Assembly (NCBI RefSeq): GCF_000242255.2
Contig: NC_017033.1
Span: 1,612,001-1,676,000, forward strand
Reading direction: 5' to 3'
DNA from: Frateuria aurantia DSM 6220
Lineage (GTDB): Bacteria > Pseudomonadota > Gammaproteobacteria > Xanthomonadales > Rhodanobacteraceae
DNA length: 64,000 bases
Both the position numbers and the translations under genes were made by a program. The notes under the pieces were generated by a model that was not told the origin of the DNA, did no database searches, and saw only the letters and a program-made list of their open reading frames with translations. Shown piece by piece: positions 1 to 64,000 of this stretch (within the stretch, counting starts at the first letter, position 1; every line of letters starts with the position of its first letter).

Positions 1-280
1 ACTGCTTCCAGATGCTGACCGGCCAGACGTCTGCCAGACTGGTGTCAGGAATGTGCAGCATCGCCATGCCTGGCGCATGCAATTGCAGGCCGTCGGCCAG
101 CGGCTGGGCCTGTACCAGACTGATGCGCGGATGGCTGCGTCCGGTGATGAAGCGTCCTTGTGGATCGCAGACCATCCAGCCGCGATCTGCCGCCAGTCCG
201 CGCGGCAGTACGGCAATGTCGGAGACGGCTTGAGCCGCTCCGGATTTCAGTGGATAGCGATACAGGCCGCCCAGTCGCAT
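1..280 (-). CDS. MOSC-domain protein (YcbX-like), 3' part missing
   Basis: This open frame starts at the ATG at 280 and runs off the left edge of the window, so only the first 93 codons are present. The protein begins MRLGGLYRYPLKSG, the typical start of the MOSC N-terminal beta-barrel domain, followed by a conserved-looking LAADRGWMV segment. Family members with this layout (E. coli YcbX type) carry a C-terminal MOSC domain and take part in molybdenum-cofactor-dependent detoxification of N-hydroxylated bases; that part cannot be checked here. An AGGGAG ribosome site lies about 6 bases before the ATG. The gene is 26 bp downstream of rapA on the same strand, so it may be co-transcribed. The domain call is from sequence memory; the specific function is inferred. 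Confidence 0.75.
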   Translation of the reverse strand, partial: MRLGGLYRYPLKSGAAQAVSDIAVLPRGLAADRGWMVCDPQGRFITGRSHPRISLVQAQPLADGLQLHAPGMAMLHIPDTSLADVWPVSIWKQ

Positions 281-306
281 CGACAGCTCCCTGCCTCGGG
301 ACCTCC

Positions 307-3126
307 TCAGCGCAGGCTGAGGAAGTCGGGGCTGGTGACAAAGCGGATCGCATCCAGCCGCAGCCGGGCCTGGGGCAGGGCATCCAGCAGCTGGGTCCGC
401 TCGTCGGCCAGCTCGCCGATCTCGCGTTCGCTGACCGAAGGATTGACCTGGCGCAAGGCCAGCAACCGCTGCAGTTCAGCATCGAGCTCGGTGGTGGCCA
501 GCTCCAGCGCGGCGCTCTTGAGGGCGTCGGCACGGGTTCCGGCCAGGGTTTCGGCCCGTTCCAGCATCGGCGGCACCAGCTTGGCCAGGAATTTGCGATA
601 GCGAGGCACTTCGATCGTGCGGTCGGCGGCCTTGCGGACCGCGACCGGACTGGGGGCGAAATCCTCGCGCTCGGCCAGACGGGTGTCGACGGTGACCACC
701 ACCGGCGTCGGCGGCAGATAGCGGTCGGCATCCAGTCGCTGGTCGGCCACGCACTCGATCACGAATACCGCCTGCAGCAATGCGCTGCGGGCCGGCAGCA
801 TGTCGTCGACCAGAAAGGCCGCATTGCCAAGCTCTCCGGCCAGAGTCAGTTCGATGGCGCCGCCGACCAGCGGATGATCCAGCCGCAGCAAGGGCAGGTC
901 ATCACGGCTCAGTGCGGTCTTGCGGTCGAAGGTGACGCTGAGCGGGCCTTCCTCGAAGCCGGGCAGGGCATCCGTGGACAGGTATTGCGGGTCCAGCAGC
1001 CAGATACCGGCACTCAATTCTTCCGGATGCACGCCGAACTGTTCGAACAGGCGCTGCACAAAGCCTTCCTGCGCCGGATCGAAATCATGCTGGAAGGCGC
1101 GCTGCAGATCATCGGCATGCAGGTCGCGATTGGCGGCCAGCTCCAGCAGATGATCGCGACCGGCCTGCAGCTGGTCCAGCAGGACCTGATGCATGGCGTG
1201 GGTGTCCTTGATCAGGACCGCGATACGGTCCGGATCCTGGGCCAGGGCGGCGCCCGCCACTTCTTCGCCGAATTCGGCCAGCAACTGGCGGCCGTCGGCC
1301 GGACTGTGGCGGAAGGCATTCATGCCTTGGTCGTACCATTGCGCCAGCAGATGCTGCGGACTTTCCGGGGCCAGGATCAGGTGCAGGCTGATGCTGTGCT
1401 GCTGGCCGATGCGATCGAGGCGGCCGATCCGTTGTTCCAGCAGGTCCGGATCCAGCGGCAGATCCCACATCACCAGCCGGTGAGCGAACTGGAAGTTGCG
1501 GCCTTCCGAGCCGATTTCCGAGCACAGCAGCAGACGTGCGCCATCGGGCTGGGCGAAGAAGGCGGCATTGCGGTCACGCTGGACCATGCTCAGGCCTTCA
1601 TGGAAACGGGCCACGCCGACACCGCTGCGGGTGCGCAGGGCATCTTCCAGCGCCAGCACCTTGGCCTGGGTCCGGCAGATCAGCAGGAACTTGTCTTGCG
1701 GATGGGCTTCCAGCAGCGCCACCAAGGCTTCAAGCCGGGGATCGTGACTGTAGTCATAGTCTTCGTCTTCGGGATGCGCCTGCAGGTCGGCCTGGAACTC
1801 CTGCAGCAGTTGCTGGTTCAGTTCCGCATCCAGTACGCCGGCATCCAGCAGCTGGAATTCGGGCCGGCGCTCGGGGAAGCCGCCGACGCTCTGGCGACGA
1901 TGACGGAACATCGCCCGGCCGGTGCCGTGGCGATCGATCAGCGCGGCGATCAGCGCATGCGCATGGGCCGGCTTCAGCGGATCCGCCAGTGCGGTCTGCA
2001 GTTCGGCATCGGCGCCCAGCTGGGCCAGCAGTTCGGCCTGCTGCGCGTCGCTCAGTGCCTGTCCGGCAGAAAGCGCATCGGCAATCGCGGACAGGGCCAG
2101 ATAGCCGTCGGCCTCGGCCTCGTAGCGGGCCAGATCGGGGTAGCGGTCCGGATCCAGCAGGCGCAGGCGGGCGAAGTGACCGGCCCGTCCCAGTTGTTCC
2201 GGGGTCGCGGTCAGCAGAATCACGCCGGGGGTCTGCTGCGCCAGCTGCTCGACCCATTGGTAGCGCGGACTGGCCTGTTCCGGGGTCCAGGCCAGATGAT
2301 GGGCCTCGTCGACCACCAGCAGATCCCAGCCTGCAGCCTTCAGCTGCTCGGCGCGCCTGGGATGTTGTTCCAGCACGCTGAAGTCGGTGATCACCAGCTG
2401 GTCGTCTTCGAACGGATTGACCGCTTCGTCAGCCAGTTCCAGCGCTTCGCAGCGCTCTTCGTCAAAGATCGCGAAATTCAGGTTGAACCGGCGGCGCAAC
2501 TCGATGAACCACTGGTAGACCAGCGGATCGGGAAGCAGGACCAGCACTCGGCTGGCACGGCCGGTCGCCAGCTGGCGGGCCATGATCATGCCCGCTTCGA
2601 TGGTCTTGCCCAGGCCGACTTCATCGGCCAGCAGGATCCGCGGCGAGCGGCGGGCGGCGGCGATGCCGGCGACCCGCAGCTGGTGCGGAATCAAACCGAT
2701 ACGGGAAGAGCCCAGACCCCAATTGGCGGCGCGACGAGCCTCGGCGCGACGCTGCAGGGTTTCAAGTCGCAACTCGAATTGCGCGGTGGTATCGACCCGG
2801 CCGCCGACCAACCTGTCGTCCGCCTGGCTGACGCTTTGTTCGTCATCCAGCTGGCCTTCGTGCAGTTCGCGGCCTTCGCCGCTATAGATCAGCAAGTCGT
2901 CCTTGATCTCGACCCGCTCGACCAGAAAGGCGATGCCTTTGCCGGCCACGCGCTGGCCGGCCCGGAATTCGGCCCGGATCAGCGGGGCCGAATCGGCGGC
3001 GTAGGGGCGCAGGATGCCGGCTTTGGCAAACAGCACCTGGACGCTGCGTCCCTCGACGCGAAGTATGGTTCCGAGCCCCAGTTCGGGTTCGGCGGATGAA
3101 ATCCAGCGTTGGCCTGGTACAAACAT
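307..3126 (-). CDS. rapA: RNA polymerase-associated ATPase RapA
   Basis: The product is a 939-residue Swi2/Snf2-type ATPase that binds RNA polymerase and helps recycle it after termination. It begins MFVPGQRWIS and continues with ELGLGT, as in E. coli RapA, then shows the Walker A region LLADEVGLGKT, the DEAH box VVDEAHHL, the LLLTATPEQLG motif, and the helicase C-terminal motifs SEIGSEGRNFQF and QRIGRLDRIGQ. The C-terminal RapA domain ends LRLDAIRF. An in-frame GTG at 3162 would add 12 residues. The ATG at 3126 is preferred because it aligns with the family start. Length is close to the E. coli protein (968 residues). A near-perfect palindrome lies 33-49 bp upstream of the start. Confidence 0.96.
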   Translation of the reverse strand: MFVPGQRWISSAEPELGLGTILRVEGRSVQVLFAKAGILRPYAADSAPLIRAEFRAGQRVAGKGIAFLVERVEIKDDLLIYSGEGRELHEGQLDDEQSVSQADDRLVGGRVDTTAQFELRLETLQRRAEARRAANWGLGSSRIGLIPHQLRVAGIAAARRSPRILLADEVGLGKTIEAGMIMARQLATGRASRVLVLLPDPLVYQWFIELRRRFNLNFAIFDEERCEALELADEAVNPFEDDQLVITDFSVLEQHPRRAEQLKAAGWDLLVVDEAHHLAWTPEQASPRYQWVEQLAQQTPGVILLTATPEQLGRAGHFARLRLLDPDRYPDLARYEAEADGYLALSAIADALSAGQALSDAQQAELLAQLGADAELQTALADPLKPAHAHALIAALIDRHGTGRAMFRHRRQSVGGFPERRPEFQLLDAGVLDAELNQQLLQEFQADLQAHPEDEDYDYSHDPRLEALVALLEAHPQDKFLLICRTQAKVLALEDALRTRSGVGVARFHEGLSMVQRDRNAAFFAQPDGARLLLCSEIGSEGRNFQFAHRLVMWDLPLDPDLLEQRIGRLDRIGQQHSISLHLILAPESPQHLLAQWYDQGMNAFRHSPADGRQLLAEFGEEVAGAALAQDPDRIAVLIKDTHAMHQVLLDQLQAGRDHLLELAANRDLHADDLQRAFQHDFDPAQEGFVQRLFEQFGVHPEELSAGIWLLDPQYLSTDALPGFEEGPLSVTFDRKTALSRDDLPLLRLDHPLVGGAIELTLAGELGNAAFLVDDMLPARSALLQAVFVIECVADQRLDADRYLPPTPVVVTVDTRLAEREDFAPSPVAVRKAADRTIEVPRYRKFLAKLVPPMLERAETLAGTRADALKSAALELATTELDAELQRLLALRQVNPSVSEREIGELADERTQLLDALPQARLRLDAIRFVTSPDFLSLR

Positions 3127-3158
3127 TAACGACTTTGCTTCTGATAGGTAGCCATCAG

Positions 3159-3175
3159 CCACCGATTATCGGTGG
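3159..3175. promoter_or_regulatory. Palindrome upstream of rapA
   Basis: CCACCGAT-T-ATCGGTGG is an 8-bp inverted repeat with a single central base, 33-49 bp upstream of the rapA ATG. The compact symmetry is more like a dimeric-repressor operator than an RNA hairpin, because a one-base loop cannot form in RNA without opening inner pairs. No regulator is known for it from this sequence. Confidence 0.35.
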
Positions 3176-3246
3176 AGCATGGGCGGATGGCTAGGTAGCG
3201 GGGAGATTGCGGGGCTGACTGCCTCGCGGCGGTCGTGATCTGCAGG

Positions 3247-3274
3247 ACGCCTCGAAACCGGGGCTTCGAGGCGT
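3247..3274 (-). terminator. Hairpin after the RegA-like gene
   Basis: A perfect 10-bp stem (ACGCCTCGAA / TTCGAGGCGT) with an 8-base loop begins 14 bp past the stop codon of the response regulator gene. No T-run follows on either strand, so it is either a terminator of the non-canonical high-GC kind or a stabilising 3' hairpin. Its position fits the end of the POT-regB-regA transcript before rapA. Confidence 0.45.
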
Positions 3275-3287
3275 CGGCAGGAGGGGG

Positions 3288-3875
3288 TCAGCCTTCGCTG
3301 TCCGGACGTTCGCGAACGGGGTGCTTGGCCAGCTTGCGTTGCAGGGTGCGACGGTACATGCCCAGGCGACGGGCTGTTTCCGAGATATTGCCATCGCACT
3401 CGGTGAGTACTCGCTGGATGTGTTCCCATTCCAGTCGACGCAAGGGCAGCGGGGCGTCCGGGGCTTCCAGCAGCTCATCTTCGCTGCTGCTGGAGGTGTC
3501 GCCATCCAGCAAGGCCCGGACCACGGCGTCAGCATCGACCGGCTTGGCCAGATAATCATGGGCACCGCGACGGATGGCTTCGACGGCGGTAGCGATGGAA
3601 GCGTAACCGGTCAGCAACAGGATTCGCAGATCCGGCACCAGCGCCTGCAGTTCGGGGATCAGTCGCAGGCCATTCTCGTCGCCCAGCTTCAGGTCCAGCA
3701 CGCAATGCTGCGGGTGGTTGCGGCGGGCCAGCAGACGCGCCTCATCGGCCTGATTGGCAATCACCACCTCGAAACCGCGCGAGGTCAGCGCACGCGACAG
3801 CACGCGGGTGAAGGTCACATCGTCATCGACGATCAGAACAGGGCGGTTGGACGCGTTGGGCAGATTTTCACTCAT
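3288..3875 (-). CDS. regA: RegA/PrrA/ActR-type redox response regulator
   Basis: This 195-residue protein has a receiver domain (VLIVDDD, phosphoacceptor Asp in VLDLKLGD, TGYAS, and the Lys in YLAKP) joined to a short Fis-type helix-turn-helix. The latter reads DGNISETARRLGMYRRTLQR, which is the very conserved RegA/PrrA/ActR DNA-binding signature. In known systems this regulator switches respiration, carbon and nitrogen genes in response to redox state. The start at 3875 (MSENLP) has GGAG 8 bases upstream; an ATG at 3890 would add five residues. It lies 119 bp downstream of the matching kinase on the same strand, so the two form a pair. In other bacteria the family controls cytochrome bd genes. 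A cyd operon lies 38 kb away here, but any link is inference. Confidence 0.93.
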   Translation of the reverse strand: MSENLPNASNRPVLIVDDDVTFTRVLSRALTSRGFEVVIANQADEARLLARRNHPQHCVLDLKLGDENGLRLIPELQALVPDLRILLLTGYASIATAVEAIRRGAHDYLAKPVDADAVVRALLDGDTSSSSEDELLEAPDAPLPLRRLEWEHIQRVLTECDGNISETARRLGMYRRTLQRKLAKHPVRERPDSEG

Positions 3876-3994
3876 GGCGTACTCCGGCATGGTAGGACCC
3901 CGGCCTGTGCCGGGACATGGATCATCAGGATGTTGAGCATACTGAAAGACAATAAGAAATAAAAAAAATGTTGCAAATCATAGGCCATGCCGGC

Positions 3995-5260
3995 TCAAGA
4001 GGCTACCTCCAAGGGCAGCCTCAGGCGGACTTCAGCTCCGCTTGCCAGATTGCGCACGCTGAGCTCGCCGTTCAGGCGCTCGGCGGTGGCCTGGGTCAGG
4101 GCCATGCCCAGACCCAGACCGCTGCGCTTGCCACTGCGCCCCAGCAACGGGGCCTGGTGGGTTTCACTGAAGCCCGGACCATTGTCGATGACCAGCAGAT
4201 CCAGCCAGCCATGATCGCGTTCCACATGCAGTTCTATCTGCCTGGAGTCGCACAGGGCCGAGGCATCGGCGGCATTGTTCAGCAGATTGATCAGCGCATG
4301 GCGCAGGCTGACCGGCGCACGGATGGTCTGATCGGAGACGTCGCCGCGGATGTTCAGGGTCAGCTCGACCTCGGGGCGCAGCAACTGAAAGCGGGCCAGA
4401 CACAGCTGGATGAACTCGGCGAGCGGACGGGTTTCCGGCTCCTCGGCGAGCTGGGCCTTGCCGAAGGCCACCATTTCGCGAAGGATGCCGCGGCAGCGCT
4501 CGACCTGAACCTCCAGCAGCTCCAGATCTTCTGCCAGAGTGATGTCGGCACTGTGTTCCTTGCGCAGTTCCGGCAAAAGCATGCGCATGGTCGAGAGCGG
4601 TGTATTCAGCTCGTGGGCCGCGCCTGCGGCCTGGGTGGCGATCGCGAGAATGCCCTCGTCACGCAGGGCCCGCTCGCGGACCCGCTGCACTTCCACCTGC
4701 TGGCGTCGCAACGAACGGGCCTGACGATGGGAGAACAAGGCCAGCAGGCCGGCCGTGATCGCGAAATTTAGCGTTGCGCCGGTCAGGCGCAAGGCCCTGT
4801 GCGACCAGCGTGCGCTGTCCAGGTCCAGCGGCTGGTACCAGACCAGCAAGGTCAGATAGACAAGCCCGGCCAGGCCTGACACGCACAGCAGCGAAGGCAC
4901 CCGCAAGGTGGTTGCCGCCAGGGCAATCGGTACCAGCAATAGAGTGATGAAGGTATTGTCGGCGCCACCTGTGAAATAGAGCAGGTAACCCAGTACCAGG
5001 GTATCGACGGCGATGTGCAACACCACCTCCCACTCATGCAAGGTCTTGCGTGTGCTCAGCCGCCAGTAGGCGTAGATGGCGAACAGGCCCAGGCCGAGGA
5101 TGCCTGCCGCCAGAGCCTGCAGTGGCAGATGCATGCCCAGCAGCGTGATGCAGACCAGGACCGTGACGGACTGCCCGAACACGGCGCAAAGCCGCAGCCA
5201 GGCCAGACTGCGGGCCAAGGTCGAAGGGCCGATGCCCGGTCCTTTCGAGTCACGGCTCAC
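3995..5260 (-). CDS. regB: RegB/PrrB/ActS-type redox sensor histidine kinase
   Basis: The 421-residue membrane kinase has about six N-terminal transmembrane helices (roughly residues 20-178), then a DHp domain with H-box AAHELNTPLSTM (His216) and a catalytic domain (NLLNNAAD, DNGPGFS, GLGLGMALT). Two RegB hallmarks are visible. One is the quinone-site loop GGADNTF (residues 98-104; the family form is GGxxNPF, so Pro is Thr here). The other is a cysteine in VERCRGIL (Cys256), exactly 40 residues after the histidine, the same spacing as His225-Cys265 in Rhodobacter RegB. The start is GTG with GAGG 7 bases upstream. It follows the POT transporter gene by 43 bp and precedes regA, so the three may be one transcript. 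Confidence 0.92.
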   Translation of the reverse strand: MSRDSKGPGIGPSTLARSLAWLRLCAVFGQSVTVLVCITLLGMHLPLQALAAGILGLGLFAIYAYWRLSTRKTLHEWEVVLHIAVDTLVLGYLLYFTGGADNTFITLLLVPIALAATTLRVPSLLCVSGLAGLVYLTLLVWYQPLDLDSARWSHRALRLTGATLNFAITAGLLALFSHRQARSLRRQQVEVQRVRERALRDEGILAIATQAAGAAHELNTPLSTMRMLLPELRKEHSADITLAEDLELLEVQVERCRGILREMVAFGKAQLAEEPETRPLAEFIQLCLARFQLLRPEVELTLNIRGDVSDQTIRAPVSLRHALINLLNNAADASALCDSRQIELHVERDHGWLDLLVIDNGPGFSETHQAPLLGRSGKRSGLGLGMALTQATAERLNGELSVRNLASGAEVRLRLPLEVAS

Positions 5261-5303
5261 GGCAAGGCCTCGGGCCGCGTTGCCTGGATCAGCAGCGTGG
5301 GCT

Positions 5304-6830
5304 TCATGCCTCTTCGCTGTGTACGGCCGGCAACGGCGTGGCGTGGGCTTCGTGGTTGCTGGAGAGCTTCTTCATCAAAGGCAGCATCGCCAATGCAATC
5401 AACGTGCAGCCGATGCCGACGTAGCCGAGCTTGGTGAACAGACCGGTATAGATCCTCAGGGAGGTTTCGGGATCCATGATGCCTTGCGGCATGGCCGCAA
5501 AATTGGCGGCCATGCTGCCCAGGTACATGGAAATACCGGAAGCCACAAAGTAAGCCCCCATCATGAAGCCTCCCATCCGCTCCGGCACATAACGGGCGAT
5601 CATGGCCAGGCCCAGACCCGAGACCAGCAGCTCGCCAAGCGAATACAGCCCATAGCCCCAGACCATGGCCCAGGACGACACCTGACCGTTGATGGCGTGC
5701 CTGGCACTGAGGCCGTAGACAAAGAAGCCGGCCGCGACAGCGGCAAAGCCCCAGGCAAATTTGGCGGCGACCGAAATATCGCGGCCGCGGCTACCCAAGG
5801 TATTGTAGATAAAGACCAGTACCGGGCTCAGCAGCACGATCCAGATCGCGTTGAGCGACTGGAACTGCTCGGGGATCCAATTGAAGAGATGGAAGCCGAA
5901 CAGGTCGAAGGAGAGGTTGACGTTGTGCTGGGCGAACAGGTTCAGCGAAGTCGACATCTGCTGGTAGAAGATGAAGAAGAAGATGGTCTGGATGCACAGG
6001 ATCAATGCCGCAACCAGGCCCGAGCGCTCGCCGCGCTGACTCCTGGCGATCAGCCAGGCGAAGATGGCCAGGATCAGAATGCCTGCAAGATAGACGCAGG
6101 CCCGGGCGACACTCTGGTGGTCGAGAATGAAGGCCGAGGCCAGGACGCAGGCAATCGAGCCTGCCAGCACGCCCGCCGCGTAGTCCTTGCGGACCGGATG
6201 GCTGTCGGCTTGCGAGCCGATATGCGCGAGGCTGCGACGCATGACGGCGTAGTTGATCAGACCCAGAATCAGGCCAAGGGCACAGACACCGAAGCCGGTG
6301 TGCCAGCCCCAGGTCTCGCCATACATACTGGAAATCTTGACCCGGATCCAGGGGGTCAGCAGCATCGAGAAGGTCGAGCCGATATTGACGGCCATATAGT
6401 AGATGGTGAAGGCCGAATCGATGCGACTTTCGTCGCCCTCGTAGATCTTGCGAACCAGATTGCCGGCATTGGACTTGAACAGGCCGTTGCCGACAATGAT
6501 CACGCCCAGCGCGATATACAGCAGGCCGCCGCCGTTGTTGGGTATCCACAGCAGCAGATAGCCCAGCGTCAGCACACTGGCTCCGATCAGCATCGAACGG
6601 CGAGTGCCCAGCAGCTTGTCACCGACCCAGCCGCCGATGGCGGGAGTGGCATAGATCAGGGCCGAGGCGGCGCCCCACACCAGGTTCGAGCGCGCGTCGT
6701 CGAAGCCCAGATTCTTGATCATGTAGGTCACCATCAGGACCTGCATGCCGTAGAAACCGAAGCGCTCCCACATTTCGATAAGAAAAACGGTGCTGAACGA
6801 ATGCGTCTTGGACGGTAACTGAGCTGTCAT
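5304..6830 (-). CDS. POT-family proton-dependent oligopeptide transporter
   Basis: The 508-residue inner-membrane protein belongs to the POT/PTR (MFS) family that imports di- and tripeptides with protons. The first helix carries IEMWERFGFYGMQ, the ExxERF motif used in proton coupling. It is followed by GGWVGDKLLGTRRSM, the loop after helix 2 typical of DtpA/YdgR relatives, and twelve or more hydrophobic segments. The ATG at 6830 (MTAQLPSKTHSFS) is preferred over a longer frame because the family starts just before the ERF helix and AAGG sits 6 bases upstream. Its stop is 43 bp from the regB start on the same strand. Substrate specificity cannot be read from sequence. Confidence 0.93.
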   Translation of the reverse strand: MTAQLPSKTHSFSTVFLIEMWERFGFYGMQVLMVTYMIKNLGFDDARSNLVWGAASALIYATPAIGGWVGDKLLGTRRSMLIGASVLTLGYLLLWIPNNGGGLLYIALGVIIVGNGLFKSNAGNLVRKIYEGDESRIDSAFTIYYMAVNIGSTFSMLLTPWIRVKISSMYGETWGWHTGFGVCALGLILGLINYAVMRRSLAHIGSQADSHPVRKDYAAGVLAGSIACVLASAFILDHQSVARACVYLAGILILAIFAWLIARSQRGERSGLVAALILCIQTIFFFIFYQQMSTSLNLFAQHNVNLSFDLFGFHLFNWIPEQFQSLNAIWIVLLSPVLVFIYNTLGSRGRDISVAAKFAWGFAAVAAGFFVYGLSARHAINGQVSSWAMVWGYGLYSLGELLVSGLGLAMIARYVPERMGGFMMGAYFVASGISMYLGSMAANFAAMPQGIMDPETSLRIYTGLFTKLGYVGIGCTLIALAMLPLMKKLSSNHEAHATPLPAVHSEEA

Positions 6831-7056
6831 CGCATGCCTTGATGATAGGTGTGGTCGGGCTCGACCCGGGTGGGCCGACCTGTGATTCCTGGGCCCTGAC
6901 GGGACCGCAAACGTCGAAGAGTACCCTATTTGAACGGTGGATGGGTGGCGTTCAGCTTTCGTGAGGGTGCGCCGTGCCTGAGGGCTCACCGCAACCCCCG
7001 GCCTTGTGGCATCATTCGGGGCTGTTTATTCACTCCGACACGGACCGACAGTCGTC

Positions 7057-8523
7057 ATGTTGATTTTCGAGCTTTCCCAGCCAGGTCGCGGCGCTGCCGC
7101 CCAGATGCCCGCCGATGTCGAAGTGCCTGCCGACCTGCCGGCCGCGTTTCGCCGCAAGTCGTCCCCGGGGCTGCCGGAAGTGTCGGAGCTGCAAGTGGTC
7201 CGGCATTACACCAACCTCTCGCGCAAGAATTTCTCGATCGACACCCAGTTCTATCCCCTGGGTTCGTGCACCATGAAATACAACCCGCGGGCCTGCAACA
7301 GTCTGGCCATGCTGGACGGCTTCCTGGCCCGTCATCCCTATGCGCCGGACTCGATGTCCCAAGGGTTTCTGGCCTGCATGCACGACCTGCAGGAAATTCT
7401 GGCCGATGTCACCGGCATGAAGGGCGGCGTTTCGCTGGCGCCCATGGCCGGTGCCCAGGGCGAGCTGGCCGGCGTGGCGATGATCGTCGCCTATCATCGC
7501 GATCGCGGCGATACCGAGCGTACCGAGATCATCGTGCCCGATGCGGCCCACGGCACCAATCCGGCCACCGCGACCATGTGCGGCTGCACCGTGCGCGAAA
7601 TTCCGACCAAGAGCGATGGTGACATCGACGTCGAAGCGCTGAAGAAGGTGCTTGGCCCCAAGACCGCCGGCATCATGCTGACCAACCCCAGCACCATCGG
7701 CGTGTTCGAGCGACGGATCCAGGAAATCGCCAAGCTGGTGCACGAGGCCGGTGGCCTGTTGTATTACGACGGCGCGAATCTGAACGCGATTCTGGGCAAG
7801 GTCCGCCCGGGTGACATGGGCTTCGATGCCATCCACATGAATCTGCACAAGACCTTTTCGACGCCGCATGGCGGTGGTGGTCCCGGTGCCGGCGCCGTCG
7901 GCGTCTCCGAACGTCTGCGGCCCTATCTGCCGGTGCCGATGGTCGAGCGCAAGGACGATGGCCAGTACGGCTGGGTTCGCCAGGAAGATCGTCCGCAGTC
8001 GATCGGTCGGCTGACCAGCTTCGCCGGCAATGCCGGGGTGCTGCTGCGTGCCTATATCTATGCGCGAATGCTGGGGCGTGAGGGCATGGTGCGGGTCGCC
8101 GAGTTCGCTACCCTCAATGCCAATTATCTGGCCAGGCGACTGGCCGAGGTCGGTTTCACCCTGGCCTATCCGGAGCGCCGCGCCAGCCACGAGTTCATTG
8201 TGACCGTGCAGCCGCAGAAGAAGGCCAACGGCATCACCGCGCTGGATTTCTCCAAGGCTCTGCTGGACCACAATATCCATGCACCGACCAATTATTTCCC
8301 GCTGCTGGTGCCGGAGTGTCTGCTGATCGAGCCCACCGAGACCGAGTCCAAGGAAACCCTGGACAACTTCGTGGACGTGATGGCCCAGCTGCTGCGTGAA
8401 GCCCAGTCGACGCCTGAGGTCTTGAAGCAGGCACCGATCAGCATGCCGGTGCGGCGTCTGGATGATGTCAAAGCGGCCCGCGAGCTGGATCTGGTGTGGA
8501 AAGCACCGGAACAGCCCGTCTGA
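7057..8523 (+). CDS. gcvPB: Glycine dehydrogenase (decarboxylating) subunit 2
   Basis: This 488-residue PLP enzyme is the second subunit of the two-chain P-protein of the glycine cleavage system. It takes CO2 from glycine and passes the aminomethyl group to lipoylated GcvH. The PLP lysine lies in [16 protein letters not shown]; other family motifs are [12 protein letters not shown] near the start and [10 protein letters not shown]. The length matches the split form rather than the ~950-residue fused GcvP. Neither subunit 1 nor gcvT/gcvH is in the window, so the operon is dispersed. The ATG at 7057 has no strong ribosome site; an in-frame upstream start at 7006 only adds unconserved residues. 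I looked for a glycine riboswitch upstream and saw none. Confidence 0.95.
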
Positions 8524-8556
8524 GCCTGCCGCTGAAGCCGGAACGAGCAGTGCGTC

Positions 8557-8931
8557 ATGGCGGGTAGTGGTTTTCGCGGGGATCCGCGTCAGTTGTGGCG
8601 GGCCTTGCAATGGACCATGAAGGGTTTTGCCGCGGCCTGGCGGCATGAGGCCTCGTTCCGGCTGGAGGCAATGCTGGTGGTGGTGGTCTGCCCGCTGGGT
8701 GCCTGGCTGGGTCGGGGTGCCCTTGAGCAACTGGCGCTGATCGTGCCGGTATTGTTGGTGCTGGCGGTGGAGCTGCTGAACTCGGCCATCGAGGCGGTGG
8801 TGGACAAGGCCAGCCCCGAATTCAACGAGCTGGCCGGCCGGGCCAAGGACATGGGCTCGGCCGCCGTGTTCGTGCTGCTGGTCACCGCGGTGCTGAGCTG
8901 GGTCCTGGTGCTGGCCGGCCATCATGGCTGA
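8557..8931 (+). CDS. dgkA: Diacylglycerol kinase
   Basis: The 124-residue inner-membrane enzyme phosphorylates diacylglycerol to phosphatidic acid, recycling the lipid left by osmoregulated glucan and other phospholipid-consuming reactions. It has the prokaryotic DAGK signature ELLNSAIEAVVD followed by LAGRAKDMGSAAV, and three membrane segments. The length is the family norm. It sits 33 bp after gcvPB on the same strand. Confidence 0.96.
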   Translation: MAGSGFRGDPRQLWRALQWTMKGFAAAWRHEASFRLEAMLVVVVCPLGAWLGRGALEQLALIVPVLLVLAVELLNSAIEAVVDKASPEFNELAGRAKDMGSAAVFVLLVTAVLSWVLVLAGHHG

Positions 8932-9125
8932 TCCGGTTGGGATCGCACGTGCATCGGTTGCCATTGCTGGCCCAGGGCGTGGCTTCGGTGCACATCTGCA
9001 AGCTCGTATGGATTCCATGATGCCTCTGGCGGGATCGATCAGGCGCGGTCCGGTACGGGCTGTGCGGTAGCCGCCAGTCGTTGCAGCGGCAGAGCAAGGG
9101 CGTACAAGCCTGACGAAGTTTCGAT

Positions 9126-9139
9126 CGCAAGTACTTGCG
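9126..9139. promoter_or_regulatory. Perfect 14-bp palindrome upstream of lemA
   Basis: CGCAAGTACTTGCG is an exact 14-bp palindrome in the 262-bp gap between dgkA and lemA, about 55 bp before the lemA ATG. With no loop it is better read as a protein-binding site than as an RNA hairpin. I could not recognise a clear sigma-70 promoter around it, and no cognate regulator is evident. Confidence 0.35.
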
Positions 9140-9193
9140 CGCACAAGGTCCGGATGCTACCAATGTCCGCTGGCCAACTGTCGGGCGGATCGG

Positions 9194-9811
9194 ATGAAAT
9201 CTGTGCGTGCGTGTCTGTTGCTGATCATGCTGGCCTGCCTCTCGGGTTGTGGCTACAACGCGATCCAGCGTCAGGACGAGGCAGTCAAGGCGCAATGGTC
9301 CGAGGTCCTGAACCAATATCAGCGCCGGGCTGATCTGGTGCCGAATCTGGTCAATACCGTCAAGGGCTACGCCAGCCACGAAGAGAAGGTATTGACCGAG
9401 GTCACCGCAGCGCGGGCACGGGTCGGTTCGGTGCAGCTGCCGGCGGATGGCGCCGGGGATCCGCAGCAGCTGGCTCGTTTCCAGCAGGCTCAGGGCGCCT
9501 TGTCAGGGGCTTTGTCCCGGTTGATGGTGGTCAGTGAGAACTATCCGCAGCTGAAGGCCGATGGACTGTTCCAGAACCTGCAGGCGCAGCTGGAAGGTAC
9601 TGAAAACCGGATCACGGTGGCGCGCAATCGTTATGTGCAGGCCGTTCTGGCCTACAACGTGGAGGTCCGCAGCTTTCCCGCCAATCTGACCGCCAAGTTA
9701 TTCGGCTATCAGCCTCGTGCCAATTTCAGCGTGGAAAACGAACAGGCGATTTCGAGGGCACCCAACGTCAACTTCGATGCCTCTCCGGCAGCGGCCGGTT
9801 CGGCGCCCTGA
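9194..9811 (+). CDS. lemA: LemA family lipoprotein
   Basis: The 205-residue protein has a lipoprotein signal peptide ending LSGCGYN (lipobox cysteine near residue 20), followed by the conserved LemA start with VKAQWSEVLNQYQRRADLVPNLVNTVKGYA. The rest is predicted mostly helical, ending in YNVEVRSFPANL and FGYQPRANF, also family hallmarks. LemA proteins are widespread and structurally a helical bundle; their role is not settled. It is followed 3 bp later by a TPM-domain gene, the usual LemA partner, suggesting one envelope complex. Confidence 0.94.
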   Translation: MKSVRACLLLIMLACLSGCGYNAIQRQDEAVKAQWSEVLNQYQRRADLVPNLVNTVKGYASHEEKVLTEVTAARARVGSVQLPADGAGDPQQLARFQQAQGALSGALSRLMVVSENYPQLKADGLFQNLQAQLEGTENRITVARNRYVQAVLAYNVEVRSFPANLTAKLFGYQPRANFSVENEQAISRAPNVNFDASPAAAGSAP

Positions 9812-9814
9812 GCC

Positions 9815-10657
9815 GTGATCATCCGTTGCCGGCTGCTGATGCTGCTGGGCCTGTGTCTGATGTTTGGCGCCGGCCTTGGTCAGGCGGCATCCTTGAAACT
9901 TGAGCACTACGCTACCGATCAGACCGGGACCTTGACGCGTGCGCAGCTGGATCAGCTTGATGCCCGCCTGACGCAGCTGCAACAAGCCAAGGGTGCGCAG
10001 CTGCTGGTGCTGATGGTGGCCGATACCGGCGGGAAGGCCATCGAGGACTATGCGATGGGGGTGGTCGAAGCCAATCGGATCGGCCGTCAGGGCGTGGATG
10101 ACGGCGTGCTGCTGCTGGTCGTCAAAAATCAGCGGCAGGCGCGTATCGAGGTCGGCTACGGACTGGAAGGGGCCATTCCCGATGCCGCGGCGGCGCGCAT
10201 CATCCGGGAATATCTCGGCCCCCATTTTCGTGAGCAGGATTACGTCGGAGGCATCGATGCGGCGGTCACCGCCTTGAGCGGACTGATCCGGGGTGAATCC
10301 CTGCCGCCGGTGCGATCACCTCATGCCCGGCAGGGCGGGGAGTCGTTGTGGCCATTGATACTGGTGCTGGCCTTGATGGTGCGCTTTCTGCTGGCCTGGT
10401 TGCCGCTGTGGTTGCGCTGCCTGTTGGGCGCCCTGGTCTGCGGAGGCGTCATGTATCTGCTGGATACGGTATGGATGGCCGGGCTGGGCGCCCTCGCGGG
10501 TGCTGGTCTGGTCTGGTTTCTGTCGGTATCGGGGCGAGGTGGTGGCGGGGGCTGGGGCAGTCTGGGTGGAGGTGGTTTTGGCGGCGGCCGCTCCGGCGGC
10601 GGCTTCAGCGGCGGCGGCGGCGGTTTCGGAGGCGGTGGCGCCTCGGGGCGCTGGTGA
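9815..10657 (+). CDS. TPM-domain (YgcG-like) membrane protein with Gly-rich tail
   Basis: The 280-residue protein starts at GTG, 3 bp after lemA. A signal peptide (residues 1-24) is followed by a TPM domain (about 30-160) with DQTGTLTRAQLDQLDARL, DDGVLLLVVKNQRQARIEVGYG and EGAIPDA. Two membrane segments (about 180-235) come next, and the tail is almost entirely Gly, Ser and Phe (GGGGGFGGGGASG type). This layout is that of YgcG-type proteins paired with LemA. The usual second TPM protein of such loci is not present. Function is not established for the family; the short poly-Gly tail is typical, not damage. Confidence 0.92.
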   Translation: MIIRCRLLMLLGLCLMFGAGLGQAASLKLEHYATDQTGTLTRAQLDQLDARLTQLQQAKGAQLLVLMVADTGGKAIEDYAMGVVEANRIGRQGVDDGVLLLVVKNQRQARIEVGYGLEGAIPDAAAARIIREYLGPHFREQDYVGGIDAAVTALSGLIRGESLPPVRSPHARQGGESLWPLILVLALMVRFLLAWLPLWLRCLLGALVCGGVMYLLDTVWMAGLGALAGAGLVWFLSVSGRGGGGGWGSLGGGGFGGGRSGGGFSGGGGGFGGGGASGRW

Positions 10658-10731
10658 TGGGCCGCGGGCAGCGCCTTTGGTTGCATGCATCATGCCTGGA
10701 CACGCAGGGGCTTGCGCAGGCGGTCCAGCGC

Positions 10732-10758
10732 CGAAGTGCGGGGCGCGCCCGCACTTCG
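10732..10758. terminator. Hairpin between convergent genes
   Basis: A perfect 11-bp stem (CGAAGTGCGGG / CCCGCACTTCG) with loop GCGCG lies 75 bp past the TPM gene and 128 bp past the end of the oppositely oriented peptidase gene. No T-run follows, but strength and position suit a bidirectional terminator. The remainder of the 228-bp gap shows no gene. Confidence 0.5.
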
Positions 10759-10885
10759 CGGGGATTTCGCGCGGCTGTTCTCTGATTCAACATAGCTCCG
10801 GTGCGGGCCATGCCAGTCCATCAACGGCCGGATCGTCCGGTGCTGCTGTAGTTGCAGTGGGGAATCGTCTCCGGATGCGGGGAAT

Positions 10886-13045
10886 TCACGGCGTGGCGGC
10901 GTCGCCGGCCGGCGCAGGGTTGGCGTGCGCCCCGATCTGCCGGTCCAGAAATGCCTCGATCGTCTGCAGTCGCTGCAGATTGTGCGCGGTCTGATAGAAA
11001 CCGTGGCCTTCATCGGGCTCGGCCAGCCATTGCGGCGGGTTGCCGGCATCCTTGAGTGCCGAGCGCATCGCCTTGGCCTGGGCGAAGGGCGCGCGCTGAT
11101 CATCCTTGCCATGGATCAGCAGGACCGGGATCCTGATCTGGCCGGCCAGTTCTGCCGGCGAATTGGCGGCCAGCACGGCGGGGTCGTCCCCGATGGCCAG
11201 ATGCAGATAGCTGCGGCCCTGGCGGCTTTCCCGGATATCGCCTTTGCGGTACATCATCGACAAGTCGTAGATGCCGGCATAGCCGATGGCGCAGCGGAAC
11301 AGGCCCGGTGCCCGGATTACGCTCATCATCGCCGAATAGCCACCAAAGCTGCCACCATAGGTACAGATCCGGTTTTTGTCGACGCTGCCTTCGGCAATCA
11401 GCTGTCGGATGACCTCGATCATGTCCTGTTGCACGCGATCGCCCCAATGGCGTGCACCGGCACTGGCGAAGGCCGGACCATGGCCGCCAGAGCTTCGGAA
11501 ATTGACCTGCACCACCAGATAGCCGCGATTGGCCAGGAACTGGGCATCGGCGTCGTAATACCAGCGGTCGGTGATATCGAAAGGCCCGCCATGCGGCATC
11601 AGCACGGTGGGCAGCGGCCGCTGGTGGTAGTCGGCCGGCAGGGTCAGGATCGCCTCGACCACCAGGCGGTCGCTGAGCATGAAGACCCGTGAGCGACGCT
11701 CGGCCATCTGCTTCGAGGCGACTCGCGGCAGACTGGAGAACAGGAGATGGGTTTTGCCGGTTTCAGTGCTCAGCAGCAGGTAGACGGGCGGCTGGCGATC
11801 CCCCTGCAATGAAAACAGCAGCTGGCGACCGTCCTCGCTGAAGTCGATGAAGTGCGGGTGCAGGCCGGGGTAGAGTTTCACCAGCTGCCGGTACAGCTGG
11901 GCATCGCGCAGTTCCGGCTTCAGGTAGCGCGGCGAGGGTACTCCGGCGGCCAGGCTTTCGGCAAAGGGCTGGCGTGGCTGGGCCGTCCATTCGATGGCAC
12001 CGATATCGATATAGGGGTGGCGGGCAAGGACGGTGCGGTCACTGCCGTCGAAGGCCTGCTCCACCAGCGCCAGCGGTTCGCCCTTGGCGCTGTATCGGGC
12101 ATAGATGTGTCCGGGCCTGGGACTCGGTGCCAGCGGTTCCAGGCCGACGCCGGCCTGGCTGTGATCAAGCAGTCGCCACTGCCCTTGCTGCCGGATATAG
12201 ACGCGGTAGGTGTAGTTCTGGTCCGGACCGTAGGCAAAGATCGGTTGTCCGGCATCATCGGTGAGGAAGCGGGCCTGGCCGATGTCGACGCCATCAAGCA
12301 GGCGCCGTCGACCGCTGAGGCTGTCGACATCGTAGAGGTCGGTGTGATCGCGCCGGTCCCACTCGGTGACGGCCATGGTGAAATGTCCGTCACCGGGGTG
12401 ATGGACACCGACCACCCGGCCCCAGCCGCGGTCGATCTGGTCACTGGACGCGCCGACATAGCGTGACCTGTCACGTTCGTAGCCGTAGAGGTAGCGGCTG
12501 TGTCGCCCCAGAATATCGGTGGAAATGATTTCGCCCAGATATTTGGGTCGATCCAGAGATCCGTCGGATTCGCCTTTTTCGATGACCAGTTCGGTCGGGC
12601 TGCTCCAGACCACGTTCATGGGCACCTGCCGACGCGGCATGCGCAGCACGCTGGTCAGCTTGGGAGTGGCAGCCTGGATATCGTAAATCGCCAGTTCGTG
12701 ATCACCGGTTTTCTGGTCTTCCATCTGCACCGAAAGGTAATGGCCATCGGGGGACAGGCCCGGATCGCTGAGCTCGGGGCGGGTGGCGAAAAGCTCGGCC
12801 GGCAGGTGTGGAATACCCTTGGCAGTCAGCGCCGGGGCGGTACCGATGGCCAGCCGTCGGCGAGCGAAGCCTTGCTGCAGGATGGCCGTGCGGGCGGCGA
12901 ACGACGTCGAGCTGCTGATGGCCGGTGCAGGCAGGGTGCGCGCCGAGGCCGGATGCTCTGTCGACGGCTCTGCCAGCAGGCTGGCCGGGAAGCTGATGGC
13001 GGCCGCCAGCGCGAAGCCGAGAAGGGATACGGGGCGATGGCGCAT
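10886..13045 (-). CDS. Secreted S9 family (prolyl oligopeptidase-type) peptidase
   Basis: The 719-residue protein has a signal peptide ([19 protein letters not shown], cut near LLA-EP), a long beta-propeller-like region, and a C-terminal alpha/beta-hydrolase domain. The Ser nucleophile is in [11 protein letters not shown], the Asp in [10 protein letters not shown] and the His in DEGHGF, with the oxyanion region MPHGGPFD. Such enzymes cleave oligopeptides in the periplasm or outside the cell. The ATG at 13045 is chosen because it gives the signal peptide; the frame stays open far upstream, antisense to lgt, but that extension has no family similarity. The gene is divergent from lgt with 174 bp between starts. 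Substrate is unknown. Confidence 0.93.
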
Positions 13046-13164
13046 GCTATCGATTCCTGGATGGGCCGCAGCGAAGGTTGGTTGTGGCTGGCCGCAAGCC
13101 TGGTGCGGCGACAGCCGCTTACTGTACAGCCGATTCGCATCGCCACGAGTGCAGATGGTGTGAC

Positions 13165-13192
13165 TTGTCCGCACCTCGTGCCCGGTTACAAT
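13165..13192 (+). promoter_or_regulatory. Candidate sigma-70 promoter of lgt
   Basis: TTGTCC and TACAAT are separated by 16 bp, and TACAAT ends 27 bp before the lgt ATG. The -10 matches five of six consensus bases. It lies in the divergent region between the S9 peptidase and lgt. Transcription would start about 20 bp before the lgt ATG. Confidence 0.45.
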
Positions 13193-13219
13193 CCCTTTTT
13201 GCCCGCAGCAGACAAATCG

Positions 13220-14098
13220 ATGAGTACACCCTGGACCGTACATATCAATCCCGTGGCCCTGCATCTGGGCCCGTTGCAGATCCACTGGTACGGGCTGATG
13301 TATCTGGCGGGCTTCGGCATCGGCTGGGTGCTGGCGGAGTATCGTCGCAAGCGTGGCTGGATCGCGGCGACCAGCGACCAGGTCAGTGACCTGCTGTTCT
13401 ACACCATGCTGGGGGTGGTGCTGGGTGGTCGTGTCGGTTACATGCTGTTCTATGCCGATATCCGCTGGATCTGGACCGATCCGCTGGCCTTGTTCCGGGT
13501 ATGGGATGGCGGCATGAGCTTCCATGGCGGGCTCGTCGGTGTGCTGGTGGCGCTGTGGAGCTGGTCGGCGCGCCGGAAGATCGCTCTGTTCGATACCGTG
13601 GATTTCATTGCACCGCTGATTCCTGTGGGCCTGGGTCTGGGGCGGCTGGGGAACTTCATCAATGGCGAGCTGTGGGGCAAGCCGACCACGGCCGCCTGGG
13701 GCATGATCTTCCCCAATGCGCTGGATGAAGATCGCATGCTGGCATTGCACAATCCGGTGTGGATGCAGTATCTGCAGCAGTTCGGCGGGGTGCCGCGCCA
13801 GCCTTCGCAGCTGTATGAATTTCTGCTGGAGGGCGTGGTGCTGTTCCTGGTGCTGTGGCTGTTTTCGTCCAGGCCGCGCCATCGCTATGCCGTTTCCGGC
13901 GTGTTTGCGCTGCTTTACGGCGTCTTCCGCATTTTGGTGGAATTCGTGCGTCTGCCGGATATCCAGCTGGGCTACCAGTGGGGGACCGACTGGATTACCC
14001 GCGGCATGCAGTTGTCGCTTCCGCTGCTCATTCTGGGCATCGTGCTGCTGGCGCTGTCCCGCAAGGCGCCGATCCGGCAGGTTGCTGACGTGGCCTGA
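13220..14098 (+). CDS. lgt: Prolipoprotein diacylglyceryl transferase
   Basis: Lgt attaches diacylglycerol from phosphatidylglycerol to the lipobox cysteine of prolipoproteins in the inner membrane. The 292-residue protein has about seven membrane helices and the family motifs [16 protein letters not shown] (catalytic His), [17 protein letters not shown] (essential Arg and Asn) and [13 protein letters not shown]. The start [14 protein letters not shown] matches the family. At least three lipoproteins encoded here (LemA, PqiC, LptE) would be its substrates. Confidence 0.97.
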
Positions 14099-14105
14099 AC
14101 GCCTG

Positions 14106-14153
14106 CGCCGTGCCGCTGCGGGAGCCTGCCATAGGGGCCGCAGCGGCACGGCG
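14106..14153. terminator. 16-bp inverted repeat between convergent genes
   Basis: CGCCGTGCCGCTGCGG at 14106-14121 is exactly complementary to 14138-14153, with a 16-base loop. It begins 8 bp past the lgt stop and ends 6 bp before the stop of the opposing AIM24 gene, so it almost fills the gap. The position fits a bidirectional terminator. There is no T-run, and the stem is longer than a typical intrinsic terminator. Confidence 0.55.
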
Positions 14154-14158
14154 TCAGC

Positions 14159-15157
14159 TCAGAATTTGCGGTCGCCGCCGATCAAATCACCCAGCCCGCC
14201 CAGGATCGAGCCCTCGCCGCGGCGCTCGCCTCCGCCCTGAGGCGCGGCAGCCAGCATGCGACCGGCCAGCCGCGAGAAGGGCAGAGACTGCAGCCAGACC
14301 TTGCCTGGACCGGTGAGGGTCGCCAGAAAGAGGCCTTCGCCGGCAAACAGCATGCTTTTGATGCCGCCGACCGGACGGATGTCCATGTTGACGCCGGCAT
14401 GGAAGGCGACCACGCAACCGGTATCGACGTCGATGCTTTCGCCGGCAGCCAGTTCACGCTCCACCAGCGTGCCGCCGGCATGGAAGAACACCCAGCCGTC
14501 GCCATCGAGCTGCTGCATGACAAAACCTTCGCCGCCGAACAGGCCGGTCAGGATCTTGCGCTGGAAGAAGATGCCAAGCTGCACGCCTTTGGCGCCAGCG
14601 AGGAAGCTGTCCTTCTGGCAGATCAGGCGACCGCCATGTTCGGACAGGCGTGCGGCGATCACGGTGCCTGGAAACGGCGAGGCAAAGGCGACCTTGGCCT
14701 TGCCTGATCCGGTGTGGGTGAACACGGTGGTGAACATCGATTCACCGCTGATCACCCGCTTGCCGGCCGACAGCAGCTTGCCCATGAATCCGCTGTTCTG
14801 GCTGGCCGTGGAGCCATCGCCGAAGATGGTTTCCATCGCCACAGCGGCGTCCTTGTACATCAGTGCACCGGCCTCGGCGATGGCACTTTCGCCCGGATCC
14901 AGTTCGACTTCGACGAACTGCATGTCGTTGCCCACGATGCGGAAGTCGATGTCGTCGGCCAGATGTCCGGGCCGCGCGTCAAAAGGCGGCGGCGCGGCCG
15001 CTGCCCGCAGTTCGGGGATCAGTGCCAGCGGCTCCCAGGAGGGCATGCCTTCGCGCCAGGCATAACCATCCGGTCGTTGCCTGGCCAGCTCGATGGCGGC
15101 GGCGGTGTCCAGCGGGCCGTAGGTTTCGCTGTTCTGGTTGTAACTGAAATACCACAT
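14159..15157 (-). CDS. GYF-domain plus AIM24 (TIGR00266) protein
   Basis: The 332-residue protein starts MWYFSYNQ. Residues 1-50 (WYFSYN, YGPL, WREGMPSWEPL, IPEL) read as a GYF_2 domain. After a short linker comes an AIM24/TIGR00266 beta-sandwich domain (about 75-310), with the runs GGEGFVMQQLDGDGWVF and FAGEGLFLATLTGPGKVWLQS, and then a Gly-rich tail. The AIM24 domain is widespread in bacteria without an agreed role; its mitochondrial relative shapes inner-membrane organisation. GYF_2 domains are usually protein-binding modules. No signal peptide or membrane helix is seen. The ATG at 15157 is chosen because it starts right at the GYF domain; its ribosome site is weak. A TTG at 15196 would add 13 residues. 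Confidence 0.85.
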   Translation of the reverse strand: MWYFSYNQNSETYGPLDTAAAIELARQRPDGYAWREGMPSWEPLALIPELRAAAAPPPFDARPGHLADDIDFRIVGNDMQFVEVELDPGESAIAEAGALMYKDAAVAMETIFGDGSTASQNSGFMGKLLSAGKRVISGESMFTTVFTHTGSGKAKVAFASPFPGTVIAARLSEHGGRLICQKDSFLAGAKGVQLGIFFQRKILTGLFGGEGFVMQQLDGDGWVFFHAGGTLVERELAAGESIDVDTGCVVAFHAGVNMDIRPVGGIKSMLFAGEGLFLATLTGPGKVWLQSLPFSRLAGRMLAAAPQGGGERRGEGSILGGLGDLIGGDRKF

Positions 15158-15341
15158 GAGGCGTGCATCCGGCAGGACCTGGGTCGGTCCTTGCAAGATT
15201 AGGCCGATTGGCTGGCGCTGTGGCAGTGACTTCCGTCATAGTGTCGTCTTTGACGGAAGGTCGGGCCGGACGGGTGCCGTCGCCGGCGACGGCGGGCAGG
15301 TCGTCGGGCCGGACCGGTCGGCAACGCGCGAGGAGTCGGTT

Positions 15342-16865
15342 TTGGCGTTTGCAGCATCAGGGACGGCCCGTGGCGGCCGGCAGGCAGCTCGCTGGATGCT
15401 GCTGATAAGCTGTTGGCTGACGGCGCCGCTGGCGGCCCGGCAGGAGCTGGCCGAACGGCCGGGGCCTGCTCTCAGCTTCGATCAGGCCACCGAGGTGCTG
15501 CTGCAGCGCTCGGACAGCGTGCGTGGCGATGCCATGGGCCTGCAGGCGGCTCGCGATCAGGTCCGTGCCGTACGTGGCCTGATGTTGCCTTCGGTGAGTC
15601 TGGATGTGCTGGCCCTGCGTTACCAGAAGACCTATGACGTGTCGTTGCATGATCTGCAGCAGACCGGAGGATCGGTGGCCGACCAACTGCTGGGTGGTCT
15701 GCCCGGGGTGACTCCGGGGGCGGCCTCCAGTGCCGTGGACTCGGTCACCAGTGCCTTGCAGCAGGCCTTGCCCGGGGTATTCGGTGCCTTGCCGAGGCAT
15801 GTGAAGCTGCAGTTCCAGCAAAATCTGGTCAGTCCCAATCTGACCGTGGTCCAGCCGATCTATATGGGCGGGGCGATCCGCTCGACCCAGGCGGCCGCAG
15901 AGGCCGCCGCCGCCGCGGCCAGTGCCCATGGCGAAGCCGGCGTGGAGCAGCAGCGTCTGCTTCTGGTCCAGGCCTATTTCGGCCAGGCCTTGGCCGAACA
16001 GGCCGTGAACGTCGCGCAACAAGATCTGGACGGCTACGAGCATCATCTTTCCGATGCCCGCAAGCTGGAACAGCAGGGGGTGATCAGCCACCTCAGGACG
16101 ATGGAGATGACGGTGGCCCGTGACGCGGCGGCCCGGCAGCTGCTGCGGGCCCAGGGTGAGCTGAAAACCTCGCGTGACGTGCTGGCGGTACTGCTGCATC
16201 AGCCGGGTGCCGTGCAGCTGCGTACGGCCTTGTTCGTCAATCGTCTGGGGCCCGGCAGCACGCAGTCGTTTCTGGACGCGACCGAACAGGGTCAGCCACG
16301 TCTGCAGGAGGCCGATGCCGGGGTCGATCTGGCGCGGCAGGGCATCCGCATGGCCAGGGCCGCCTTTCTGCCCAAACTCTATGCCTTCGGCTCCTACAAC
16401 ATGAATCGCGATCATGCCTTGCCGACCCAGCCGGACTGGGTGGTGGGGCTGGGCCTGCATTACACCTTGAATTCGCCGGTGGACCGTCGCGCCAGTCTGA
16501 GTGTGGCGCGTGCTCGCGAGGGGCAGGCCGAAGCACGCCGTGACCAGCTGCGACAGGACTTGCGGACCAGCGTGCTGCGGGCCTACGACATGCTCGACAC
16601 GGCGCGGCTGGAGTATCTCTCGCTGTCCAGTTCGCAAGCCGCGGCCGACGAAAATCTGCGGGTGCATGCGGTGGCATTCCGGGAAGGCGAGGATACCGCC
16701 GCCGAGCTGATCGAGGCGCGTAACCGGCGCTCCCAGGTCCAGCTGCAACGGGCCGCCGCCGCCTATCAATATGACCTGACCTTGGCCGGCCTGCTGCTGG
16801 CCAGCGGTCAGGGCGAGCATTTCGATGATTATCTGCGGCGTGCCGACAGGGAGAATGTGCAGTGA
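15342..16865 (+). CDS. TolC-family outer-membrane efflux protein
   Basis: The 507-residue product has a signal peptide with a basic start (RGGRQAAR) and a hydrophobic core (MLLISCWLTAPLAA). Two outer-membrane-efflux repeats follow, each beginning with a helical segment (LSFDQATEVLLQRSDSV; later GQPRLQEADAGVDLARQGIRMARAAFLPKL). The start is TTG at 15342, with GAGGAG 6 bases upstream. An ATG at 15396 would leave the signal peptide without its basic end. It is the first gene of a three-gene operon with an HlyD protein and a double ABC-2 permease, with a 4-base overlap to the next gene, and should form the exit channel of that export system. Confidence 0.92.
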   Translation: MAFAASGTARGGRQAARWMLLISCWLTAPLAARQELAERPGPALSFDQATEVLLQRSDSVRGDAMGLQAARDQVRAVRGLMLPSVSLDVLALRYQKTYDVSLHDLQQTGGSVADQLLGGLPGVTPGAASSAVDSVTSALQQALPGVFGALPRHVKLQFQQNLVSPNLTVVQPIYMGGAIRSTQAAAEAAAAAASAHGEAGVEQQRLLLVQAYFGQALAEQAVNVAQQDLDGYEHHLSDARKLEQQGVISHLRTMEMTVARDAAARQLLRAQGELKTSRDVLAVLLHQPGAVQLRTALFVNRLGPGSTQSFLDATEQGQPRLQEADAGVDLARQGIRMARAAFLPKLYAFGSYNMNRDHALPTQPDWVVGLGLHYTLNSPVDRRASLSVARAREGQAEARRDQLRQDLRTSVLRAYDMLDTARLEYLSLSSSQAAADENLRVHAVAFREGEDTAAELIEARNRRSQVQLQRAAAAYQYDLTLAGLLLASGQGEHFDDYLRRADRENVQ

Positions 16866-17875
16866 GTGGCGATCAGACGTTTGCCGGCTATTCACGCCGC
16901 GCCTTGATCCTGACCTTGGTGGTGGTACTGGTCGCTGCCGGCCTGATCGGCTGGGGCATCGTGCTGGCGCTGCGACCGGCACCGCTGCAGCTGCAGGGCA
17001 TGGTCGATACCCGTCCCATCAATATCGCCACCAAACTGCCCAGCCGGATCCATCAGCTGCTGGTGCACGAGGGTGAGCCGGTCAAGGCCGGCCAGGTCCT
17101 GGCCTTGCTGGACAGTCCGGAGCTGATGGCCAAGACCGAGCAGGCCGCCAGCGCGCTGACGGGGGCCGAGGCCCTGCGCCAGCGCACGGATATCGGCCCC
17201 CGCAAGGAGGATATCGCCTCGCTGCGGGCTGCCTGGCAGGCTGCTCTGGCCAGTCAGGCCCTGGCCAGCCGCACGGCCGAGCGGGCCCGGGTGCTGTTTG
17301 CCGAGGGCGTGATCGCGGCCCAGCGCCGTGACGAGGCCGTGGCGGCGGAGGCCGTCGCACACCAGCATGCGCTGCTGTCGCAATCACAGTACCAGCGGGG
17401 CCTTGCTGGCGGGCGAGAGGAAGATCGGCGGGTAGCCAGTGCCCAGGTGCAGATCGCGCAGGCGGGAGTGCAGGAAACCCGGGCCTTGCATCAGGAGATC
17501 CGGCTGGTGGCGCCGGTGGACGGTGAAATCGATCAGTCCTTCGGCAATCCCGGCGAGGTCGTCCTCAGCTCGATACCGATCTTCACCCTGCTGGACATGC
17601 ATGATCTGTGGGTGGTGCTGAATGTGCCAGAGAATGTATTCCATGGCTTGAAGCTGGGCACGGAAGTGGAAGGCACGATTCCGGCGCTGGACGATCGACG
17701 GATCCGGTTCCGGGTCAGCTATATCCGTCCGCAAGCTGATTTCGCGATCTGGAGAGCGACCCGCCAGTCCTCGGGTTACGACATGCGCAGCTTCGAAATC
17801 CACCTGACTCCGGTCACGCCGGTGGCCGGGCTGCGTCCCGGCATGAGTGCCCTGTTCGACTGGCCTCGGTCCTGA
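16862..17875 (+). CDS. HlyD/EmrA-type periplasmic adaptor
   Basis: The 337-residue membrane-fusion protein starts at GTG, overlapping the TolC stop (GTGA). One N-terminal membrane helix (about 14-37) is followed by a lipoyl half-motif (INIATKLPSRIHQLLVHEGEPVKAGQVLALLDSPEL), a helical hairpin rich in Ala, Arg and Glu (about 85-215) and the second lipoyl half with VAPVDGEIDQSFGNPGEVV. A barrel domain follows with GTEVEGTIPALDDRRIRFRVSYI. This is the YhiI/EmrA type that bridges an inner-membrane pump to TolC. The next gene, the permease, begins 4 bp after its stop. Confidence 0.93.
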   Translation: MSGDQTFAGYSRRALILTLVVVLVAAGLIGWGIVLALRPAPLQLQGMVDTRPINIATKLPSRIHQLLVHEGEPVKAGQVLALLDSPELMAKTEQAASALTGAEALRQRTDIGPRKEDIASLRAAWQAALASQALASRTAERARVLFAEGVIAAQRRDEAVAAEAVAHQHALLSQSQYQRGLAGGREEDRRVASAQVQIAQAGVQETRALHQEIRLVAPVDGEIDQSFGNPGEVVLSSIPIFTLLDMHDLWVVLNVPENVFHGLKLGTEVEGTIPALDDRRIRFRVSYIRPQADFAIWRATRQSSGYDMRSFEIHLTPVTPVAGLRPGMSALFDWPRS

Positions 17876-17879
17876 GCCG

Positions 17880-20189
17880 ATGAGCGGGCAGGCAGTGCGC
17901 GGCGGCCCGGCCATCCTGGCGGCTTTGCGGGCCGAGGCGGGCTATCTTGGCGGCAGTCGCTGGGACATGACGGTGATGTGGCTGCTGCCGCTGCTGACCT
18001 TTGTCGTTGCGGCCAGCATGTTCTGGCAGGGCAGCTTCCGGCAGATTCCGGTGGCGGTGGTCGATCACGATCATTCGGCACTGAGCCGGGTCGTGCTGGA
18101 GGCCGTGCTGGCCGATCCACGGCTGCGACTGATGCCGGTACACGATGATGATGCGCAGGCTTCAGCCGAGCTGCGGGCAGCCCGGCTGTTTGCGGTCCTG
18201 CCCTTGCCGGCCGGACTGGAGCGCGCGGCAGTGCGGCGGGAAGATATCCGTCTGGAGCTGGGTCTCAATGCCTCCTACCAGACCGTGGCCTCGCAAGGCG
18301 CGCAGGCCTTGCAAGGCGATGCCCAGTCGGCCATTCGCGAGTTCGTCGCGGCGCGCACGCCGCTGCAGGGCGTGGCCGCGATCCATCATGGCGGGCCCAG
18401 GGTGCAGATCACCCAGGTCGGCAATGGCCAGGCCAGCTTCGAGCGTTTTCTGGAACCCTTGATGCTGGCCGGCATCCTGCACCTGCTGCTGAGTTGCGCC
18501 GTGGTCGGTCAGGTCGGGCGGGTGCTGAAGGAGCCTGGCGGACTGAGCTGGGCGCAAGACGAGTTCGCTGTCACGCTGGTCCGTCTACTGATCCGGATGG
18601 CCTGGCCGACCCTGGTGTTCATGGGCTGGTTCGCGATGATTCCCTTGTGGCTGAGTGCCGTGCGGGGATGGCCGGTCAACGGCCATCTGTGGATGTGGCT
18701 GCTGGGGCAATGGGCCTTGTGCGGGGCCACCTCGGCTATTGCGGCCTTGCTGGTGGCCGGCACCCGCGATATCGATACCGCCTTTTCGATATCCACGGTC
18801 TATGCCGGCTCGGCCATCACCTATTCGAATGGCACGCTGCCGGTATTGCATGCCAGCGCCTTCACCCGGGGCTGGAGCGAGGTGCTGCCCTTCACCCATT
18901 ATCTGGCCATCCAGAACCAGCAGTTCGTGATGGGGTCGGATGCGGCGGCGTCGCTGGGCTCGCTGGTCTATCTGCTGCTGGTGATGCTCTTCGCGCTGTT
19001 GCTGGCCACCTGGCTGTGGACGCGCATGGCCCGCAAGCCGCCTGCTGCTGAAGGCCCGCTGCATTGTGGTCCTGCGCCGGACGAGGGGCGCGTCGGGGTC
19101 GCGATGCTGGCGACATTGACGTCGATCGCTCGGGCCAGGCCACTGATCAGCCTGGCAGTGCTGTCGGTTTTGCTGTACGGCTTCTACTATCCCCAGGCCT
19201 ACCGTTCCCAGGTCAGTGTGAAGTTGCCGGTGGCGGTGGTGGACCAGGATCATTCGGTCTGGTCGCGGCAGTTGATCCGGGCGCTGGATGACACCCGGGC
19301 GGTGCAGGTGTCCAGTACGGCGGGCGATCCGGCCTCGGCCATGCGGCAGCTGCGCAATGGCCAGGTTGACGGTGTGGTGGTGATCTCCCCGCATCTTGAG
19401 GGGACGGTGCTGGACAGTCGGGCAGGGGGGCTGGCCATCTATGTGCCTGCCGCCTACCTGGTGCGGGCACGGGATATCGGTGCGGCGGCAAGCGCCGCGA
19501 TCGCCTCGGTGGCCGGCGAGGTCGCCGAGCCCGCGCTGGAGGCGATTCATCACCGTACGGGTGGCGTGAAGATTCGTCTGGTGCCGATGTACAACCGTGC
19601 CGATGGCTATGGTGGTTATGTGGTGCCGGCCGTTGCCGCCGTGATCCTGCACCAGACCTTGCTGTTTGCCACCGCGATGCTGATCGCCCTGCGCCGCGAG
19701 CAGTCAGCCCGTTGGCGGATGCGGGCCGGCGGCCTGCTGGGATGCTGGCTGGGTCTCAGTTTGATCGGCTGCCTGACCGGTGGATTCCTGTACGGCTTCG
19801 TGTTCTGGTTCCAGGACTTTCCGCGGATGGGCAATCCCTGGGCGCTGCTGCTGACCTTGCCCTTGTTCGTGGCGACGGTAGCGGCCCTGGGCCTGTGGCT
19901 GGGCAGTTTCTTCGAGCGATCCGATCGCGCGGTGCAGGTGCTGGCAGGCACTTCGGTGCTGCTGTTCTTTCTGGGCGGCGTATCCTGGCCGCTGTTCGCG
20001 ATGCCCGGCTGGCTGGCCTGGCTGTCATCATGGCTGACCACCACGGTGGGCATGCAGTTACTGGTGCAGCTGAGTTCCGATGGGGCCTCGCTGACCGAGA
20101 GCTGGTCCTGGCTGCTGCGACTGGCGGGGCTGTGCCTGTTTCTGATGATCGCGGCGGGCTGGCGTCTGATTGATCGCAAGGCGACATGA
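17880..20189 (+). CDS. Double ABC-2-type permease (two fused halves), no ATPase domain
   Basis: The 769-residue membrane protein consists of two ABC-2 permease units of the YhhJ/YbhR kind joined in one chain. Half 1 has a helix at about 30-49 and the extracytoplasmic start PVAVVDHDHS (57-66). Half 2 repeats this, with a helix at about 420-437 and PVAVVDQDHS (450-459). Each half ends in five or six helices (about 190-380 and 600-765). No Walker A, signature or Walker B motif is present, and no ABC ATPase gene adjoins the operon. The ATG at 17880 is chosen over a start at 17847, which would overlap the HlyD gene. In the E. coli YhiI-RbbA-YhhJ system the ATPase RbbA supplies energy; here the source is unknown. 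Cargo is also unknown. Confidence 0.88.
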   Translation: MSGQAVRGGPAILAALRAEAGYLGGSRWDMTVMWLLPLLTFVVAASMFWQGSFRQIPVAVVDHDHSALSRVVLEAVLADPRLRLMPVHDDDAQASAELRAARLFAVLPLPAGLERAAVRREDIRLELGLNASYQTVASQGAQALQGDAQSAIREFVAARTPLQGVAAIHHGGPRVQITQVGNGQASFERFLEPLMLAGILHLLLSCAVVGQVGRVLKEPGGLSWAQDEFAVTLVRLLIRMAWPTLVFMGWFAMIPLWLSAVRGWPVNGHLWMWLLGQWALCGATSAIAALLVAGTRDIDTAFSISTVYAGSAITYSNGTLPVLHASAFTRGWSEVLPFTHYLAIQNQQFVMGSDAAASLGSLVYLLLVMLFALLLATWLWTRMARKPPAAEGPLHCGPAPDEGRVGVAMLATLTSIARARPLISLAVLSVLLYGFYYPQAYRSQVSVKLPVAVVDQDHSVWSRQLIRALDDTRAVQVSSTAGDPASAMRQLRNGQVDGVVVISPHLEGTVLDSRAGGLAIYVPAAYLVRARDIGAAASAAIASVAGEVAEPALEAIHHRTGGVKIRLVPMYNRADGYGGYVVPAVAAVILHQTLLFATAMLIALRREQSARWRMRAGGLLGCWLGLSLIGCLTGGFLYGFVFWFQDFPRMGNPWALLLTLPLFVATVAALGLWLGSFFERSDRAVQVLAGTSVLLFFLGGVSWPLFAMPGWLAWLSSWLTTTVGMQLLVQLSSDGASLTESWSWLLRLAGLCLFLMIAAGWRLIDRKAT

Positions 20190-20341
20190 ATTGGAATGGA
20201 CGGCCAGCGCATCCGGCCATGTCGTGCCGAGCTTGCAGATGCCCTCTGACTGAGGCAGCATCGGGCGGGCATATCTATTGGCGACAGGTCTTCGGATACT
20301 GTCGTTCCTGCTGTCGGTCTTCACCACAGGAAACAAGCCGC

Positions 20342-21538
20342 ATGAAAAGCCTCGCGCTCATGGTCTCCTCCGCCGTGCTGTTCTGGGCGGCCTCGTCCGG
20401 AGCCGCCTTTGCCGACACCCCGGCACCGGTCGCAGCGGGCCAACTCCGCGCCACCGAGCCGCTGAAGCCGGCCTGGTCTATTCCTGCGGCCGGCAAGGCG
20501 CTGGCGATCCGCTATACCTCGACCAATGGCGTCAGCGGCGAGGGTGTGGCGCAGGTCACCGGCGAAGTGCTTTATCCCCCGGGACCGGCACCTAAGGGCG
20601 GCTGGCCGGTGGTGGCCTGGGCCCATGGCACGGTAGGCATCGCCGATCAGTGTGCACCTTCGGTCAATCCGCACTCGGCCCGCGACAAGGTCTATCTGGG
20701 CGAGTGGCTGAAGCGGGGTTTCGCGGTGGTCGCCACCGACTATCAGGGCCTGGGCGGGGAAGGCGTGCATGCCTATCTGAATACCCGGGTGGAAGCTTAC
20801 AGCGTGCTGGACAGCGTGCGTGCGGCCTTGTCGGGACTGCCCGAGCTGCGCAACGAGGTGATGATCGTCGGCCAGTCGCAGGGCGGCGGCGCCGCCTTCG
20901 CGGCCACCGCCTGGGCGCCGCAGTACGCGCCGGATCTGCATATCCGCGGCACGGTCGCGACCGGCATTCCGTTCATGACCCCGCAGGTGGTGGATGCGCT
21001 GTTCAAGGCCGCCCGCAGCCAGCCGGCCAAGGCCCGGCCGGCCGGCAGCGTCGATCCCACGGTGGCCTATCTGCTGCTGATCGGGGCGGCCGAAGCCGAA
21101 CTGGATCCGAAGTTTGATCCGGCCACGGTGTTCACGCCCAAGGCGATGCCGGCCTTCCGTCAGGCCTCCCAGGTCTGTCTGAAGAATCTCGGCGAGGTCG
21201 TCCGCAAGGACGGTCTGACCCCCTCGAATGCCTTCACCGCGGATACGCCCAAGGCACTGGCGCCGGTATTGAAGAGTCTGATGTACCCGACCCTGAAGCT
21301 GGCCACGCCGCTGTTTATCGGCACCGGCACGGCGGATCGGGATGTCTCGCCGCTGGGTCAGGTGGCCCTGGCCAAGGCGGCCTGCAAGGCCGGCACCCTG
21401 GTGCAGTTCCACGAGTATCCCGGCAAGGATCATTCCGCGACGGTGCTGGCTTCGTTGCCCGACTCGGCGACCTTTGTCAGGACGGTGATGAGCGGACAGA
21501 CGCCACCCTCCAGCTGCGCGGCGCTCGACGCGCACTGA
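20342..21538 (+). CDS. Secretory (LIP-family) lipase/esterase
   Basis: The 398-residue protein has a signal peptide (cleavage near AAFA-DT, residue 24) and an alpha/beta-hydrolase fold. The motif WAHGTVGIADQCAPS (about 93-107) is typical of the secretory lipase family known mainly from fungi and actinobacteria. The nucleophile elbow is GQSQGG (Ser179); acid and base candidates are in GTADRDVSPL and GKDHSAT. It likely hydrolyses lipids or esters outside the cytoplasm. The ATG at 20342 gives the signal peptide. It is 152 bp after the export operon and is probably transcribed separately. Confidence 0.87.
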   Translation: MKSLALMVSSAVLFWAASSGAAFADTPAPVAAGQLRATEPLKPAWSIPAAGKALAIRYTSTNGVSGEGVAQVTGEVLYPPGPAPKGGWPVVAWAHGTVGIADQCAPSVNPHSARDKVYLGEWLKRGFAVVATDYQGLGGEGVHAYLNTRVEAYSVLDSVRAALSGLPELRNEVMIVGQSQGGGAAFAATAWAPQYAPDLHIRGTVATGIPFMTPQVVDALFKAARSQPAKARPAGSVDPTVAYLLLIGAAEAELDPKFDPATVFTPKAMPAFRQASQVCLKNLGEVVRKDGLTPSNAFTADTPKALAPVLKSLMYPTLKLATPLFIGTGTADRDVSPLGQVALAKAACKAGTLVQFHEYPGKDHSATVLASLPDSATFVRTVMSGQTPPSSCAALDAH

Positions 21539-21551
21539 TCGAGGCACCGTT

Positions 21552-21582
21552 TGACCACGCGTCACGAAACTGGGCGTGGTCA
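21552..21582 (+). terminator. Hairpin after the lipase gene
   Basis: A perfect 9-bp stem (TGACCACGC / GCGTGGTCA) with a 13-base loop lies 14 bp past the lipase stop and 84 bp before thyA. No T-run follows. It probably ends the lipase transcript. Confidence 0.4.
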
Positions 21583-21665
21583 CTCAGCCGGTACCTTGCA
21601 CGGGCGCGCAGGCAGCGGCGAAGCGTCGGCTTCCCGCTGCTGCCCGGGCTGGCTATCATGTAAGG

Positions 21666-22460
21666 ATGCAAGCCTATCTCGATCTGCTTCGCCATGTGCT
21701 CGACCATGGCACCCTCAAGGATGACCGCACCGGCACCGGCACGCGCAGCGTGTTCGGCTGGCAGATGCGATTCAATCTCGCTGACGGCTTTCCGCTGGTC
21801 ACCACCAAGAAACTGCATCTGAAATCGATCGTCCACGAGCTGATCTGGTTTCTGCAGGGCGATACCAATATCGGCTACCTCAAACAGCACGGAGTGCGGA
21901 TCTGGGACGAATGGGCCGATGCCGAGGGCAATCTCGGCCCTGTCTACGGCAAGCAATGGCGCTCCTGGCCCACCGCCGACGGTGGCGAGGTCGACCAGAT
22001 CCGCTGGGTGATCGACGAGATCCGCCGCAATCCGGATTCGCGCCGCCTGATCGTCAGTGCCTGGAACGTCGGCGAACTGCCGCAGATGGCGCTGATGCCG
22101 TGCCATACGCTGTTCCAGTTCTATGTCGCCGACGGCAAGCTCAGCTGCCAGCTGTACCAGCGCTCGGGCGACATCTTCCTGGGCGTGCCCTTCAATATCG
22201 CCAGCTATGCCTTGCTGACCCATATGGTGGCCCAGGTCTGCGGTCTGCAGGTCGGCGATTTCGTGCATACCCTGGGCGATGCCCACCTCTACAACAACCA
22301 TGTCGAGCAGGCGCGCGAGCAGCTGATCAGGGCGCCGTTCCCGCTGCCGCAGCTGCGTCTGAATCCGGCGGTCGATTCGATCTTCGATTTCCGCTTCGAG
22401 GATGTGGAAATCCTCGGTTATCAATCGCATCCGGCCATCAAGGCTCCGGTGGCGGTCTGA
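21666..22460 (+). CDS. thyA: Thymidylate synthase
   Basis: The 264-residue enzyme, the same length as E. coli ThyA, methylates dUMP to dTMP using methylene-tetrahydrofolate. Seen motifs are [30 protein letters not shown], the catalytic cysteine in [35 protein letters not shown] and [14 protein letters not shown] lies directly before the ATG. It overlaps folA (TGATG), pairing dTMP synthesis with recycling of the dihydrofolate it makes. Confidence 0.98.
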
Positions 22461-22981
22461 TGGCGGGCAGCATTACTCTGAGCATGGTGGTGGCCATGGA
22501 TCAAGCCCATGCCATTGGCATCGAAGGACATATGCCATGGCATCTTCCGGACGATCTGCGCTGGTTCAAGCAGGTGACGCTTGGCAAGCCGGTGCTGATG
22601 GGGCATGCCACCGCGATTTCCATTGGACGCAGCTTGCCGGGCAGATTGAATCTCGTGCTGTCACGGCGGAATGGGGCGGCACCGTTTGATGGCCAGCAGC
22701 GGGTGTCTTCACTCGAGGAAGCGCTTGAGGTCTGTCGGGATGCGGGAGCGGCCGAGTTGATGGTGATCGGTGGTGGCCAGGTCTATGCGCAATGCATCGA
22801 GCGGGCGGATCGCCTGTATATAAGCCACATCAAGACGAAGGTTGACGAGGCTGATACATGGTTTCCCGAGTTTGAATGGCATCAGTGGCGCGAAGTATCC
22901 CGTCAACCGCACCCGGCCGATGCACAGCATGTCTTCGCCTTCGACATGATCACGCTGGAGCGGGTGCAGGCCTCGGTCTGA
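22460..22981 (+). CDS. folA: Dihydrofolate reductase (atypical cofactor motif)
   Basis: The 173-residue DHFR reduces dihydrofolate to tetrahydrofolate and is translationally coupled to thyA. Conserved features are AIGIEGHMPWHLPDDLRWFK with the catalytic acid (Asp32, equal to E. coli Asp27), SLPGRLNLVLSR, and the second cofactor loop MVIGGGQVYAQ. The first cofactor motif is unusual. Where nearly all DHFRs read MGRxT, this one reads MGHATAISIG, so His49 replaces the arginine that contacts the 2'-phosphate of NADPH (E. coli Arg44). The rest is intact, so the enzyme is probably active. Confidence 0.96.
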   Translation: MAGSITLSMVVAMDQAHAIGIEGHMPWHLPDDLRWFKQVTLGKPVLMGHATAISIGRSLPGRLNLVLSRRNGAAPFDGQQRVSSLEEALEVCRDAGAAELMVIGGGQVYAQCIERADRLYISHIKTKVDEADTWFPEFEWHQWREVSRQPHPADAQHVFAFDMITLERVQASV

Positions 22982-23004
22982 TCCTGTGATGGTCACTTGC
23001 CCGG

Positions 23005-23024
23005 CCGCGGCTTTTCAGCCGCGG
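23005..23024. terminator. Short hairpin between convergent folA and symporter gene
   Basis: A 7-bp stem (CCGCGGC / GCCGCGG) with loop TTTTCA overlaps the stop codon of the minus-strand symporter gene and lies 24 bp past folA. It is modest evidence for a shared terminator. Confidence 0.3.
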
Positions 23025-24304
23025 ATGCGGCTGGCCAGGTAACGGGCACGCTGACGCGACAGTCCAAGGCAGGCCAGCAGTCCGCAGAGGGCCGCCAGAC
23101 TCAGCCACAGACCAGGGGCGGCCCGCTGGCCGGTTTCCTGGATCAGGGCGGTGCAGATCATCGGGGTGAAACCGCCGAAAGTGGCGGTGGCCAGGCTGTA
23201 GGCCAGCGAGAATGCCGTAGTGCGGACCTCGGGCGGCATCCATTCGGTCAGTGCGACCACCATCGCGCCGTTGTAGCTGCTGTAAAGCAGGGACAGCCAC
23301 TCACCGGCAAGCAGCAGCCGCAGGAACGAAGGTGCGACCGTGACCCAGTGCAGCAGGGGCCAAGCCAGCAGCAAGGTGAGTCCGGTGCTGCCCAGCAGCA
23401 AGGGCCGGCGCCCGATCCGGTCCGACCAGCTGCCCATCACCGGCAGCCAGAAGAAATTGGAGGTCGCGATGCAGGCGGTGATCACCAGACTCTGGATGTC
23501 GCCCAGGTGCAGCACGTCACGACCGAAGGTCGGCATATAGGCGCTGATCATGTAGAAGGCGACGGTAGTCATCGAGACCATGCCCATCCCGGCCAGGATC
23601 AGCCAGGCATGCTCGCGCACCGAGCGCATCACGACGTTGAGTGGCGGTGGCGGTCCGCGGTGGGCGAATTCGGGGCTTTCTTCCATATGCCGACGGATCA
23701 GCAACAGGGCCGGGACCACCAGGCAGCCGATGACGAAGGGCAGGCGCCAGCCCCAGGCCTCCATCTGCCCTGCGCTCAGCAGACGATGCAGCAGCAGGCC
23801 GAGCATGGCGGCAAACAGCACGGCCACCTGTTGGCTGGCGGACTGCCAGCTGACATAAAAGCCCTTGCGTCCGGGAGGGGCGATTTCAGACAGATAGACC
23901 GAAACGCCGCCCAACTCGACGCCGGCGGAAAAGCCTTGCAGCAGACGGCCTGCCAGCACCAGCAGCGGCGCAGCCAGGCCCAGCGTGGCGTAGCCGGGCG
24001 TGGCCGCGATCATCAGGATACCGACAGCCATCAGACTCAAGGTCAGCATCAGGCCGCGCTTGCGCCCATGCCGGTCGATATAGGCGCCCAGCAGCAGCGC
24101 ACCCAGCGGCCGGGCCAGAAAGCCGGCACCGAAGGTGGCGAAGGTCAGCATCAGGGAGGCGAAGGCGCTGCCGGTCGGGAAATAGGCGCGGGCGATATCA
24201 TGGGCATAAAAGCCGAACACCATGAAATCGTACATTTCCAGAAAGTTGCCGGAGACCACGCTGAAAATGGCCTTGGCGCCGGATGGATTGGAAGATTTGG
24301 ACAT
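23015..24304 (-). CDS. citA: CitA-like citrate:proton symporter (MHS family)
   Basis: This 429-residue MFS protein resembles the CitA/TcuC citrate-tricarballylate symporters over its whole length. It shows SGNFLEMYDFMVFGFYA at helix 1, the MFS signature LGAYIDRHGRKRG, RLLQGFSAGVELGGVSVYL in helix 4, GFYVSWQSASQQVA, and the second-half repeat GSWSDRIGRRP. About twelve helices are visible. The ATG at 24304 (MSKSSNPSGAK) aligns with the family start; the open frame extends further upstream without similarity. A TctDE-like sensor pair about 670 bp to the right, on the same strand but separated by an opposing ferredoxin gene, is a plausible regulator. Substrate is inferred from family resemblance. 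Confidence 0.87.
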   Translation of the reverse strand: MSKSSNPSGAKAIFSVVSGNFLEMYDFMVFGFYAHDIARAYFPTGSAFASLMLTFATFGAGFLARPLGALLLGAYIDRHGRKRGLMLTLSLMAVGILMIAATPGYATLGLAAPLLVLAGRLLQGFSAGVELGGVSVYLSEIAPPGRKGFYVSWQSASQQVAVLFAAMLGLLLHRLLSAGQMEAWGWRLPFVIGCLVVPALLLIRRHMEESPEFAHRGPPPPLNVVMRSVREHAWLILAGMGMVSMTTVAFYMISAYMPTFGRDVLHLGDIQSLVITACIATSNFFWLPVMGSWSDRIGRRPLLLGSTGLTLLLAWPLLHWVTVAPSFLRLLLAGEWLSLLYSSYNGAMVVALTEWMPPEVRTTAFSLAYSLATATFGGFTPMICTALIQETGQRAAPGLWLSLAALCGLLACLGLSRQRARYLASRIRG

Positions 24305-24595
24305 GGGCCTGCTGCGTGGCTGGGCGGTGTGCCATGGCGCGCCGGGGCTGGACAAGACGCCTCCGGAGGAAGCGTCGACGAAGCGGGCGCGAGCTTCTTG
24401 TTCACCGATGGAGTCTGGCCGCGCCGCCGTGGTGCCGCGACATATTAGCGCAGCATGGGCTGCAAAAATCATGGATGAAAAACTTTTCATGTCTCTGGCG
24501 AGCGACGCCTTCGACGCAGGAGTAGGATGGCGGCCGGAATGGCCCGCGGCAGGCGATGTTTCGACCCGGGCCGGCATCGAACAGGAGAGGCGTGA

Positions 24596-24916
24596 ATGGG
24601 TGACTGGATCATGGTGGGCACGCGCGGCGAACTGCTGCCGGGCGAACACAGGGTGGTGTGGGACGGTGATACCGCGATTGCGGTCTTCAATATCGAGGGC
24701 GAGCTGTATGCGATCGAGGACCAATGCACCCATGACTCACTGGAAATGGCCAGCGGCGAACTTGATGGCCACGAGCTGGTCTGCCCTTGGCACGGCGCCC
24801 GCTTCGATCTGCGCACGGGGGCGGCGCTGTGCGCGCCGGCTTATGAGCCGGTGGCGACCTTCCCTGTCAAGGAAGAGCACGGTGCGATCTGGACCCGTGA
24901 CAATCGCCAGGATTGA
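24596..24916 (+). CDS. Rieske [2Fe-2S] ferredoxin
   Basis: This 106-residue soluble protein has the Rieske cluster motifs CTHDSLEM and CPWHGARFDL, giving two Cys and two His ligands. The short length and lack of a signal peptide place it among non-haem oxygenase ferredoxins of the NirD/BphF kind, which pass electrons to a partner enzyme. No oxygenase or reductase is adjacent. AGGAGAGG lies a few bases before the ATG. The 291 bp upstream, between it and the divergent symporter gene, contain no recognisable gene. Confidence 0.92.
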   Translation: MGDWIMVGTRGELLPGEHRVVWDGDTAIAVFNIEGELYAIEDQCTHDSLEMASGELDGHELVCPWHGARFDLRTGAALCAPAYEPVATFPVKEEHGAIWTRDNRQD

Positions 24917-24975
24917 CGAGGGCGGCCTTGGTACGCGGCAGGTCCGGTCCGATACGGCTAGACGGGTTCCGGCCG

Positions 24976-26403
24976 TCAGGCCGGTTCGGCAGGATGGGCC
25001 GGAAAGCGCAGCTCCACCACCAGGCCGCCTTCGCTGCCTGAGTGGTAGCGAAGAGCGGCGCCATGGTATTCGGCAATTCGCTGGGCAATGGCCAGTCCCA
25101 GTCCGCTGCCGTCACCGCCGCCGCCGGGGACCCTGAAAAAGCGTTCGCCGAGCTGGCTGAGATAGGCCGAGGGCACGCCCGGGCCGTTGTCTTCGACGCT
25201 GAGCAGGATTTCCCCTGCTGCCTGGCTCAGGCGCACCGTCACCATGCTGCCGCGCCCGGCGTAGCGCAGCCCGTTGTCGATCAGATTGTCCAGCAGCTCC
25301 TGCAGCTGGGTCGGCGAACCATGCATCCAGATCGGCTGGCTCAGGCCCTCGTAGCCCAGGTCGATGCCGGCCGCGATCGCCTCCTGTACGCGCAGGCCGA
25401 CCAGTTCGGGAATCAGGGTCGCCAGATCGATGGTCTGATCGGCCAGGTCATGGACCTGGGTGCTTTGAGCCCGCGTGAGGGCTAGCAGCTGGCTGGTGGA
25501 TCGGCTCGCGCGCTCGACCAGTCGCTGGATCTGGCCGATGGCGTCGGCGGTTTCTTCCGGTGTCTGCGGGCGCTGCAGACGGTCGGCGTGGACACGAAGC
25601 CCGGCCAGGGGGGTGCGCAACTGGTGGGCCGCGTCGGCGATAAATCGTTCCTGCAGGTTCAGCATGCTGCGCAGACGGCCGAACAGGCCGTCGATGGTGC
25701 GAGTCAGCGGCTGGACCTCTTCGGGCACGTCGGCATCGGTGATCGGTGCCAGATCGTGTTCGCGGCGGGCCAGGCGTTCGGTCAGCGGCTGCAGTTCGCG
25801 CAGACCGTGATTGACGCCGAACCAGACCAGGGCAAACATCGCCAGAATCAGTACCGTTTGGGTAGGTATGGCCAGCAGCAGGATTTCACGTGCCCGGCGG
25901 CGGCGATCTTCCAGGGTCTCGGCCACGCTCACGGTCAGCAGGTCGGAGGGTTCGTAACGATTCGGCATCACCAGCGCGGCAACGCGGATCTTGCGGTCGA
26001 AAAAACGGGTGTCATACAGCACCGCACCACGATCAAGCTGAGGCGGATGGTCGGATGGAGCCAGATCATCACTGCCGGTGGTGATGCCGTGGCGCATCGA
26101 GCGGATGCTGAAATAATTGCGGCCGTCGGGATCGTATTCCAGCAGAAAACGCGCCTGGGCGGTCAGCTTTTCGCCCGCCGGCCGCTGATTCAGCAGCTGC
26201 GCCAGCGCCATCGCGCTGTCGACCAGGTTGCGGTCGTGAATGCGGTTGGAATAAGCCAGAGCGCCCAGGTAGGTGACGGCGGCGCCGGCAACCAGCAGCA
26301 TCATCAACGGCAGCAGCAGAAACAGCAGCAGCCGCCTTCGCAGGCTGCGGCGGCGGTCACCGGCAAGCCAGTGACGAGGCCAGGACAGGGCAGGCGCAGG
26401 CAT
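24976..26403 (-). CDS. tctE: TctE-like sensor histidine kinase
   Basis: The roughly 475-residue kinase has a basic N-terminus and a first helix (LLLFLLLPLMMLLVAGAAV), a periplasmic two-component-sensor N-domain of the 2CSK_N kind, and a second helix (LLLAIPTQTVLILAMFALV). A HAMP-like linker, the DHp box IADAAHQLRTPLAGLR and a catalytic domain (LLDNLIDNGLRYA, VEDNGPGVP, GSGLGLAIAQRI) follow. This layout is the TctE/QseC group; TctE senses tricarboxylates in Salmonella. The start is ATG 26403, five bases past the response-regulator stop; a GTG at 26412 would overlap that stop as GTGA. Pairing with a citrate-type symporter nearby supports a carboxylate-sensing role, but the ligand is inferred. 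Confidence 0.88.
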   Translation of the reverse strand: MPAPALSWPRHWLAGDRRRSLRRRLLLFLLLPLMMLLVAGAAVTYLGALAYSNRIHDRNLVDSAMALAQLLNQRPAGEKLTAQARFLLEYDPDGRNYFSIRSMRHGITTGSDDLAPSDHPPQLDRGAVLYDTRFFDRKIRVAALVMPNRYEPSDLLTVSVAETLEDRRRRAREILLLAIPTQTVLILAMFALVWFGVNHGLRELQPLTERLARREHDLAPITDADVPEEVQPLTRTIDGLFGRLRSMLNLQERFIADAAHQLRTPLAGLRVHADRLQRPQTPEETADAIGQIQRLVERASRSTSQLLALTRAQSTQVHDLADQTIDLATLIPELVGLRVQEAIAAGIDLGYEGLSQPIWMHGSPTQLQELLDNLIDNGLRYAGRGSMVTVRLSQAAGEILLSVEDNGPGVPSAYLSQLGERFFRVPGGGGDGSGLGLAIAQRIAEYHGAALRYHSGSEGGLVVELRFPAHPAEPA

Positions 26404-26408
26404 CGTGC

Positions 26409-27089
26409 TCACGGGGAGGGTTCCGTGTCCTCCTCCAACAGATAGCCCAGACCACGGATGGTGCGGACATTGGCTCCGGATCCCGACAATTTGCGGCGCA
26501 GCCGATGGATGGCGATGTCCAGACCATTGTCGGTCAGCTCTTCGTCCCAGCTGCAAAGGGCCTCCACCAGTTGGGCGCGACTGGTGACCCGGTCGGGGCG
26601 GCTGGCCAAGGCTTCCAGCAGGCCGAATTCACGGGCCGTCAGCTCCAGGGGTTCATCGTCGAGCCAGATCCGGTGTCCGGGCAGATCCAGACGCAGGCGG
26701 CCGATCTGCAGTTCGGGCATGCCCTGAGCCGAGGCCCGGCGCAGCAGGGCGCGGACTCTGGCTTCGAACTCCACCAGGGCGAAGGGCTTGACCAGGTAAT
26801 CATCGGCGCCCAGATCCAGAACTCTGACCCGTTCGCGCAGGCCTTCCCGGGCGGTCAGGATCAGTACCGGCAACTGGGTGCCGCGCTTGCGCAGGCGCTG
26901 CAAGATCTCGCTGCCATCGAGTCCGGGCAGGCCCAGGTCCAGTACGGCCAGATCATAAGGCGTATCGCGCAGCGCGGTGTCGGCCTGGCCGCCGTCAGTC
27001 ATATGATCGACCGCATGCCCGCCCTGGCGCAGCGAGGCGCAGACACCGGAGGCAATCGAGGGATCATCTTCAACGACAAGGATACGCAT
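26409..27089 (-). CDS. tctD: TctD/QseB-like OmpR-family response regulator
   Basis: The 226-residue regulator has a receiver domain (MRILVVEDDPSIASGV, Asp in AVLDLGLPGLDG, TAREG, Lys in YLVKPFA) and a winged-helix output domain (LTAREFGLLEALA, VTSRAQLVEAL, DNGLDIAIHRLRRKL, IRGLGYLL). The start at 27089 coincides with the receiver's first strand; an upstream frame to 27152 lacks similarity. It is upstream of, and coupled to, the kinase gene. The 183 bp between it and the divergent small secreted protein gene could carry a shared promoter region, though no clear regulator repeat was seen. Confidence 0.92.
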   Translation of the reverse strand: MRILVVEDDPSIASGVCASLRQGGHAVDHMTDGGQADTALRDTPYDLAVLDLGLPGLDGSEILQRLRKRGTQLPVLILTAREGLRERVRVLDLGADDYLVKPFALVEFEARVRALLRRASAQGMPELQIGRLRLDLPGHRIWLDDEPLELTAREFGLLEALASRPDRVTSRAQLVEALCSWDEELTDNGLDIAIHRLRRKLSGSGANVRTIRGLGYLLEEDTEPSP

Positions 27090-27272
27090 GGGGCAACGGG
27101 CTGCTCTGGCTGGTGGATGAGTCGGCGTTCGTGGCTGCCGGAACGGAACCATGAACGACAGCGTCTTGCAGGGAGTGTAACCGGCGAGGCCTGAAGCGTG
27201 GCAACAGCTGGTTCAGTCGGGGCGATGCATAATAAAATCCGCTGCAACGACTTCCCTGCCGGACAACAGGCC

Positions 27273-27710
27273 ATGAAACAGATCGCGTGGGTGTGGATGT
27301 GGGCCGGACTGCTTGCCGCTGCCCCGGTGCTGGCACAGGACGATACCCTGAATCTGCAGGTCCCGCAGGCGCGGATCCGCTATGGCTCGTCGCCCGCCGC
27401 GCCGACCAGCGCCGAGGCCCCAGGTGCCTACTATGGGGATCATTCCAACAGCAGCTCGGATCTGGCCGCCAACGATGGTCATCTGCCTCCGCCTGATCGC
27501 AAGACCCATGTCAGCGGCAGTGTCAGTACTGGCTTCTATTCAGGCAGTCGCGGGATGGGCAGCGGCATGTGGAATTCGGCCGAACTGAATGTCAGCAAAC
27601 CGGTGGGTGATCATACGCTGATCAATGTCTCGATCGGCGTCAGCAAGATGAACAGTTTCGGTGGCCGCCCTGGCTGGGGTGGCCATGGTCCGGGCTGGGG
27701 CGGCTACTGA
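27273..27710 (+). CDS. Small secreted protein of unknown function
   Basis: The 145-residue product is not recognised. It has a clear signal peptide (MKQIAWVWMWAGLLAAAPVLA, cut before QDD). The middle is low in hydrophobicity, with a Ser/Asn/Asp stretch, then GSVSTGFYSGSRG and ELNVSKPVGDHTLINVSIGVSKMN, which look like amphipathic beta strands. It ends in a Gly/Trp/Pro tail (GWGGHGPGWGGY) with a C-terminal aromatic residue. The terminal aromatic and the alternating strands suggest an envelope protein, perhaps outer-membrane associated; this is only inference. It is divergent from the tctD-like regulator. Its stop overlaps the opposing HIT gene by 7 bp. Confidence 0.75.
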   Translation: MKQIAWVWMWAGLLAAAPVLAQDDTLNLQVPQARIRYGSSPAAPTSAEAPGAYYGDHSNSSSDLAANDGHLPPPDRKTHVSGSVSTGFYSGSRGMGSGMWNSAELNVSKPVGDHTLINVSIGVSKMNSFGGRPGWGGHGPGWGGY

Positions 27711-28129
27711 GCCGCCAGGCCCAGTTCCCGCCGCAGATCCAGGCTGATCCGGCCAGCCGCCGCCGGCTCCAGCGGCTGCCGCTGGCCATGCCCCCAGACC
27801 GGGCCAGGCCAGGCCGGATCGTCCCGACGACGGGCCACCACGTGGATATGCAGCTGTGACACCACATTGCCCAGGGTGGCCAGATTGAGCTTGTCGCAGG
27901 GGGATACGGCCTTGAGCACCTCAGCTACCTTGTGCACTTCGCGCCACAATCCGGTCCGGGCGGCCTCGTCCAGGTCCAGCACCTCGACCAGCGCCGGGCG
28001 CTGCGGCACCAGAACCACCCATGGGTAGCGAGCGTCGTCCATCAGGCGCAGCTCGCACAGTTCCAGGGTGCCCAGCGGCAGGGTGTCTGCCGCCAGGCGC
28101 GGGTCCAGCACGAAAGTCTGGGGAATCAT
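27704..28129 (-). CDS. HIT-family nucleotide-binding hydrolase
   Basis: The 141-residue protein has the histidine-triad motif QLHIHVVAR near residue 95, with the third triad position replaced by Val, plus DARYPWVVLVPQR near the start and DPAWPGPVWG after the triad. HIT proteins hydrolyse or transfer nucleotidyl groups; this short variant has no defined substrate. Its ATG overlaps the stop of the upstream dienelactone hydrolase gene (ATGA), so the two are co-translated. Its 3' end overlaps the opposing small secreted protein gene. Confidence 0.9.
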   Translation of the reverse strand: MIPQTFVLDPRLAADTLPLGTLELCELRLMDDARYPWVVLVPQRPALVEVLDLDEAARTGLWREVHKVAEVLKAVSPCDKLNLATLGNVVSQLHIHVVARRRDDPAWPGPVWGHGQRQPLEPAAAGRISLDLRRELGLAAQ

Positions 28130-28788
28130 GCGCCGAGGTGCTGGCTGAAGAAAGCCAGAGTGCGCTCCTGCGCCAGCTTGGCCGCTGCGGCATCGTAGCT
28201 GCCGCGGCGGTCGCAGTTGAAGCCATGGTCGGCATCATAGACGTAGACCGGCGCGTCCGGATTGGCCTTGCGGACCTGCTCGCGATCGGCCGCCGAGATA
28301 TGTGCGTCGTGTTCACCGTAATGGAACATCAGTGGCGCCTTGGCGACCTGGTCGGTGAACAAGGTGTTGCGGCCGCCGTAATAGCTGACGGCCGGCAGAC
28401 CCAGCTTGATCGCGGCCAGATAGGCCAGTGAACCGCCCCAGCAATAGCCGACCACGCCGACCTTGCCGGCATGCGCGATTTCCCGAGCTGCCGCGGCGAT
28501 GGCGGCCAGCGGTCGCTCGAAGCCCAGCTTGCCGACAAAATCCAGACCTTCGGCCAGGCCATCTGCGGTGTAGTCCAGCTCCACGCCGGGCTGGATCGGA
28601 TCGAACAGGGCCGGGGCGATGGCCAGCCAGCCTTCGCGGGCATAGCGGTCGGCCACATCACGGATATGGGCGTTCACGCCGAAGATTTCCTGCACGATGA
28701 CCAGGCCGCCCTTGGGTGTGCCTTCGGGCGTGGCGAGGTAGGCGCTGAGCTGATCGTTGCCGGCGGTGAGCTGGATCGTGGTTGCCAT
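28126..28788 (-). CDS. Dienelactone hydrolase family protein
   Basis: The 220-residue alpha/beta hydrolase has the family's cysteine nucleophile in GYCWGGSLAY, an Asp in GEHDAHIS and a His in DHGFNCDRR. It also has IVQEIFGVNAHIRDVADRYAREGW near the start. Such enzymes open lactone rings, classically in aromatic breakdown, but many homologues have other small-ester substrates. No aromatic pathway genes are nearby. The ATG at 28788 has GGAG 7 bases upstream and is preferred over a start 12 codons earlier. Confidence 0.92.
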   Translation of the reverse strand: MATTIQLTAGNDQLSAYLATPEGTPKGGLVIVQEIFGVNAHIRDVADRYAREGWLAIAPALFDPIQPGVELDYTADGLAEGLDFVGKLGFERPLAAIAAAAREIAHAGKVGVVGYCWGGSLAYLAAIKLGLPAVSYYGGRNTLFTDQVAKAPLMFHYGEHDAHISAADREQVRKANPDAPVYVYDADHGFNCDRRGSYDAAAAKLAQERTLAFFSQHLGA

Positions 28789-28996
28789 GATGGGTCTCCG
28801 ATGGGCGGTGAAGGGAAGGATCAATCGATGCCGTCATGCATGATAACTCGCGGCTCGCGAGGTTTGCCGGTTGCCATCATCGGGGCGGTCGGGCGGCAGG
28901 TGCCACGGATGCCTTCGGGGCCGGAAGGCGGCTCATTTCATCGAAAGACTAAATCACGGTAAACTTTCGGGTTTTACGCGTGACGGTGCCAGCGAC

Positions 28997-30313
28997 ATGA
29001 GCAAGCCCCATCGAGTAGGTATGGTTTCACTGGGCTGCCCCAAGGCCCTGGTGGATTCCGAGCGGATTCTGACCCAGCTGCGGGTCGAGGGTTATGAACT
29101 GGTGCCCAGTTACACCGAAGCCGATGCGGTGGTGGTGAATACCTGCGGCTTTATCGATGCCGCCGTGCAGGAGTCGCTGGACGCGATCGGCGAGGCGCTG
29201 CACGAGAATGGCAAGGTCATCGTCACCGGCTGCCTGGGCAAACGCTCGGAGCTGATCCGCGAATCCTATCCGGAAGTCCTGGCGATCAGCGGTCCCCAGG
29301 ATTACGCCAGCGTGATGGAGGCCGTGCATCAGGCACTGCCGCCGCAGCGCAATCCCTTGCTGGACATCATTCCGGATACCGGCATCAAGCTGACGCCCAA
29401 GCACTACGCCTATCTGAAGATTTCCGAAGGCTGCAATCACCGCTGCAGCTTCTGCATCATTCCCTCCATGCGCGGCGACCTGGTCAGCCGGCCTGTCGAC
29501 GAAGTGCTGGTCGAAGCCGAGAAGCTGGTGCGTGGCGGAGTCAAGGAGCTGCTGGTCGTCTCGCAGGATACCAGTGCCTACGGCGTCGATGTGCGTTATG
29601 CCGAGCGGCAGTGGCGTGATCAGGCCTGGCGGACCCGCATGACCGAGTTGTGCAAGGGGCTGGGCGAGCTGGATGCCTGGGTGCGCCTGCATTATGTCTA
29701 CCCGTATCCGCACGTCGATGAACTGATGCCGCTGATGGCCGAGGGACGGATCCTGCCGTATCTGGATATGCCGTTGCAGCATGCCAGTCCGCGCATCCTC
29801 AAGCTGATGAAGCGGCCAGGGGATATCGATCGCACGCTGGAGCGCATTGCCAAATGGCGGCGCGAAGTGCCTGGCCTGACCTTGCGCAGCACTTTTATCG
29901 TCGGCTTCCCCGGCGAGACCGATGCCGAGTTCGAGGAGCTGCTGGATTTCCTGCGGGAGGCGAAACTGGACCGGGTCGGCGCCTTCACCTACTCGCCGGT
30001 CGATGGCGCACCGGCCAACGATCTGCCGGGTGCGGTCTCCGAAGAGCTGAAGGAAGACCGCCTGGAGCGCTTCATGGAAGTGCAGGCGGAGATTTCGGCG
30101 GCGCGGCTGCGTGAAAAGGTGGGTCAGACCATCCGGGTCCTGATCGACGAAGTCGGTCCGGGGCATGCCGTGGGTCGCTCTTCGGCCGATGCGCCGGAAA
30201 TCGATGGCGTGGTGCATATCGGTCAGGCTGATGGCCTGAAGGTCGGCAGCTTCGCCACGGTAAAGGTGACCGGTGCGGATGCCCATGACCTGCACGCAGT
30301 CGTGGCAGACTGA
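28997..30313 (+). CDS. rimO: Ribosomal protein uS12 methylthiotransferase RimO
   Basis: RimO adds a methylthio group to an aspartate of ribosomal protein S12. The 438-residue protein has the three N-terminal cysteines of the auxiliary cluster (Cys14, Cys50, Cys79), the radical-SAM motif CNHRCSFC (Cys146, 150, 153), the SAM-domain segments VSQDTSAYG and [12 protein letters not shown], and a C-terminal TRAM domain (residues about 370-438). E. coli RimO is 441 residues. It is divergent from the dienelactone hydrolase gene. Confidence 0.97.
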
Positions 30314-30319
30314 TTCGAC

Positions 30320-31144
30320 ATGCGCTTTCGCGCACCTGAACGCGAGGCGGTAAATCCGGCGGTGTTCCGCCGGCCGCCGTTGCGGGACTGGCTGGGCGAT
30401 CATGCCGACTGGCTGATGGGCCCTGACTGGCCTGATGCCGGGCAGCTCACTGCCGCCTTGCCGATGCCGGGCCTGAGGTTTGTGCGGCAGGATGCGGCGC
30501 TGCTGGCGGACGGTCTGCATTACGAGGCACGCATTGCCTTGCATGGCGCGATCGCGACACGCCCGGAAAACTGGCATGACCTGTTCAACGCCCTGATCTG
30601 GCTGCGGTACCCAGGCCTGAAGCAGGCTCTGAACCTGCAGCAGATGCTGGAAATCGACAAGGTCGGAGCACGTACCCGCAGCCGGGTGCAATGTGCCTTG
30701 ACCCACTTCGACGAGGCCGGGGTGATGGTGCGCCTGCGTGATCCCGCCTTGCTGGCCTTGTGGGATCGACATGATTGGGCCGGCCTGTTTCTGGACCAGC
30801 GCGAGGCCTGGCGGGATGGGCGCATCGAATGCCGGATATTCGGCCATGCCTTGCTGGAGCATGCCCTGGTCAGTGGCGCGCTGCTGGTGGGCAAGGCCAT
30901 GGTGGTGCTGGATCAGCGACCGGTATGGCCGGCAGACACTTCGCTGGCGGCGATTCTGGCAAGCGAGATCGCCGACGGGCGTCAGCTGCGTGATCCGCAG
31001 GCGTTGCGGCCTTTGCCTCTGTCCGGTATCGCCGGCTGGTACAAAGACGATCCCGGGGTGGATTTCTACCGGCAGGCACCCTGTTTCAGGCCGTTGCGGC
31101 CCGGCCGTGCTTACCCGTCACCGATTCTGGCTGGCGCTGATTGA
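30320..31144 (+). CDS. DUF3025 domain protein
   Basis: The 274-residue cytoplasmic protein matches DUF3025, best seen in RPENWHDLFNALIWLRYPGLKQALNLQQ (about 80-107) and RDRIFGHAL-type segments further on (RIFGHALLEHAL here). The family has no established function and no recognisable catalytic motif. The gene starts 6 bp after rimO and is probably co-transcribed with it. Confidence 0.85.
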   Translation: MRFRAPEREAVNPAVFRRPPLRDWLGDHADWLMGPDWPDAGQLTAALPMPGLRFVRQDAALLADGLHYEARIALHGAIATRPENWHDLFNALIWLRYPGLKQALNLQQMLEIDKVGARTRSRVQCALTHFDEAGVMVRLRDPALLALWDRHDWAGLFLDQREAWRDGRIECRIFGHALLEHALVSGALLVGKAMVVLDQRPVWPADTSLAAILASEIADGRQLRDPQALRPLPLSGIAGWYKDDPGVDFYRQAPCFRPLRPGRAYPSPILAGAD

Positions 31145-31207
31145 TGCCGAGGCGGCCATCCGGTGGATGGTTGCCAGCCTGCATTTTCCTGTCCGGCACG
31201 AAGGTAT

Positions 31208-31243
31208 CGTCAGCAGAGTGTGTCGGTTTCTACCGAGCTGACG
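31208..31243 (+). terminator. Bulged hairpin after the rimO-DUF3025 pair
   Basis: TCGGT-TTCT-ACCGA forms an inner stem-loop, extended by CGTCAGC / GCTGACG around an 8-base bulge. It starts 64 bp past the DUF3025 stop. There is no T-run. The rest of the 300-bp gap (31145-31444) shows no gene; it should hold the promoter of the next gene. Confidence 0.3.
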
Positions 31244-31444
31244 ACCGGCTGTCCACCGCGGATGCCTGATATGCGTTGTGCCATTCAGCGCGATGCCTGC
31301 CAGCCGACCATGCGCGTCGCGTTTCTGCGGAGCGCTGCGCATGGTTGCTCGAACTGTGGCAGCATGGTCGCCTCGGCCGGCATCCCGCGTAGACCTGCGT
31401 TTCCGTATGGATCGGGTATCCCAGCGTTTGATCAGGAGTGATAC

Positions 31445-32017
31445 ATGAGGTTCTCATCCCGGCGCGGCGCGCCGCGTATTTCGTCACGCTGGCTGCGCGG
31501 CTCCATGGTGCTGCTGCTGTCAGTGGCGCCTCTGGCCTACGCTCAACAGGGCGGGGGGCCGCCATTGCCGGCGGCTGATCTGCAGGCGATTGATCGCTAC
31601 ACTCTCAATGAGGACGTGTTGCAGCGCCTGATGGCCGTGGTCAAGGAAGGACATGCTCTGGGCATCCATCCGACACAGCCTGCGGCAGACCAGCAGCGTG
31701 AGCCCTACAGTCTGGATGCCATCGCGGCCCAGGCGGTGGCGGCTGATCCGCGGATCGCGCCACTGCTGGCCCGGTACGGTTTCACGCCCCGTCAGTTCCT
31801 GCTGACCAATATGGCGATGAGTACAGCTGCGCTGGCGGTGCAAGCCAAGCAGCATCCGGAGCTTGCCGGTTATGTGGCCGGTCGCCACATCAATCCGGCC
31901 AATGTGGCTTTCTACGAGACGCATCTGACCGAGATCGCGGCTTTTCTTCGTTCCCAGCAGGGTGCCGCCGATCCCGCTGGCACCGGTACGGCTGCCGGCA
32001 GCCAGTCCGGATCCTGA
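31445..32017 (+). CDS. Secreted alpha-helical protein of unknown function
   Basis: The 190-residue product is not assigned to a named family. A signal peptide (basic RFSSRRGAPRISSRWLRG, then MVLLLSVAPLAYA) is cut before QQGG. The mature part is mostly helical, with LQAIDRYTLNEDVLQRLMAVVKEG, TPRQFLLTNMAMSTAALAVQAK and NVAFYETHLTEIAAFL, and ends in a low-complexity Gly/Ala/Ser tail. No cysteines or catalytic motifs are seen. AGGAG lies 6 bases before the ATG. It looks like a periplasmic protein; nothing nearby hints at a role. Confidence 0.8.
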   Translation: MRFSSRRGAPRISSRWLRGSMVLLLSVAPLAYAQQGGGPPLPAADLQAIDRYTLNEDVLQRLMAVVKEGHALGIHPTQPAADQQREPYSLDAIAAQAVAADPRIAPLLARYGFTPRQFLLTNMAMSTAALAVQAKQHPELAGYVAGRHINPANVAFYETHLTEIAAFLRSQQGAADPAGTGTAAGSQSGS

Positions 32018-32029
32018 GCCAGAAGGGCA

Positions 32030-32056
32030 GGACCCGGGGGCTTCCCTTCCGGGTCC
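32030..32056. terminator. Hairpin between convergent genes
   Basis: An 8-bp stem (GGACCCGG / CCGGGTCC) with an 11-base loop sits 13 bp past one gene and 46 bp from the end of the opposing cnoX gene. It may end both transcripts, although no T-run is present. Confidence 0.4.
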
Positions 32057-32101
32057 GCCGCATTCAGCCGGTTCGTCTCGGCGACTGGCGGAATGGGCCC
32101 G

Positions 32102-32968
32102 TCAGAACAGCAGCGAGGCCATCCGCCGGCGATAGCGGCCGACCAGGTCCAGGTCCTGCAGCAGGCTGAAGGCCTTCAGCAGGCGCTGGCGGGCCTGTCC
32201 ATCATTCCAGTCACGGGCATGCTGCAAGATCAGCAGCCAGCTCTGCAGTGCGGTTTCGGCCTGGCCACCGAAGAAATGGCGCAGTGCCAGCTGGTCGCGG
32301 GCGGCCCAGTCCTGCTCGTCGTCTGCGATCTGCTGCGCGAGGGCTGCATCATCCGGGCTGGCGGTCAGTTCCTGGCTGAATTCCAGTGCCGCGCGCAGCC
32401 GCAAGACGCGTGCATCTTCGGCGATATCGGCCGGCAGGCTCTCCAGCAACGGCTTCATGTCGGCGGGGCGGCCTTCGTCCAGCAGCGCCTCGGCCAGATC
32501 CAGCTTGAGATCGCTGCGCTCCGGTTCCGCAGCCAGCGCGCTCTGCAGCCGGCGGATCGCCGCGGCAGGACTTTCCTCGGCAGTCTCTTCTTCAGCCGCC
32601 GGTTCCTGAGCGGAGGGTGCTTCGATGTGCTTGTCCAGAAATTCCCGCAGCTGGCCTTCGGTCAAGGCGCCGCTGAAACCGTCGGCGATCTCGCCGTTCT
32701 TCAGCAGCACGACGGTGGGAATGCTGCGGATGCCGAACATGCCGGCCAGCTCGCCGTTCTGGTCCACATCGATCTTGGCAAGGCGGAAGGCGCCCTGATA
32801 TTGAGCGGCCAGTTTCTCCAGCATGGGCCCCAGGGTCTTGCAGGGCTCGCACCAGGTGGCCCAGAAATCAATCAGGATCGGGGTGCTCAGTGAGCCCTGG
32901 ACAACATCGGACTCGAAGTTTTCCTGGTTGACATCAAATACATGGGGGGCGGAAAGGTCGGTACTCAC
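32102..32968 (-). CDS. cnoX: Chaperedoxin CnoX (YbbN): thioredoxin plus TPR domains
   Basis: The 288-residue protein has an N-terminal thioredoxin domain with active site WCEPC (a true CxxC, where E. coli YbbN lacks one of the cysteines) and the cis-Pro motif IRSIPTVVLLKNG. An acidic linker (about 125-145) and TPR-like helices follow. CnoX proteins hold unfolding proteins under oxidative stress and pass them to chaperones; the CxxC suggests thiol redox activity as in the Caulobacter type. The GTG start at 32968 has AGGA 8 bases upstream. The frame continues upstream into the divergent pqiA region without family similarity. Confidence 0.9.
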   Translation of the reverse strand: MSTDLSAPHVFDVNQENFESDVVQGSLSTPILIDFWATWCEPCKTLGPMLEKLAAQYQGAFRLAKIDVDQNGELAGMFGIRSIPTVVLLKNGEIADGFSGALTEGQLREFLDKHIEAPSAQEPAAEEETAEESPAAAIRRLQSALAAEPERSDLKLDLAEALLDEGRPADMKPLLESLPADIAEDARVLRLRAALEFSQELTASPDDAALAQQIADDEQDWAARDQLALRHFFGGQAETALQSWLLILQHARDWNDGQARQRLLKAFSLLQDLDLVGRYRRRMASLLF

Positions 32969-33090
32969 TATGATTTTCCTGCAAGGATCAGCGATGATTT
33001 TCTGGGATATTTGGGCAGTGCCAGTCATTGCAAGGGAATGGAAATGACAAGGGCGTGGCGTGAAGCCGCCGGCTTTGCGAAAATACCCTG

Positions 33091-33747
33091 ATGAGCGCGA
33101 CCACAAATCATGATCGACCTACGGCATCCGTCCCTGTGCCGGGGGTGGGGTACTGGGTTTGCGAGGAGTGTGACAGCGTGTTCAGGCGCTGCGCGCTGGG
33201 ACCGGGCGAAAGTGCCCGCTGCAGTTGCTGCGGGGCGGTGCTGGAGAAGGTGCCGCGGGTCAGCGTCCGCGGCATGCTGGCGCTGGTGCTGACGGGTCTG
33301 GCCCTGTTTCTGATTGCCAACACCACCGCCATTTTCAGTCTGCAAATGGGCGGGGCACGTCATAGCGCCACGGCCTTTGAGGTCATTTCCACGATGTGGT
33401 CCGATCATTTCTACATCGTGGCGCTGGTAGTGGTGCTGACTCTGGTGTTGGCGCCTTTGATGAAAATCCTGCTGCTGTGCTGGCTGTTGTTTTTCGCCGT
33501 GCGCGGCCGGCGGGCGCCGGGTTTCAAGTGGCTGATGGTGGTCCTGCATCATGTCCGGCCCTGGACCATGATCGAGGTCTTTGTGCTGGGCGTGCTGGTT
33601 TCCATCGTCAAGGCCGAGCTGTATTTCACGGTCAGCACCTCGCCGGGGCTGTTTGCCTATGCGGGCATCATGATTCTCATCACCATGTATTCTTCGTTCG
33701 ATATCCGCATGTTGTGGGATCTCCCGCTGGAGGAGCGTTCATCTTGA
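33091..33747 (+). CDS. pqiA: PqiA-like membrane protein, first half
   Basis: The 218-residue protein is one PqiA module: a zinc-ribbon-like N-terminus (CEEC and CSCC pairs, about residues 24-49), then four membrane helices with LIANTTAIFSLQMGG and LAPLMKILLLCWLL, ending SSFDIRMLWDLP. E. coli PqiA is a single chain with two such modules; here the second is a separate gene that overlaps this stop codon. PqiA works with the MCE protein PqiB and lipoprotein PqiC in lipid movement between the membranes. The ATG at 33091 has only a weak ribosome site. Confidence 0.9.
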   Translation: MSATTNHDRPTASVPVPGVGYWVCEECDSVFRRCALGPGESARCSCCGAVLEKVPRVSVRGMLALVLTGLALFLIANTTAIFSLQMGGARHSATAFEVISTMWSDHFYIVALVVVLTLVLAPLMKILLLCWLLFFAVRGRRAPGFKWLMVVLHHVRPWTMIEVFVLGVLVSIVKAELYFTVSTSPGLFAYAGIMILITMYSSFDIRMLWDLPLEERSS

Positions 33748-34367
33748 ATCAGCCGCCACGTGCCCGTGACATGGGCCTGCTGGCCTGCCATGTGTGTGGT
33801 CAGATCAGTCGCAATGTCAAGGCGGAGTCGATGCTGTGTCCGCGTTGCGGCAGCTCGCTGCACCCACGCAAGCCGAACAGTCTCGCTCGCAGCTGGGCCT
33901 TGCTGCTGACGGCGATGCTGCTGTACCTGCCGGCGAATCTGCTGCCCATCATGCGCACGGCCAGTCCAGGGGATATCGATGACAACACTATCCTGTCCGG
34001 GGTGGTGGAGTTGTGGAACAACGGGTCCTGGGATCTGGCCATTCTGGTGTTCACCGCCAGTATCGTGGTGCCGGCCTTGAAGTTCGTGGCCTTGTCCTTG
34101 CTGCTGCTGAGTTGTCAGCGAGGCTGGGGTGGCTGGGTCAGGGGCCGGGTGCGTCTGTATCGAGTTCTGGAATTCATCGGTTACTGGTCGATGCTGGACG
34201 TTTTCGTGGTCGCGCTGCTGACGGCCGTGGTTCGCTTTGGCTCGCTGAGCAAGGTGGAGCCGCTGCCTGGCGTGATCTTTTTTTCGCTGGTGGTGGTCCT
34301 GACCATGCTGGCATCAAAGAGTTTTGATCCAAGAGCGATTTGGGATGGGAAAGATGGATCCAAATAA
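33744..34367 (+). CDS. pqiA: PqiA-like membrane protein, second half
   Basis: The 207-residue protein is a second PqiA module with a zinc-ribbon pair (CHVC and CPRC) and four helices, including LYLPANLLPIM and FIGYWSMLDVFVVALL, ending SFDPRAIWD. It starts at TTG overlapping the previous stop (TTGA), with GGAGGAG 8 bases upstream, a strong sign of coupled translation. An ATG at 33771 would keep the zinc cysteines but lose that signal. The two modules presumably assemble into the PqiA unit that E. coli makes as one chain. Confidence 0.9.
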   Translation: MNQPPRARDMGLLACHVCGQISRNVKAESMLCPRCGSSLHPRKPNSLARSWALLLTAMLLYLPANLLPIMRTASPGDIDDNTILSGVVELWNNGSWDLAILVFTASIVVPALKFVALSLLLLSCQRGWGGWVRGRVRLYRVLEFIGYWSMLDVFVVALLTAVVRFGSLSKVEPLPGVIFFSLVVVLTMLASKSFDPRAIWDGKDGSK

Positions 34368-36033
34368 TCCGCAGGGCACCGGCAGCGGGGATGTGCCGAC
34401 ACCGATCATCAAGCGGCGAAGCTGGTCGGACTATCTGATCTGGCTGCTGCCGGCGCTGGTGGCCGTGATCGGTCTTTCGCTGCTGATCCATGGCTGGCTT
34501 TCACGCGGGCCCTCGATCGACATCACCTTCCAGACGGCTGATGGTCTGGACACCAACAAAACCCAGGTGAAGTACAAGAACGTCGTCATCGGCACCGCCA
34601 GCAATATCCGGCTCAGCCCGGATCGCGATCATGTCGTGGTGACAGTGGACCTGAATGACGACGCGGCGAAGTTCGCCACCAAGGGCAGCCGTTTCTGGGT
34701 GGTGCGCCCGCGTATCGGTGCCGGTGGCGTATCTGGTGTCGGCACCTTGTTTTCCGGCTCGTTCATCGCCGCGGATGTCGGCAACACCCAGATTCAGCAG
34801 ACCCACTTCAAGGGTCTGGAAACGCCGCCCTCGGTGCTCCACGGGGTGCCCGGCAAGCAGTTTGTGCTGCATGCCGATGATCTGGGGTCGCTGGATATCG
34901 GTTCGCCGATCTATTATCGCCGCATCCAGGTTGGTCATGTCGCATCCTACGAGCTGGATCCCGATGGCCGGCATGTCTCGCTGCGGGTCTTTATCGACAG
35001 TCCCAATGACAAGTACGTGACTGGCGATACCCGCTTCTGGAATGCCAGCGGCTTCGATGTCGCGCTGGGTTCAGACGGCTTGAAGGTACAGACCCAGTCG
35101 CTGACCTCGATTCTGGCCGGCGGCATCGCTTTCGGTCAGCCGATGCGCAGGGTCCAACCGCCGGCGGCTGATGAAAATGCCAGTTTCCAGCTGTTTGGCG
35201 ACCAGGCCACCGCCATGGCGCCGCCCGACGGCGAGCCGATGTACGTGCACTTCGACTTTCCGCATCCGCTGCGCGGTCTGAAAACCGGGGCCGACGTTGA
35301 ATTTCTGGGCATTCATGTCGGCAAGGTGGTCAATCTCGGCCTCAATTACGACGCTGGGAAGCACACCTTTCCGCAGTTGGTGGGGGCGGTGATTTATCCG
35401 CAGCGCCTGGGCAAGGCTTACGAGCAGCTGCAGCAGGCCGTGGGCAAGCACGGTGCCGAGCCGGCGATGAGCGAGATCTTCTCGCGGATGATCGAGCATG
35501 GTCTGCGGGCCCAGGCCAAGTCGGGCAATCTGCTGACCGGACAGCTGTACATCACCATCGACTTCGTGCCGCATGCCACGCCGGTGGCCTTCGACAAGAA
35601 CCGTCAGCCGCTGGATATTCCGACGGCCCCGGGCGGGCTGGACCATCTGCAGGACGAGGTCGGCGAAATCGTGGCCAAGGTCAACAAGATGCCCTTCCAG
35701 CAGATCGGGGAGCATCTCAATGATTCGCTGGCCGGTCTCAGCACGATGTTGAAGAACGTCAATGCCGACACCTTGCCGCAGCTGAACAAGACTCTGGCGT
35801 CGGCGCAGCAGACGATGGGCACGGCCAACAATGCTTTCGCCAGCGATTCACCGCTGCAGCAGGGGCTGGGTGGTAGTCTGCATCAGCTGCAGCGCGCGGC
35901 CGAATCTCTGCGTTCGCTGACCGACTACCTGGGTCGTTATCCCCAGGCCTTGCTGCGCGGCCGTCCGGCCGATCCGGCTTACAAGGCCACGCCTGCGGCC
36001 CGTTCCAGTGAAACTCCGAGGAGCCAACCATGA
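34354..36033 (+). CDS. pqiB: MCE-domain intermembrane transport protein PqiB
   Basis: The 559-residue protein has one N-terminal membrane helix (about 22-45) and three MCE domains, beginning with GPSIDITFQTADGLDTNKTQVKYKNVVIGTA. The second starts near FVLHADDLGSLDIGSPIYYRRIQVG and the third near MYVHFDFPHPLRGLKTGADVEFLGIHVG. A C-terminal helical region (about 430-530) follows. E. coli PqiB (546 residues) forms a periplasm-spanning hexameric tube that carries lipids. The ATG at 34354 overlaps the preceding pqiA half by 14 bp; an ATG at 34345 is possible. PqiC follows with a 4-base overlap. Confidence 0.95.
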   Translation: MDPNNPQGTGSGDVPTPIIKRRSWSDYLIWLLPALVAVIGLSLLIHGWLSRGPSIDITFQTADGLDTNKTQVKYKNVVIGTASNIRLSPDRDHVVVTVDLNDDAAKFATKGSRFWVVRPRIGAGGVSGVGTLFSGSFIAADVGNTQIQQTHFKGLETPPSVLHGVPGKQFVLHADDLGSLDIGSPIYYRRIQVGHVASYELDPDGRHVSLRVFIDSPNDKYVTGDTRFWNASGFDVALGSDGLKVQTQSLTSILAGGIAFGQPMRRVQPPAADENASFQLFGDQATAMAPPDGEPMYVHFDFPHPLRGLKTGADVEFLGIHVGKVVNLGLNYDAGKHTFPQLVGAVIYPQRLGKAYEQLQQAVGKHGAEPAMSEIFSRMIEHGLRAQAKSGNLLTGQLYITIDFVPHATPVAFDKNRQPLDIPTAPGGLDHLQDEVGEIVAKVNKMPFQQIGEHLNDSLAGLSTMLKNVNADTLPQLNKTLASAQQTMGTANNAFASDSPLQQGLGGSLHQLQRAAESLRSLTDYLGRYPQALLRGRPADPAYKATPAARSSETPRSQP

Positions 36034-36647
36034 TCCGCCTGTCCCGTCTCAAGGGCGCATTCTCTGCCGCCGTGTGCGCCTTCGGGCTGGCAGCCTGTTC
36101 TTCAGCGCCGATCCATTACTACACCCTGGTACCGTCAGCTCCTGCCGGCGCCCGGGCGCCGACCGCGGACTTCGCTTTCGAACTGCTGCCGGTACAGCTG
36201 CCGGCCGATGTCGACACCCCGCAGCTGGTCGTGCGTGATGGCCAGTCCGGTGAGCAGCTGATGGACAACGAGCACTGGATTGCGCCGCTGTCCGATCAGA
36301 TCCAGCAGGCGCTGTCCGCACATCTGAGTCTGGATCTGTCGGCGCAAGACCTGACCGGCCTGCCGCAAGGCCAGCGGCATGTGTTGCGGGTCCGGGTCAA
36401 TGTTCGCCGCTTCGAGTCCATGCCCGGCCAGCACGCGCTGCTGGAGGCCGCCTGGGTGGTGCATCCGCTGTGGCAGGGGCAGGGCCATGATCTGGTCTGC
36501 AGCAGCCTGATCAGGGTGCCGGTCACGGCGGGTTACGAGGCCTTGATGCTTGGTCATCAGCAGGCGCTGGCGACCTTGAGCCGGCAGATCGCCAGCGTGG
36601 CCGCGCCGCTGGCCAGCGGCCTGACTCCGGCCTGTCCGGCAGGTTGA
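36030..36647 (+). CDS. pqiC: Outer-membrane lipoprotein PqiC
   Basis: The 205-residue lipoprotein has a signal peptide with lipobox LAACSS (Cys near residue 23), followed by HYYTLVP, the usual start of the PqiC/YmbA (ABC-type transport auxiliary lipoprotein) family. Its ATG overlaps the PqiB stop (ATGA). PqiC is thought to anchor the PqiB tube at the outer membrane. Confidence 0.93.
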   Translation: MIRLSRLKGAFSAAVCAFGLAACSSAPIHYYTLVPSAPAGARAPTADFAFELLPVQLPADVDTPQLVVRDGQSGEQLMDNEHWIAPLSDQIQQALSAHLSLDLSAQDLTGLPQGQRHVLRVRVNVRRFESMPGQHALLEAAWVVHPLWQGQGHDLVCSSLIRVPVTAGYEALMLGHQQALATLSRQIASVAAPLASGLTPACPAG

Positions 36648-36686
36648 GCGCTTCCCCGCTTGGCGCAGGCGCATCGCTTCGGCTAG

Positions 36687-39401
<2,715 letters not shown>

Positions 39402-39407
39402 GACAGC

Positions 39408-40016
39408 ATGAAGCCAGGCAAGCGCACACGTGATCTCGGGCTGGCAGCGGCCGGCATGGCCATGCTTGGCCTGGCCGGCTGCGGTTTCCACCTGCGGCGT
39501 CCGGTGGCGTTGCCGCCGGCGATGAGTCATGTCCATCTCCAGGTCAATAGCGGCTCGCTGGCCTTCCGCCGCGAGCTGGAGCGCAGTCTGGAGCTGGCCG
39601 GGGTGACCCTGGAGGACCATGGTGGTCCCGGGGTGGCCGAGATGAATGTGCCGGTGGCGACCTACAGCAATGACATGATGACGTTGGGCGGTTATACCCA
39701 GATATCCGAATACGCGGTCCGTTTCCATGTGCAGTTCTATATCGACAGCGACCGCGGCGAATCCATCGTCGGCCGACAGCGCCTGGACATGCAGCGCGAG
39801 TACAGTTATCAGAGCAACCAGACCATCGGTACGTCGGGCCAGATCGAGCAGATCGAGCGGGGCATGGTCGACGACATGGTGCAGTCGATGATGCTGCGGA
39901 TTCGGGCGGCCACCTTGCATCCGGAGGCAGCCCGTCGGGCTGACCCTGCGGCTGTTGCGCCGTTGGATGCGACGCCGGGTCTGCCGGGAAGCTCGCAGGA
40001 TCCGATAGGCAACTGA
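39408..40016 (+). CDS. lptE: LPS-assembly lipoprotein LptE
   Basis: The 202-residue lipoprotein has lipobox LAGCGFHLR (Cys near 25), the family start, followed by beta-strand and helix segments and a Gln-rich stretch. It plugs LptD in the outer-membrane translocon that inserts lipopolysaccharide. It follows leuS and precedes holA, the conserved order in many Gammaproteobacteria. Confidence 0.94.
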   Translation: MKPGKRTRDLGLAAAGMAMLGLAGCGFHLRRPVALPPAMSHVHLQVNSGSLAFRRELERSLELAGVTLEDHGGPGVAEMNVPVATYSNDMMTLGGYTQISEYAVRFHVQFYIDSDRGESIVGRQRLDMQREYSYQSNQTIGTSGQIEQIERGMVDDMVQSMMLRIRAATLHPEAARRADPAAVAPLDATPGLPGSSQDPIGN

Positions 40017-40021
40017 CCGCG

Positions 40022-41032
40022 ATGCCGATGCAGGTCGCGCAATGGAACAAGGCGTTGGTGGCCGACCGGCTGGCGCCGGTCCAGCTGCTGGTCGGCGAGG
40101 AATTGCTGGTGCTGGAGGCGGCCGACGCATTGCGCCGGCGTGCCCGCGAACTGGGATATCTGGAGCGCGAGGTGCTGGAGGCCGGTCCCCAGTTCGACTG
40201 GAACAATCTGGCGCGTGCCGCCGCCGGGATGTCGCTGTTTGCCAGTCTGAGACTGCTGGATCTGCGCTTGCCCGGTGGCCGGGCGGGCAAGGAGGGCGGG
40301 GCGGCCATCCAGGCCTTCTGCGCCGATCCGCCACCGGATGTCAGTCTGCTGATCACCGCGACCGAGTGGAGCAGCAAGCACGAGGCGGCCTGGTGCAAGA
40401 CCGTGGACCAGACCGGCATCCAGGTCGTGTTCCAGGCCCCGCGACCGAACGAATGGGGGCGCTGGATCACGGCCCGGCTGGCCGCACGGGGGCTGGCGGC
40501 AACGCCTGATGCGGCCGCGCTTCTGGCCGAACGGGTCGAGGGCAATCTTCTGGCGGCGGCCCAGGAAGTGGACAAGCTGGCCATCCTGCACCAGGGCGGC
40601 CGTATTGACCGACAGGAAATGGAGCGGCTGGTCGCTGACAGCGCCCGTTACGATGCCTTCAAGTTGACGGATGCAGCCTTTGCCGGTGATGCCGGTCGTG
40701 CCCTGAGGGTACTGGCCGGTCTGCACGCCGAAGGCGAAGAGCTGATCGGCCTGATGGGCTGGCTGGTCAATCAGCTGCAGCTGGCCTTGCGGCTGGCCAG
40801 TGCCGAGGACTTTGCCGCCCAGGCCCGGATCGAAAGGCTGTGGCCTGCGCGCGAGCAGTTGTTCCGGACGGCATTGCGCCGGGCGCCGCGGCAGCACTGG
40901 CTGGCTTGTCTGGCCAGGGCGGCGCGGATCGACCGGATGGCCAAGGGCCGGGAAGCGGGCGAGCCGTGGCGAGAAGCGGAGCGGCTGATCGCGGCAATGG
41001 CCTTGCCACGCGGAGCCATGAGCGGCCCATGA
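40022..41032 (+). CDS. holA: DNA polymerase III delta subunit
   Basis: The 336-residue clamp-loader subunit opens the beta clamp during DNA replication. Features include LLVGEELLVLEAADALRRRAR near the start, LLDLRLPGGRAGKEG, ERVEGNLLAAAQEVDKLAIL and SARYDAFKLTDAAFAGDAGRAL in the AAA+-like fold, and a C-terminal collar. It starts 5 bp after lptE and overlaps nadD by 4 bases. Confidence 0.96.
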   Translation: MPMQVAQWNKALVADRLAPVQLLVGEELLVLEAADALRRRARELGYLEREVLEAGPQFDWNNLARAAAGMSLFASLRLLDLRLPGGRAGKEGGAAIQAFCADPPPDVSLLITATEWSSKHEAAWCKTVDQTGIQVVFQAPRPNEWGRWITARLAARGLAATPDAAALLAERVEGNLLAAAQEVDKLAILHQGGRIDRQEMERLVADSARYDAFKLTDAAFAGDAGRALRVLAGLHAEGEELIGLMGWLVNQLQLALRLASAEDFAAQARIERLWPAREQLFRTALRRAPRQHWLACLARAARIDRMAKGREAGEPWREAERLIAAMALPRGAMSGP

Positions 41033-41661
41033 AGCCCTTGGCGATTTTCGGTGGCACCTTCGATCCGGTGCACATCGGCCATCTGACCGTGGCCTGGGAG
41101 GCATCCGAGCTGCTGGATGCCGAGGTGCGGCTGATGCCCTCGCGCACGCCGCCGCATCGGGCGACACCCTGCGCCAGCGCCGAGCAACGGCTTGCCGGGC
41201 TGCGCGCGGCACTGGCCGGTCAGTCGCGACTGACGATCGATGACAGGGAAATGCGGCGGGAAGGTCCGTCCTATACGGTCGACACCTTGCGTGAATTGCG
41301 TGCCGAGCAAGGTGATCGCCCCTTGGTCCTGCTTCTGGGCGAAGACGCTTTTGCCGGCCTTCCGGCCTGGCATGAATGGCGCGAACTGTTCCGTCTGACC
41401 CATATCGGGGTGCTCAGCCGGCCCGGCTTGTCCGTGGTCCGCAGCGAGATCTTGTGGCGCGAAATCACCGAACGGCGTGTCGCCAATCCGGTGGTGCTCA
41501 GTCATTGCCCGGCCGGGGCCATCGTCGAGCTGCGGGTCACGGCGCTGGAGGTTTCCGCGACACGGATACGCGAACTGCTTGCCAGCGGGCGTGATCCGCG
41601 TTATCTCTTGCCGGCCGGGCTGTTTGCGGATCCTGCACTGCTTCAGCCCTATCGTCGCTGA
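41029..41661 (+). CDS. nadD: Nicotinate-nucleotide adenylyltransferase
   Basis: The 210-residue enzyme makes deamido-NAD from nicotinate mononucleotide. It starts IFGGTFDPVHIGHL with the nucleotidyltransferase HxGH motif, and has PPHRATPCASAEQR, GEDAFAGLPAWHEW and the C-terminal VSATRIRELLASGRDPRYLLP (ISST-type motif with Val-Ser-Ala-Thr). The start overlaps holA (ATGA). In related genomes rsfS and rlmH usually follow directly; here the cyd operon intervenes. Confidence 0.97.
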   Translation: MKPLAIFGGTFDPVHIGHLTVAWEASELLDAEVRLMPSRTPPHRATPCASAEQRLAGLRAALAGQSRLTIDDREMRREGPSYTVDTLRELRAEQGDRPLVLLLGEDAFAGLPAWHEWRELFRLTHIGVLSRPGLSVVRSEILWREITERRVANPVVLSHCPAGAIVELRVTALEVSATRIRELLASGRDPRYLLPAGLFADPALLQPYRR

Positions 41662-41979
41662 GCGCAGACCGCTTCATGTCGCGTGGCAATACAGGTCGGA
41701 GCCGCCGGCTGTTGGGGCATGACAGGCTTTTGTCCAGTACCGAAAGGTTTGAAGGTGTCGCAAGTTATTCCTGAATTCATTTCAAGTCATTGAATTCAGT
41801 GATTATGAAGCTGTAAATGATCAAGATAGTGTGACACTCTGCCGCTTAAAAATCGTTCAGTATGGCGCGCATTGCAGGAGTTCATCGCCAGGTGAGAGGC
41901 GTAACATACGCATCAAGCAGTGCGGCCGCGCTGAGTCGCCCCTGGGCCGGGGTTTTCCGAGTTGTTAGGAATCTAACCT
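41662..41979. promoter_or_regulatory. Upstream region of the cyd operon with interrupted palindrome
   Basis: This 318-bp gap between nadD and cydA contains no gene. It is clearly richer in A and T (about 41750-41880) than the flanking genes. CTGAATTCA at 41771-41779 is exactly inverted at 41791-41799 (TGAATTCAG), with an 11-base spacer. That is one helical turn of spacing between 9-bp arms, as expected for a dimeric regulator. No good FNR box (TTGAT-N4-ATCAA) was found, and no confident -35/-10 pair. A TAGGA ribosome site precedes cydA. The region is the likely control point for oxygen- or redox-dependent expression. Confidence 0.5.
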
Positions 41980-43566
41980 ATGATTGATCCGACCGTAGTC
42001 GAGCTATCGCGGATACAGTTCGCCGCGACGGCTTTGTACCATTATCTTTTCGTGCCACTCACGCTGGGAATGACCTTCTTCCTGGCGGCTGTGGAAACCG
42101 TCTATGTCATCACCGGCAAACCGATCTACAAGCAGATGGCCCAGTTCTGGGGCAAGCTGTTCCTGATCAACTTCGCCTTGGGTGTGGCCACCGGCCTCAC
42201 CATGGAATTCGAGTTCGGTACCAACTGGTCGTTCTATTCCAGTTTTGTCGGCGATCTGTTCGGCGCACCGCTGGCGATCGAGGGACTGATGGCCTTCTTC
42301 ATGGAATCGACCTTCGTCGGCATCATGGTTTTCGGCTGGGACCGACTGAAGCGCGGCCAGCATCTGGCTGTGACCTTTCTGGTGGCGCTGGGTTCCAACC
42401 TGTCGGCACTGTGGATTCTGGTCGCCAACGGCTTCATGCAGGACCCGCCGAAGGACGGCATCGCCTTCAGCTACCACACCATGCGTCTGGAAATGCAGAG
42501 CCTGCCGTCGATCATCTTCAATCCCGACGCCCAGGCCAAGTTCGTGCATACCAGCGTGGCCGGTTACGTGACCGCCTCCATGTTCGTGTGCGGCATCAGC
42601 GCCTACTACCTGTATCGTCACCGTCATACCGAACTGGCCAAGCGCTCCTTCCGCATGGCGGCGATCTTCGGTGTGCTGGCCACGGCCGGTGCGATCACCC
42701 TGGGTGATGCGCTGGGCTTTATCGGTGGCGAAGCGCAGCCGACCAAGCTGGCCGCGATGGAAGCGTTGTGGAAGCCTGAAAAGGCGCCGATGGCCTTCAA
42801 CGCCATTGCCTTCCCTTCGCAGAAGGACGAGACCAACTACGGTGCGATCCAGGTCCCGTATGTGCTGTCGATCCTGCTGACCCATTCGCTGGACGGCACC
42901 GTGCCGGCCATCTCCGAGCTGGAGGCCCGCAATGCCGATCGCGTCCGCAACGGCATTCCCGCCGTGCAGTCGCTGATGGTGCTCTCGAAGAATCCGGATG
43001 ATCCGGCCGCACAGGCCCAGTTCGAAGCCCACAAGCAGGATCTGGGCTACGGCTTCCTGGTGCAGCGCTATGCCCAGGATCTGGGCAATGTGACGGATGA
43101 TCAGGTTACCGCTGCAGCCAAGGATTCGATCCCTGAAGTGGCGCCGATCTTCTGGTCCTTCCGCGTGATGGTCGGCTTCGGCATGTTGATGCTGGCCTTT
43201 TTCATGTTGTGCGTGATCTTCTCGATCCGCAATGATCTGGAAAAGCAGCGTTGGCTGCTGCGGCTGGCCCCGTTTGCCATCCCGCTGCCGTTCATCGCCA
43301 ACGAGGCCGGCTGGATCGTGGCCGAAATGGGTCGTCAGCCCTGGACCGTCTACGGCCTGCTGCCGACCTATATGTCCGCTTCCAGTCACAGCGTCGGCTA
43401 CATGGTCTTCTCGCTGATCGGTTTCGTGTCGATCTACACCATCTTCGCCATCATCGAGATGACCCTGATGGTCAAGTCGATCAAGCAGGGTCCGGACGAG
43501 CATCACGGTCACGGCCAGTCGCTGCCCGGTTTCGGCGGTGTGTCCGGCAAGCAGGTAGAGGGTTAA
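41980..43566 (+). CDS. cydA: Cytochrome bd oxidase subunit I
   Basis: The 528-residue subunit carries the three haems of the bd-type quinol oxidase in the inner membrane. Visible ligands are His21 (TALYHYLFVPLTLG), His190 (AKFVHTSVAGYV) and Met397 (SFRVMVG), equal to His19, His186 and Met393 of E. coli. The quinol-side signature GRQPW is in AEMGRQPWTVYGLLPT. The length and the long loop between helices 6 and 7 place it in the long-Q-loop (E. coli-like) group rather than the cyanide-insensitive CioA group. It is followed by cydB 3 bp later. Confidence 0.98.
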   Translation: MIDPTVVELSRIQFAATALYHYLFVPLTLGMTFFLAAVETVYVITGKPIYKQMAQFWGKLFLINFALGVATGLTMEFEFGTNWSFYSSFVGDLFGAPLAIEGLMAFFMESTFVGIMVFGWDRLKRGQHLAVTFLVALGSNLSALWILVANGFMQDPPKDGIAFSYHTMRLEMQSLPSIIFNPDAQAKFVHTSVAGYVTASMFVCGISAYYLYRHRHTELAKRSFRMAAIFGVLATAGAITLGDALGFIGGEAQPTKLAAMEALWKPEKAPMAFNAIAFPSQKDETNYGAIQVPYVLSILLTHSLDGTVPAISELEARNADRVRNGIPAVQSLMVLSKNPDDPAAQAQFEAHKQDLGYGFLVQRYAQDLGNVTDDQVTAAAKDSIPEVAPIFWSFRVMVGFGMLMLAFFMLCVIFSIRNDLEKQRWLLRLAPFAIPLPFIANEAGWIVAEMGRQPWTVYGLLPTYMSASSHSVGYMVFSLIGFVSIYTIFAIIEMTLMVKSIKQGPDEHHGHGQSLPGFGGVSGKQVEG

Positions 43567-43569
43567 TCA

Positions 43570-44706
43570 ATGAATGCTTTGATGGTACTTCAGAGTATCT
43601 GGTGGCTGCTGCTGGGCGTGCTGTTCATCGGCCTCGGCACCATGGTGGGCATGGACATGGGCGTGGGCACCATACTGCGCTATGTCGGTCGCAAGGATAT
43701 CGATCGCCGCGTGGCGCTCAATATCATCGGCCCGCACTGGGACGGCAACCAGGTGTGGTTCATCCTGGGCGGTGGCGCGATCTTCGCTGCCTTCCCGACG
43801 ATCTACGGCACGGCCTTCTCGGGCTTCTACGTGGTGATGCTGCTGCTGCTGTGGAGCATGATCGTCCGTCCGCTGGCCTTCGAGTATCGCAACAAGGTGC
43901 CGACCGAGCGCTGGCGCAACGTATGGGACTGGATGCTGTTCGTGTCCGGCTTCCTGCCCATGCTGGTGTTCGGTGCCGCCATCGGCAACGTGCTGGAAGG
44001 CGTGCCGTTCCACTTCGACTGGAACATGACCTCCCATTACACCGGCAGCTTCCTGGCCTTGTTCAACCCGTTCGCGATCCTGTGCGGACTGCTGTCGGTG
44101 GCCCTGGCCTGCTACATGGGTTCGGCCACCATCATCAACGGCGCCCATCAGGGTGAGCTGGCCGATCGCGCCCGCAGTGTCAATACGGTTGCCGGCATTC
44201 TCGCCATCGTGCTGTTCGCCATCGGCGGTTTCTGGGTCGGTCATCTGCAGGGTTATGTCTGGACGGGTGGTGCCGCCGCCGGCGTGCCGCAGACCCCGCT
44301 GCAGCAGCAAGTTGTGCAGCAGGCAGGTGCTCTGCTGACCAACTTCCACGCCCATCCGGTGCTGTGGGTGCTGCCGGCGCTGGCCTTTGCCGGTCTGGTA
44401 CTCGGTGTCCTGGCGGCACGTGCCGGCAAGGGCTATCTGGCCTGGTGGCTGGGGCCGGTCATCTGGACGGGCGTGATCGGTACCGTCGGTGCCGCTTCCT
44501 TCCCCTTCATGATGCCTTCCAGCAGTGATCCGTCGCAGAGCCTGACTCTGTGGAATTCTTCTTCCAGCCAGTTGACGCTGGCCTGGATGGTGGGCTTTGC
44601 CGTGGTATTCGTGCCGTTGATTCTGGCTTACACCAGCTGGTGCTTCTATGTGATGCGCGGCAAGGTGTCCGCGGATGCCATCGCCGCCGATGAACACGCG
44701 TACTGA
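43570..44706 (+). CDS. cydB: Cytochrome bd oxidase subunit II
   Basis: The 378-residue membrane partner of CydA starts with helix 1 containing WWLLLGVLFIGLGTMVGMDMGVG, then the conserved IIGPHWDGNQVWFILGGGAIFAAFP and RPLAFEYRNK. It has about eight helices and ends with helix 8 before AADEHAY. AGAGGG lies before the ATG. It is followed 12 bp later by a CydX-like gene. Confidence 0.97.
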   Translation: MNALMVLQSIWWLLLGVLFIGLGTMVGMDMGVGTILRYVGRKDIDRRVALNIIGPHWDGNQVWFILGGGAIFAAFPTIYGTAFSGFYVVMLLLLWSMIVRPLAFEYRNKVPTERWRNVWDWMLFVSGFLPMLVFGAAIGNVLEGVPFHFDWNMTSHYTGSFLALFNPFAILCGLLSVALACYMGSATIINGAHQGELADRARSVNTVAGILAIVLFAIGGFWVGHLQGYVWTGGAAAGVPQTPLQQQVVQQAGALLTNFHAHPVLWVLPALAFAGLVLGVLAARAGKGYLAWWLGPVIWTGVIGTVGAASFPFMMPSSSDPSQSLTLWNSSSSQLTLAWMVGFAVVFVPLILAYTSWCFYVMRGKVSADAIAADEHAY

Positions 44707-44718
44707 GGAGGCGCTATC

Positions 44719-44925
44719 ATGAAAACAGCAATCAAGTTCGTCGTTTTGATGGGTATCGCCTTGCTGGCCATCGTTCTGGCGGTGATCCTCGGCGAGACTG
44801 GCGCCTGGTATTTTGCCTGGCTGCTGGGCACGGTGGTGATCGTGCTGGTCTCGGCGGCGGGCGGCGTGATGCTCGATGCGCAGATCGCCAGCGTGGGGCG
44901 CAGCGAGAAGTCCGACGCCCACTGA
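44719..44925 (+). CDS. cydX: Two-helix CydX-like cytochrome bd accessory subunit
   Basis: This 68-residue protein is preceded by GGAGG 7 bases before its ATG. Its second half contains AWYFAWLLGT (about residues 29-38), the hallmark of CydX (E. coli MWYFAWILGT), followed by a helix and a polar tail. Unlike the ~37-residue CydX it has an extra N-terminal helix (about residues 5-24, TAIKFVVLMGIALLAIVLAV), joined by a short GETG link. That helix resembles the small E. coli subunit CydH/YnhF (start STDLKFSLVTTIIVLGLIV). Position right after cydB supports a role in stabilising the oxidase haems. A CydH-CydX fusion is inference; the CydX part is well supported. It is not a YbgE-type protein, which is longer. 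Confidence 0.85.
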   Translation: MKTAIKFVVLMGIALLAIVLAVILGETGAWYFAWLLGTVVIVLVSAAGGVMLDAQIASVGRSEKSDAH

Positions 44926-44938
44926 GTGGTGATATAAA

Positions 44939-44966
44939 AAACGGCGGGCCTCAGGGTCCGCCGTTT
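44939..44966 (+). terminator. Intrinsic terminator after cydX
   Basis: A 9-bp stem AAACGGCGG / CCGCCGTTT, extended inward by G-U, C-G and C-G pairs around loop TCAG, is followed by TTTCTTTG. It starts 13 bp past the cydX stop and ends 22 bp before the cydD ATG. This is the best classical terminator in the window. It would set oxidase subunit levels above those of the CydDC assembly transporter, by full or partial termination. Confidence 0.8.
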
Positions 44967-44988
44967 CTTTGTGCAAGGAATCGTGAAA

Positions 44989-46722
44989 ATGCAAGCCATT
45001 GCCGGGGCCGCGGCCTGGTTGAAAGACCAGCGCCGGACGGTCAAGTCCCATCTGCAGCGCGCCTTGCTGGTCGGCGCGCTGGGTACGGCCTTGTTGGCCG
45101 TCCAGTCCTGGCTGTTGGCCTGGGGTCTGAATCAGGTCATTTTTCTGCATGCCCCGGCCCGTCGTCTGTGGCCGGCCCTGCTGGGCATAAGCGCCCTGGC
45201 GCTGGCGCGCTGGGGTCTGGGCTGGCTGGGACGTCGCTGCAGTCAGGCGGCCGGTGCTGCCGTGGTACTGCGCATGCGCCAGCAGCTGCTGGCCAAGATC
45301 CAGCGACTGGGGCCAGCCTGGATCGCGCATCGTGACAGCGGCGAGCTGGTTACCCGTGTCGTCGATGGCGTGGAAACCCTGGGGCCATATTTCGGACGCT
45401 ATCTGCCCCAGGTCTCGGCAGCAGGACTCTATCCGCTGGTGATTCTGGTTGCAGTGTTTCCCGCCGACTGGGTCGCCGGACTGACCTTGCTGGTTACGGC
45501 GCCGCTGATTCCGGTCTTTATGGTGCTGCTGGGCCGGCTGGCCGAGCAGGCCAGTCAACGACGCTGGCAGATGCTGACACGGCTCGGCTCGCAATTCATG
45601 GACGTGCTGCAGGGGCTGGGCACGCTGCGCCTGTTCGGGGCGGCACAGGCGGCTCGCCAGCGGCTGGCCGGGGCGGGCGAGGGCTACCGGCGCGAAACCA
45701 TGGGGGTGCTGCGGGTCGCCTTTCTGTCCTCGCTGGTGCTGGAGTTCTTTGCTACCGTCAGCATCGCCGTGGTTGCGGTGCTGGTCGGGTTTCGCTTGTT
45801 CTTCGGTCACGAAGTGTTTTTGTTCGGCATGTTCGTGCTGCTGCTGGCGCCCGAATATTTTCTGCCGTTGCGCGCAATGGGTGCATTGCGACATGCCAAG
45901 ATGGACGCCGTCGCTTTTGCCGAGGATGCGGTCAAGCTGCTGGCCGAGGACGAGCCCGAGCCGGCGCGTGGCAAGGCCAGGCCTGGCGGCGAGGCGATCA
46001 CCGTCACCTTGCGCGGGGTGACGTTCGAGCATGATGGTGGCCGTGGTGGCCTGCGCGATCTGGATCTGACGATTGCCGGCGGCTGCACCCTGGCCTTGGT
46101 CGGCCCCAGTGGTGCCGGCAAGAGCACGCTGTTGAGTCTGTTGCTGGCGCAGAGCCGGCCCAGTGCCGGCAGCCTCCTGATCAATGGCGTGCCCTTGGCT
46201 GAGGTGGATCTGACCTGGTGGCGCCAGCAACTGAGCTGGGTGCCGCAAAAGCCGCGGCTGTTTATCGGCAGCGTGGCGGACAATCTGCGCATCGCGCGGC
46301 CCGACGCCACTCAGTCCGAGCTGGAGGCTGCGGCGAGCAAGGCCTGTCTGCTGCCGGTGATCGAGGCCTTGCCGCAAGGCTGGGATACCCCTCTGGGCGA
46401 GCAGGGCTACGGGCTTTCGGGCGGCGAAGCCCAGCGTCTGGCGCTGGCCCGTGCCTTTCTGCGAAATACGCCGGTACTGATTCTGGACGAGCCTTGCCAG
46501 GCACTGGATGGTGATACTGCGGCCCGGGTCGAGCAGGCCTTGCAGGCTTACGGTCGCGGCCGGACGGTGATCCAGGCCGTGCACCGGCTGGAGCAGGCAC
46601 GGCAGTCGGATGCCATTGCCGTGCTCGAGCATGGCCGGCTTGCCGCCTTCGGCCGACATGACGTCCTGCTCGCCGAAGGCGGGCTCTATGCACAACTGTG
46701 GCAGCAGGGAGTTCTGGCATGA
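44989..46722 (+). CDS. cydD: CydDC thiol exporter subunit CydD
   Basis: The 577-residue protein is a half-transporter with about six N-terminal helices (20-310) and an ABC ATPase domain: Walker A GPSGAGKSTLL, signature LSGGEAQRLALARAFL, Walker B VLILDEPCQALD. CydDC exports glutathione and cysteine to the periplasm and is needed to assemble cytochrome bd. The ATG at 44989 has AAGGA 9 bases upstream; a GTG at 44971 lies close to the terminator and is less likely. It overlaps cydC by 4 bases. Confidence 0.95.
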   Translation: MQAIAGAAAWLKDQRRTVKSHLQRALLVGALGTALLAVQSWLLAWGLNQVIFLHAPARRLWPALLGISALALARWGLGWLGRRCSQAAGAAVVLRMRQQLLAKIQRLGPAWIAHRDSGELVTRVVDGVETLGPYFGRYLPQVSAAGLYPLVILVAVFPADWVAGLTLLVTAPLIPVFMVLLGRLAEQASQRRWQMLTRLGSQFMDVLQGLGTLRLFGAAQAARQRLAGAGEGYRRETMGVLRVAFLSSLVLEFFATVSIAVVAVLVGFRLFFGHEVFLFGMFVLLLAPEYFLPLRAMGALRHAKMDAVAFAEDAVKLLAEDEPEPARGKARPGGEAITVTLRGVTFEHDGGRGGLRDLDLTIAGGCTLALVGPSGAGKSTLLSLLLAQSRPSAGSLLINGVPLAEVDLTWWRQQLSWVPQKPRLFIGSVADNLRIARPDATQSELEAAASKACLLPVIEALPQGWDTPLGEQGYGLSGGEAQRLALARAFLRNTPVLILDEPCQALDGDTAARVEQALQAYGRGRTVIQAVHRLEQARQSDAIAVLEHGRLAAFGRHDVLLAEGGLYAQLWQQGVLA

Positions 46723-48419
46723 AGGCGCGGCACGAGACGAGTTCCTGGTCACTGTTCTGGCGGGTGATCGGGCTGCTGTGGCCGTACAAGCGCTGGATAG
46801 CACTGGGTCTGTTCTGCTCGCTGGCGGCCTCGCTGTCAGGTATTGCTCTGCTGGCGGTGTCCGGCTGGTTTCTGTCCAGCATGGCCTTGGCCGGTGTCGC
46901 CGGCGCGACCATGAATTATTTCACGCCCTCGGCGATCATTCGCGGCCTCGCCCTGGTCCGTATCAGTGGCCGTTATGCGGAACGCTTGATCAATCATGAT
47001 GTGACGCTGCGGGCCTTGGCCGGGCTGAGGCTGTGGCTGTACGACCGATTGTGGCCGTTGAGTCCCGGGCAGACCGCGATGCTGGGCCACAGCCAGCTGT
47101 TTTCCCGCATGCGGGCGGATATCGACCGGCTGGAGCATGTCTATTTGGCGGTATTCATGCCGGCGGTGATGGCCTTGATCGGCTTTCCGCTGATCCTGTG
47201 GGTGACAGCCGGCTATCTCGGGGCTGCCGCGATGGCGACCGGACTGATGGCCTTGCTGGCCGGCGTGGTCCTGCCGCTGTGGGCGCAGCGCCGCAGTCGC
47301 GCGACCGGCGAGGCGCTGGTCAGTGCCGAGGCCGGCCTGCGGCAGCAGGTGGGCGATATCATCCTTGGCGCGGCCGAGCTGGAATTGTATGGCCAGTCAG
47401 CCGCTGCTGCCGCACGGGTAGAGGCCTTGAGCCGGCAGCAGGAGGATCGCAAGGCCCGGCTGGATTCGGTACAGTCCGCCGGCAGCGGGCTGGTGCCCTG
47501 GGCGGCGGCCACGGCCACGGCCTGGACGCTGTGGCTGGGTGCCGGTGCCTTGGGCGTCGGACATCTGGCCGGCCCGGACGTGGCCATGCTGTGTCTGCTG
47601 GCGATGGGGGGCTTCGAGTTGATCGGTCCGCTGCCGGAGGCCATGAGTCAATTGGTGGCCAGCCTGGCGGCGGCGCGCCGGGTGTTTGAGCTTGCCGACC
47701 AGAGTCCCCGCATTCCGGCCGCGTCGGGTGCGGCGCCGGGCGTACCTGCCCGGCCCTCGATCCGTTTCGAGCATGTGGCCATGCGATACGGTGATCATAG
47801 CCCTCCGGTTCTCACGGATTTCGATCTCGAGCTGCCGGCGGGGAGGCGCGTGGCCTTGCTGGGTCCGTCCGGTGCCGGCAAGAGCAGTGTGCTGCAGGTC
47901 CTTCTGCGTTTCGAGCCGATCCAGCAAGGGCGCATCGTGATTGACGGCCTCGATCTTGCCGCCCTCGACCCCGAGGCCTGGCGTTCGCGTGTTTCAGTGG
48001 TGGAGCAGCGCACTCATATTTTCAATGCCAGCCTGCGTGACAACTTGCTGATCGCCCGTCCGGGGGCCAGCGAGGCGCAATTGCAGGCGGCGCTGGACGG
48101 CGCCCAGCTGCAGGGTTTCGTCGCCGGCCTGCCGGAAGGGCTGGAAACCTGGCTGGGCGAGGGCGGTGCCCTGATTTCCGGCGGCGAAGGCCGGCGAGTG
48201 GCGATTGCCCGGGCCTTGCTGGCAGATCGCCCGGTCCTGTTGCTGGACGAGCCGACCGAAGGTCTCGATCCGGCCACGGCTCAATCCTTGCTGGGGGCGC
48301 TGGAGACCTTGACCCGTGGACGCACCGTACTGCTGATCAGTCATCAGCTGGCCGGTCTGCAGCAACTGGTCGAGGCGCGCTACCGATTGGAGCGGGGCCG
48401 CTGCGTCGCCCTCAGCTGA
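46719..48419 (+). CDS. cydC: CydDC thiol exporter subunit CydC
   Basis: The 566-residue partner of CydD has the CydC-type start (FWRVIGLLWPYKRWIALGLFCSL), six helices with AVSGWFLSS and RYAERLINHDVTLRALAGLR, and an ATPase domain with GPSGAGKSSVL, ISGGEGRRVAIARALL (Ile replaces the usual Leu) and VLLLDEPTEGLD. The start overlaps the cydD stop (ATGA). Confidence 0.95.
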   Translation: MKARHETSSWSLFWRVIGLLWPYKRWIALGLFCSLAASLSGIALLAVSGWFLSSMALAGVAGATMNYFTPSAIIRGLALVRISGRYAERLINHDVTLRALAGLRLWLYDRLWPLSPGQTAMLGHSQLFSRMRADIDRLEHVYLAVFMPAVMALIGFPLILWVTAGYLGAAAMATGLMALLAGVVLPLWAQRRSRATGEALVSAEAGLRQQVGDIILGAAELELYGQSAAAAARVEALSRQQEDRKARLDSVQSAGSGLVPWAAATATAWTLWLGAGALGVGHLAGPDVAMLCLLAMGGFELIGPLPEAMSQLVASLAAARRVFELADQSPRIPAASGAAPGVPARPSIRFEHVAMRYGDHSPPVLTDFDLELPAGRRVALLGPSGAGKSSVLQVLLRFEPIQQGRIVIDGLDLAALDPEAWRSRVSVVEQRTHIFNASLRDNLLIARPGASEAQLQAALDGAQLQGFVAGLPEGLETWLGEGGALISGGEGRRVAIARALLADRPVLLLDEPTEGLDPATAQSLLGALETLTRGRTVLLISHQLAGLQQLVEARYRLERGRCVALS

Positions 48420-48509
48420 CGGCTGCCGCGGCCAGGTCTCGGGTATTTGGCGCCGAGCGGTTATACTGTACTGACGCGCAAGCGCCCATCCCCTACGAGG
48501 TTTACCGAT

Positions 48510-48923
48510 TTGAGTACTGCACAAGCTGGTCATCCGGCTGTTGTCGCTTCCCTTTCCCAGGCGGTGCAGACCGCGCTGGATGATCTCAAGGCCAAGGACA
48601 TCCGCGAAATCGATGTTCGCGGCAAGACCTCGGTGGCCGACATCCTGTATGTGGTGTCCGGCACCTCGGCCCGTCATGTGAAGTCGATCGCCGACGAAGT
48701 CATCAAGGCTGCCAAGGCGGCAGGCACCATGCCTCTGGGTGTCGAAGGCGAGCAGGAAGGCGAGTGGGTGCTGGTCGACCTGGGTGACGTCATCGTGCAC
48801 ATCATGCTGCCCCGCATCCGCGAGTTCTACGGTCTGGAGCGACTGTGGACCGTCGGCGACAGCGGTCCGGTTGAAATCGTCCGCGACGACGCCGACCTCG
48901 CTGCGGCCGCCGTCCGGGCCTGA
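48510..48923 (+). CDS. rsfS: Ribosomal silencing factor RsfS
   Basis: RsfS binds ribosomal protein L14 on free 50S subunits and blocks joining in poor conditions. The 137-residue protein has the family core VQTALDDLKAKDIREIDVRGKTSVADILYVVSGTS, then VEGEQEGEWVLVDLGDVIVHIM and REFYGLERLW. The start is TTG at 48510 with GAGG 9 bases upstream; no ATG fits the family start. It is separated from nadD by the cyd operon, and rlmH follows 27 bp later. Confidence 0.95.
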   Translation: MSTAQAGHPAVVASLSQAVQTALDDLKAKDIREIDVRGKTSVADILYVVSGTSARHVKSIADEVIKAAKAAGTMPLGVEGEQEGEWVLVDLGDVIVHIMLPRIREFYGLERLWTVGDSGPVEIVRDDADLAAAAVRA

Positions 48924-48950
48924 TCCGGTGCTCAGGGCAGGAGCCGGCGC

Positions 48951-49421
48951 TTGAAGGCCCGGCTGATCGCCATCGGCGAGCGCATGCCGGCCTGGGTGGC
49001 CGAAGGTTACGAGGACTACCGCAAGCGGCTGGGGCGTGAACTGGCCTTGGAGCTGGTGGAGCTGAAGCCTGGCATGCGCGGCAAGGGACGTGATGATGCC
49101 CGGGCCAGGCAGGATGAAGGCACGACGGTACTGGCCGCCTTGGGGCGCGATACGCATGTGATCGCCCTGGATGGCACGGGCAAGACCTGGTCCAGCGAGC
49201 AGCTTGCCGGGGAACTGGCGGGCTGGCGCATGCTGGGCCGTGATCTGGCCTTTCTGATCGGCGGACCGGACGGGCATGCGCCCGAGGTGCTGGCCCGTGC
49301 CAATCAACGCTGGTCACTGGGGCCGTTGACCTTGCCGCATATGCTGGTGCGGCTGGTGCTGGTCGAGCAGTTGTATCGTGCCGGCACCATCATGACCGGC
49401 CATCCCTATCATCGCGCCTGA
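48951..49421 (+). CDS. rlmH: 23S rRNA pseudouridine-1915 N3-methyltransferase RlmH
   Basis: The 156-residue SPOUT-class methyltransferase has ALDGTGKTWSSEQLA, the knot motif FLIGGPDGH and the C-terminal LPHMLVRLVLVEQLYRAGTIMTGHPYHR. The start is TTG with AGGAG about 9 bases upstream. It follows rsfS as in most bacteria. Confidence 0.97.
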   Translation: MKARLIAIGERMPAWVAEGYEDYRKRLGRELALELVELKPGMRGKGRDDARARQDEGTTVLAALGRDTHVIALDGTGKTWSSEQLAGELAGWRMLGRDLAFLIGGPDGHAPEVLARANQRWSLGPLTLPHMLVRLVLVEQLYRAGTIMTGHPYHRA

Positions 49422-49464
49422 GCGAGGCGATCCGGCGCGCGCCAGGCGTTATCATCGGGGTCCG

Positions 49465-49483
49465 GCCGCGCGAGCCGCGCGGC
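49465..49483. terminator. GC hairpin between rlmH and the esterase gene
   Basis: An 8-bp stem GCCGCGCG / CGCGCGGC with loop AGC lies 43 bp past rlmH and 18 bp before the next ATG. It may end the rsfS-rlmH transcript or sit in the esterase leader; no T-run is present. Confidence 0.3.
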
Positions 49484-49501
49484 AATTGACCGGAGATGCT
49501 G

Positions 49502-50254
49502 ATGCGCCCTGTTTTCCGAGATTTCCTGAGAGTCGGCATGATGGCCGCCACCCTGGCGTTGAGCGGCCTGCTGACCGCCCCGGCCGTCGCCGCCGGTCCG
49601 GCCGTGGTCGGAGCTCCGTTGGTATCGGTGGTGCGCACCCCGTCGGGCGGCTCCACGGGCAAGCCGCTCTATGTGGCTTTGCACGGCCTCGGCAGCGATG
49701 AAAACGACCTGCTGGAACTGGCGCCACTGCTGCCGAAAGATGTGGTGTTCGCCTCGTTGCGCGCACCCTATACCTTGGCACCGGGTCATTACGCCTGGTT
49801 TGCCTCGCGCCACGTCGGTGACCGTCTGGACGGCGATCCGGCGCAGATCCAGGCCAGCGAAAAGGCCATTCTGCGCAGCGTCGATGCGCTGATCGCGAAG
49901 TACCATGTCGACCCGCACCGGGTCGTGGTCTTCGGTTTCAGCCAAGGGGCCATCATGAGCTATGACCTGGCCCTGGCTGAACCGCTGAAGTTCGAGGGCA
50001 TCGGCATTCTCAGCGGTGCCTTGTTCGATTCGGTAAAGGCCCGGCTGGGTGCCGCGCATGAAAAATTGCCTACCCACGTCTTTGTCGGCCATGGTCTGGC
50101 TGATCCGCGGATTCCCCCGACCTATGCCCGGGAGGCGGCTGACTGGTGGACGACCCACGGGGCTGAGGTCCAGCTGCATCTGTATCCGGGCATGCAGCAT
50201 GAGGTCGGGGAGCAGGAAATCAGGGATTTCAGCCAGTGGTTGCAGCAACAATGA
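49502..50254 (+). CDS. Secreted phospholipase/carboxylesterase family hydrolase
   Basis: The 250-residue protein has a signal peptide (MMAATLALSGLLTAPAVAA) and an alpha/beta-hydrolase of the carboxylesterase/phospholipase family. It shows YVALHGLGSDENDLLELAPLL near the oxyanion site, the nucleophile elbow GFSQGA, an Asp in GLADPRIPP and a His in MQHEVG. The cytoplasmic relatives (EstB, YpfH) lack the signal peptide. GGAG is 6 bases before the ATG at 49502; an ATG at 49496 would overlap it. It lies in the interval between rlmH and maf, next to aarC. Confidence 0.9.
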   Translation: MRPVFRDFLRVGMMAATLALSGLLTAPAVAAGPAVVGAPLVSVVRTPSGGSTGKPLYVALHGLGSDENDLLELAPLLPKDVVFASLRAPYTLAPGHYAWFASRHVGDRLDGDPAQIQASEKAILRSVDALIAKYHVDPHRVVVFGFSQGAIMSYDLALAEPLKFEGIGILSGALFDSVKARLGAAHEKLPTHVFVGHGLADPRIPPTYAREAADWWTTHGAEVQLHLYPGMQHEVGEQEIRDFSQWLQQQ

Positions 50255-50270
50255 TGCTGCAATGCAGCAT
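50254..50270 (+). repeat. Palindrome at the esterase stop codon
   Basis: ATGCTGCA-A-TGCAGCAT is an 8-bp inverted repeat with a one-base centre that overlaps the last base of the esterase stop. An AT-rich stretch with ATATATACA and GATAATATG follows before aarC. It could be an operator for aarC or a terminator-like hairpin; no proof either way. Confidence 0.3.
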
Positions 50271-50385
50271 GATCTATCCAATATATACACCCTGAGCAAT
50301 CGATAATATGTGATGTGCTGCGCCTGAGTCGCGGCGTAGCATGGCGTCGTTTTGAACTCAGCTGCTCTTGAATCCGGAGTCGATC

Positions 50386-51897
50386 GTGTCCGAGCGTATT
50401 CGCAACAGTATTCTGGCATCCAAACTGATGTCGGCCGAGCAGGCCGCCGAAATCATCCGCGACGGCATGGTCGTCGGCATGAGCGGTTTCACTGGCGCCG
50501 GCTACCCCAAGGTGGTGCCCGCCGCGCTGGCCGCTCGCATCGGCGAGGCGCATGGCCGCGGCGACCGCTTCAGTCTCAACGTGCTGACGGGTGCTTCCAC
50601 CGCACCGGAACTGGATGGCGAGCTGGCCAGGGTCGACGGTATCGGCTTCCGTCTGCCGTTCAATACCGACCCGACCATGCGGGCCAAGATCAACAAGGGC
50701 GAAGCCGAATACATGGACGTCCATCTAGGCCATGTTGCGCAACAAGCATGGTCGGGCTTTTACGGCAAGATGGACGTCGCCGTCATCGAGGTGACCACCA
50801 TTCTCGAGGATGGCCGACTGGTGCCTTCCACCTCGATCGGCAACAACAAGACCTGGCTGGACATCGCCGACAAGGTCATCATCGAGGTCAACAGCCAGCA
50901 GCCGCTGGGCCTGGATGGCATGCATGACATCTATTTCGGCACCGCACTGCCGCCGCATCGCAAGCCGATTCTGCTGACCGCACCGGGCGATCGCATCGGC
51001 GAGCCCTATCTGCGCGTGGATCCGGCCAAGGTCGTGGCCGTGGTCGAATCGAATGCGCCCGACCGGCTGGGACATTTCACGCCGCCGGATGCGATCTCGA
51101 AGAAGATTGCAGGTCATCTGGTGGAATTCTTCCGCCACGAGATCCGGCACGGCCGACTGCCGCCCGATCTGCTGCCGCTGCAGTCGGGTGTGGGCAATGT
51201 CGCCAATGCGGTACTGTCCGGTCTGCGCGAGGGGGGGTTCACGGGGCTGACCTCGTTTACCGAGGTGATTCAGGACGGCATGCTGGAGCTGCTGAGCGAT
51301 GACACCATTACCATTGCCTCGGCCACGGCCTTGTCGCTGAGTCCTGAAGCGGTGCAGGAGTTCGTCGACCGGATCGATCATTACCGCAGCCGGGTGCTGT
51401 TGCGGCCGCAGGAAATCTCCAATCACGCCGAACTGATCCGTCGGCTGGGCTGTCTTGGCATCAACGGCATGGTGGAGGGTGATCTGTACGGCAACATCAA
51501 TTCCACGCATGTGGCCGGCACCAGCATCATCAACGGCATCGGCGGTTCGGGTGACTTTGCCCGCAACGGCTCGCTGTCCTGCTTCGTGACGCCGAGCGTC
51601 GCCAAGGGCGGGGCGATTTCCTGCATCGTGCCGATGGTCAGTCATGTCGACCATACCGAGCATGATGTGGCGATTCTGGTCACCGAGCAGGGGCTGGCCG
51701 ATCTGCGCGGGCTTTCGCCCAAGCAGCGCGCCAGGACCATCATCGAGCATTGCGCCCATCCGGACTATCGCCCGATGCTGCAGGATTATTTCCAGCGGGC
51801 GCTGCAGGACAGCCGCGGCAAGCATACGCCGCATCTGCTGGGCGAGGCCTTGTCCTGGCATCAGCGCTTTCTCGAAACCGGTTCGATGCGGGCCTGA
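50386..51897 (+). CDS. aarC: Succinyl-CoA:acetate CoA-transferase (AarC type)
   Basis: The 503-residue enzyme belongs to the acetyl-CoA hydrolase/CoA-transferase family and is close to Acetobacter AarC throughout. It starts SERIRNSILASK and has SGFTGAGYPKVVP, LPLQSGVGNVANAVL, active-site Glu293 in SFTEVIQDG (AarC Glu294), RRLGCLGINGMVEGDLYGNINSTHV, NGIGGSGDFARN and CAHPDYRPMLQDYF. It moves CoA from succinyl-CoA to acetate, detoxifying acetate and replacing succinyl-CoA synthetase in an altered citric acid cycle. The GTG at 50386 has GGAG 6 bases upstream and matches the AarC start; a TTG at 50368 would add six residues. Confidence 0.93.
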   Translation: MSERIRNSILASKLMSAEQAAEIIRDGMVVGMSGFTGAGYPKVVPAALAARIGEAHGRGDRFSLNVLTGASTAPELDGELARVDGIGFRLPFNTDPTMRAKINKGEAEYMDVHLGHVAQQAWSGFYGKMDVAVIEVTTILEDGRLVPSTSIGNNKTWLDIADKVIIEVNSQQPLGLDGMHDIYFGTALPPHRKPILLTAPGDRIGEPYLRVDPAKVVAVVESNAPDRLGHFTPPDAISKKIAGHLVEFFRHEIRHGRLPPDLLPLQSGVGNVANAVLSGLREGGFTGLTSFTEVIQDGMLELLSDDTITIASATALSLSPEAVQEFVDRIDHYRSRVLLRPQEISNHAELIRRLGCLGINGMVEGDLYGNINSTHVAGTSIINGIGGSGDFARNGSLSCFVTPSVAKGGAISCIVPMVSHVDHTEHDVAILVTEQGLADLRGLSPKQRARTIIEHCAHPDYRPMLQDYFQRALQDSRGKHTPHLLGEALSWHQRFLETGSMRA

Positions 51898-51969
51898 GTT
51901 CCGCCCCGACTGGTCCGGCGGTGACTTTTCCTGCAAAGTCACCGCCCAGTCCACTGCCAAGATCCTTGC

Positions 51970-52530
51970 ATGCTCTATCTCGCTTCCCGTTCACCACGTC
52001 GGTCGCAGCTGCTGCAGCAGCTGGGCTTGGATTTCCAGGTGCTGGATATCGACGTGCCCGAGGTACGCGACCCCGCCGAGACGGCTGTCGCCTATGTAGC
52101 CCGCGTGGCCGCCGACAAGGCCCGGGCCGGACGTGAGCAGCGCGGGAGCGATGACGACTGGATCCTGGCGGCGGACACCGAAGTGGTGCTGGATGACCAG
52201 GTCTTCGGCAAGCCGGCCGATGCGGAGGCCGCGGCCGCGATGCTGGCCCGACTTTCCGACCGCACCCACCAGGTGGTCTCCTGCCTGCACCTGCTCGGGC
52301 CGCAGGGCGCGCGTACGGCATGCTGCCAGTCGCTGGTGCGGTTCGCCGCGCTGACGTCGGCCGAGATACGGGCCTATGTGGCTACCGGCGAGCCTTATGG
52401 CAAGGCCGGTGGTTATGCCATCCAGGGCCGCGCCGCCGCTTTTGTCGAGCATCTCGACGGCAGTTACTCCGGAGTGATGGGCCTGCCGCTGTTTGAAACG
52501 GCGAGGTTGTTGCGCTCGATGACGGGCTGA
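51970..52530 (+). CDS. maf: Maf/YhdE-type nucleoside triphosphate pyrophosphatase
   Basis: The 186-residue enzyme hydrolyses non-canonical or excess nucleotides (dTTP/UTP in the YhdE subgroup) to monophosphates. It has YLASRSPRRSQLLQQLGL, DTEVVLDDQVFGKP, and GEPYGKAGGYAIQG. In related genomes maf follows rlmH directly; here an esterase and aarC lie between. It ends 18 bp from the opposing CPBP gene. Confidence 0.95.
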   Translation: MLYLASRSPRRSQLLQQLGLDFQVLDIDVPEVRDPAETAVAYVARVAADKARAGREQRGSDDDWILAADTEVVLDDQVFGKPADAEAAAAMLARLSDRTHQVVSCLHLLGPQGARTACCQSLVRFAALTSAEIRAYVATGEPYGKAGGYAIQGRAAAFVEHLDGSYSGVMGLPLFETARLLRSMTG

Positions 52531-52548
52531 AACGACAGTCGGATCAGC

Positions 52549-53388
52549 TCAGCCAGCGTGCGGGCTGCCGAGGATCGCAATGATCGCCACGGCATTGTTG
52601 CAGGCATGGGCCGCGACGCCCGGCCAGATCGAACCGCTGCGAATCCGCAGTTCGGCCAGCGCCCATGCAAACAAGGCCAGGGCCGGCAAGGCATACCACT
52701 GGTAATCGAATGAACCGAGATGGGCCAGCGCGAAAGCGGCCGAGGTCAGGCACACGGCCATGGCCCGCGGGAAGCGCTGGCGCAGGGCGGACAGCAGCAC
52801 GCCCCGGAACAGGGTCTCCTCCACCACCGGCACCAGGGTCACGGTCAGCAGCACGATGGGGATCCGGGCCCAGCGGCCGGCATCGGTGATCAGGGCATCG
52901 ATCTGTTCGGTAATGGTCTGGCCATGCGCCAGCCACTCGGTCAGCCAGCTGCCCAGCAGCGGAATCACGATCAGACCGACCAGCGCTCCTGCAAGCCACT
53001 GCCGGGGAGCGGCGGCTGCAAAGCCCAGCCCGTCGCTGCCTTCGCGTGCCCAGGCTTGCGGCCAGAGCTTGCGCGTCACGCCCAGCATGATCAGTCCGGC
53101 GATGCCCAGATCCAGACAGGTGGCCCACAACAGCAAGTCCGGTCCCCAGCCGTGAGCGGTCACCGCAGGATGCCGGCGCAGCCAGCCCAGCAAGGGGTAG
53201 AGCGGCAGACTCAGGGCCAGTTGCAGGCCGAAATAGGTCAGTACGCAGACAAGCGCCTGGGTCGGGCCAGGCCCACCCGGGGCCGGTTCGGACAGGTGGA
53301 TGGCGGGCAAGGCAGGGTCTGGCACGATAAGCGGGTTCCAAAAGCGGTTTGGCGGCAGGCGCAGATGCAGGCAGCTGGTGTCATGCAC
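52549..53388 (-). CDS. CPBP-family (CAAX/Abi) intramembrane protease
   Basis: The 279-residue protein has about seven helices and the family motifs EETLFRGVLLSAL, FALAHLGSF and HACNNAV, which supply the Glu, His and Asn of the glutamate protease site. Members of this family process membrane or prenylated proteins; the substrate here is unknown. The start is uncertain: the ATG at 53388 lacks a ribosome site, and a GTG at 53325 (VPDPALPAIH) also lies before the first helix. Confidence 0.9.
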   Translation of the reverse strand: MHDTSCLHLRLPPNRFWNPLIVPDPALPAIHLSEPAPGGPGPTQALVCVLTYFGLQLALSLPLYPLLGWLRRHPAVTAHGWGPDLLLWATCLDLGIAGLIMLGVTRKLWPQAWAREGSDGLGFAAAAPRQWLAGALVGLIVIPLLGSWLTEWLAHGQTITEQIDALITDAGRWARIPIVLLTVTLVPVVEETLFRGVLLSALRQRFPRAMAVCLTSAAFALAHLGSFDYQWYALPALALFAWALAELRIRSGSIWPGVAAHACNNAVAIIAILGSPHAG

Positions 53389-53451
53389 CGCGACGGCTGG
53401 GTATAGTGGGGCTTGTCACTGGATGGAGGTCACCGCGCGCAAGCGCAGCTC

Positions 53452-55044
53452 ATGTTTACATTTGATTGGTTATCGAACCCTACGGCCTGGGCCGGATTGC
53501 TGACCTTGATCGTGCTGGAGATCGTTCTCGGCATCGACAATCTGGTCTTCGTCGCCATCCTGACCGATAAGTTGCGGGTGGGTCAACGCGACAAGGCACG
53601 GGTTCTGGGCTTGTCCCTGGCGCTGGGGATGCGTCTGCTGCTGCTGTCGGCGATGTCCTGGCTGGTCCGGCTGACGACGCCGGTGATCAGCTGGCACGGG
53701 CTGTCCTTGTCCTGGCGCGATATCGCCCTGGTGCTGGGCGGCATCTTCCTGTTGTTCAAATCGACCCTGGAACTGCACGAGCGGATCGAGGCCGATGACA
53801 GTCATGAGGGCAAGGCTGCTCCCGAGGCCAGGTTCTGGCTGGTGGTGGCGCAGGTGGTGGCGCTGGACGCGGTGTTCTCGCTGGACTCGGTGATCACCGC
53901 GGTCGGCATGTCCGAGCACTTGTCGATGATGATGCTGGCCGTGGTGCTGGCGATGATACTGATGATTTTCGCCAGCAAGCCGCTGGCCAACTTCGTCAAC
54001 AGTCGCCCCACGGTGGTGATCCTGTGCCTTTCCTTCCTGCTGATGATCGGACTCAGCCTCGTTGCGGAAGGTTTCGGTTACACCATTCCCAAGGGTTACC
54101 TGTACAGCGCGATCGGTTTTTCCATCCTGATCGAGGCATTCAATCAAGCCATGCGCCGCAACCGGCGGCGCAGCCTGCTGGCTGGCGCCCGCAGTCTGCG
54201 GGATCGTACCTCTCTGGCCGTATTGCGACTGCTTGGCGTCGGCCATGTCCGCGAAGCCGGTGGCAGCGAGATCGAGGACCTGACCGCCGCCGCACCGGTA
54301 TTTGGCAAGGATGAGCTGGGCATGGTCCGTGAGGTGCTGGATCTGGCCCAGCGCCCGGTGCGCTCCATCATGACGCCGCGTACCGGCATCAGCTGGCTCG
54401 ATCCCTCGGACCCGTTGAGTGTGCAACTGGACGAAGTCAGGGCCTCTCCGCATCAATGGCTGCCGGTGGCGGAGGGCGACCTGGATCGGCTGCAAGGCAT
54501 TGCCTCGGTCCGGGATCTGCTGGGCCAGTTGTTGGGCCCGGCGCCCGCAGCACTGGCACCGGTGCTGCGCACGCCGCTCAGCGTGCCGGCCTCGATGAGC
54601 GTGCTGCGGCTGATCGAGGTCTTTCGCAAGGCCCGTCTGCAGGTGGCTCTGGTCGTGGATGAATACGGCAGCGTGCTGGGACTGGTCACGCCATCGGATG
54701 TGCTGGCCTGTATCGCCGGCGGTTTTGCCGATCCTGATCCGGCGGAAGGCGGCTCGTCGCAAGGCGAGCCGGATGGCAGCTGGCAGGTTGACGCGAGTCT
54801 GGACCTGCGCCGGTTTGAACAGCTCAGCGGGCATGCTCTGAGCCAGGATGGTGCCGCGGATTTTTCCAGTCTGGCCGGCTATGTGCTTCAGCATCTGGGC
54901 CGTCTGCCCAAAGTCGGCGACCATCTGACGGTCGGCGCGCTGGTATTCGAGGTGCTGACCATGCAGGGCGCGCGCATTCAGCGCTTGCGTATCACCCCGC
55001 TCAGCGCAGATGATTCGGCGCTTGCCGCGCAGGAATCCGGCTGA
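53452..55044 (+). CDS. TerC-CBS-CorC membrane protein (YoaE/YegH type)
   Basis: The 530-residue protein joins an N-terminal TerC domain, a CBS pair and a C-terminal CorC/HlyC domain. The TerC part has seven helices, with LEIVLGIDNLVFVAIL and ALDAVFSLDSVITAVGM carrying the acidic residues thought to bind metal. The CBS pair is about 305-430, from RSIMTPRTGISWL to VALVVDEYGSVLGLVTPSDVL. TerC proteins export manganese or support metal loading of exported proteins; the CBS/CorC part is probably regulatory. A TATAGT box at 53402-53407 is a possible -10, but its -35 is weak. The ATG at 53452 aligns with E. coli YoaE. Confidence 0.92.
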   Translation: MFTFDWLSNPTAWAGLLTLIVLEIVLGIDNLVFVAILTDKLRVGQRDKARVLGLSLALGMRLLLLSAMSWLVRLTTPVISWHGLSLSWRDIALVLGGIFLLFKSTLELHERIEADDSHEGKAAPEARFWLVVAQVVALDAVFSLDSVITAVGMSEHLSMMMLAVVLAMILMIFASKPLANFVNSRPTVVILCLSFLLMIGLSLVAEGFGYTIPKGYLYSAIGFSILIEAFNQAMRRNRRRSLLAGARSLRDRTSLAVLRLLGVGHVREAGGSEIEDLTAAAPVFGKDELGMVREVLDLAQRPVRSIMTPRTGISWLDPSDPLSVQLDEVRASPHQWLPVAEGDLDRLQGIASVRDLLGQLLGPAPAALAPVLRTPLSVPASMSVLRLIEVFRKARLQVALVVDEYGSVLGLVTPSDVLACIAGGFADPDPAEGGSSQGEPDGSWQVDASLDLRRFEQLSGHALSQDGAADFSSLAGYVLQHLGRLPKVGDHLTVGALVFEVLTMQGARIQRLRITPLSADDSALAAQESG

Positions 55045-55086
55045 GCCGGTGTCCTGCAAAGCCCATTCCAGTCTTACGGAGCTGTC

Positions 55087-55941
55087 TTGAGTCGACTCAG
55101 TCTTATCCTTCCCGCCAAGAACGAAGCGGCGGCCCTGCGCGATCTGCTGCCACGGCTGCGTGCGGCCCAGCCCGAGGCGGAGGTGATCGTGGTGGATGAC
55201 GGCTCCACCGACCAGACCGTGGAATTGTGCCGCGCGCACGGCGTGACCTGTCTGAGCTCGCCGTATTCGATGGGCAACGGGGCTGCGATCAAACGCGGGG
55301 CAAGGCATGCCCGCGGCGATATTCTGGTATTCATGGATGCCGATGGTCAGCATGACCCTGCCGATGTGGCCAGGCTGCTCGACGTTCTGGAGCAGGGCTA
55401 TGACATGGCGGTGGGCGCTCGTGACTGGAGCAGCCAGGCCGGGGTCGGCCGCGGACTGGCCAACAGTTTCTACAACTGGCTGGCCTCGTGCATGACCGGC
55501 CATCGGGTGGACGATCTGACCTCGGGCTTCCGGGCAGTGCGGGCCGAGCGTTTCAGGGAGTTCCTGCATCTGCTGCCGAATGGTTTCTCCTATCCGACCA
55601 CCAGCACGATGGCTTTTTTCCGCAGCGCCTACCCGGTGGCCTATGTGCCGATCAAGGCGGCGCAGCGGATCGGGCGCAGCCATATCCGGCCACTGCGCGA
55701 CGGCATCCGCTTTCTGCTGATCATTTTCAAGATCGCGACCCTGTATTCGCCCTTGAAGCTGTTCGCACCGGCAGCCGTGGTATTTTTCGGATTGGGTTGC
55801 GTCAACTATCTGTGGACCTATCTGCATTCGGGGCGATTGACCAATGGCAGCACTCTGCTGTGGAGCGCTTCGGTGATCATCTTTCTGATCGGACTGGTTT
55901 CCGAGCAGATCACCGCCTTGACGTACCGCCGCGATGGCTGA
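55087..55941 (+). CDS. Family 2 glycosyltransferase with C-terminal membrane helices
   Basis: The 284-residue protein has a GT-A fold of the polyprenyl-phosphate sugar transferase kind: LSLILPAKNEAAALRDLL, VIVVDDGSTDQT, and FMDADGQHDP with the metal-binding DxD. The later DLTSGFRAVR segment and two C-terminal helices (about 222-242 and 253-275) follow. It probably charges undecaprenyl phosphate with a sugar on the cytoplasmic face. The start is TTG with GGAG 5 bases upstream. The next glycosyltransferase gene overlaps it by 8 bp. Confidence 0.9.
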   Translation: MSRLSLILPAKNEAAALRDLLPRLRAAQPEAEVIVVDDGSTDQTVELCRAHGVTCLSSPYSMGNGAAIKRGARHARGDILVFMDADGQHDPADVARLLDVLEQGYDMAVGARDWSSQAGVGRGLANSFYNWLASCMTGHRVDDLTSGFRAVRAERFREFLHLLPNGFSYPTTSTMAFFRSAYPVAYVPIKAAQRIGRSHIRPLRDGIRFLLIIFKIATLYSPLKLFAPAAVVFFGLGCVNYLWTYLHSGRLTNGSTLLWSASVIIFLIGLVSEQITALTYRRDG

Positions 55942-57157
55942 ATCGCGCCCGCGCCTGCTGGTGCTGGCCTCGACCTATCCGCGCTGGCGCGATGATCACG
56001 AGCCGGGCTTTGTGCACGCGCTATGCAGCCGGCTGGTCGATGATTTCGAGATCGTGGTCGGTACGCCTCATGCCGCCGGTGCTGCGCGCGAAGAGATCAT
56101 GGATGGGGTGCATGTATTCCGGTATCGCTATGCCCCCGAGGTCTGGCAGACCCTGGTCCATGGCGGCGGCATTGTCGCCAATCTGCGGCGCCACGGTTGG
56201 AAGCTGGCTCTGGTGCCCGGTTTTCTGCTGGCCCAGTGCTGGCAGGCGGCGCGCTTGCGACGACGCTTCCAGCCAGCGCTGATCCATGCCCATTGGCTGT
56301 TTCCCCAGGGCCTGGCAGCGGCACTGGCGGCACCTGCGGCCTATGCGGTGACCTCGCATGGCGGTGATCTTTATGGGCTGCGGGGCGCGATCTTCCGGCT
56401 TGTGAAAGCCAGGGTCGCGCAAAAGGCCCGGGCCTTGGCCGTGGTCAGTCGCGCCATGCGCGCCCCCATGCAGGCCCTGGCCGGCCCGGCGGGCCGGATC
56501 GGGGTGTTGCCGATGGGCGTGGATCTGGCTGGCCGCTTCCATCCGGATCCGGCTCTCCCGCGTCGCGGCCTGTTGTTTGTCGGTCGGCTGGTCGAGAAAA
56601 AAGGGCTGGACGTGCTGCTGCGGGCCTTGCCTGCCGTTTTGCGGCAACGTCCCGGTCTGGACCTGACCGTTGTCGGAGAGGGGCCGATGCGCGGGCCGTG
56701 GCAGGCGCTGACAACGAGTCTGGGCCTGGCTGGCCGGGTCCATTTTCTGGGCGCCAGGCGCAGTGACGAGCTGCCGGAGTTTTATCGAGCGGCCGAGGTC
56801 TTTGTGGCGCCCTTTGTGCGGGCTGCCTCGGGTGATCAGGAGGGGCTGGGCCTGGTTCTGGTCGAAGCTCTGGGCTGCGGCTGTCCGGTGGTGGTTTCGG
56901 ATTTGCCGGCCTGTGCCGATGTGCATCAGGGCATGGAGGGGGTACTGACGGTGCCGCCCGGTGATCCGGAGGCACTGGCTGCCAACCTGATTTTGGCCTT
57001 GCAGATCAGAGAGCGGCTGCAGACTGCCGTACTCGCGGCCCAGCCGCTGTTGCGCGCGCGTTTCGGCTGGGATGCCGTGGCTTCGCGTTATGCCGAGTGG
57101 CTGCGCAGGGCGATGGCTGTGCCGGCTGCTGTCACGGAGCCGGACCTGCATGACTGA
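55934..57157 (+). CDS. Family 4 glycosyltransferase
   Basis: The 407-residue GT-B enzyme has an N-terminal Rossmann half with STYPRWRDDHEPGFVHAL and ALIHAHWLFPQGLAAAL. Its C-terminal half has LLFVGRLVEKKGLDVLLRAL, the phosphate-binding VVGEGPMRGPW and the EGLGLVLVEALGCGCPVV motif with the nucleotide-sugar Glu. It should add a hexose to a lipid-linked or secreted glycan. Both ends overlap neighbouring transferase genes, so the four genes form one translation-coupled operon. Confidence 0.92.
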   Translation: MAESRPRLLVLASTYPRWRDDHEPGFVHALCSRLVDDFEIVVGTPHAAGAAREEIMDGVHVFRYRYAPEVWQTLVHGGGIVANLRRHGWKLALVPGFLLAQCWQAARLRRRFQPALIHAHWLFPQGLAAALAAPAAYAVTSHGGDLYGLRGAIFRLVKARVAQKARALAVVSRAMRAPMQALAGPAGRIGVLPMGVDLAGRFHPDPALPRRGLLFVGRLVEKKGLDVLLRALPAVLRQRPGLDLTVVGEGPMRGPWQALTTSLGLAGRVHFLGARRSDELPEFYRAAEVFVAPFVRAASGDQEGLGLVLVEALGCGCPVVVSDLPACADVHQGMEGVLTVPPGDPEALAANLILALQIRERLQTAVLAAQPLLRARFGWDAVASRYAEWLRRAMAVPAAVTEPDLHD

Positions 57158-58076
57158 AGCCGATAACGCCCGGGTGATCGCGGTGACGGTCACCTTCCAT
57201 CCCGATCCGGTCCAGCTGGAGCGCCAGGTGTTGGCATTGAGCGGGGTGGCCCGGCACTGGCTGGTCGACAATGCCTCCACGGCTGCCGAACGGGAGGGCT
57301 TGCGACAGTTGGCCGAGCGCCACCCGCACCTGCAGTTGTTGTGGCTGGATCACAATATGGGGCTGGCCGAGGCCATCAATCGGGCGGTCGCCGCAATGGG
57401 GTCTCAAGCGGACGCGACTTGTTTGCTGCTGCTGGATCAGGATACCGATTGGTCCGTGACGGCTTTGCCGCTGTTGCTTGCCGCGCTGGACGAGGTCACT
57501 GCGGCCTCCGGCGTGCCTTGCATGGTCGGGCCGGCGCTGCGCGATCCGGGCAGCGGCATGAATCACGGCTTTCATGCCATCGACGGCCTGCGCTGGATCA
57601 GGCGCCAGCCCTCCATCGATCGCCGGGTCGCGGTGCCGGTCGCCAGCCTCAATGGCAGTGGCAGCTTGCTGCCGCTGAGTCTGTTCCGGCAGGTGGGTGG
57701 CCTCGAGTCCGGGCTGTTTATCGACCATGTCGATACCGAATTCTCGTTCCGGCTGAGCGCGGCCGGCGCCGGACTCTGGGGGGTGCCCTGGGTCCAGGTC
57801 GATCACGCCATGGGCGAGCGCGGTCGGCGGATCTGGCTGCTGGGCTGGCGATTGTTTCCCGATCGCAGTCCGGCCCGGCATGCCTATCTGTATCGAAACA
57901 CGGTACGACTGCTGCGAAGGTCCTATGTGCCGGCGGTATGGAAATTCTGGGCCGTGCTGAAGCTGGCCCTGACCGCATTGCTGTGCCTGCTGTACGACCC
58001 ACGTCGCCGCGCGCAATGGCGGGCGATGGGGCAGGGCATCCGCGAAGGTCTGGGCCATGACCCCGATGCCAAGTGA
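57150..58076 (+). CDS. Family 2 glycosyltransferase (rhamnosyltransferase-like)
   Basis: The 308-residue enzyme has VIAVTVTFHPD, HWLVDNASTAAE, HNMGLAEAINRAV, LLLLDQDTDW, SGSLLPLSLFRQVGG and FIDHVDTEFSFRL, the pattern of dTDP-rhamnosyltransferases of the RfbF/WbbL group. A hydrophobic C-terminal segment is near residue 280. The ATG at 57150 overlaps the previous stop by 8 bases. The sugar is inferred. Confidence 0.9.
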   Translation: MTEADNARVIAVTVTFHPDPVQLERQVLALSGVARHWLVDNASTAAEREGLRQLAERHPHLQLLWLDHNMGLAEAINRAVAAMGSQADATCLLLLDQDTDWSVTALPLLLAALDEVTAASGVPCMVGPALRDPGSGMNHGFHAIDGLRWIRRQPSIDRRVAVPVASLNGSGSLLPLSLFRQVGGLESGLFIDHVDTEFSFRLSAAGAGLWGVPWVQVDHAMGERGRRIWLLGWRLFPDRSPARHAYLYRNTVRLLRRSYVPAVWKFWAVLKLALTALLCLLYDPRRRAQWRAMGQGIREGLGHDPDAK

Positions 58077-59004
58077 CGCTACACGGGTCCATGCCGTGGT
58101 GGTGGCCTGGCGGCCTGATCGGGCCGACTTGCAGGCGTTGCTGCAGCGCCTGCAGAGTCAGGTCGAACATGTCTGGATCGTCGACAATACCTCGCCCGGC
58201 GAGGGCGAGGTCGAATCATGCCTGTCCCCGGACCGGCTGGGACAGCCGGGCCTGAGCCTGCTGTCCCAGCATTGCAACCTGGGTATCGCCACGGGTTTCA
58301 ATATCGGCCTGCGCGCTGCGTTGGCCGCCGGCGCCAGCCATGTACTGCTCAGCGACCAGGACAGTCTGCCGGCCGAGGATATGGTGGTGCGACTGCTGGA
58401 GGCGGAGCGGAGCCTGCTGGCGCAGGGAAAGTCGCCGGCCGCGGTGGGGCCGGGTTTCAGCAATGCGGTGAATGGCCGACCGTTCCGCTTTCAGGTGTTC
58501 AGCGATGATGGTCGCCGCTGCCATGAAGTGGTCGCCGATGCGCGCATGCCTCTGTTCGAGGTGGGAGCGTTGATTTCATCGGGCTGTCTGATCCGCGCCA
58601 AGGTGCTGGCCGCCGTCGGGCTGATGCGCGATGAGCTGTTTATCGACTATGTGGATATCGAGTGGTGCCATCGGGCGCGCGCCAAGGGTTACACCTGTCA
58701 TGTCTGTGCCGCGGCCGCCCTCGACCACAAGCTGGGCGAGCGGCCGTTGCGGGTCTGGGCCGGGCGCTGGCGGACCCTGACCGAGCATAGTCCGTTGCGG
58801 CTTTACTTCCAGGCCCGCAACGCGATCTGGCTGATCCGGCGGCCTTATATCGCAACATGGTATCGATGGAACCAGCCCAGGTTTCTGCTGGGACGGATCT
58901 ACGTCTACGGCGGATTTTCCAGTCGGCGGCTGGCTTCGCTCCGGATGCTGTTTCGCGGGGTCCGGGATGGTCTGCGCGGGCGAATGGGCGGCCCGCCGGC
59001 CTGA
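58057..59004 (+). CDS. Family 2 glycosyltransferase (rhamnosyltransferase-like)
   Basis: The 315-residue protein is a second transferase of the same type and appears to be a paralogue of the preceding gene. It has VHAVVVAWRPD, VWIVDNTSPGE, HCNLGIATGFNIGL, LLSDQDSLP, GALISSGCLIR and FIDYVDIEWCHRARAKGY. AAGG lies 8 bases before the ATG at 58057; another in-frame ATG is at 58066. It overlaps the upstream gene by 20 bp and ends 17 bp from the opposing flippase gene. Confidence 0.9.
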   Translation: MTPMPSDATRVHAVVVAWRPDRADLQALLQRLQSQVEHVWIVDNTSPGEGEVESCLSPDRLGQPGLSLLSQHCNLGIATGFNIGLRAALAAGASHVLLSDQDSLPAEDMVVRLLEAERSLLAQGKSPAAVGPGFSNAVNGRPFRFQVFSDDGRRCHEVVADARMPLFEVGALISSGCLIRAKVLAAVGLMRDELFIDYVDIEWCHRARAKGYTCHVCAAAALDHKLGERPLRVWAGRWRTLTEHSPLRLYFQARNAIWLIRRPYIATWYRWNQPRFLLGRIYVYGGFSSRRLASLRMLFRGVRDGLRGRMGGPPA

Positions 59005-59021
59005 TCCAGCACGACAGCTGT

Positions 59022-60275
59022 TCAATGGGCTCGATGATCAACCCGCCGTCGCAGTTCCAGCAAGACCCAGGACCAGCCGATCGCGGCCATCAGGGACTCG
59101 TTCAACAGCAAGGCCCAGCCCAGACCGGGGGCTCCCAGTCGGTGGCCCAGCGGCAGCATCAGGACGGCCAGACCCAGCAGGCCGGCCAGATCGTAGATCA
59201 ACCGGCGACCCGGCGGCCCGATGCTGACCAAGGTCTGGGCGGCCATCAGATGCAGGCTCATCGCGGGGATCACCCAGGCCATCATCGGCAGCAGGGTGTC
59301 CAGTCCGGCAAAGGCAGGGCCGAACACCTGGATCAGCCATGGCGCCACCAGACGCAGTGCGGCGGCCAGCAGGCTGCCCAGCAGCAGACAGCTCAGTGCC
59401 AGCCGCCAGGCCAGTTGGCGCAGCCCGGCCTGATCCGTGGCCGCGTGGCGGAACAGGCGGGGTTGGGCCGCCAGCAGCAGGCCGATCATCGGCATGGTGC
59501 CCGCAAACACGATGCGCGAGGCACTGGCATACAGGCCTGCCGCCATGGCTCCGGTGGCATGCAGGGCCAATACCTTGTCCAGCTCCATGGTATTGGCGCT
59601 GACCATGTTCAGCGCGGCATAGGCCGTCCCGTCTCGCAGCTCGGAACCGCGTGGCCGGCGTGGCCGCCAGTTCAGCCGAACGTGGCGACTGACCACCTGC
59701 AACGCCAGCGCCAGACCGATCAGGGCCGCCACGCACTGCAAGGCGACATAGCCCTGCAGGCGGTGGCCGGGAGGCAGGCCAAAACAGGCTGCCATCGCCA
59801 GTACCCGCAGCAGCAAGGGCATGATCTGCAGCAGCTGACCCAGGGGAACGCGCTCCAGAGCCTGCAGTGTCATGCTGAGTTGCACGATCAACGGACTGAG
59901 CACGATCTCGGTCAGGGCAAAGCCGGCCCAGCAGGCCGTAGGGATCAGTCCGGCGCCACTGATGGCCGGCGCCAGCCGCACGTAGATCACGGTCAGGCCC
60001 AGGCCCAGCAGCAGGTGCTGGGGCCAGGCATAGCGCCACACATCGGCCGGGGCCTGGGGCTCCAGCGCGATCCGGCGCATCAGCAAGGTGCCGGCACCCA
60101 GATTGGGCAGCACGCCAAGCACCACGGCCAGGGAGCTGGCGGAGGCGACATTGCCGTACAGGCCGGGCCCGAACAGACGCATGGCCAGCATCAGGCTGCA
60201 GGCCTGGGTCAACAATCGCAGGCCCAGCACCATCATGGTCTGCAGGCCGCTTCGGGCCAGGGACGGCCGCTTCAA
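59022..60275 (-). CDS. Wzx-type polysaccharide flippase
   Basis: The roughly 417-residue membrane protein has about twelve hydrophobic helices and no soluble domain, the pattern of MOP-superfamily O-antigen/teichoic-acid flippases. Supporting segments are RLLTQACSLMLAMRLFGPGLYGNVASASSL near the start and DKVLALHATGAMAAGLYASASRIVFAG in the middle. The start is uncertain: TTG at 60275 gives a short basic end (LKRPSLARSG), and ATG at 60239 begins inside the first helix. The open frame extends further upstream over the DUF2236 gene without similarity. It faces the four glycosyltransferases and may flip their product. Confidence 0.85.
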   Translation of the reverse strand: MKRPSLARSGLQTMMVLGLRLLTQACSLMLAMRLFGPGLYGNVASASSLAVVLGVLPNLGAGTLLMRRIALEPQAPADVWRYAWPQHLLLGLGLTVIYVRLAPAISGAGLIPTACWAGFALTEIVLSPLIVQLSMTLQALERVPLGQLLQIMPLLLRVLAMAACFGLPPGHRLQGYVALQCVAALIGLALALQVVSRHVRLNWRPRRPRGSELRDGTAYAALNMVSANTMELDKVLALHATGAMAAGLYASASRIVFAGTMPMIGLLLAAQPRLFRHAATDQAGLRQLAWRLALSCLLLGSLLAAALRLVAPWLIQVFGPAFAGLDTLLPMMAWVIPAMSLHLMAAQTLVSIGPPGRRLIYDLAGLLGLAVLMLPLGHRLGAPGLGWALLLNESLMAAIGWSWVLLELRRRVDHRAH

Positions 60276-60312
60276 GTCGGCACGCCCGGCGTGATTCGTG
60301 GTCGTTGCCGCA

Positions 60313-61239
60313 TCAGGCCGGCCATTGCTGCAGGATGGTGGGCGATACGCCCATCCGGCGGCAGGCCTTGGCGGCCACCCCATCGGTGAGCGCGCCGCGG
60401 AACCAGGGCGCCATCTGCTGCAGAGCATGGCTGGTCCAGCGGGCGCGGGTCCGGGACAGGGCCGGATGATCCAGCCGGGCCAGGGCCCAGTCCGGAAGCA
60501 GGGCGACACCGGCGCCAAGGAACAATTCCCGGGAAGGGCCGGCCAGCGGCACCGGCAGCTGGATCCGGGTCAGCACATCCAGCACCTCGCGCGATCGGGC
60601 ATCGAAGCGCAGCTGAGGCTGGATGGCCTGCAGATAGGCCTCGACCTCGGCCAGCGAAGCCGGGACATCGGTGGCACCCAGCGCCTCGGCGATGCGGCGG
60701 CTTTCGTCAAAATAGCGATCGATGGCCGCGGCGGGCAGATCGTGCCGGCCATAACGGCGATAACCTTGCAGAAAACTGCTGACCTCGGTGACATGTACCC
60801 AGGTCAGCAGGGCGGGATCATCGGCAGCATAAGGCTGGCCGTCGGTAGTGAAGCCCTTGACCTGACGATGGATGGTCCGTACCCGCCGTATCATCTGTTG
60901 CGCCGCGCGGGTGGGCGCATAAGTCGTCGCGCCGACAAAGGCCGTGGTCCGCCGCAGTCGCCCGACCAGATCATGGCGAAAATTGGAATGATCGTAGACC
61001 CCGGCCAGCGCCGCCGGATGCAGGGTCTGCAGGATCAGAGCGGAAAGACCGCCGGCCAGCATGCCTGCAAAATCGGCATGGATCTTCCAGATCACGCTTT
61101 CCGGTCCGAACAGTCCCGGATCGCCGATGGGCTGTTCGTAGTCGATGGCGCCGACCGGTTCACGCGGGAACGCCGTGCGAACCCACTGCCGCAGCGGTTG
61201 GCGGACAGCGCGGCCGAGTAGCTGTAGAGGTGATGACAT
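60313..61239 (-). CDS. DUF2236 (MpaB-like oxygenase family) protein
   Basis: The 308-residue protein belongs to DUF2236, a helical haem-binding family that includes latex-clearing rubber oxygenase and MpaB. It has GLFGPESVIWKIHADFAGMLAGGLSALILQTLHPAALAGV and TWVHVTEVSSFL, whose histidines are candidate haem or metal ligands. No signal peptide is seen, so it is probably cytoplasmic. The reaction is unknown. The ATG at 61239 (MSSPLQLLG) is chosen over an upstream in-frame start at 61272. The gap to the divergent rhodanese-MoeB gene is 75 bp. Confidence 0.87.
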   Translation of the reverse strand: MSSPLQLLGRAVRQPLRQWVRTAFPREPVGAIDYEQPIGDPGLFGPESVIWKIHADFAGMLAGGLSALILQTLHPAALAGVYDHSNFRHDLVGRLRRTTAFVGATTYAPTRAAQQMIRRVRTIHRQVKGFTTDGQPYAADDPALLTWVHVTEVSSFLQGYRRYGRHDLPAAAIDRYFDESRRIAEALGATDVPASLAEVEAYLQAIQPQLRFDARSREVLDVLTRIQLPVPLAGPSRELFLGAGVALLPDWALARLDHPALSRTRARWTSHALQQMAPWFRGALTDGVAAKACRRMGVSPTILQQWPA

Positions 61240-61314
61240 GGTTGCAGTGTAGCGGCTGGATCTTGCTTGCACAGCGCTGGCAAGTCCTTGTCGGCGGGTC
61301 TAAGCTTGGCGACC

Positions 61315-62481
61315 ATGAGCACGCCCACCGATCTGGCCGGCTGGCTGAACCAGCTGCGCGACCATGTTTCCGAAATCCCCCCGGCCGAGGCCTTGCAGCG
61401 GCAGGTGCAGGGCGCCTTGCTGCTGGATGTGCGCGAGGACGATGAGCGCGCCAGCGGCATGCCCACGGGGGCCAGCGGTCTGTCTCGAGGCTTCCTGGAG
61501 CTGCAGATCGAGCAGCTGGAGCCTGATCGTGAGCGCGAATTGCTGCTGATCTGCGGCAGTGGCACACGTTCGCTGTTCGCTGCCGAAGCCCTGCAGCGGA
61601 TGGGTTATGCCCGCGTCAGCTCGGTACAGGGCGGCCTGAATCGCTGGAAGGCCGAGGGTCTTCCCATCAGCCGTGGTCTGCTCGACGCCGATGCCCGGCA
61701 ACGCTACGCCCGCCAGTTGCGGCTGGAACAGGTCGGCGAAGCCGGCCAGGCCCGTCTGGCCGATGCCTGCATCCTGCTGCTGGGTGCAGGCGGCCTGGGT
61801 TCACCGGCCGCGCTGTATCTGGCCGCCGCCGGGGTGGGGCGACTGACCCTGGTCGATGATGACGTGGTCGAGCGTTCCAATCTGCACCGTCAGGTGATCC
61901 ACGCCGATGCCCGGGTCGGCATGGCCAAGACCGAGTCGGCCAGGGCGGCGCTGCTGGCATTGAACCCGACCATCCAGGTCGACATCCATACCACCCGTCT
62001 GGATGCCGGCAATGTCGAGGAGCTGATCGCGGGTCATGACGTGGTCATCGATGGGGCCGACAATTTCCCGGCCCGCTACCTGCTGACCGCGGCGACCCGG
62101 CGACTGGGCATTCCGCTGGTCTATGGCGCGGTCGAGCGTTTCAGCGGTCAGGTCAGCGTGTTTGATCCGCGCCGTGAGGACGCACCCTGTTATCGCTGCC
62201 TGTTCCCGGACCCGCCGCCGCCGGAGGCCGCGCCCAATTGCAGCGAGGCGGGTGTGCTGGGCGTGCTGCCCGGCATCGTCGGTCTGCTGCAGGCCACCGA
62301 GGCGCTCAAACTGGTATTGGAGATCGGAGAGCCGCTGGTCGGCCGGCTGCTGCAGTTCGATGCCCTGGGCATGCAGTTCCGCAGCACGCGCCTGCCGCGC
62401 GACCCGGACTGCCCGGGCTGCGGCATCGGCGCGCACTTCGAGGGCCATCGTGATCTTGCCGCGAGTTGCGCCAGCGCCTGA
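61315..62481 (+). CDS. moeB: Rhodanese-MoeB/ThiF adenylyltransferase fusion
   Basis: The roughly 388-residue protein has an N-terminal rhodanese domain (about 20-120) with active-site Cys80 in LLICGSGTRS, followed by a MoeB/ThiF E1-like domain. The E1 part has the ATP-site glycines LLLGAGGLGS (about 155-163), ERSNLHRQV, IDGADNFPARY, zinc-type pairs CYRC and CPGC, and a cysteine in APNCSEAGVLG. It should adenylate the C-terminus of a MoaD- or ThiS-like sulfur carrier, with the rhodanese supplying sulfur. In eukaryotic MOCS3/Uba4 the rhodanese is at the C-terminus; here the order is reversed. Confidence 0.9.
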   Translation: MSTPTDLAGWLNQLRDHVSEIPPAEALQRQVQGALLLDVREDDERASGMPTGASGLSRGFLELQIEQLEPDRERELLLICGSGTRSLFAAEALQRMGYARVSSVQGGLNRWKAEGLPISRGLLDADARQRYARQLRLEQVGEAGQARLADACILLLGAGGLGSPAALYLAAAGVGRLTLVDDDVVERSNLHRQVIHADARVGMAKTESARAALLALNPTIQVDIHTTRLDAGNVEELIAGHDVVIDGADNFPARYLLTAATRRLGIPLVYGAVERFSGQVSVFDPRREDAPCYRCLFPDPPPPEAAPNCSEAGVLGVLPGIVGLLQATEALKLVLEIGEPLVGRLLQFDALGMQFRSTRLPRDPDCPGCGIGAHFEGHRDLAASCASA

Positions 62482-62540
62482 CCGCCGAACGCAAGGGCGG
62501 GCGCGGCGGCGTCTCGATCCGATCGCTCAAGCATCGCCAT

Positions 62541-62588
62541 TTGTGCCCGAGTCACCGGACAGAGGATAATCAGCCTTTGTTGATTATC
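62541..62588 (+). promoter_or_regulatory. folD: Candidate folD promoter overlapping a palindrome
   Basis: TTGTGC (62541-62546) and GATAAT (62565-62570) are 18 bp apart. The -10 lies inside an inverted repeat, GATAATCA at 62565-62572 and TGATTATC at 62581-62588, with an 8-base spacer. A repressor bound there would block the promoter; the same repeat could also fold in the short mRNA leader, 10 bases before the ATG. No regulator is identified. Confidence 0.4.
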
Positions 62589-62598
62589 TCCGGCTCCG

Positions 62599-63456
62599 AT
62601 GACTGCACGCATTCTTGACGGCAAGCGTATTGCCAATGAACTCCTGGATCAGATCGCCGGCCGTGTCGCGGCCCGTCAAGAGCAAGGGCTGCGCACGCCG
62701 GGTCTGGCCGTGATCCTGGTCGGAAGCGACCCGGCTTCGGCGGTCTATGTCCGCAACAAGCGGCGGGCCTGCGACCAGGTCGGCTTCAACTCCTTCGGCT
62801 TTGACCTGCCGGCCGAAACCCCGCAGGACGAGTTGTTCGCACTGATCGACCGCCTCAATGCCGATCCGGACGTGCATGGCATTCTTGTTCAGTCGCCGCT
62901 GCCGCCTCATATCGACGAGGATGCCCTGGTCGACCGGATCGACCCGAGCAAGGATGTTGACGGCTTCCAGGCCATCAATATCGGCCGGCTGGCGCTGCGC
63001 CGTTTCGGTTTGCGTCCCTGCACCCCGAAGGGTGTCATGACTTTGCTGGGCCATACCGACCAGCCGGTGCGCGGCAAGCATGCCGTCATTGTCGGGGTCT
63101 CCAATCATGTCGGCCGCCCGCTGGGTCTGGAACTGCTGATCGCCGGTGCGACCACGACTTCATGCCATCGCTTCACTCCTGACCTGGAAGCGCATGTCCG
63201 CCGCGCCGACATCGTAGTGGTCGCGGTCGGCAAGCCTGGTCTGGTCAAGGGCGAGTGGATCAAGCCCGGTGCCGTGGTGGTTGATGTCGGCATCAACCGG
63301 CTGGATGACGGCCGTCTGGTCGGCGACGTGGAATTCGAGACCGCTGCCGAGCGCGCTGGCTGGATCACGCCGGTGCCGGGCGGTGTCGGTCCGATGACCG
63401 TGGCCACCCTGATCGAAAACACCCTGGAAGCAGCCGAGATGGCTGACGCCGGCTGA
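62599..63456 (+). CDS. folD: Methylenetetrahydrofolate dehydrogenase/cyclohydrolase FolD
   Basis: The 285-residue bifunctional enzyme interconverts methylene- and formyl-tetrahydrofolate with NADP. It has the catalytic YVRNK (Tyr-x3-Lys), [32 protein letters not shown], the cofactor loop SNHVGRPLG and the C-terminal [19 protein letters not shown]. It links to thyA, folA and gcvPB elsewhere in the window through the one-carbon pool. Confidence 0.98.
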
Positions 63457-63567
63457 GTCCGAAGCACATTCCGGTCGGGGGCACGTCAGCACGTCGCACC
63501 CGGCCGCAGGTGCTGGCCCGTCGGGGCGAGGTCGCGTACAATCTCCTCTTTGCGAGTGGTTAAAGAC

Positions 63568-64000
63568 ATGCGTATCCTCGCCGAGGCGCTCACCTATGAT
63601 GACGTCTATCTGGTCCCCGCCCATTCCACCGTATTGCCGCGCGATGTGGACACGTCCACCCGCCTGACCCGCGGCATCCAGCTGAATATTCCGATCATCT
63701 CGGCAGCCATGGATACGGTCACCGAAGCCCGCCTCGCCATCACCATGGCCCAGTGCGGCGGCATCGGCATCATCCACAAGAATCTGACCGCTACCCAGCA
63801 GGCCGCCGAAGTGGCCAAGGTCAAGAAGTTCGAGGCCGGCGTCATCCGCAGCCCGTTCACCGTGGGCCCGGACACCTCGATCCGCGACGTCATGCAGCTG
63901 ACCCGCGCTCAGAACATCTCCGGCGTGCCCGTCGTCGAGGGTGGCCGTCTGGTCGGCATCGTGACCAGTCGCGATCTGCGTTTCGAAAAGCGCCCGGAAG
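63568..64000 (+). CDS. guaB: IMP dehydrogenase, 5' part only
   Basis: The first 144 residues of GuaB are present before the window ends. The enzyme oxidises IMP to XMP, the first committed step to GMP. The start [56 protein letters not shown], and the beginning of the CBS pair ([31 protein letters not shown]) are typical. A TACAAT box at 63537-63542 could be its -10, but no good -35 is seen. Confidence 0.97.

Follow-up and report, generated by a model that had tools for sequence, protein, structure and literature searches.

Among the closest described relatives of the locus discussed here is YbhG-YbhF-YbhS-YbhR, an ABC-2 tripartite multidrug exporter of Escherichia coli that likewise combines an HlyD adaptor with two different ABC-2 permeases of the same periplasmic domain and fold, and that uses an outer-membrane channel; unlike our locus, it encodes a double ABC ATPase, YbhF, between the adaptor and the permeases, and YbhS and YbhR both keep the coupling motif and fall within the ATPase-linked clade of the tree presented below. 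Similarly, E. coli YhiI-RbbA-YhhJ pairs an HlyD adaptor with two ABC-2 membrane domains, and the C-terminal permease part of RbbA is the best NCBIfam match of the C-terminal half of our permease (permB), but in RbbA two ABC ATPase domains and the membrane domain form one chain, and our permease scores 71.4 bits against the RbbA model NF033858 (cut-off 1050), over the permease part only. The nearest ATPase-linked relatives by profile score are the HlyD-ATPase-single permease operons of Pseudomonadota, which also join HlyD to an ABC-2 permease but encode a single permease and a single ATPase. The proton-driven tripartite pumps, EmrAB-TolC (MFS) among them, would be similar in working through an adaptor and TolC with an inner-membrane transporter that needs no ATP; however, the inner-membrane protein of EmrAB-TolC, an MFS protein, is unrelated, and any likeness of mechanism is one that we infer. 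The YhgE/Pip proteins, in turn, share a periplasmic domain of the PVAVVDxDHS type, to judge from a weak match of our permease to their N-terminal model TIGR03061 (19.7 bits; cut-off 96.15), and are to our knowledge ABC-2-like without an ATPase. They are single chains of another layout and are not known to belong to an HlyD/TolC operon.

The operon and the ATPases of Frateuria aurantia DSM 6220

The window, by which we mean the whole stretch of 64,000 nucleotides that was analysed from the single chromosome (3,603,458 bases) of F. aurantia DSM 6220, contains at 15342-20189 a tightly packed operon of TolC, HlyD and permease genes, in that order (Table 1). The TolC gene begins with TTG behind a GAGGAG Shine-Dalgarno sequence, the GTG start of the HlyD gene overlaps the TolC stop (GTGA), and the ATG of the permease gene lies 4 nt past the HlyD stop. 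In addition to its Pfam domain, the HlyD protein matches NCBIfam PRK03598 (secretion protein HlyD) at 1.1e-37, below the cut-off. The permease has two complete ABC2_membrane_3 stretches, one per half, which have the motifs PVAVVDHDHS (residue 57) and PVAVVDQDHS (residue 450), so that Pfam and the motif positions confirm what an earlier note on this DNA had claimed, namely TolC, HlyD and a double ABC-2 permease of 769 residues with two PVAVVDxDHS starts. The N-terminal half (permA) runs from a connecting helix through TM1 and the periplasmic PVAVVDxDHS domain to TM2-TM6, with a degenerate TM2-TM3 loop, and the linker between the halves is where split relatives have their gene boundary. The fused reading frame is real, since 780 codons without a stop would arise by chance with a probability of about 1e-8 at such a GC content, and full-length homologues exist for both halves. 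Upstream of the operon lies a gene for an AIM24/GYF protein on the opposite strand, and downstream a secretory lipase gene; no second copy of the system was found in the chromosome.

Table 1. Features of the operon, in window coordinates
Feature	Position	Strand	Length and basis
TolC-family outer-membrane channel	15342..16865	+	507 aa; PF02321, E 2.8e-37, two OEP stretches
HlyD-family periplasmic adaptor	16862..17875	+	337 aa; PF16576, E 2.1e-22
Fused double ABC-2 permease	17880..20189	+	769 aa; PF12698, two stretches, whole-protein E 1.6e-62
permA half	17880..19083	+	AlphaFold model; alignment with ATPase-linked permeases
Cytoplasmic linker, permA C-terminus to permB N-terminal connecting helix	19015..19130 (approximate)	+	models
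permB half	19086..20189	+	fold as permA; AlphaFold model; alignment

A motif scan of all three proteins found neither Walker A, GK[ST] nor ABC-signature motifs, as the note had said of nucleotide-binding motifs in general, and its further statement that no ABC ATPase gene flanks the operon is likewise borne out, the nearest on the chromosome being 25-28 kb downstream at window positions 44971-48419, where two half-transporter ORFs (583 and 573 aa) are found, of which the first also encodes an ABC_membrane domain. A search beside the operon for a decayed ATPase gene, or one broken by a frameshift, was negative. The chromosome has 53 PF00005 matches, an ATPase lies within about 2 kb of each of the other ABC-2 (PF12698) genes, and no HlyD-ATPase-ABC-2 system with an ATPase that could be borrowed is present in the genome. 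The short-ORF ATPases that we checked mostly have evident partners or known jobs (FtsE-, PstB-, LptB-, SufC- and CcmA-like examples were recognized by eye from sequence and neighbours), and among them only the ATPase at 2892893 is seemingly a true orphan. Within the same bacterial family 69 of the 147 genomes have it, yet only two of the four that carry the permease system do, a distribution that rules it out as a dedicated partner and hence does not refute the proposal of a pump without one.

Homologous operons in Pseudomonadota

Profile HMMs were built for TolC, HlyD, permA and permB, and one for the ABC ATPase domain was made from the host's own ATPases; the survey covers Pseudomonadota. 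The ATPase profile recovered its positive controls, i.e., the next-closest operons (19/19), an HlyD-ATPase-permease locus of Stenotrophomonas maltophilia, E. coli YbhGFSR and YhiI-RbbA-YhhJ, the last of which does have an ATPase within its operon, as the earlier note had stated. A scan of 84,980 genomes returned at least 523 relatives, and in the best 80 of these loci, which were kept, permA and permB were present in every case and an ATPase inside the operon in none. Of 397 sampled Pseudomonadota genomes, 43 have a permB match scoring 185 bits or more; the loci read from this sample, 41 at or above 185 bits and 19 at or below 147 bits, divide cleanly, the former having the order (TolC-)HlyD-permA-permB and no ATPase, the latter, below the score gap, the order HlyD-ATPase-permease and an ATPase in all 19, with nothing between the two scores. 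Taken over the 128 loci in which both halves are complete (the window locus and 127 more, from Pseudomonadota), no operon contains an ABC ATPase, one locus has an ATPase less than 1 kb off, and 120 show none anywhere in the sequence that was read, while TolC and HlyD are kept as partners in nearly all. The possibility that homologous operons regularly include an ATPase gene, which would have spoken against the earlier note, thus failed to materialize in any of the 128.

Within the same bacterial family the system is found in 4/147 genomes, and the three besides our own have a clear homologue, with 36-42% identity to the C-terminal half, in which permA and permB are separate neighbouring genes behind TolC and HlyD, again without an ATPase. 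A single-protein scan of genome contigs had confirmed no close relative, but the alignment-based scan did find relatives. Annotated plasmids of Novosphingobium, Sphingomonas and Acinetobacter carry the same gene set, and in one A. baumannii record it adjoins serC and gyrA. Enterobacter has a fused permease after HlyD, Bradyrhizobium and Terrarubrum have one between two HlyD genes, and enterobacterial plasmids carry the pair of HlyD and fused permease with no ATPase beside it. No ATPase recurs near the loci, plasmid copies included. TetR or LysR genes lie upstream in 29/128 loci, mostly as one LysR gene beside Stenotrophomonas loci, and no conserved regulator that might give a clue to the substrate was found among the 128. 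S. maltophilia D457 has an ATPase-containing system (near 1.598 Mb) as well as an ATPase-free one elsewhere in its genome.

The ATPase dock, the fold and the family tree

In ABC-2 exporters the TM2-TM3 loop bears the first coupling helix, and in the ATPase-linked permeases the compared stretch of 32-33 residues reads RExERGTmExLL..P....E...GK..PY, or near it, in 24/24 sequences. The permA loop is 24-45 residues long and has a degenerate motif, of which many members keep only GRElrDGt..W and GKl.PY; in permB the loop is shorter (median 25.5 residues) and the motif is absent in 42/42. AlphaFold models were made for each half separately, since the full-length alignment had piled permA rows onto permB, and both (permA, pLDDT 87.6 and pTM 0.82; permB, pLDDT 86.8 and pTM 0.77) show an ABC-2 fold of six TM helices and a periplasmic domain. 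Between TM2 and TM3 the permA model has a helix of four residues, and the permB model a loop of about seven residues with no helix; the coupling-helix surface is therefore degenerate in permA and lost in permB, in alignment and models alike. Structure searches matched ABC-2 membrane domains (insect ABCH, human ABCG, human ABCA and NosY, with Z up to 21.8), and sequence searches of solved structures returned remote ABC-2 relatives only. Six TM helices per half would put both ends of each half, together with the TM2-TM3 loop, in the cytoplasm, so fusion through a cytoplasmic linker should be topologically easy. Also, because permA keeps part of the loop (GRElrDGt..W....GKl.PY), some cytosolic partner is conceivable.

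The membrane helices were also inspected for a conserved carboxylate that could serve as a proton site, and neither permA nor permB has a conserved acidic residue buried in a TM helix, so that no ordinary proton antiport site is apparent. The conserved uncharged polar residues Q190 and T191 in TM2 of permB, together with tyrosines in TM1, might, speculatively, line a path for substrate or ions.

An unrooted maximum-likelihood tree (IQ-TREE) of 42 permA, 42 permB and 24 ATPase-linked permeases separates the three sets into clades, each split from the rest by a branch of SH-aLRT 99; the window permease falls outside the ATPase-linked clade. The ATPase-free arrangement has a single origin; that the ATPase was lost, and was not absent from the start, is argued from the motif and the wider ABC family, the tree being unrooted. 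The permA and permB subtrees group their members in much the same way, as coevolving partners would be expected to do. The fused double permease described in the earlier note stands for this operon but not as the general layout, since most relatives encode the halves as separate genes and a single reading frame is found in 7/128 loci. In the permB part of the tree, the window protein groups with fused proteins of a Comamonas MAG and an Enterobacter plasmid (98) and the rhizobial fused proteins group elsewhere (99), so that fusion, which came later, has occurred two or more times. Furthermore, permB stands in the same frame relation to permA in 110/128 loci, a constancy that suggests translational coupling of the two.

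Energy source and rival explanations

Our preferred reading, to which we give a probability of roughly 0.6, is that of a heterodimeric ABC-2 exporter that has lost its ATPase and would work by an ATP-independent mechanism. Each half folds as one membrane domain of a type V (ABC-2) transporter, and together they would form an obligate heterodimer, made here as one chain through the cytoplasmic linker. The ATPase of the ancestor would have been lost along with the helix that docks it, and the pump would dock to the HlyD adaptor and the TolC channel and carry its substrate out of the cell from either the inner membrane or the periplasm. Export across both membranes is argued from the conserved pairing with HlyD and TolC, and that ATP is not the fuel from the conserved loss of both the ATPase gene and its dock, which makes ATP independence likely. 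Where the earlier note had left the choice between a distant ATPase and another energy source, the 128 operons and the degenerate or lost dock support its dilemma as real, and, the docking site being eroded, the pump probably runs on an energy source other than ATP. Proton motive force would be the leading candidate by analogy, but this or a substrate gradient, and the substrate itself, are guesses drawn from the MFS- and RND-driven TolC pumps. That the membrane half of an ABC exporter became, once and long ago, a secondary transporter through loss of its ATPase, driven by proton motive force or a gradient, is a bolder proposition that we put forward tentatively and would not yet bet on.

Since ABC-2 permeases normally need an ATPase, one encoded elsewhere and shared with another ABC-2 transporter might power the pump in trans, and the RE...GT-like stretch and GKlxPY retained in the permA loop, as well as the about 40 other ABC ATPase sites in the genome, would suit such a partner. 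However, the coupling motif of permB is lost throughout its clade, the sole orphan-like ATPase is missing from half of the system's carriers in the family, the host has no suitable system to borrow from and its other ABC-2 sites have dedicated ATPases, and none recurs near the loci, even on plasmids; we consider a shared ATPase unlikely, and a housekeeping or promiscuous ATPase acting in trans less likely than another energy source, though conceivable from sequence. It is more improbable still that the complex is no active pump but a gated conduit or a membrane-lipid handling complex that lets substrate run down its gradient into HlyD-TolC, an idea which draws on the lack of conserved charged residues embedded in the membrane and on the handling of lipids by the related ABCA, ABCG and ABCH folds, but which sits poorly with partners typical of energised export being so widely kept and with the TetR or LysR genes beside some copies, which are usual for efflux pumps. 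Finally, the rarity of the system in its own family (4/147) might suggest an ordinary ATP-driven pump whose ATPase was lost or moved in one strain, in a decaying operon, but the reading frames are intact and conserved and 128/128 homologous operons, from many bacterial families and from plasmids, are without an ATPase; the survey refutes this explanation, and we regard it as scarcely credible.

If the ATP-independent exporter is real, a secondary transporter has evolved from the ABC transporter fold, with consequences for how substrate movement by ABC membrane domains, and the contribution of the ATPase to it, are understood, and TolC-dependent tripartite pumps would have another energisation class beside the ABC, RND and MFS types. 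The family is common, as the 43 of 397 sampled genomes attest, and its presence in S. maltophilia, A. baumannii and enterobacterial plasmids means that inhibitor or efflux studies assuming ATP dependence would, in that case, misjudge such pumps. No NCBIfam model names the family, and a search of open-access literature turned up no work on an HlyD/ABC-2 pump that lacks an ATPase; the pump type is old, widespread and apparently unstudied. For the SmaCDEF system of S. maltophilia (Smlt1651-4), which was considered as a possible match to the ATPase-free operon of that species, the published primers (PMC11356428) have no site in the S. maltophilia loci surveyed and only chance sites in D457, and the gene numbering suggests that SmaCDEF may instead be the ATPase-containing locus near 1.598 Mb.

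ABC ATPases of the host chromosome

An apparently orphan ABC ATPase of Frateuria aurantia DSM 6220, which has no evident permease adjoining it, was found in 69 of the 147 genomes of the host's bacterial family. The pair of half-transporters is perhaps CydDC-like, and its second member returned no match to a Pfam membrane domain.

Coordinates of the ATPase genes and plasmid-borne operon copies
Feature	Location	Length (aa)
Orphan ABC ATPase	G000:C1:2892893-2893705 (host chromosome)	271
Two overlapping ABC half-transporter genes	window 44971-48419	583 + 573 (second)
HlyD + fused permease unit, Enterobacter pECL_A	L035:9034-12232	
Incomplete second operon copy, Sphingomonas sp. FARSPH p01	L041:2535-3976	

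Permease halves and their gene context

Among the 128 Pseudomonadota loci with both ABC-2 halves complete, the frame of permB (C-terminal half) relative to permA (N-terminal half) is identical in 110, and the permA stop and permB start codons often overlap, an arrangement that suggests translational coupling of the two. The rhizobial loci L039, L040, L205 and L206 carry the fused permease between two different HlyD genes and lack TolC.

Copies on plasmids

The HlyD and fused permease unit is near-identical across plasmids of Citrobacter, Klebsiella and Enterobacter (L035, matches H49-H62, the weaker of which are partial copies), and on pECL_A it is flanked by IS elements. The second copy of the ATPase-free TolC/HlyD/permease operon on Sphingomonas p01 comprises TolC and permease pieces, lying ~1.7 kb from the intact operon and on the opposite strand.
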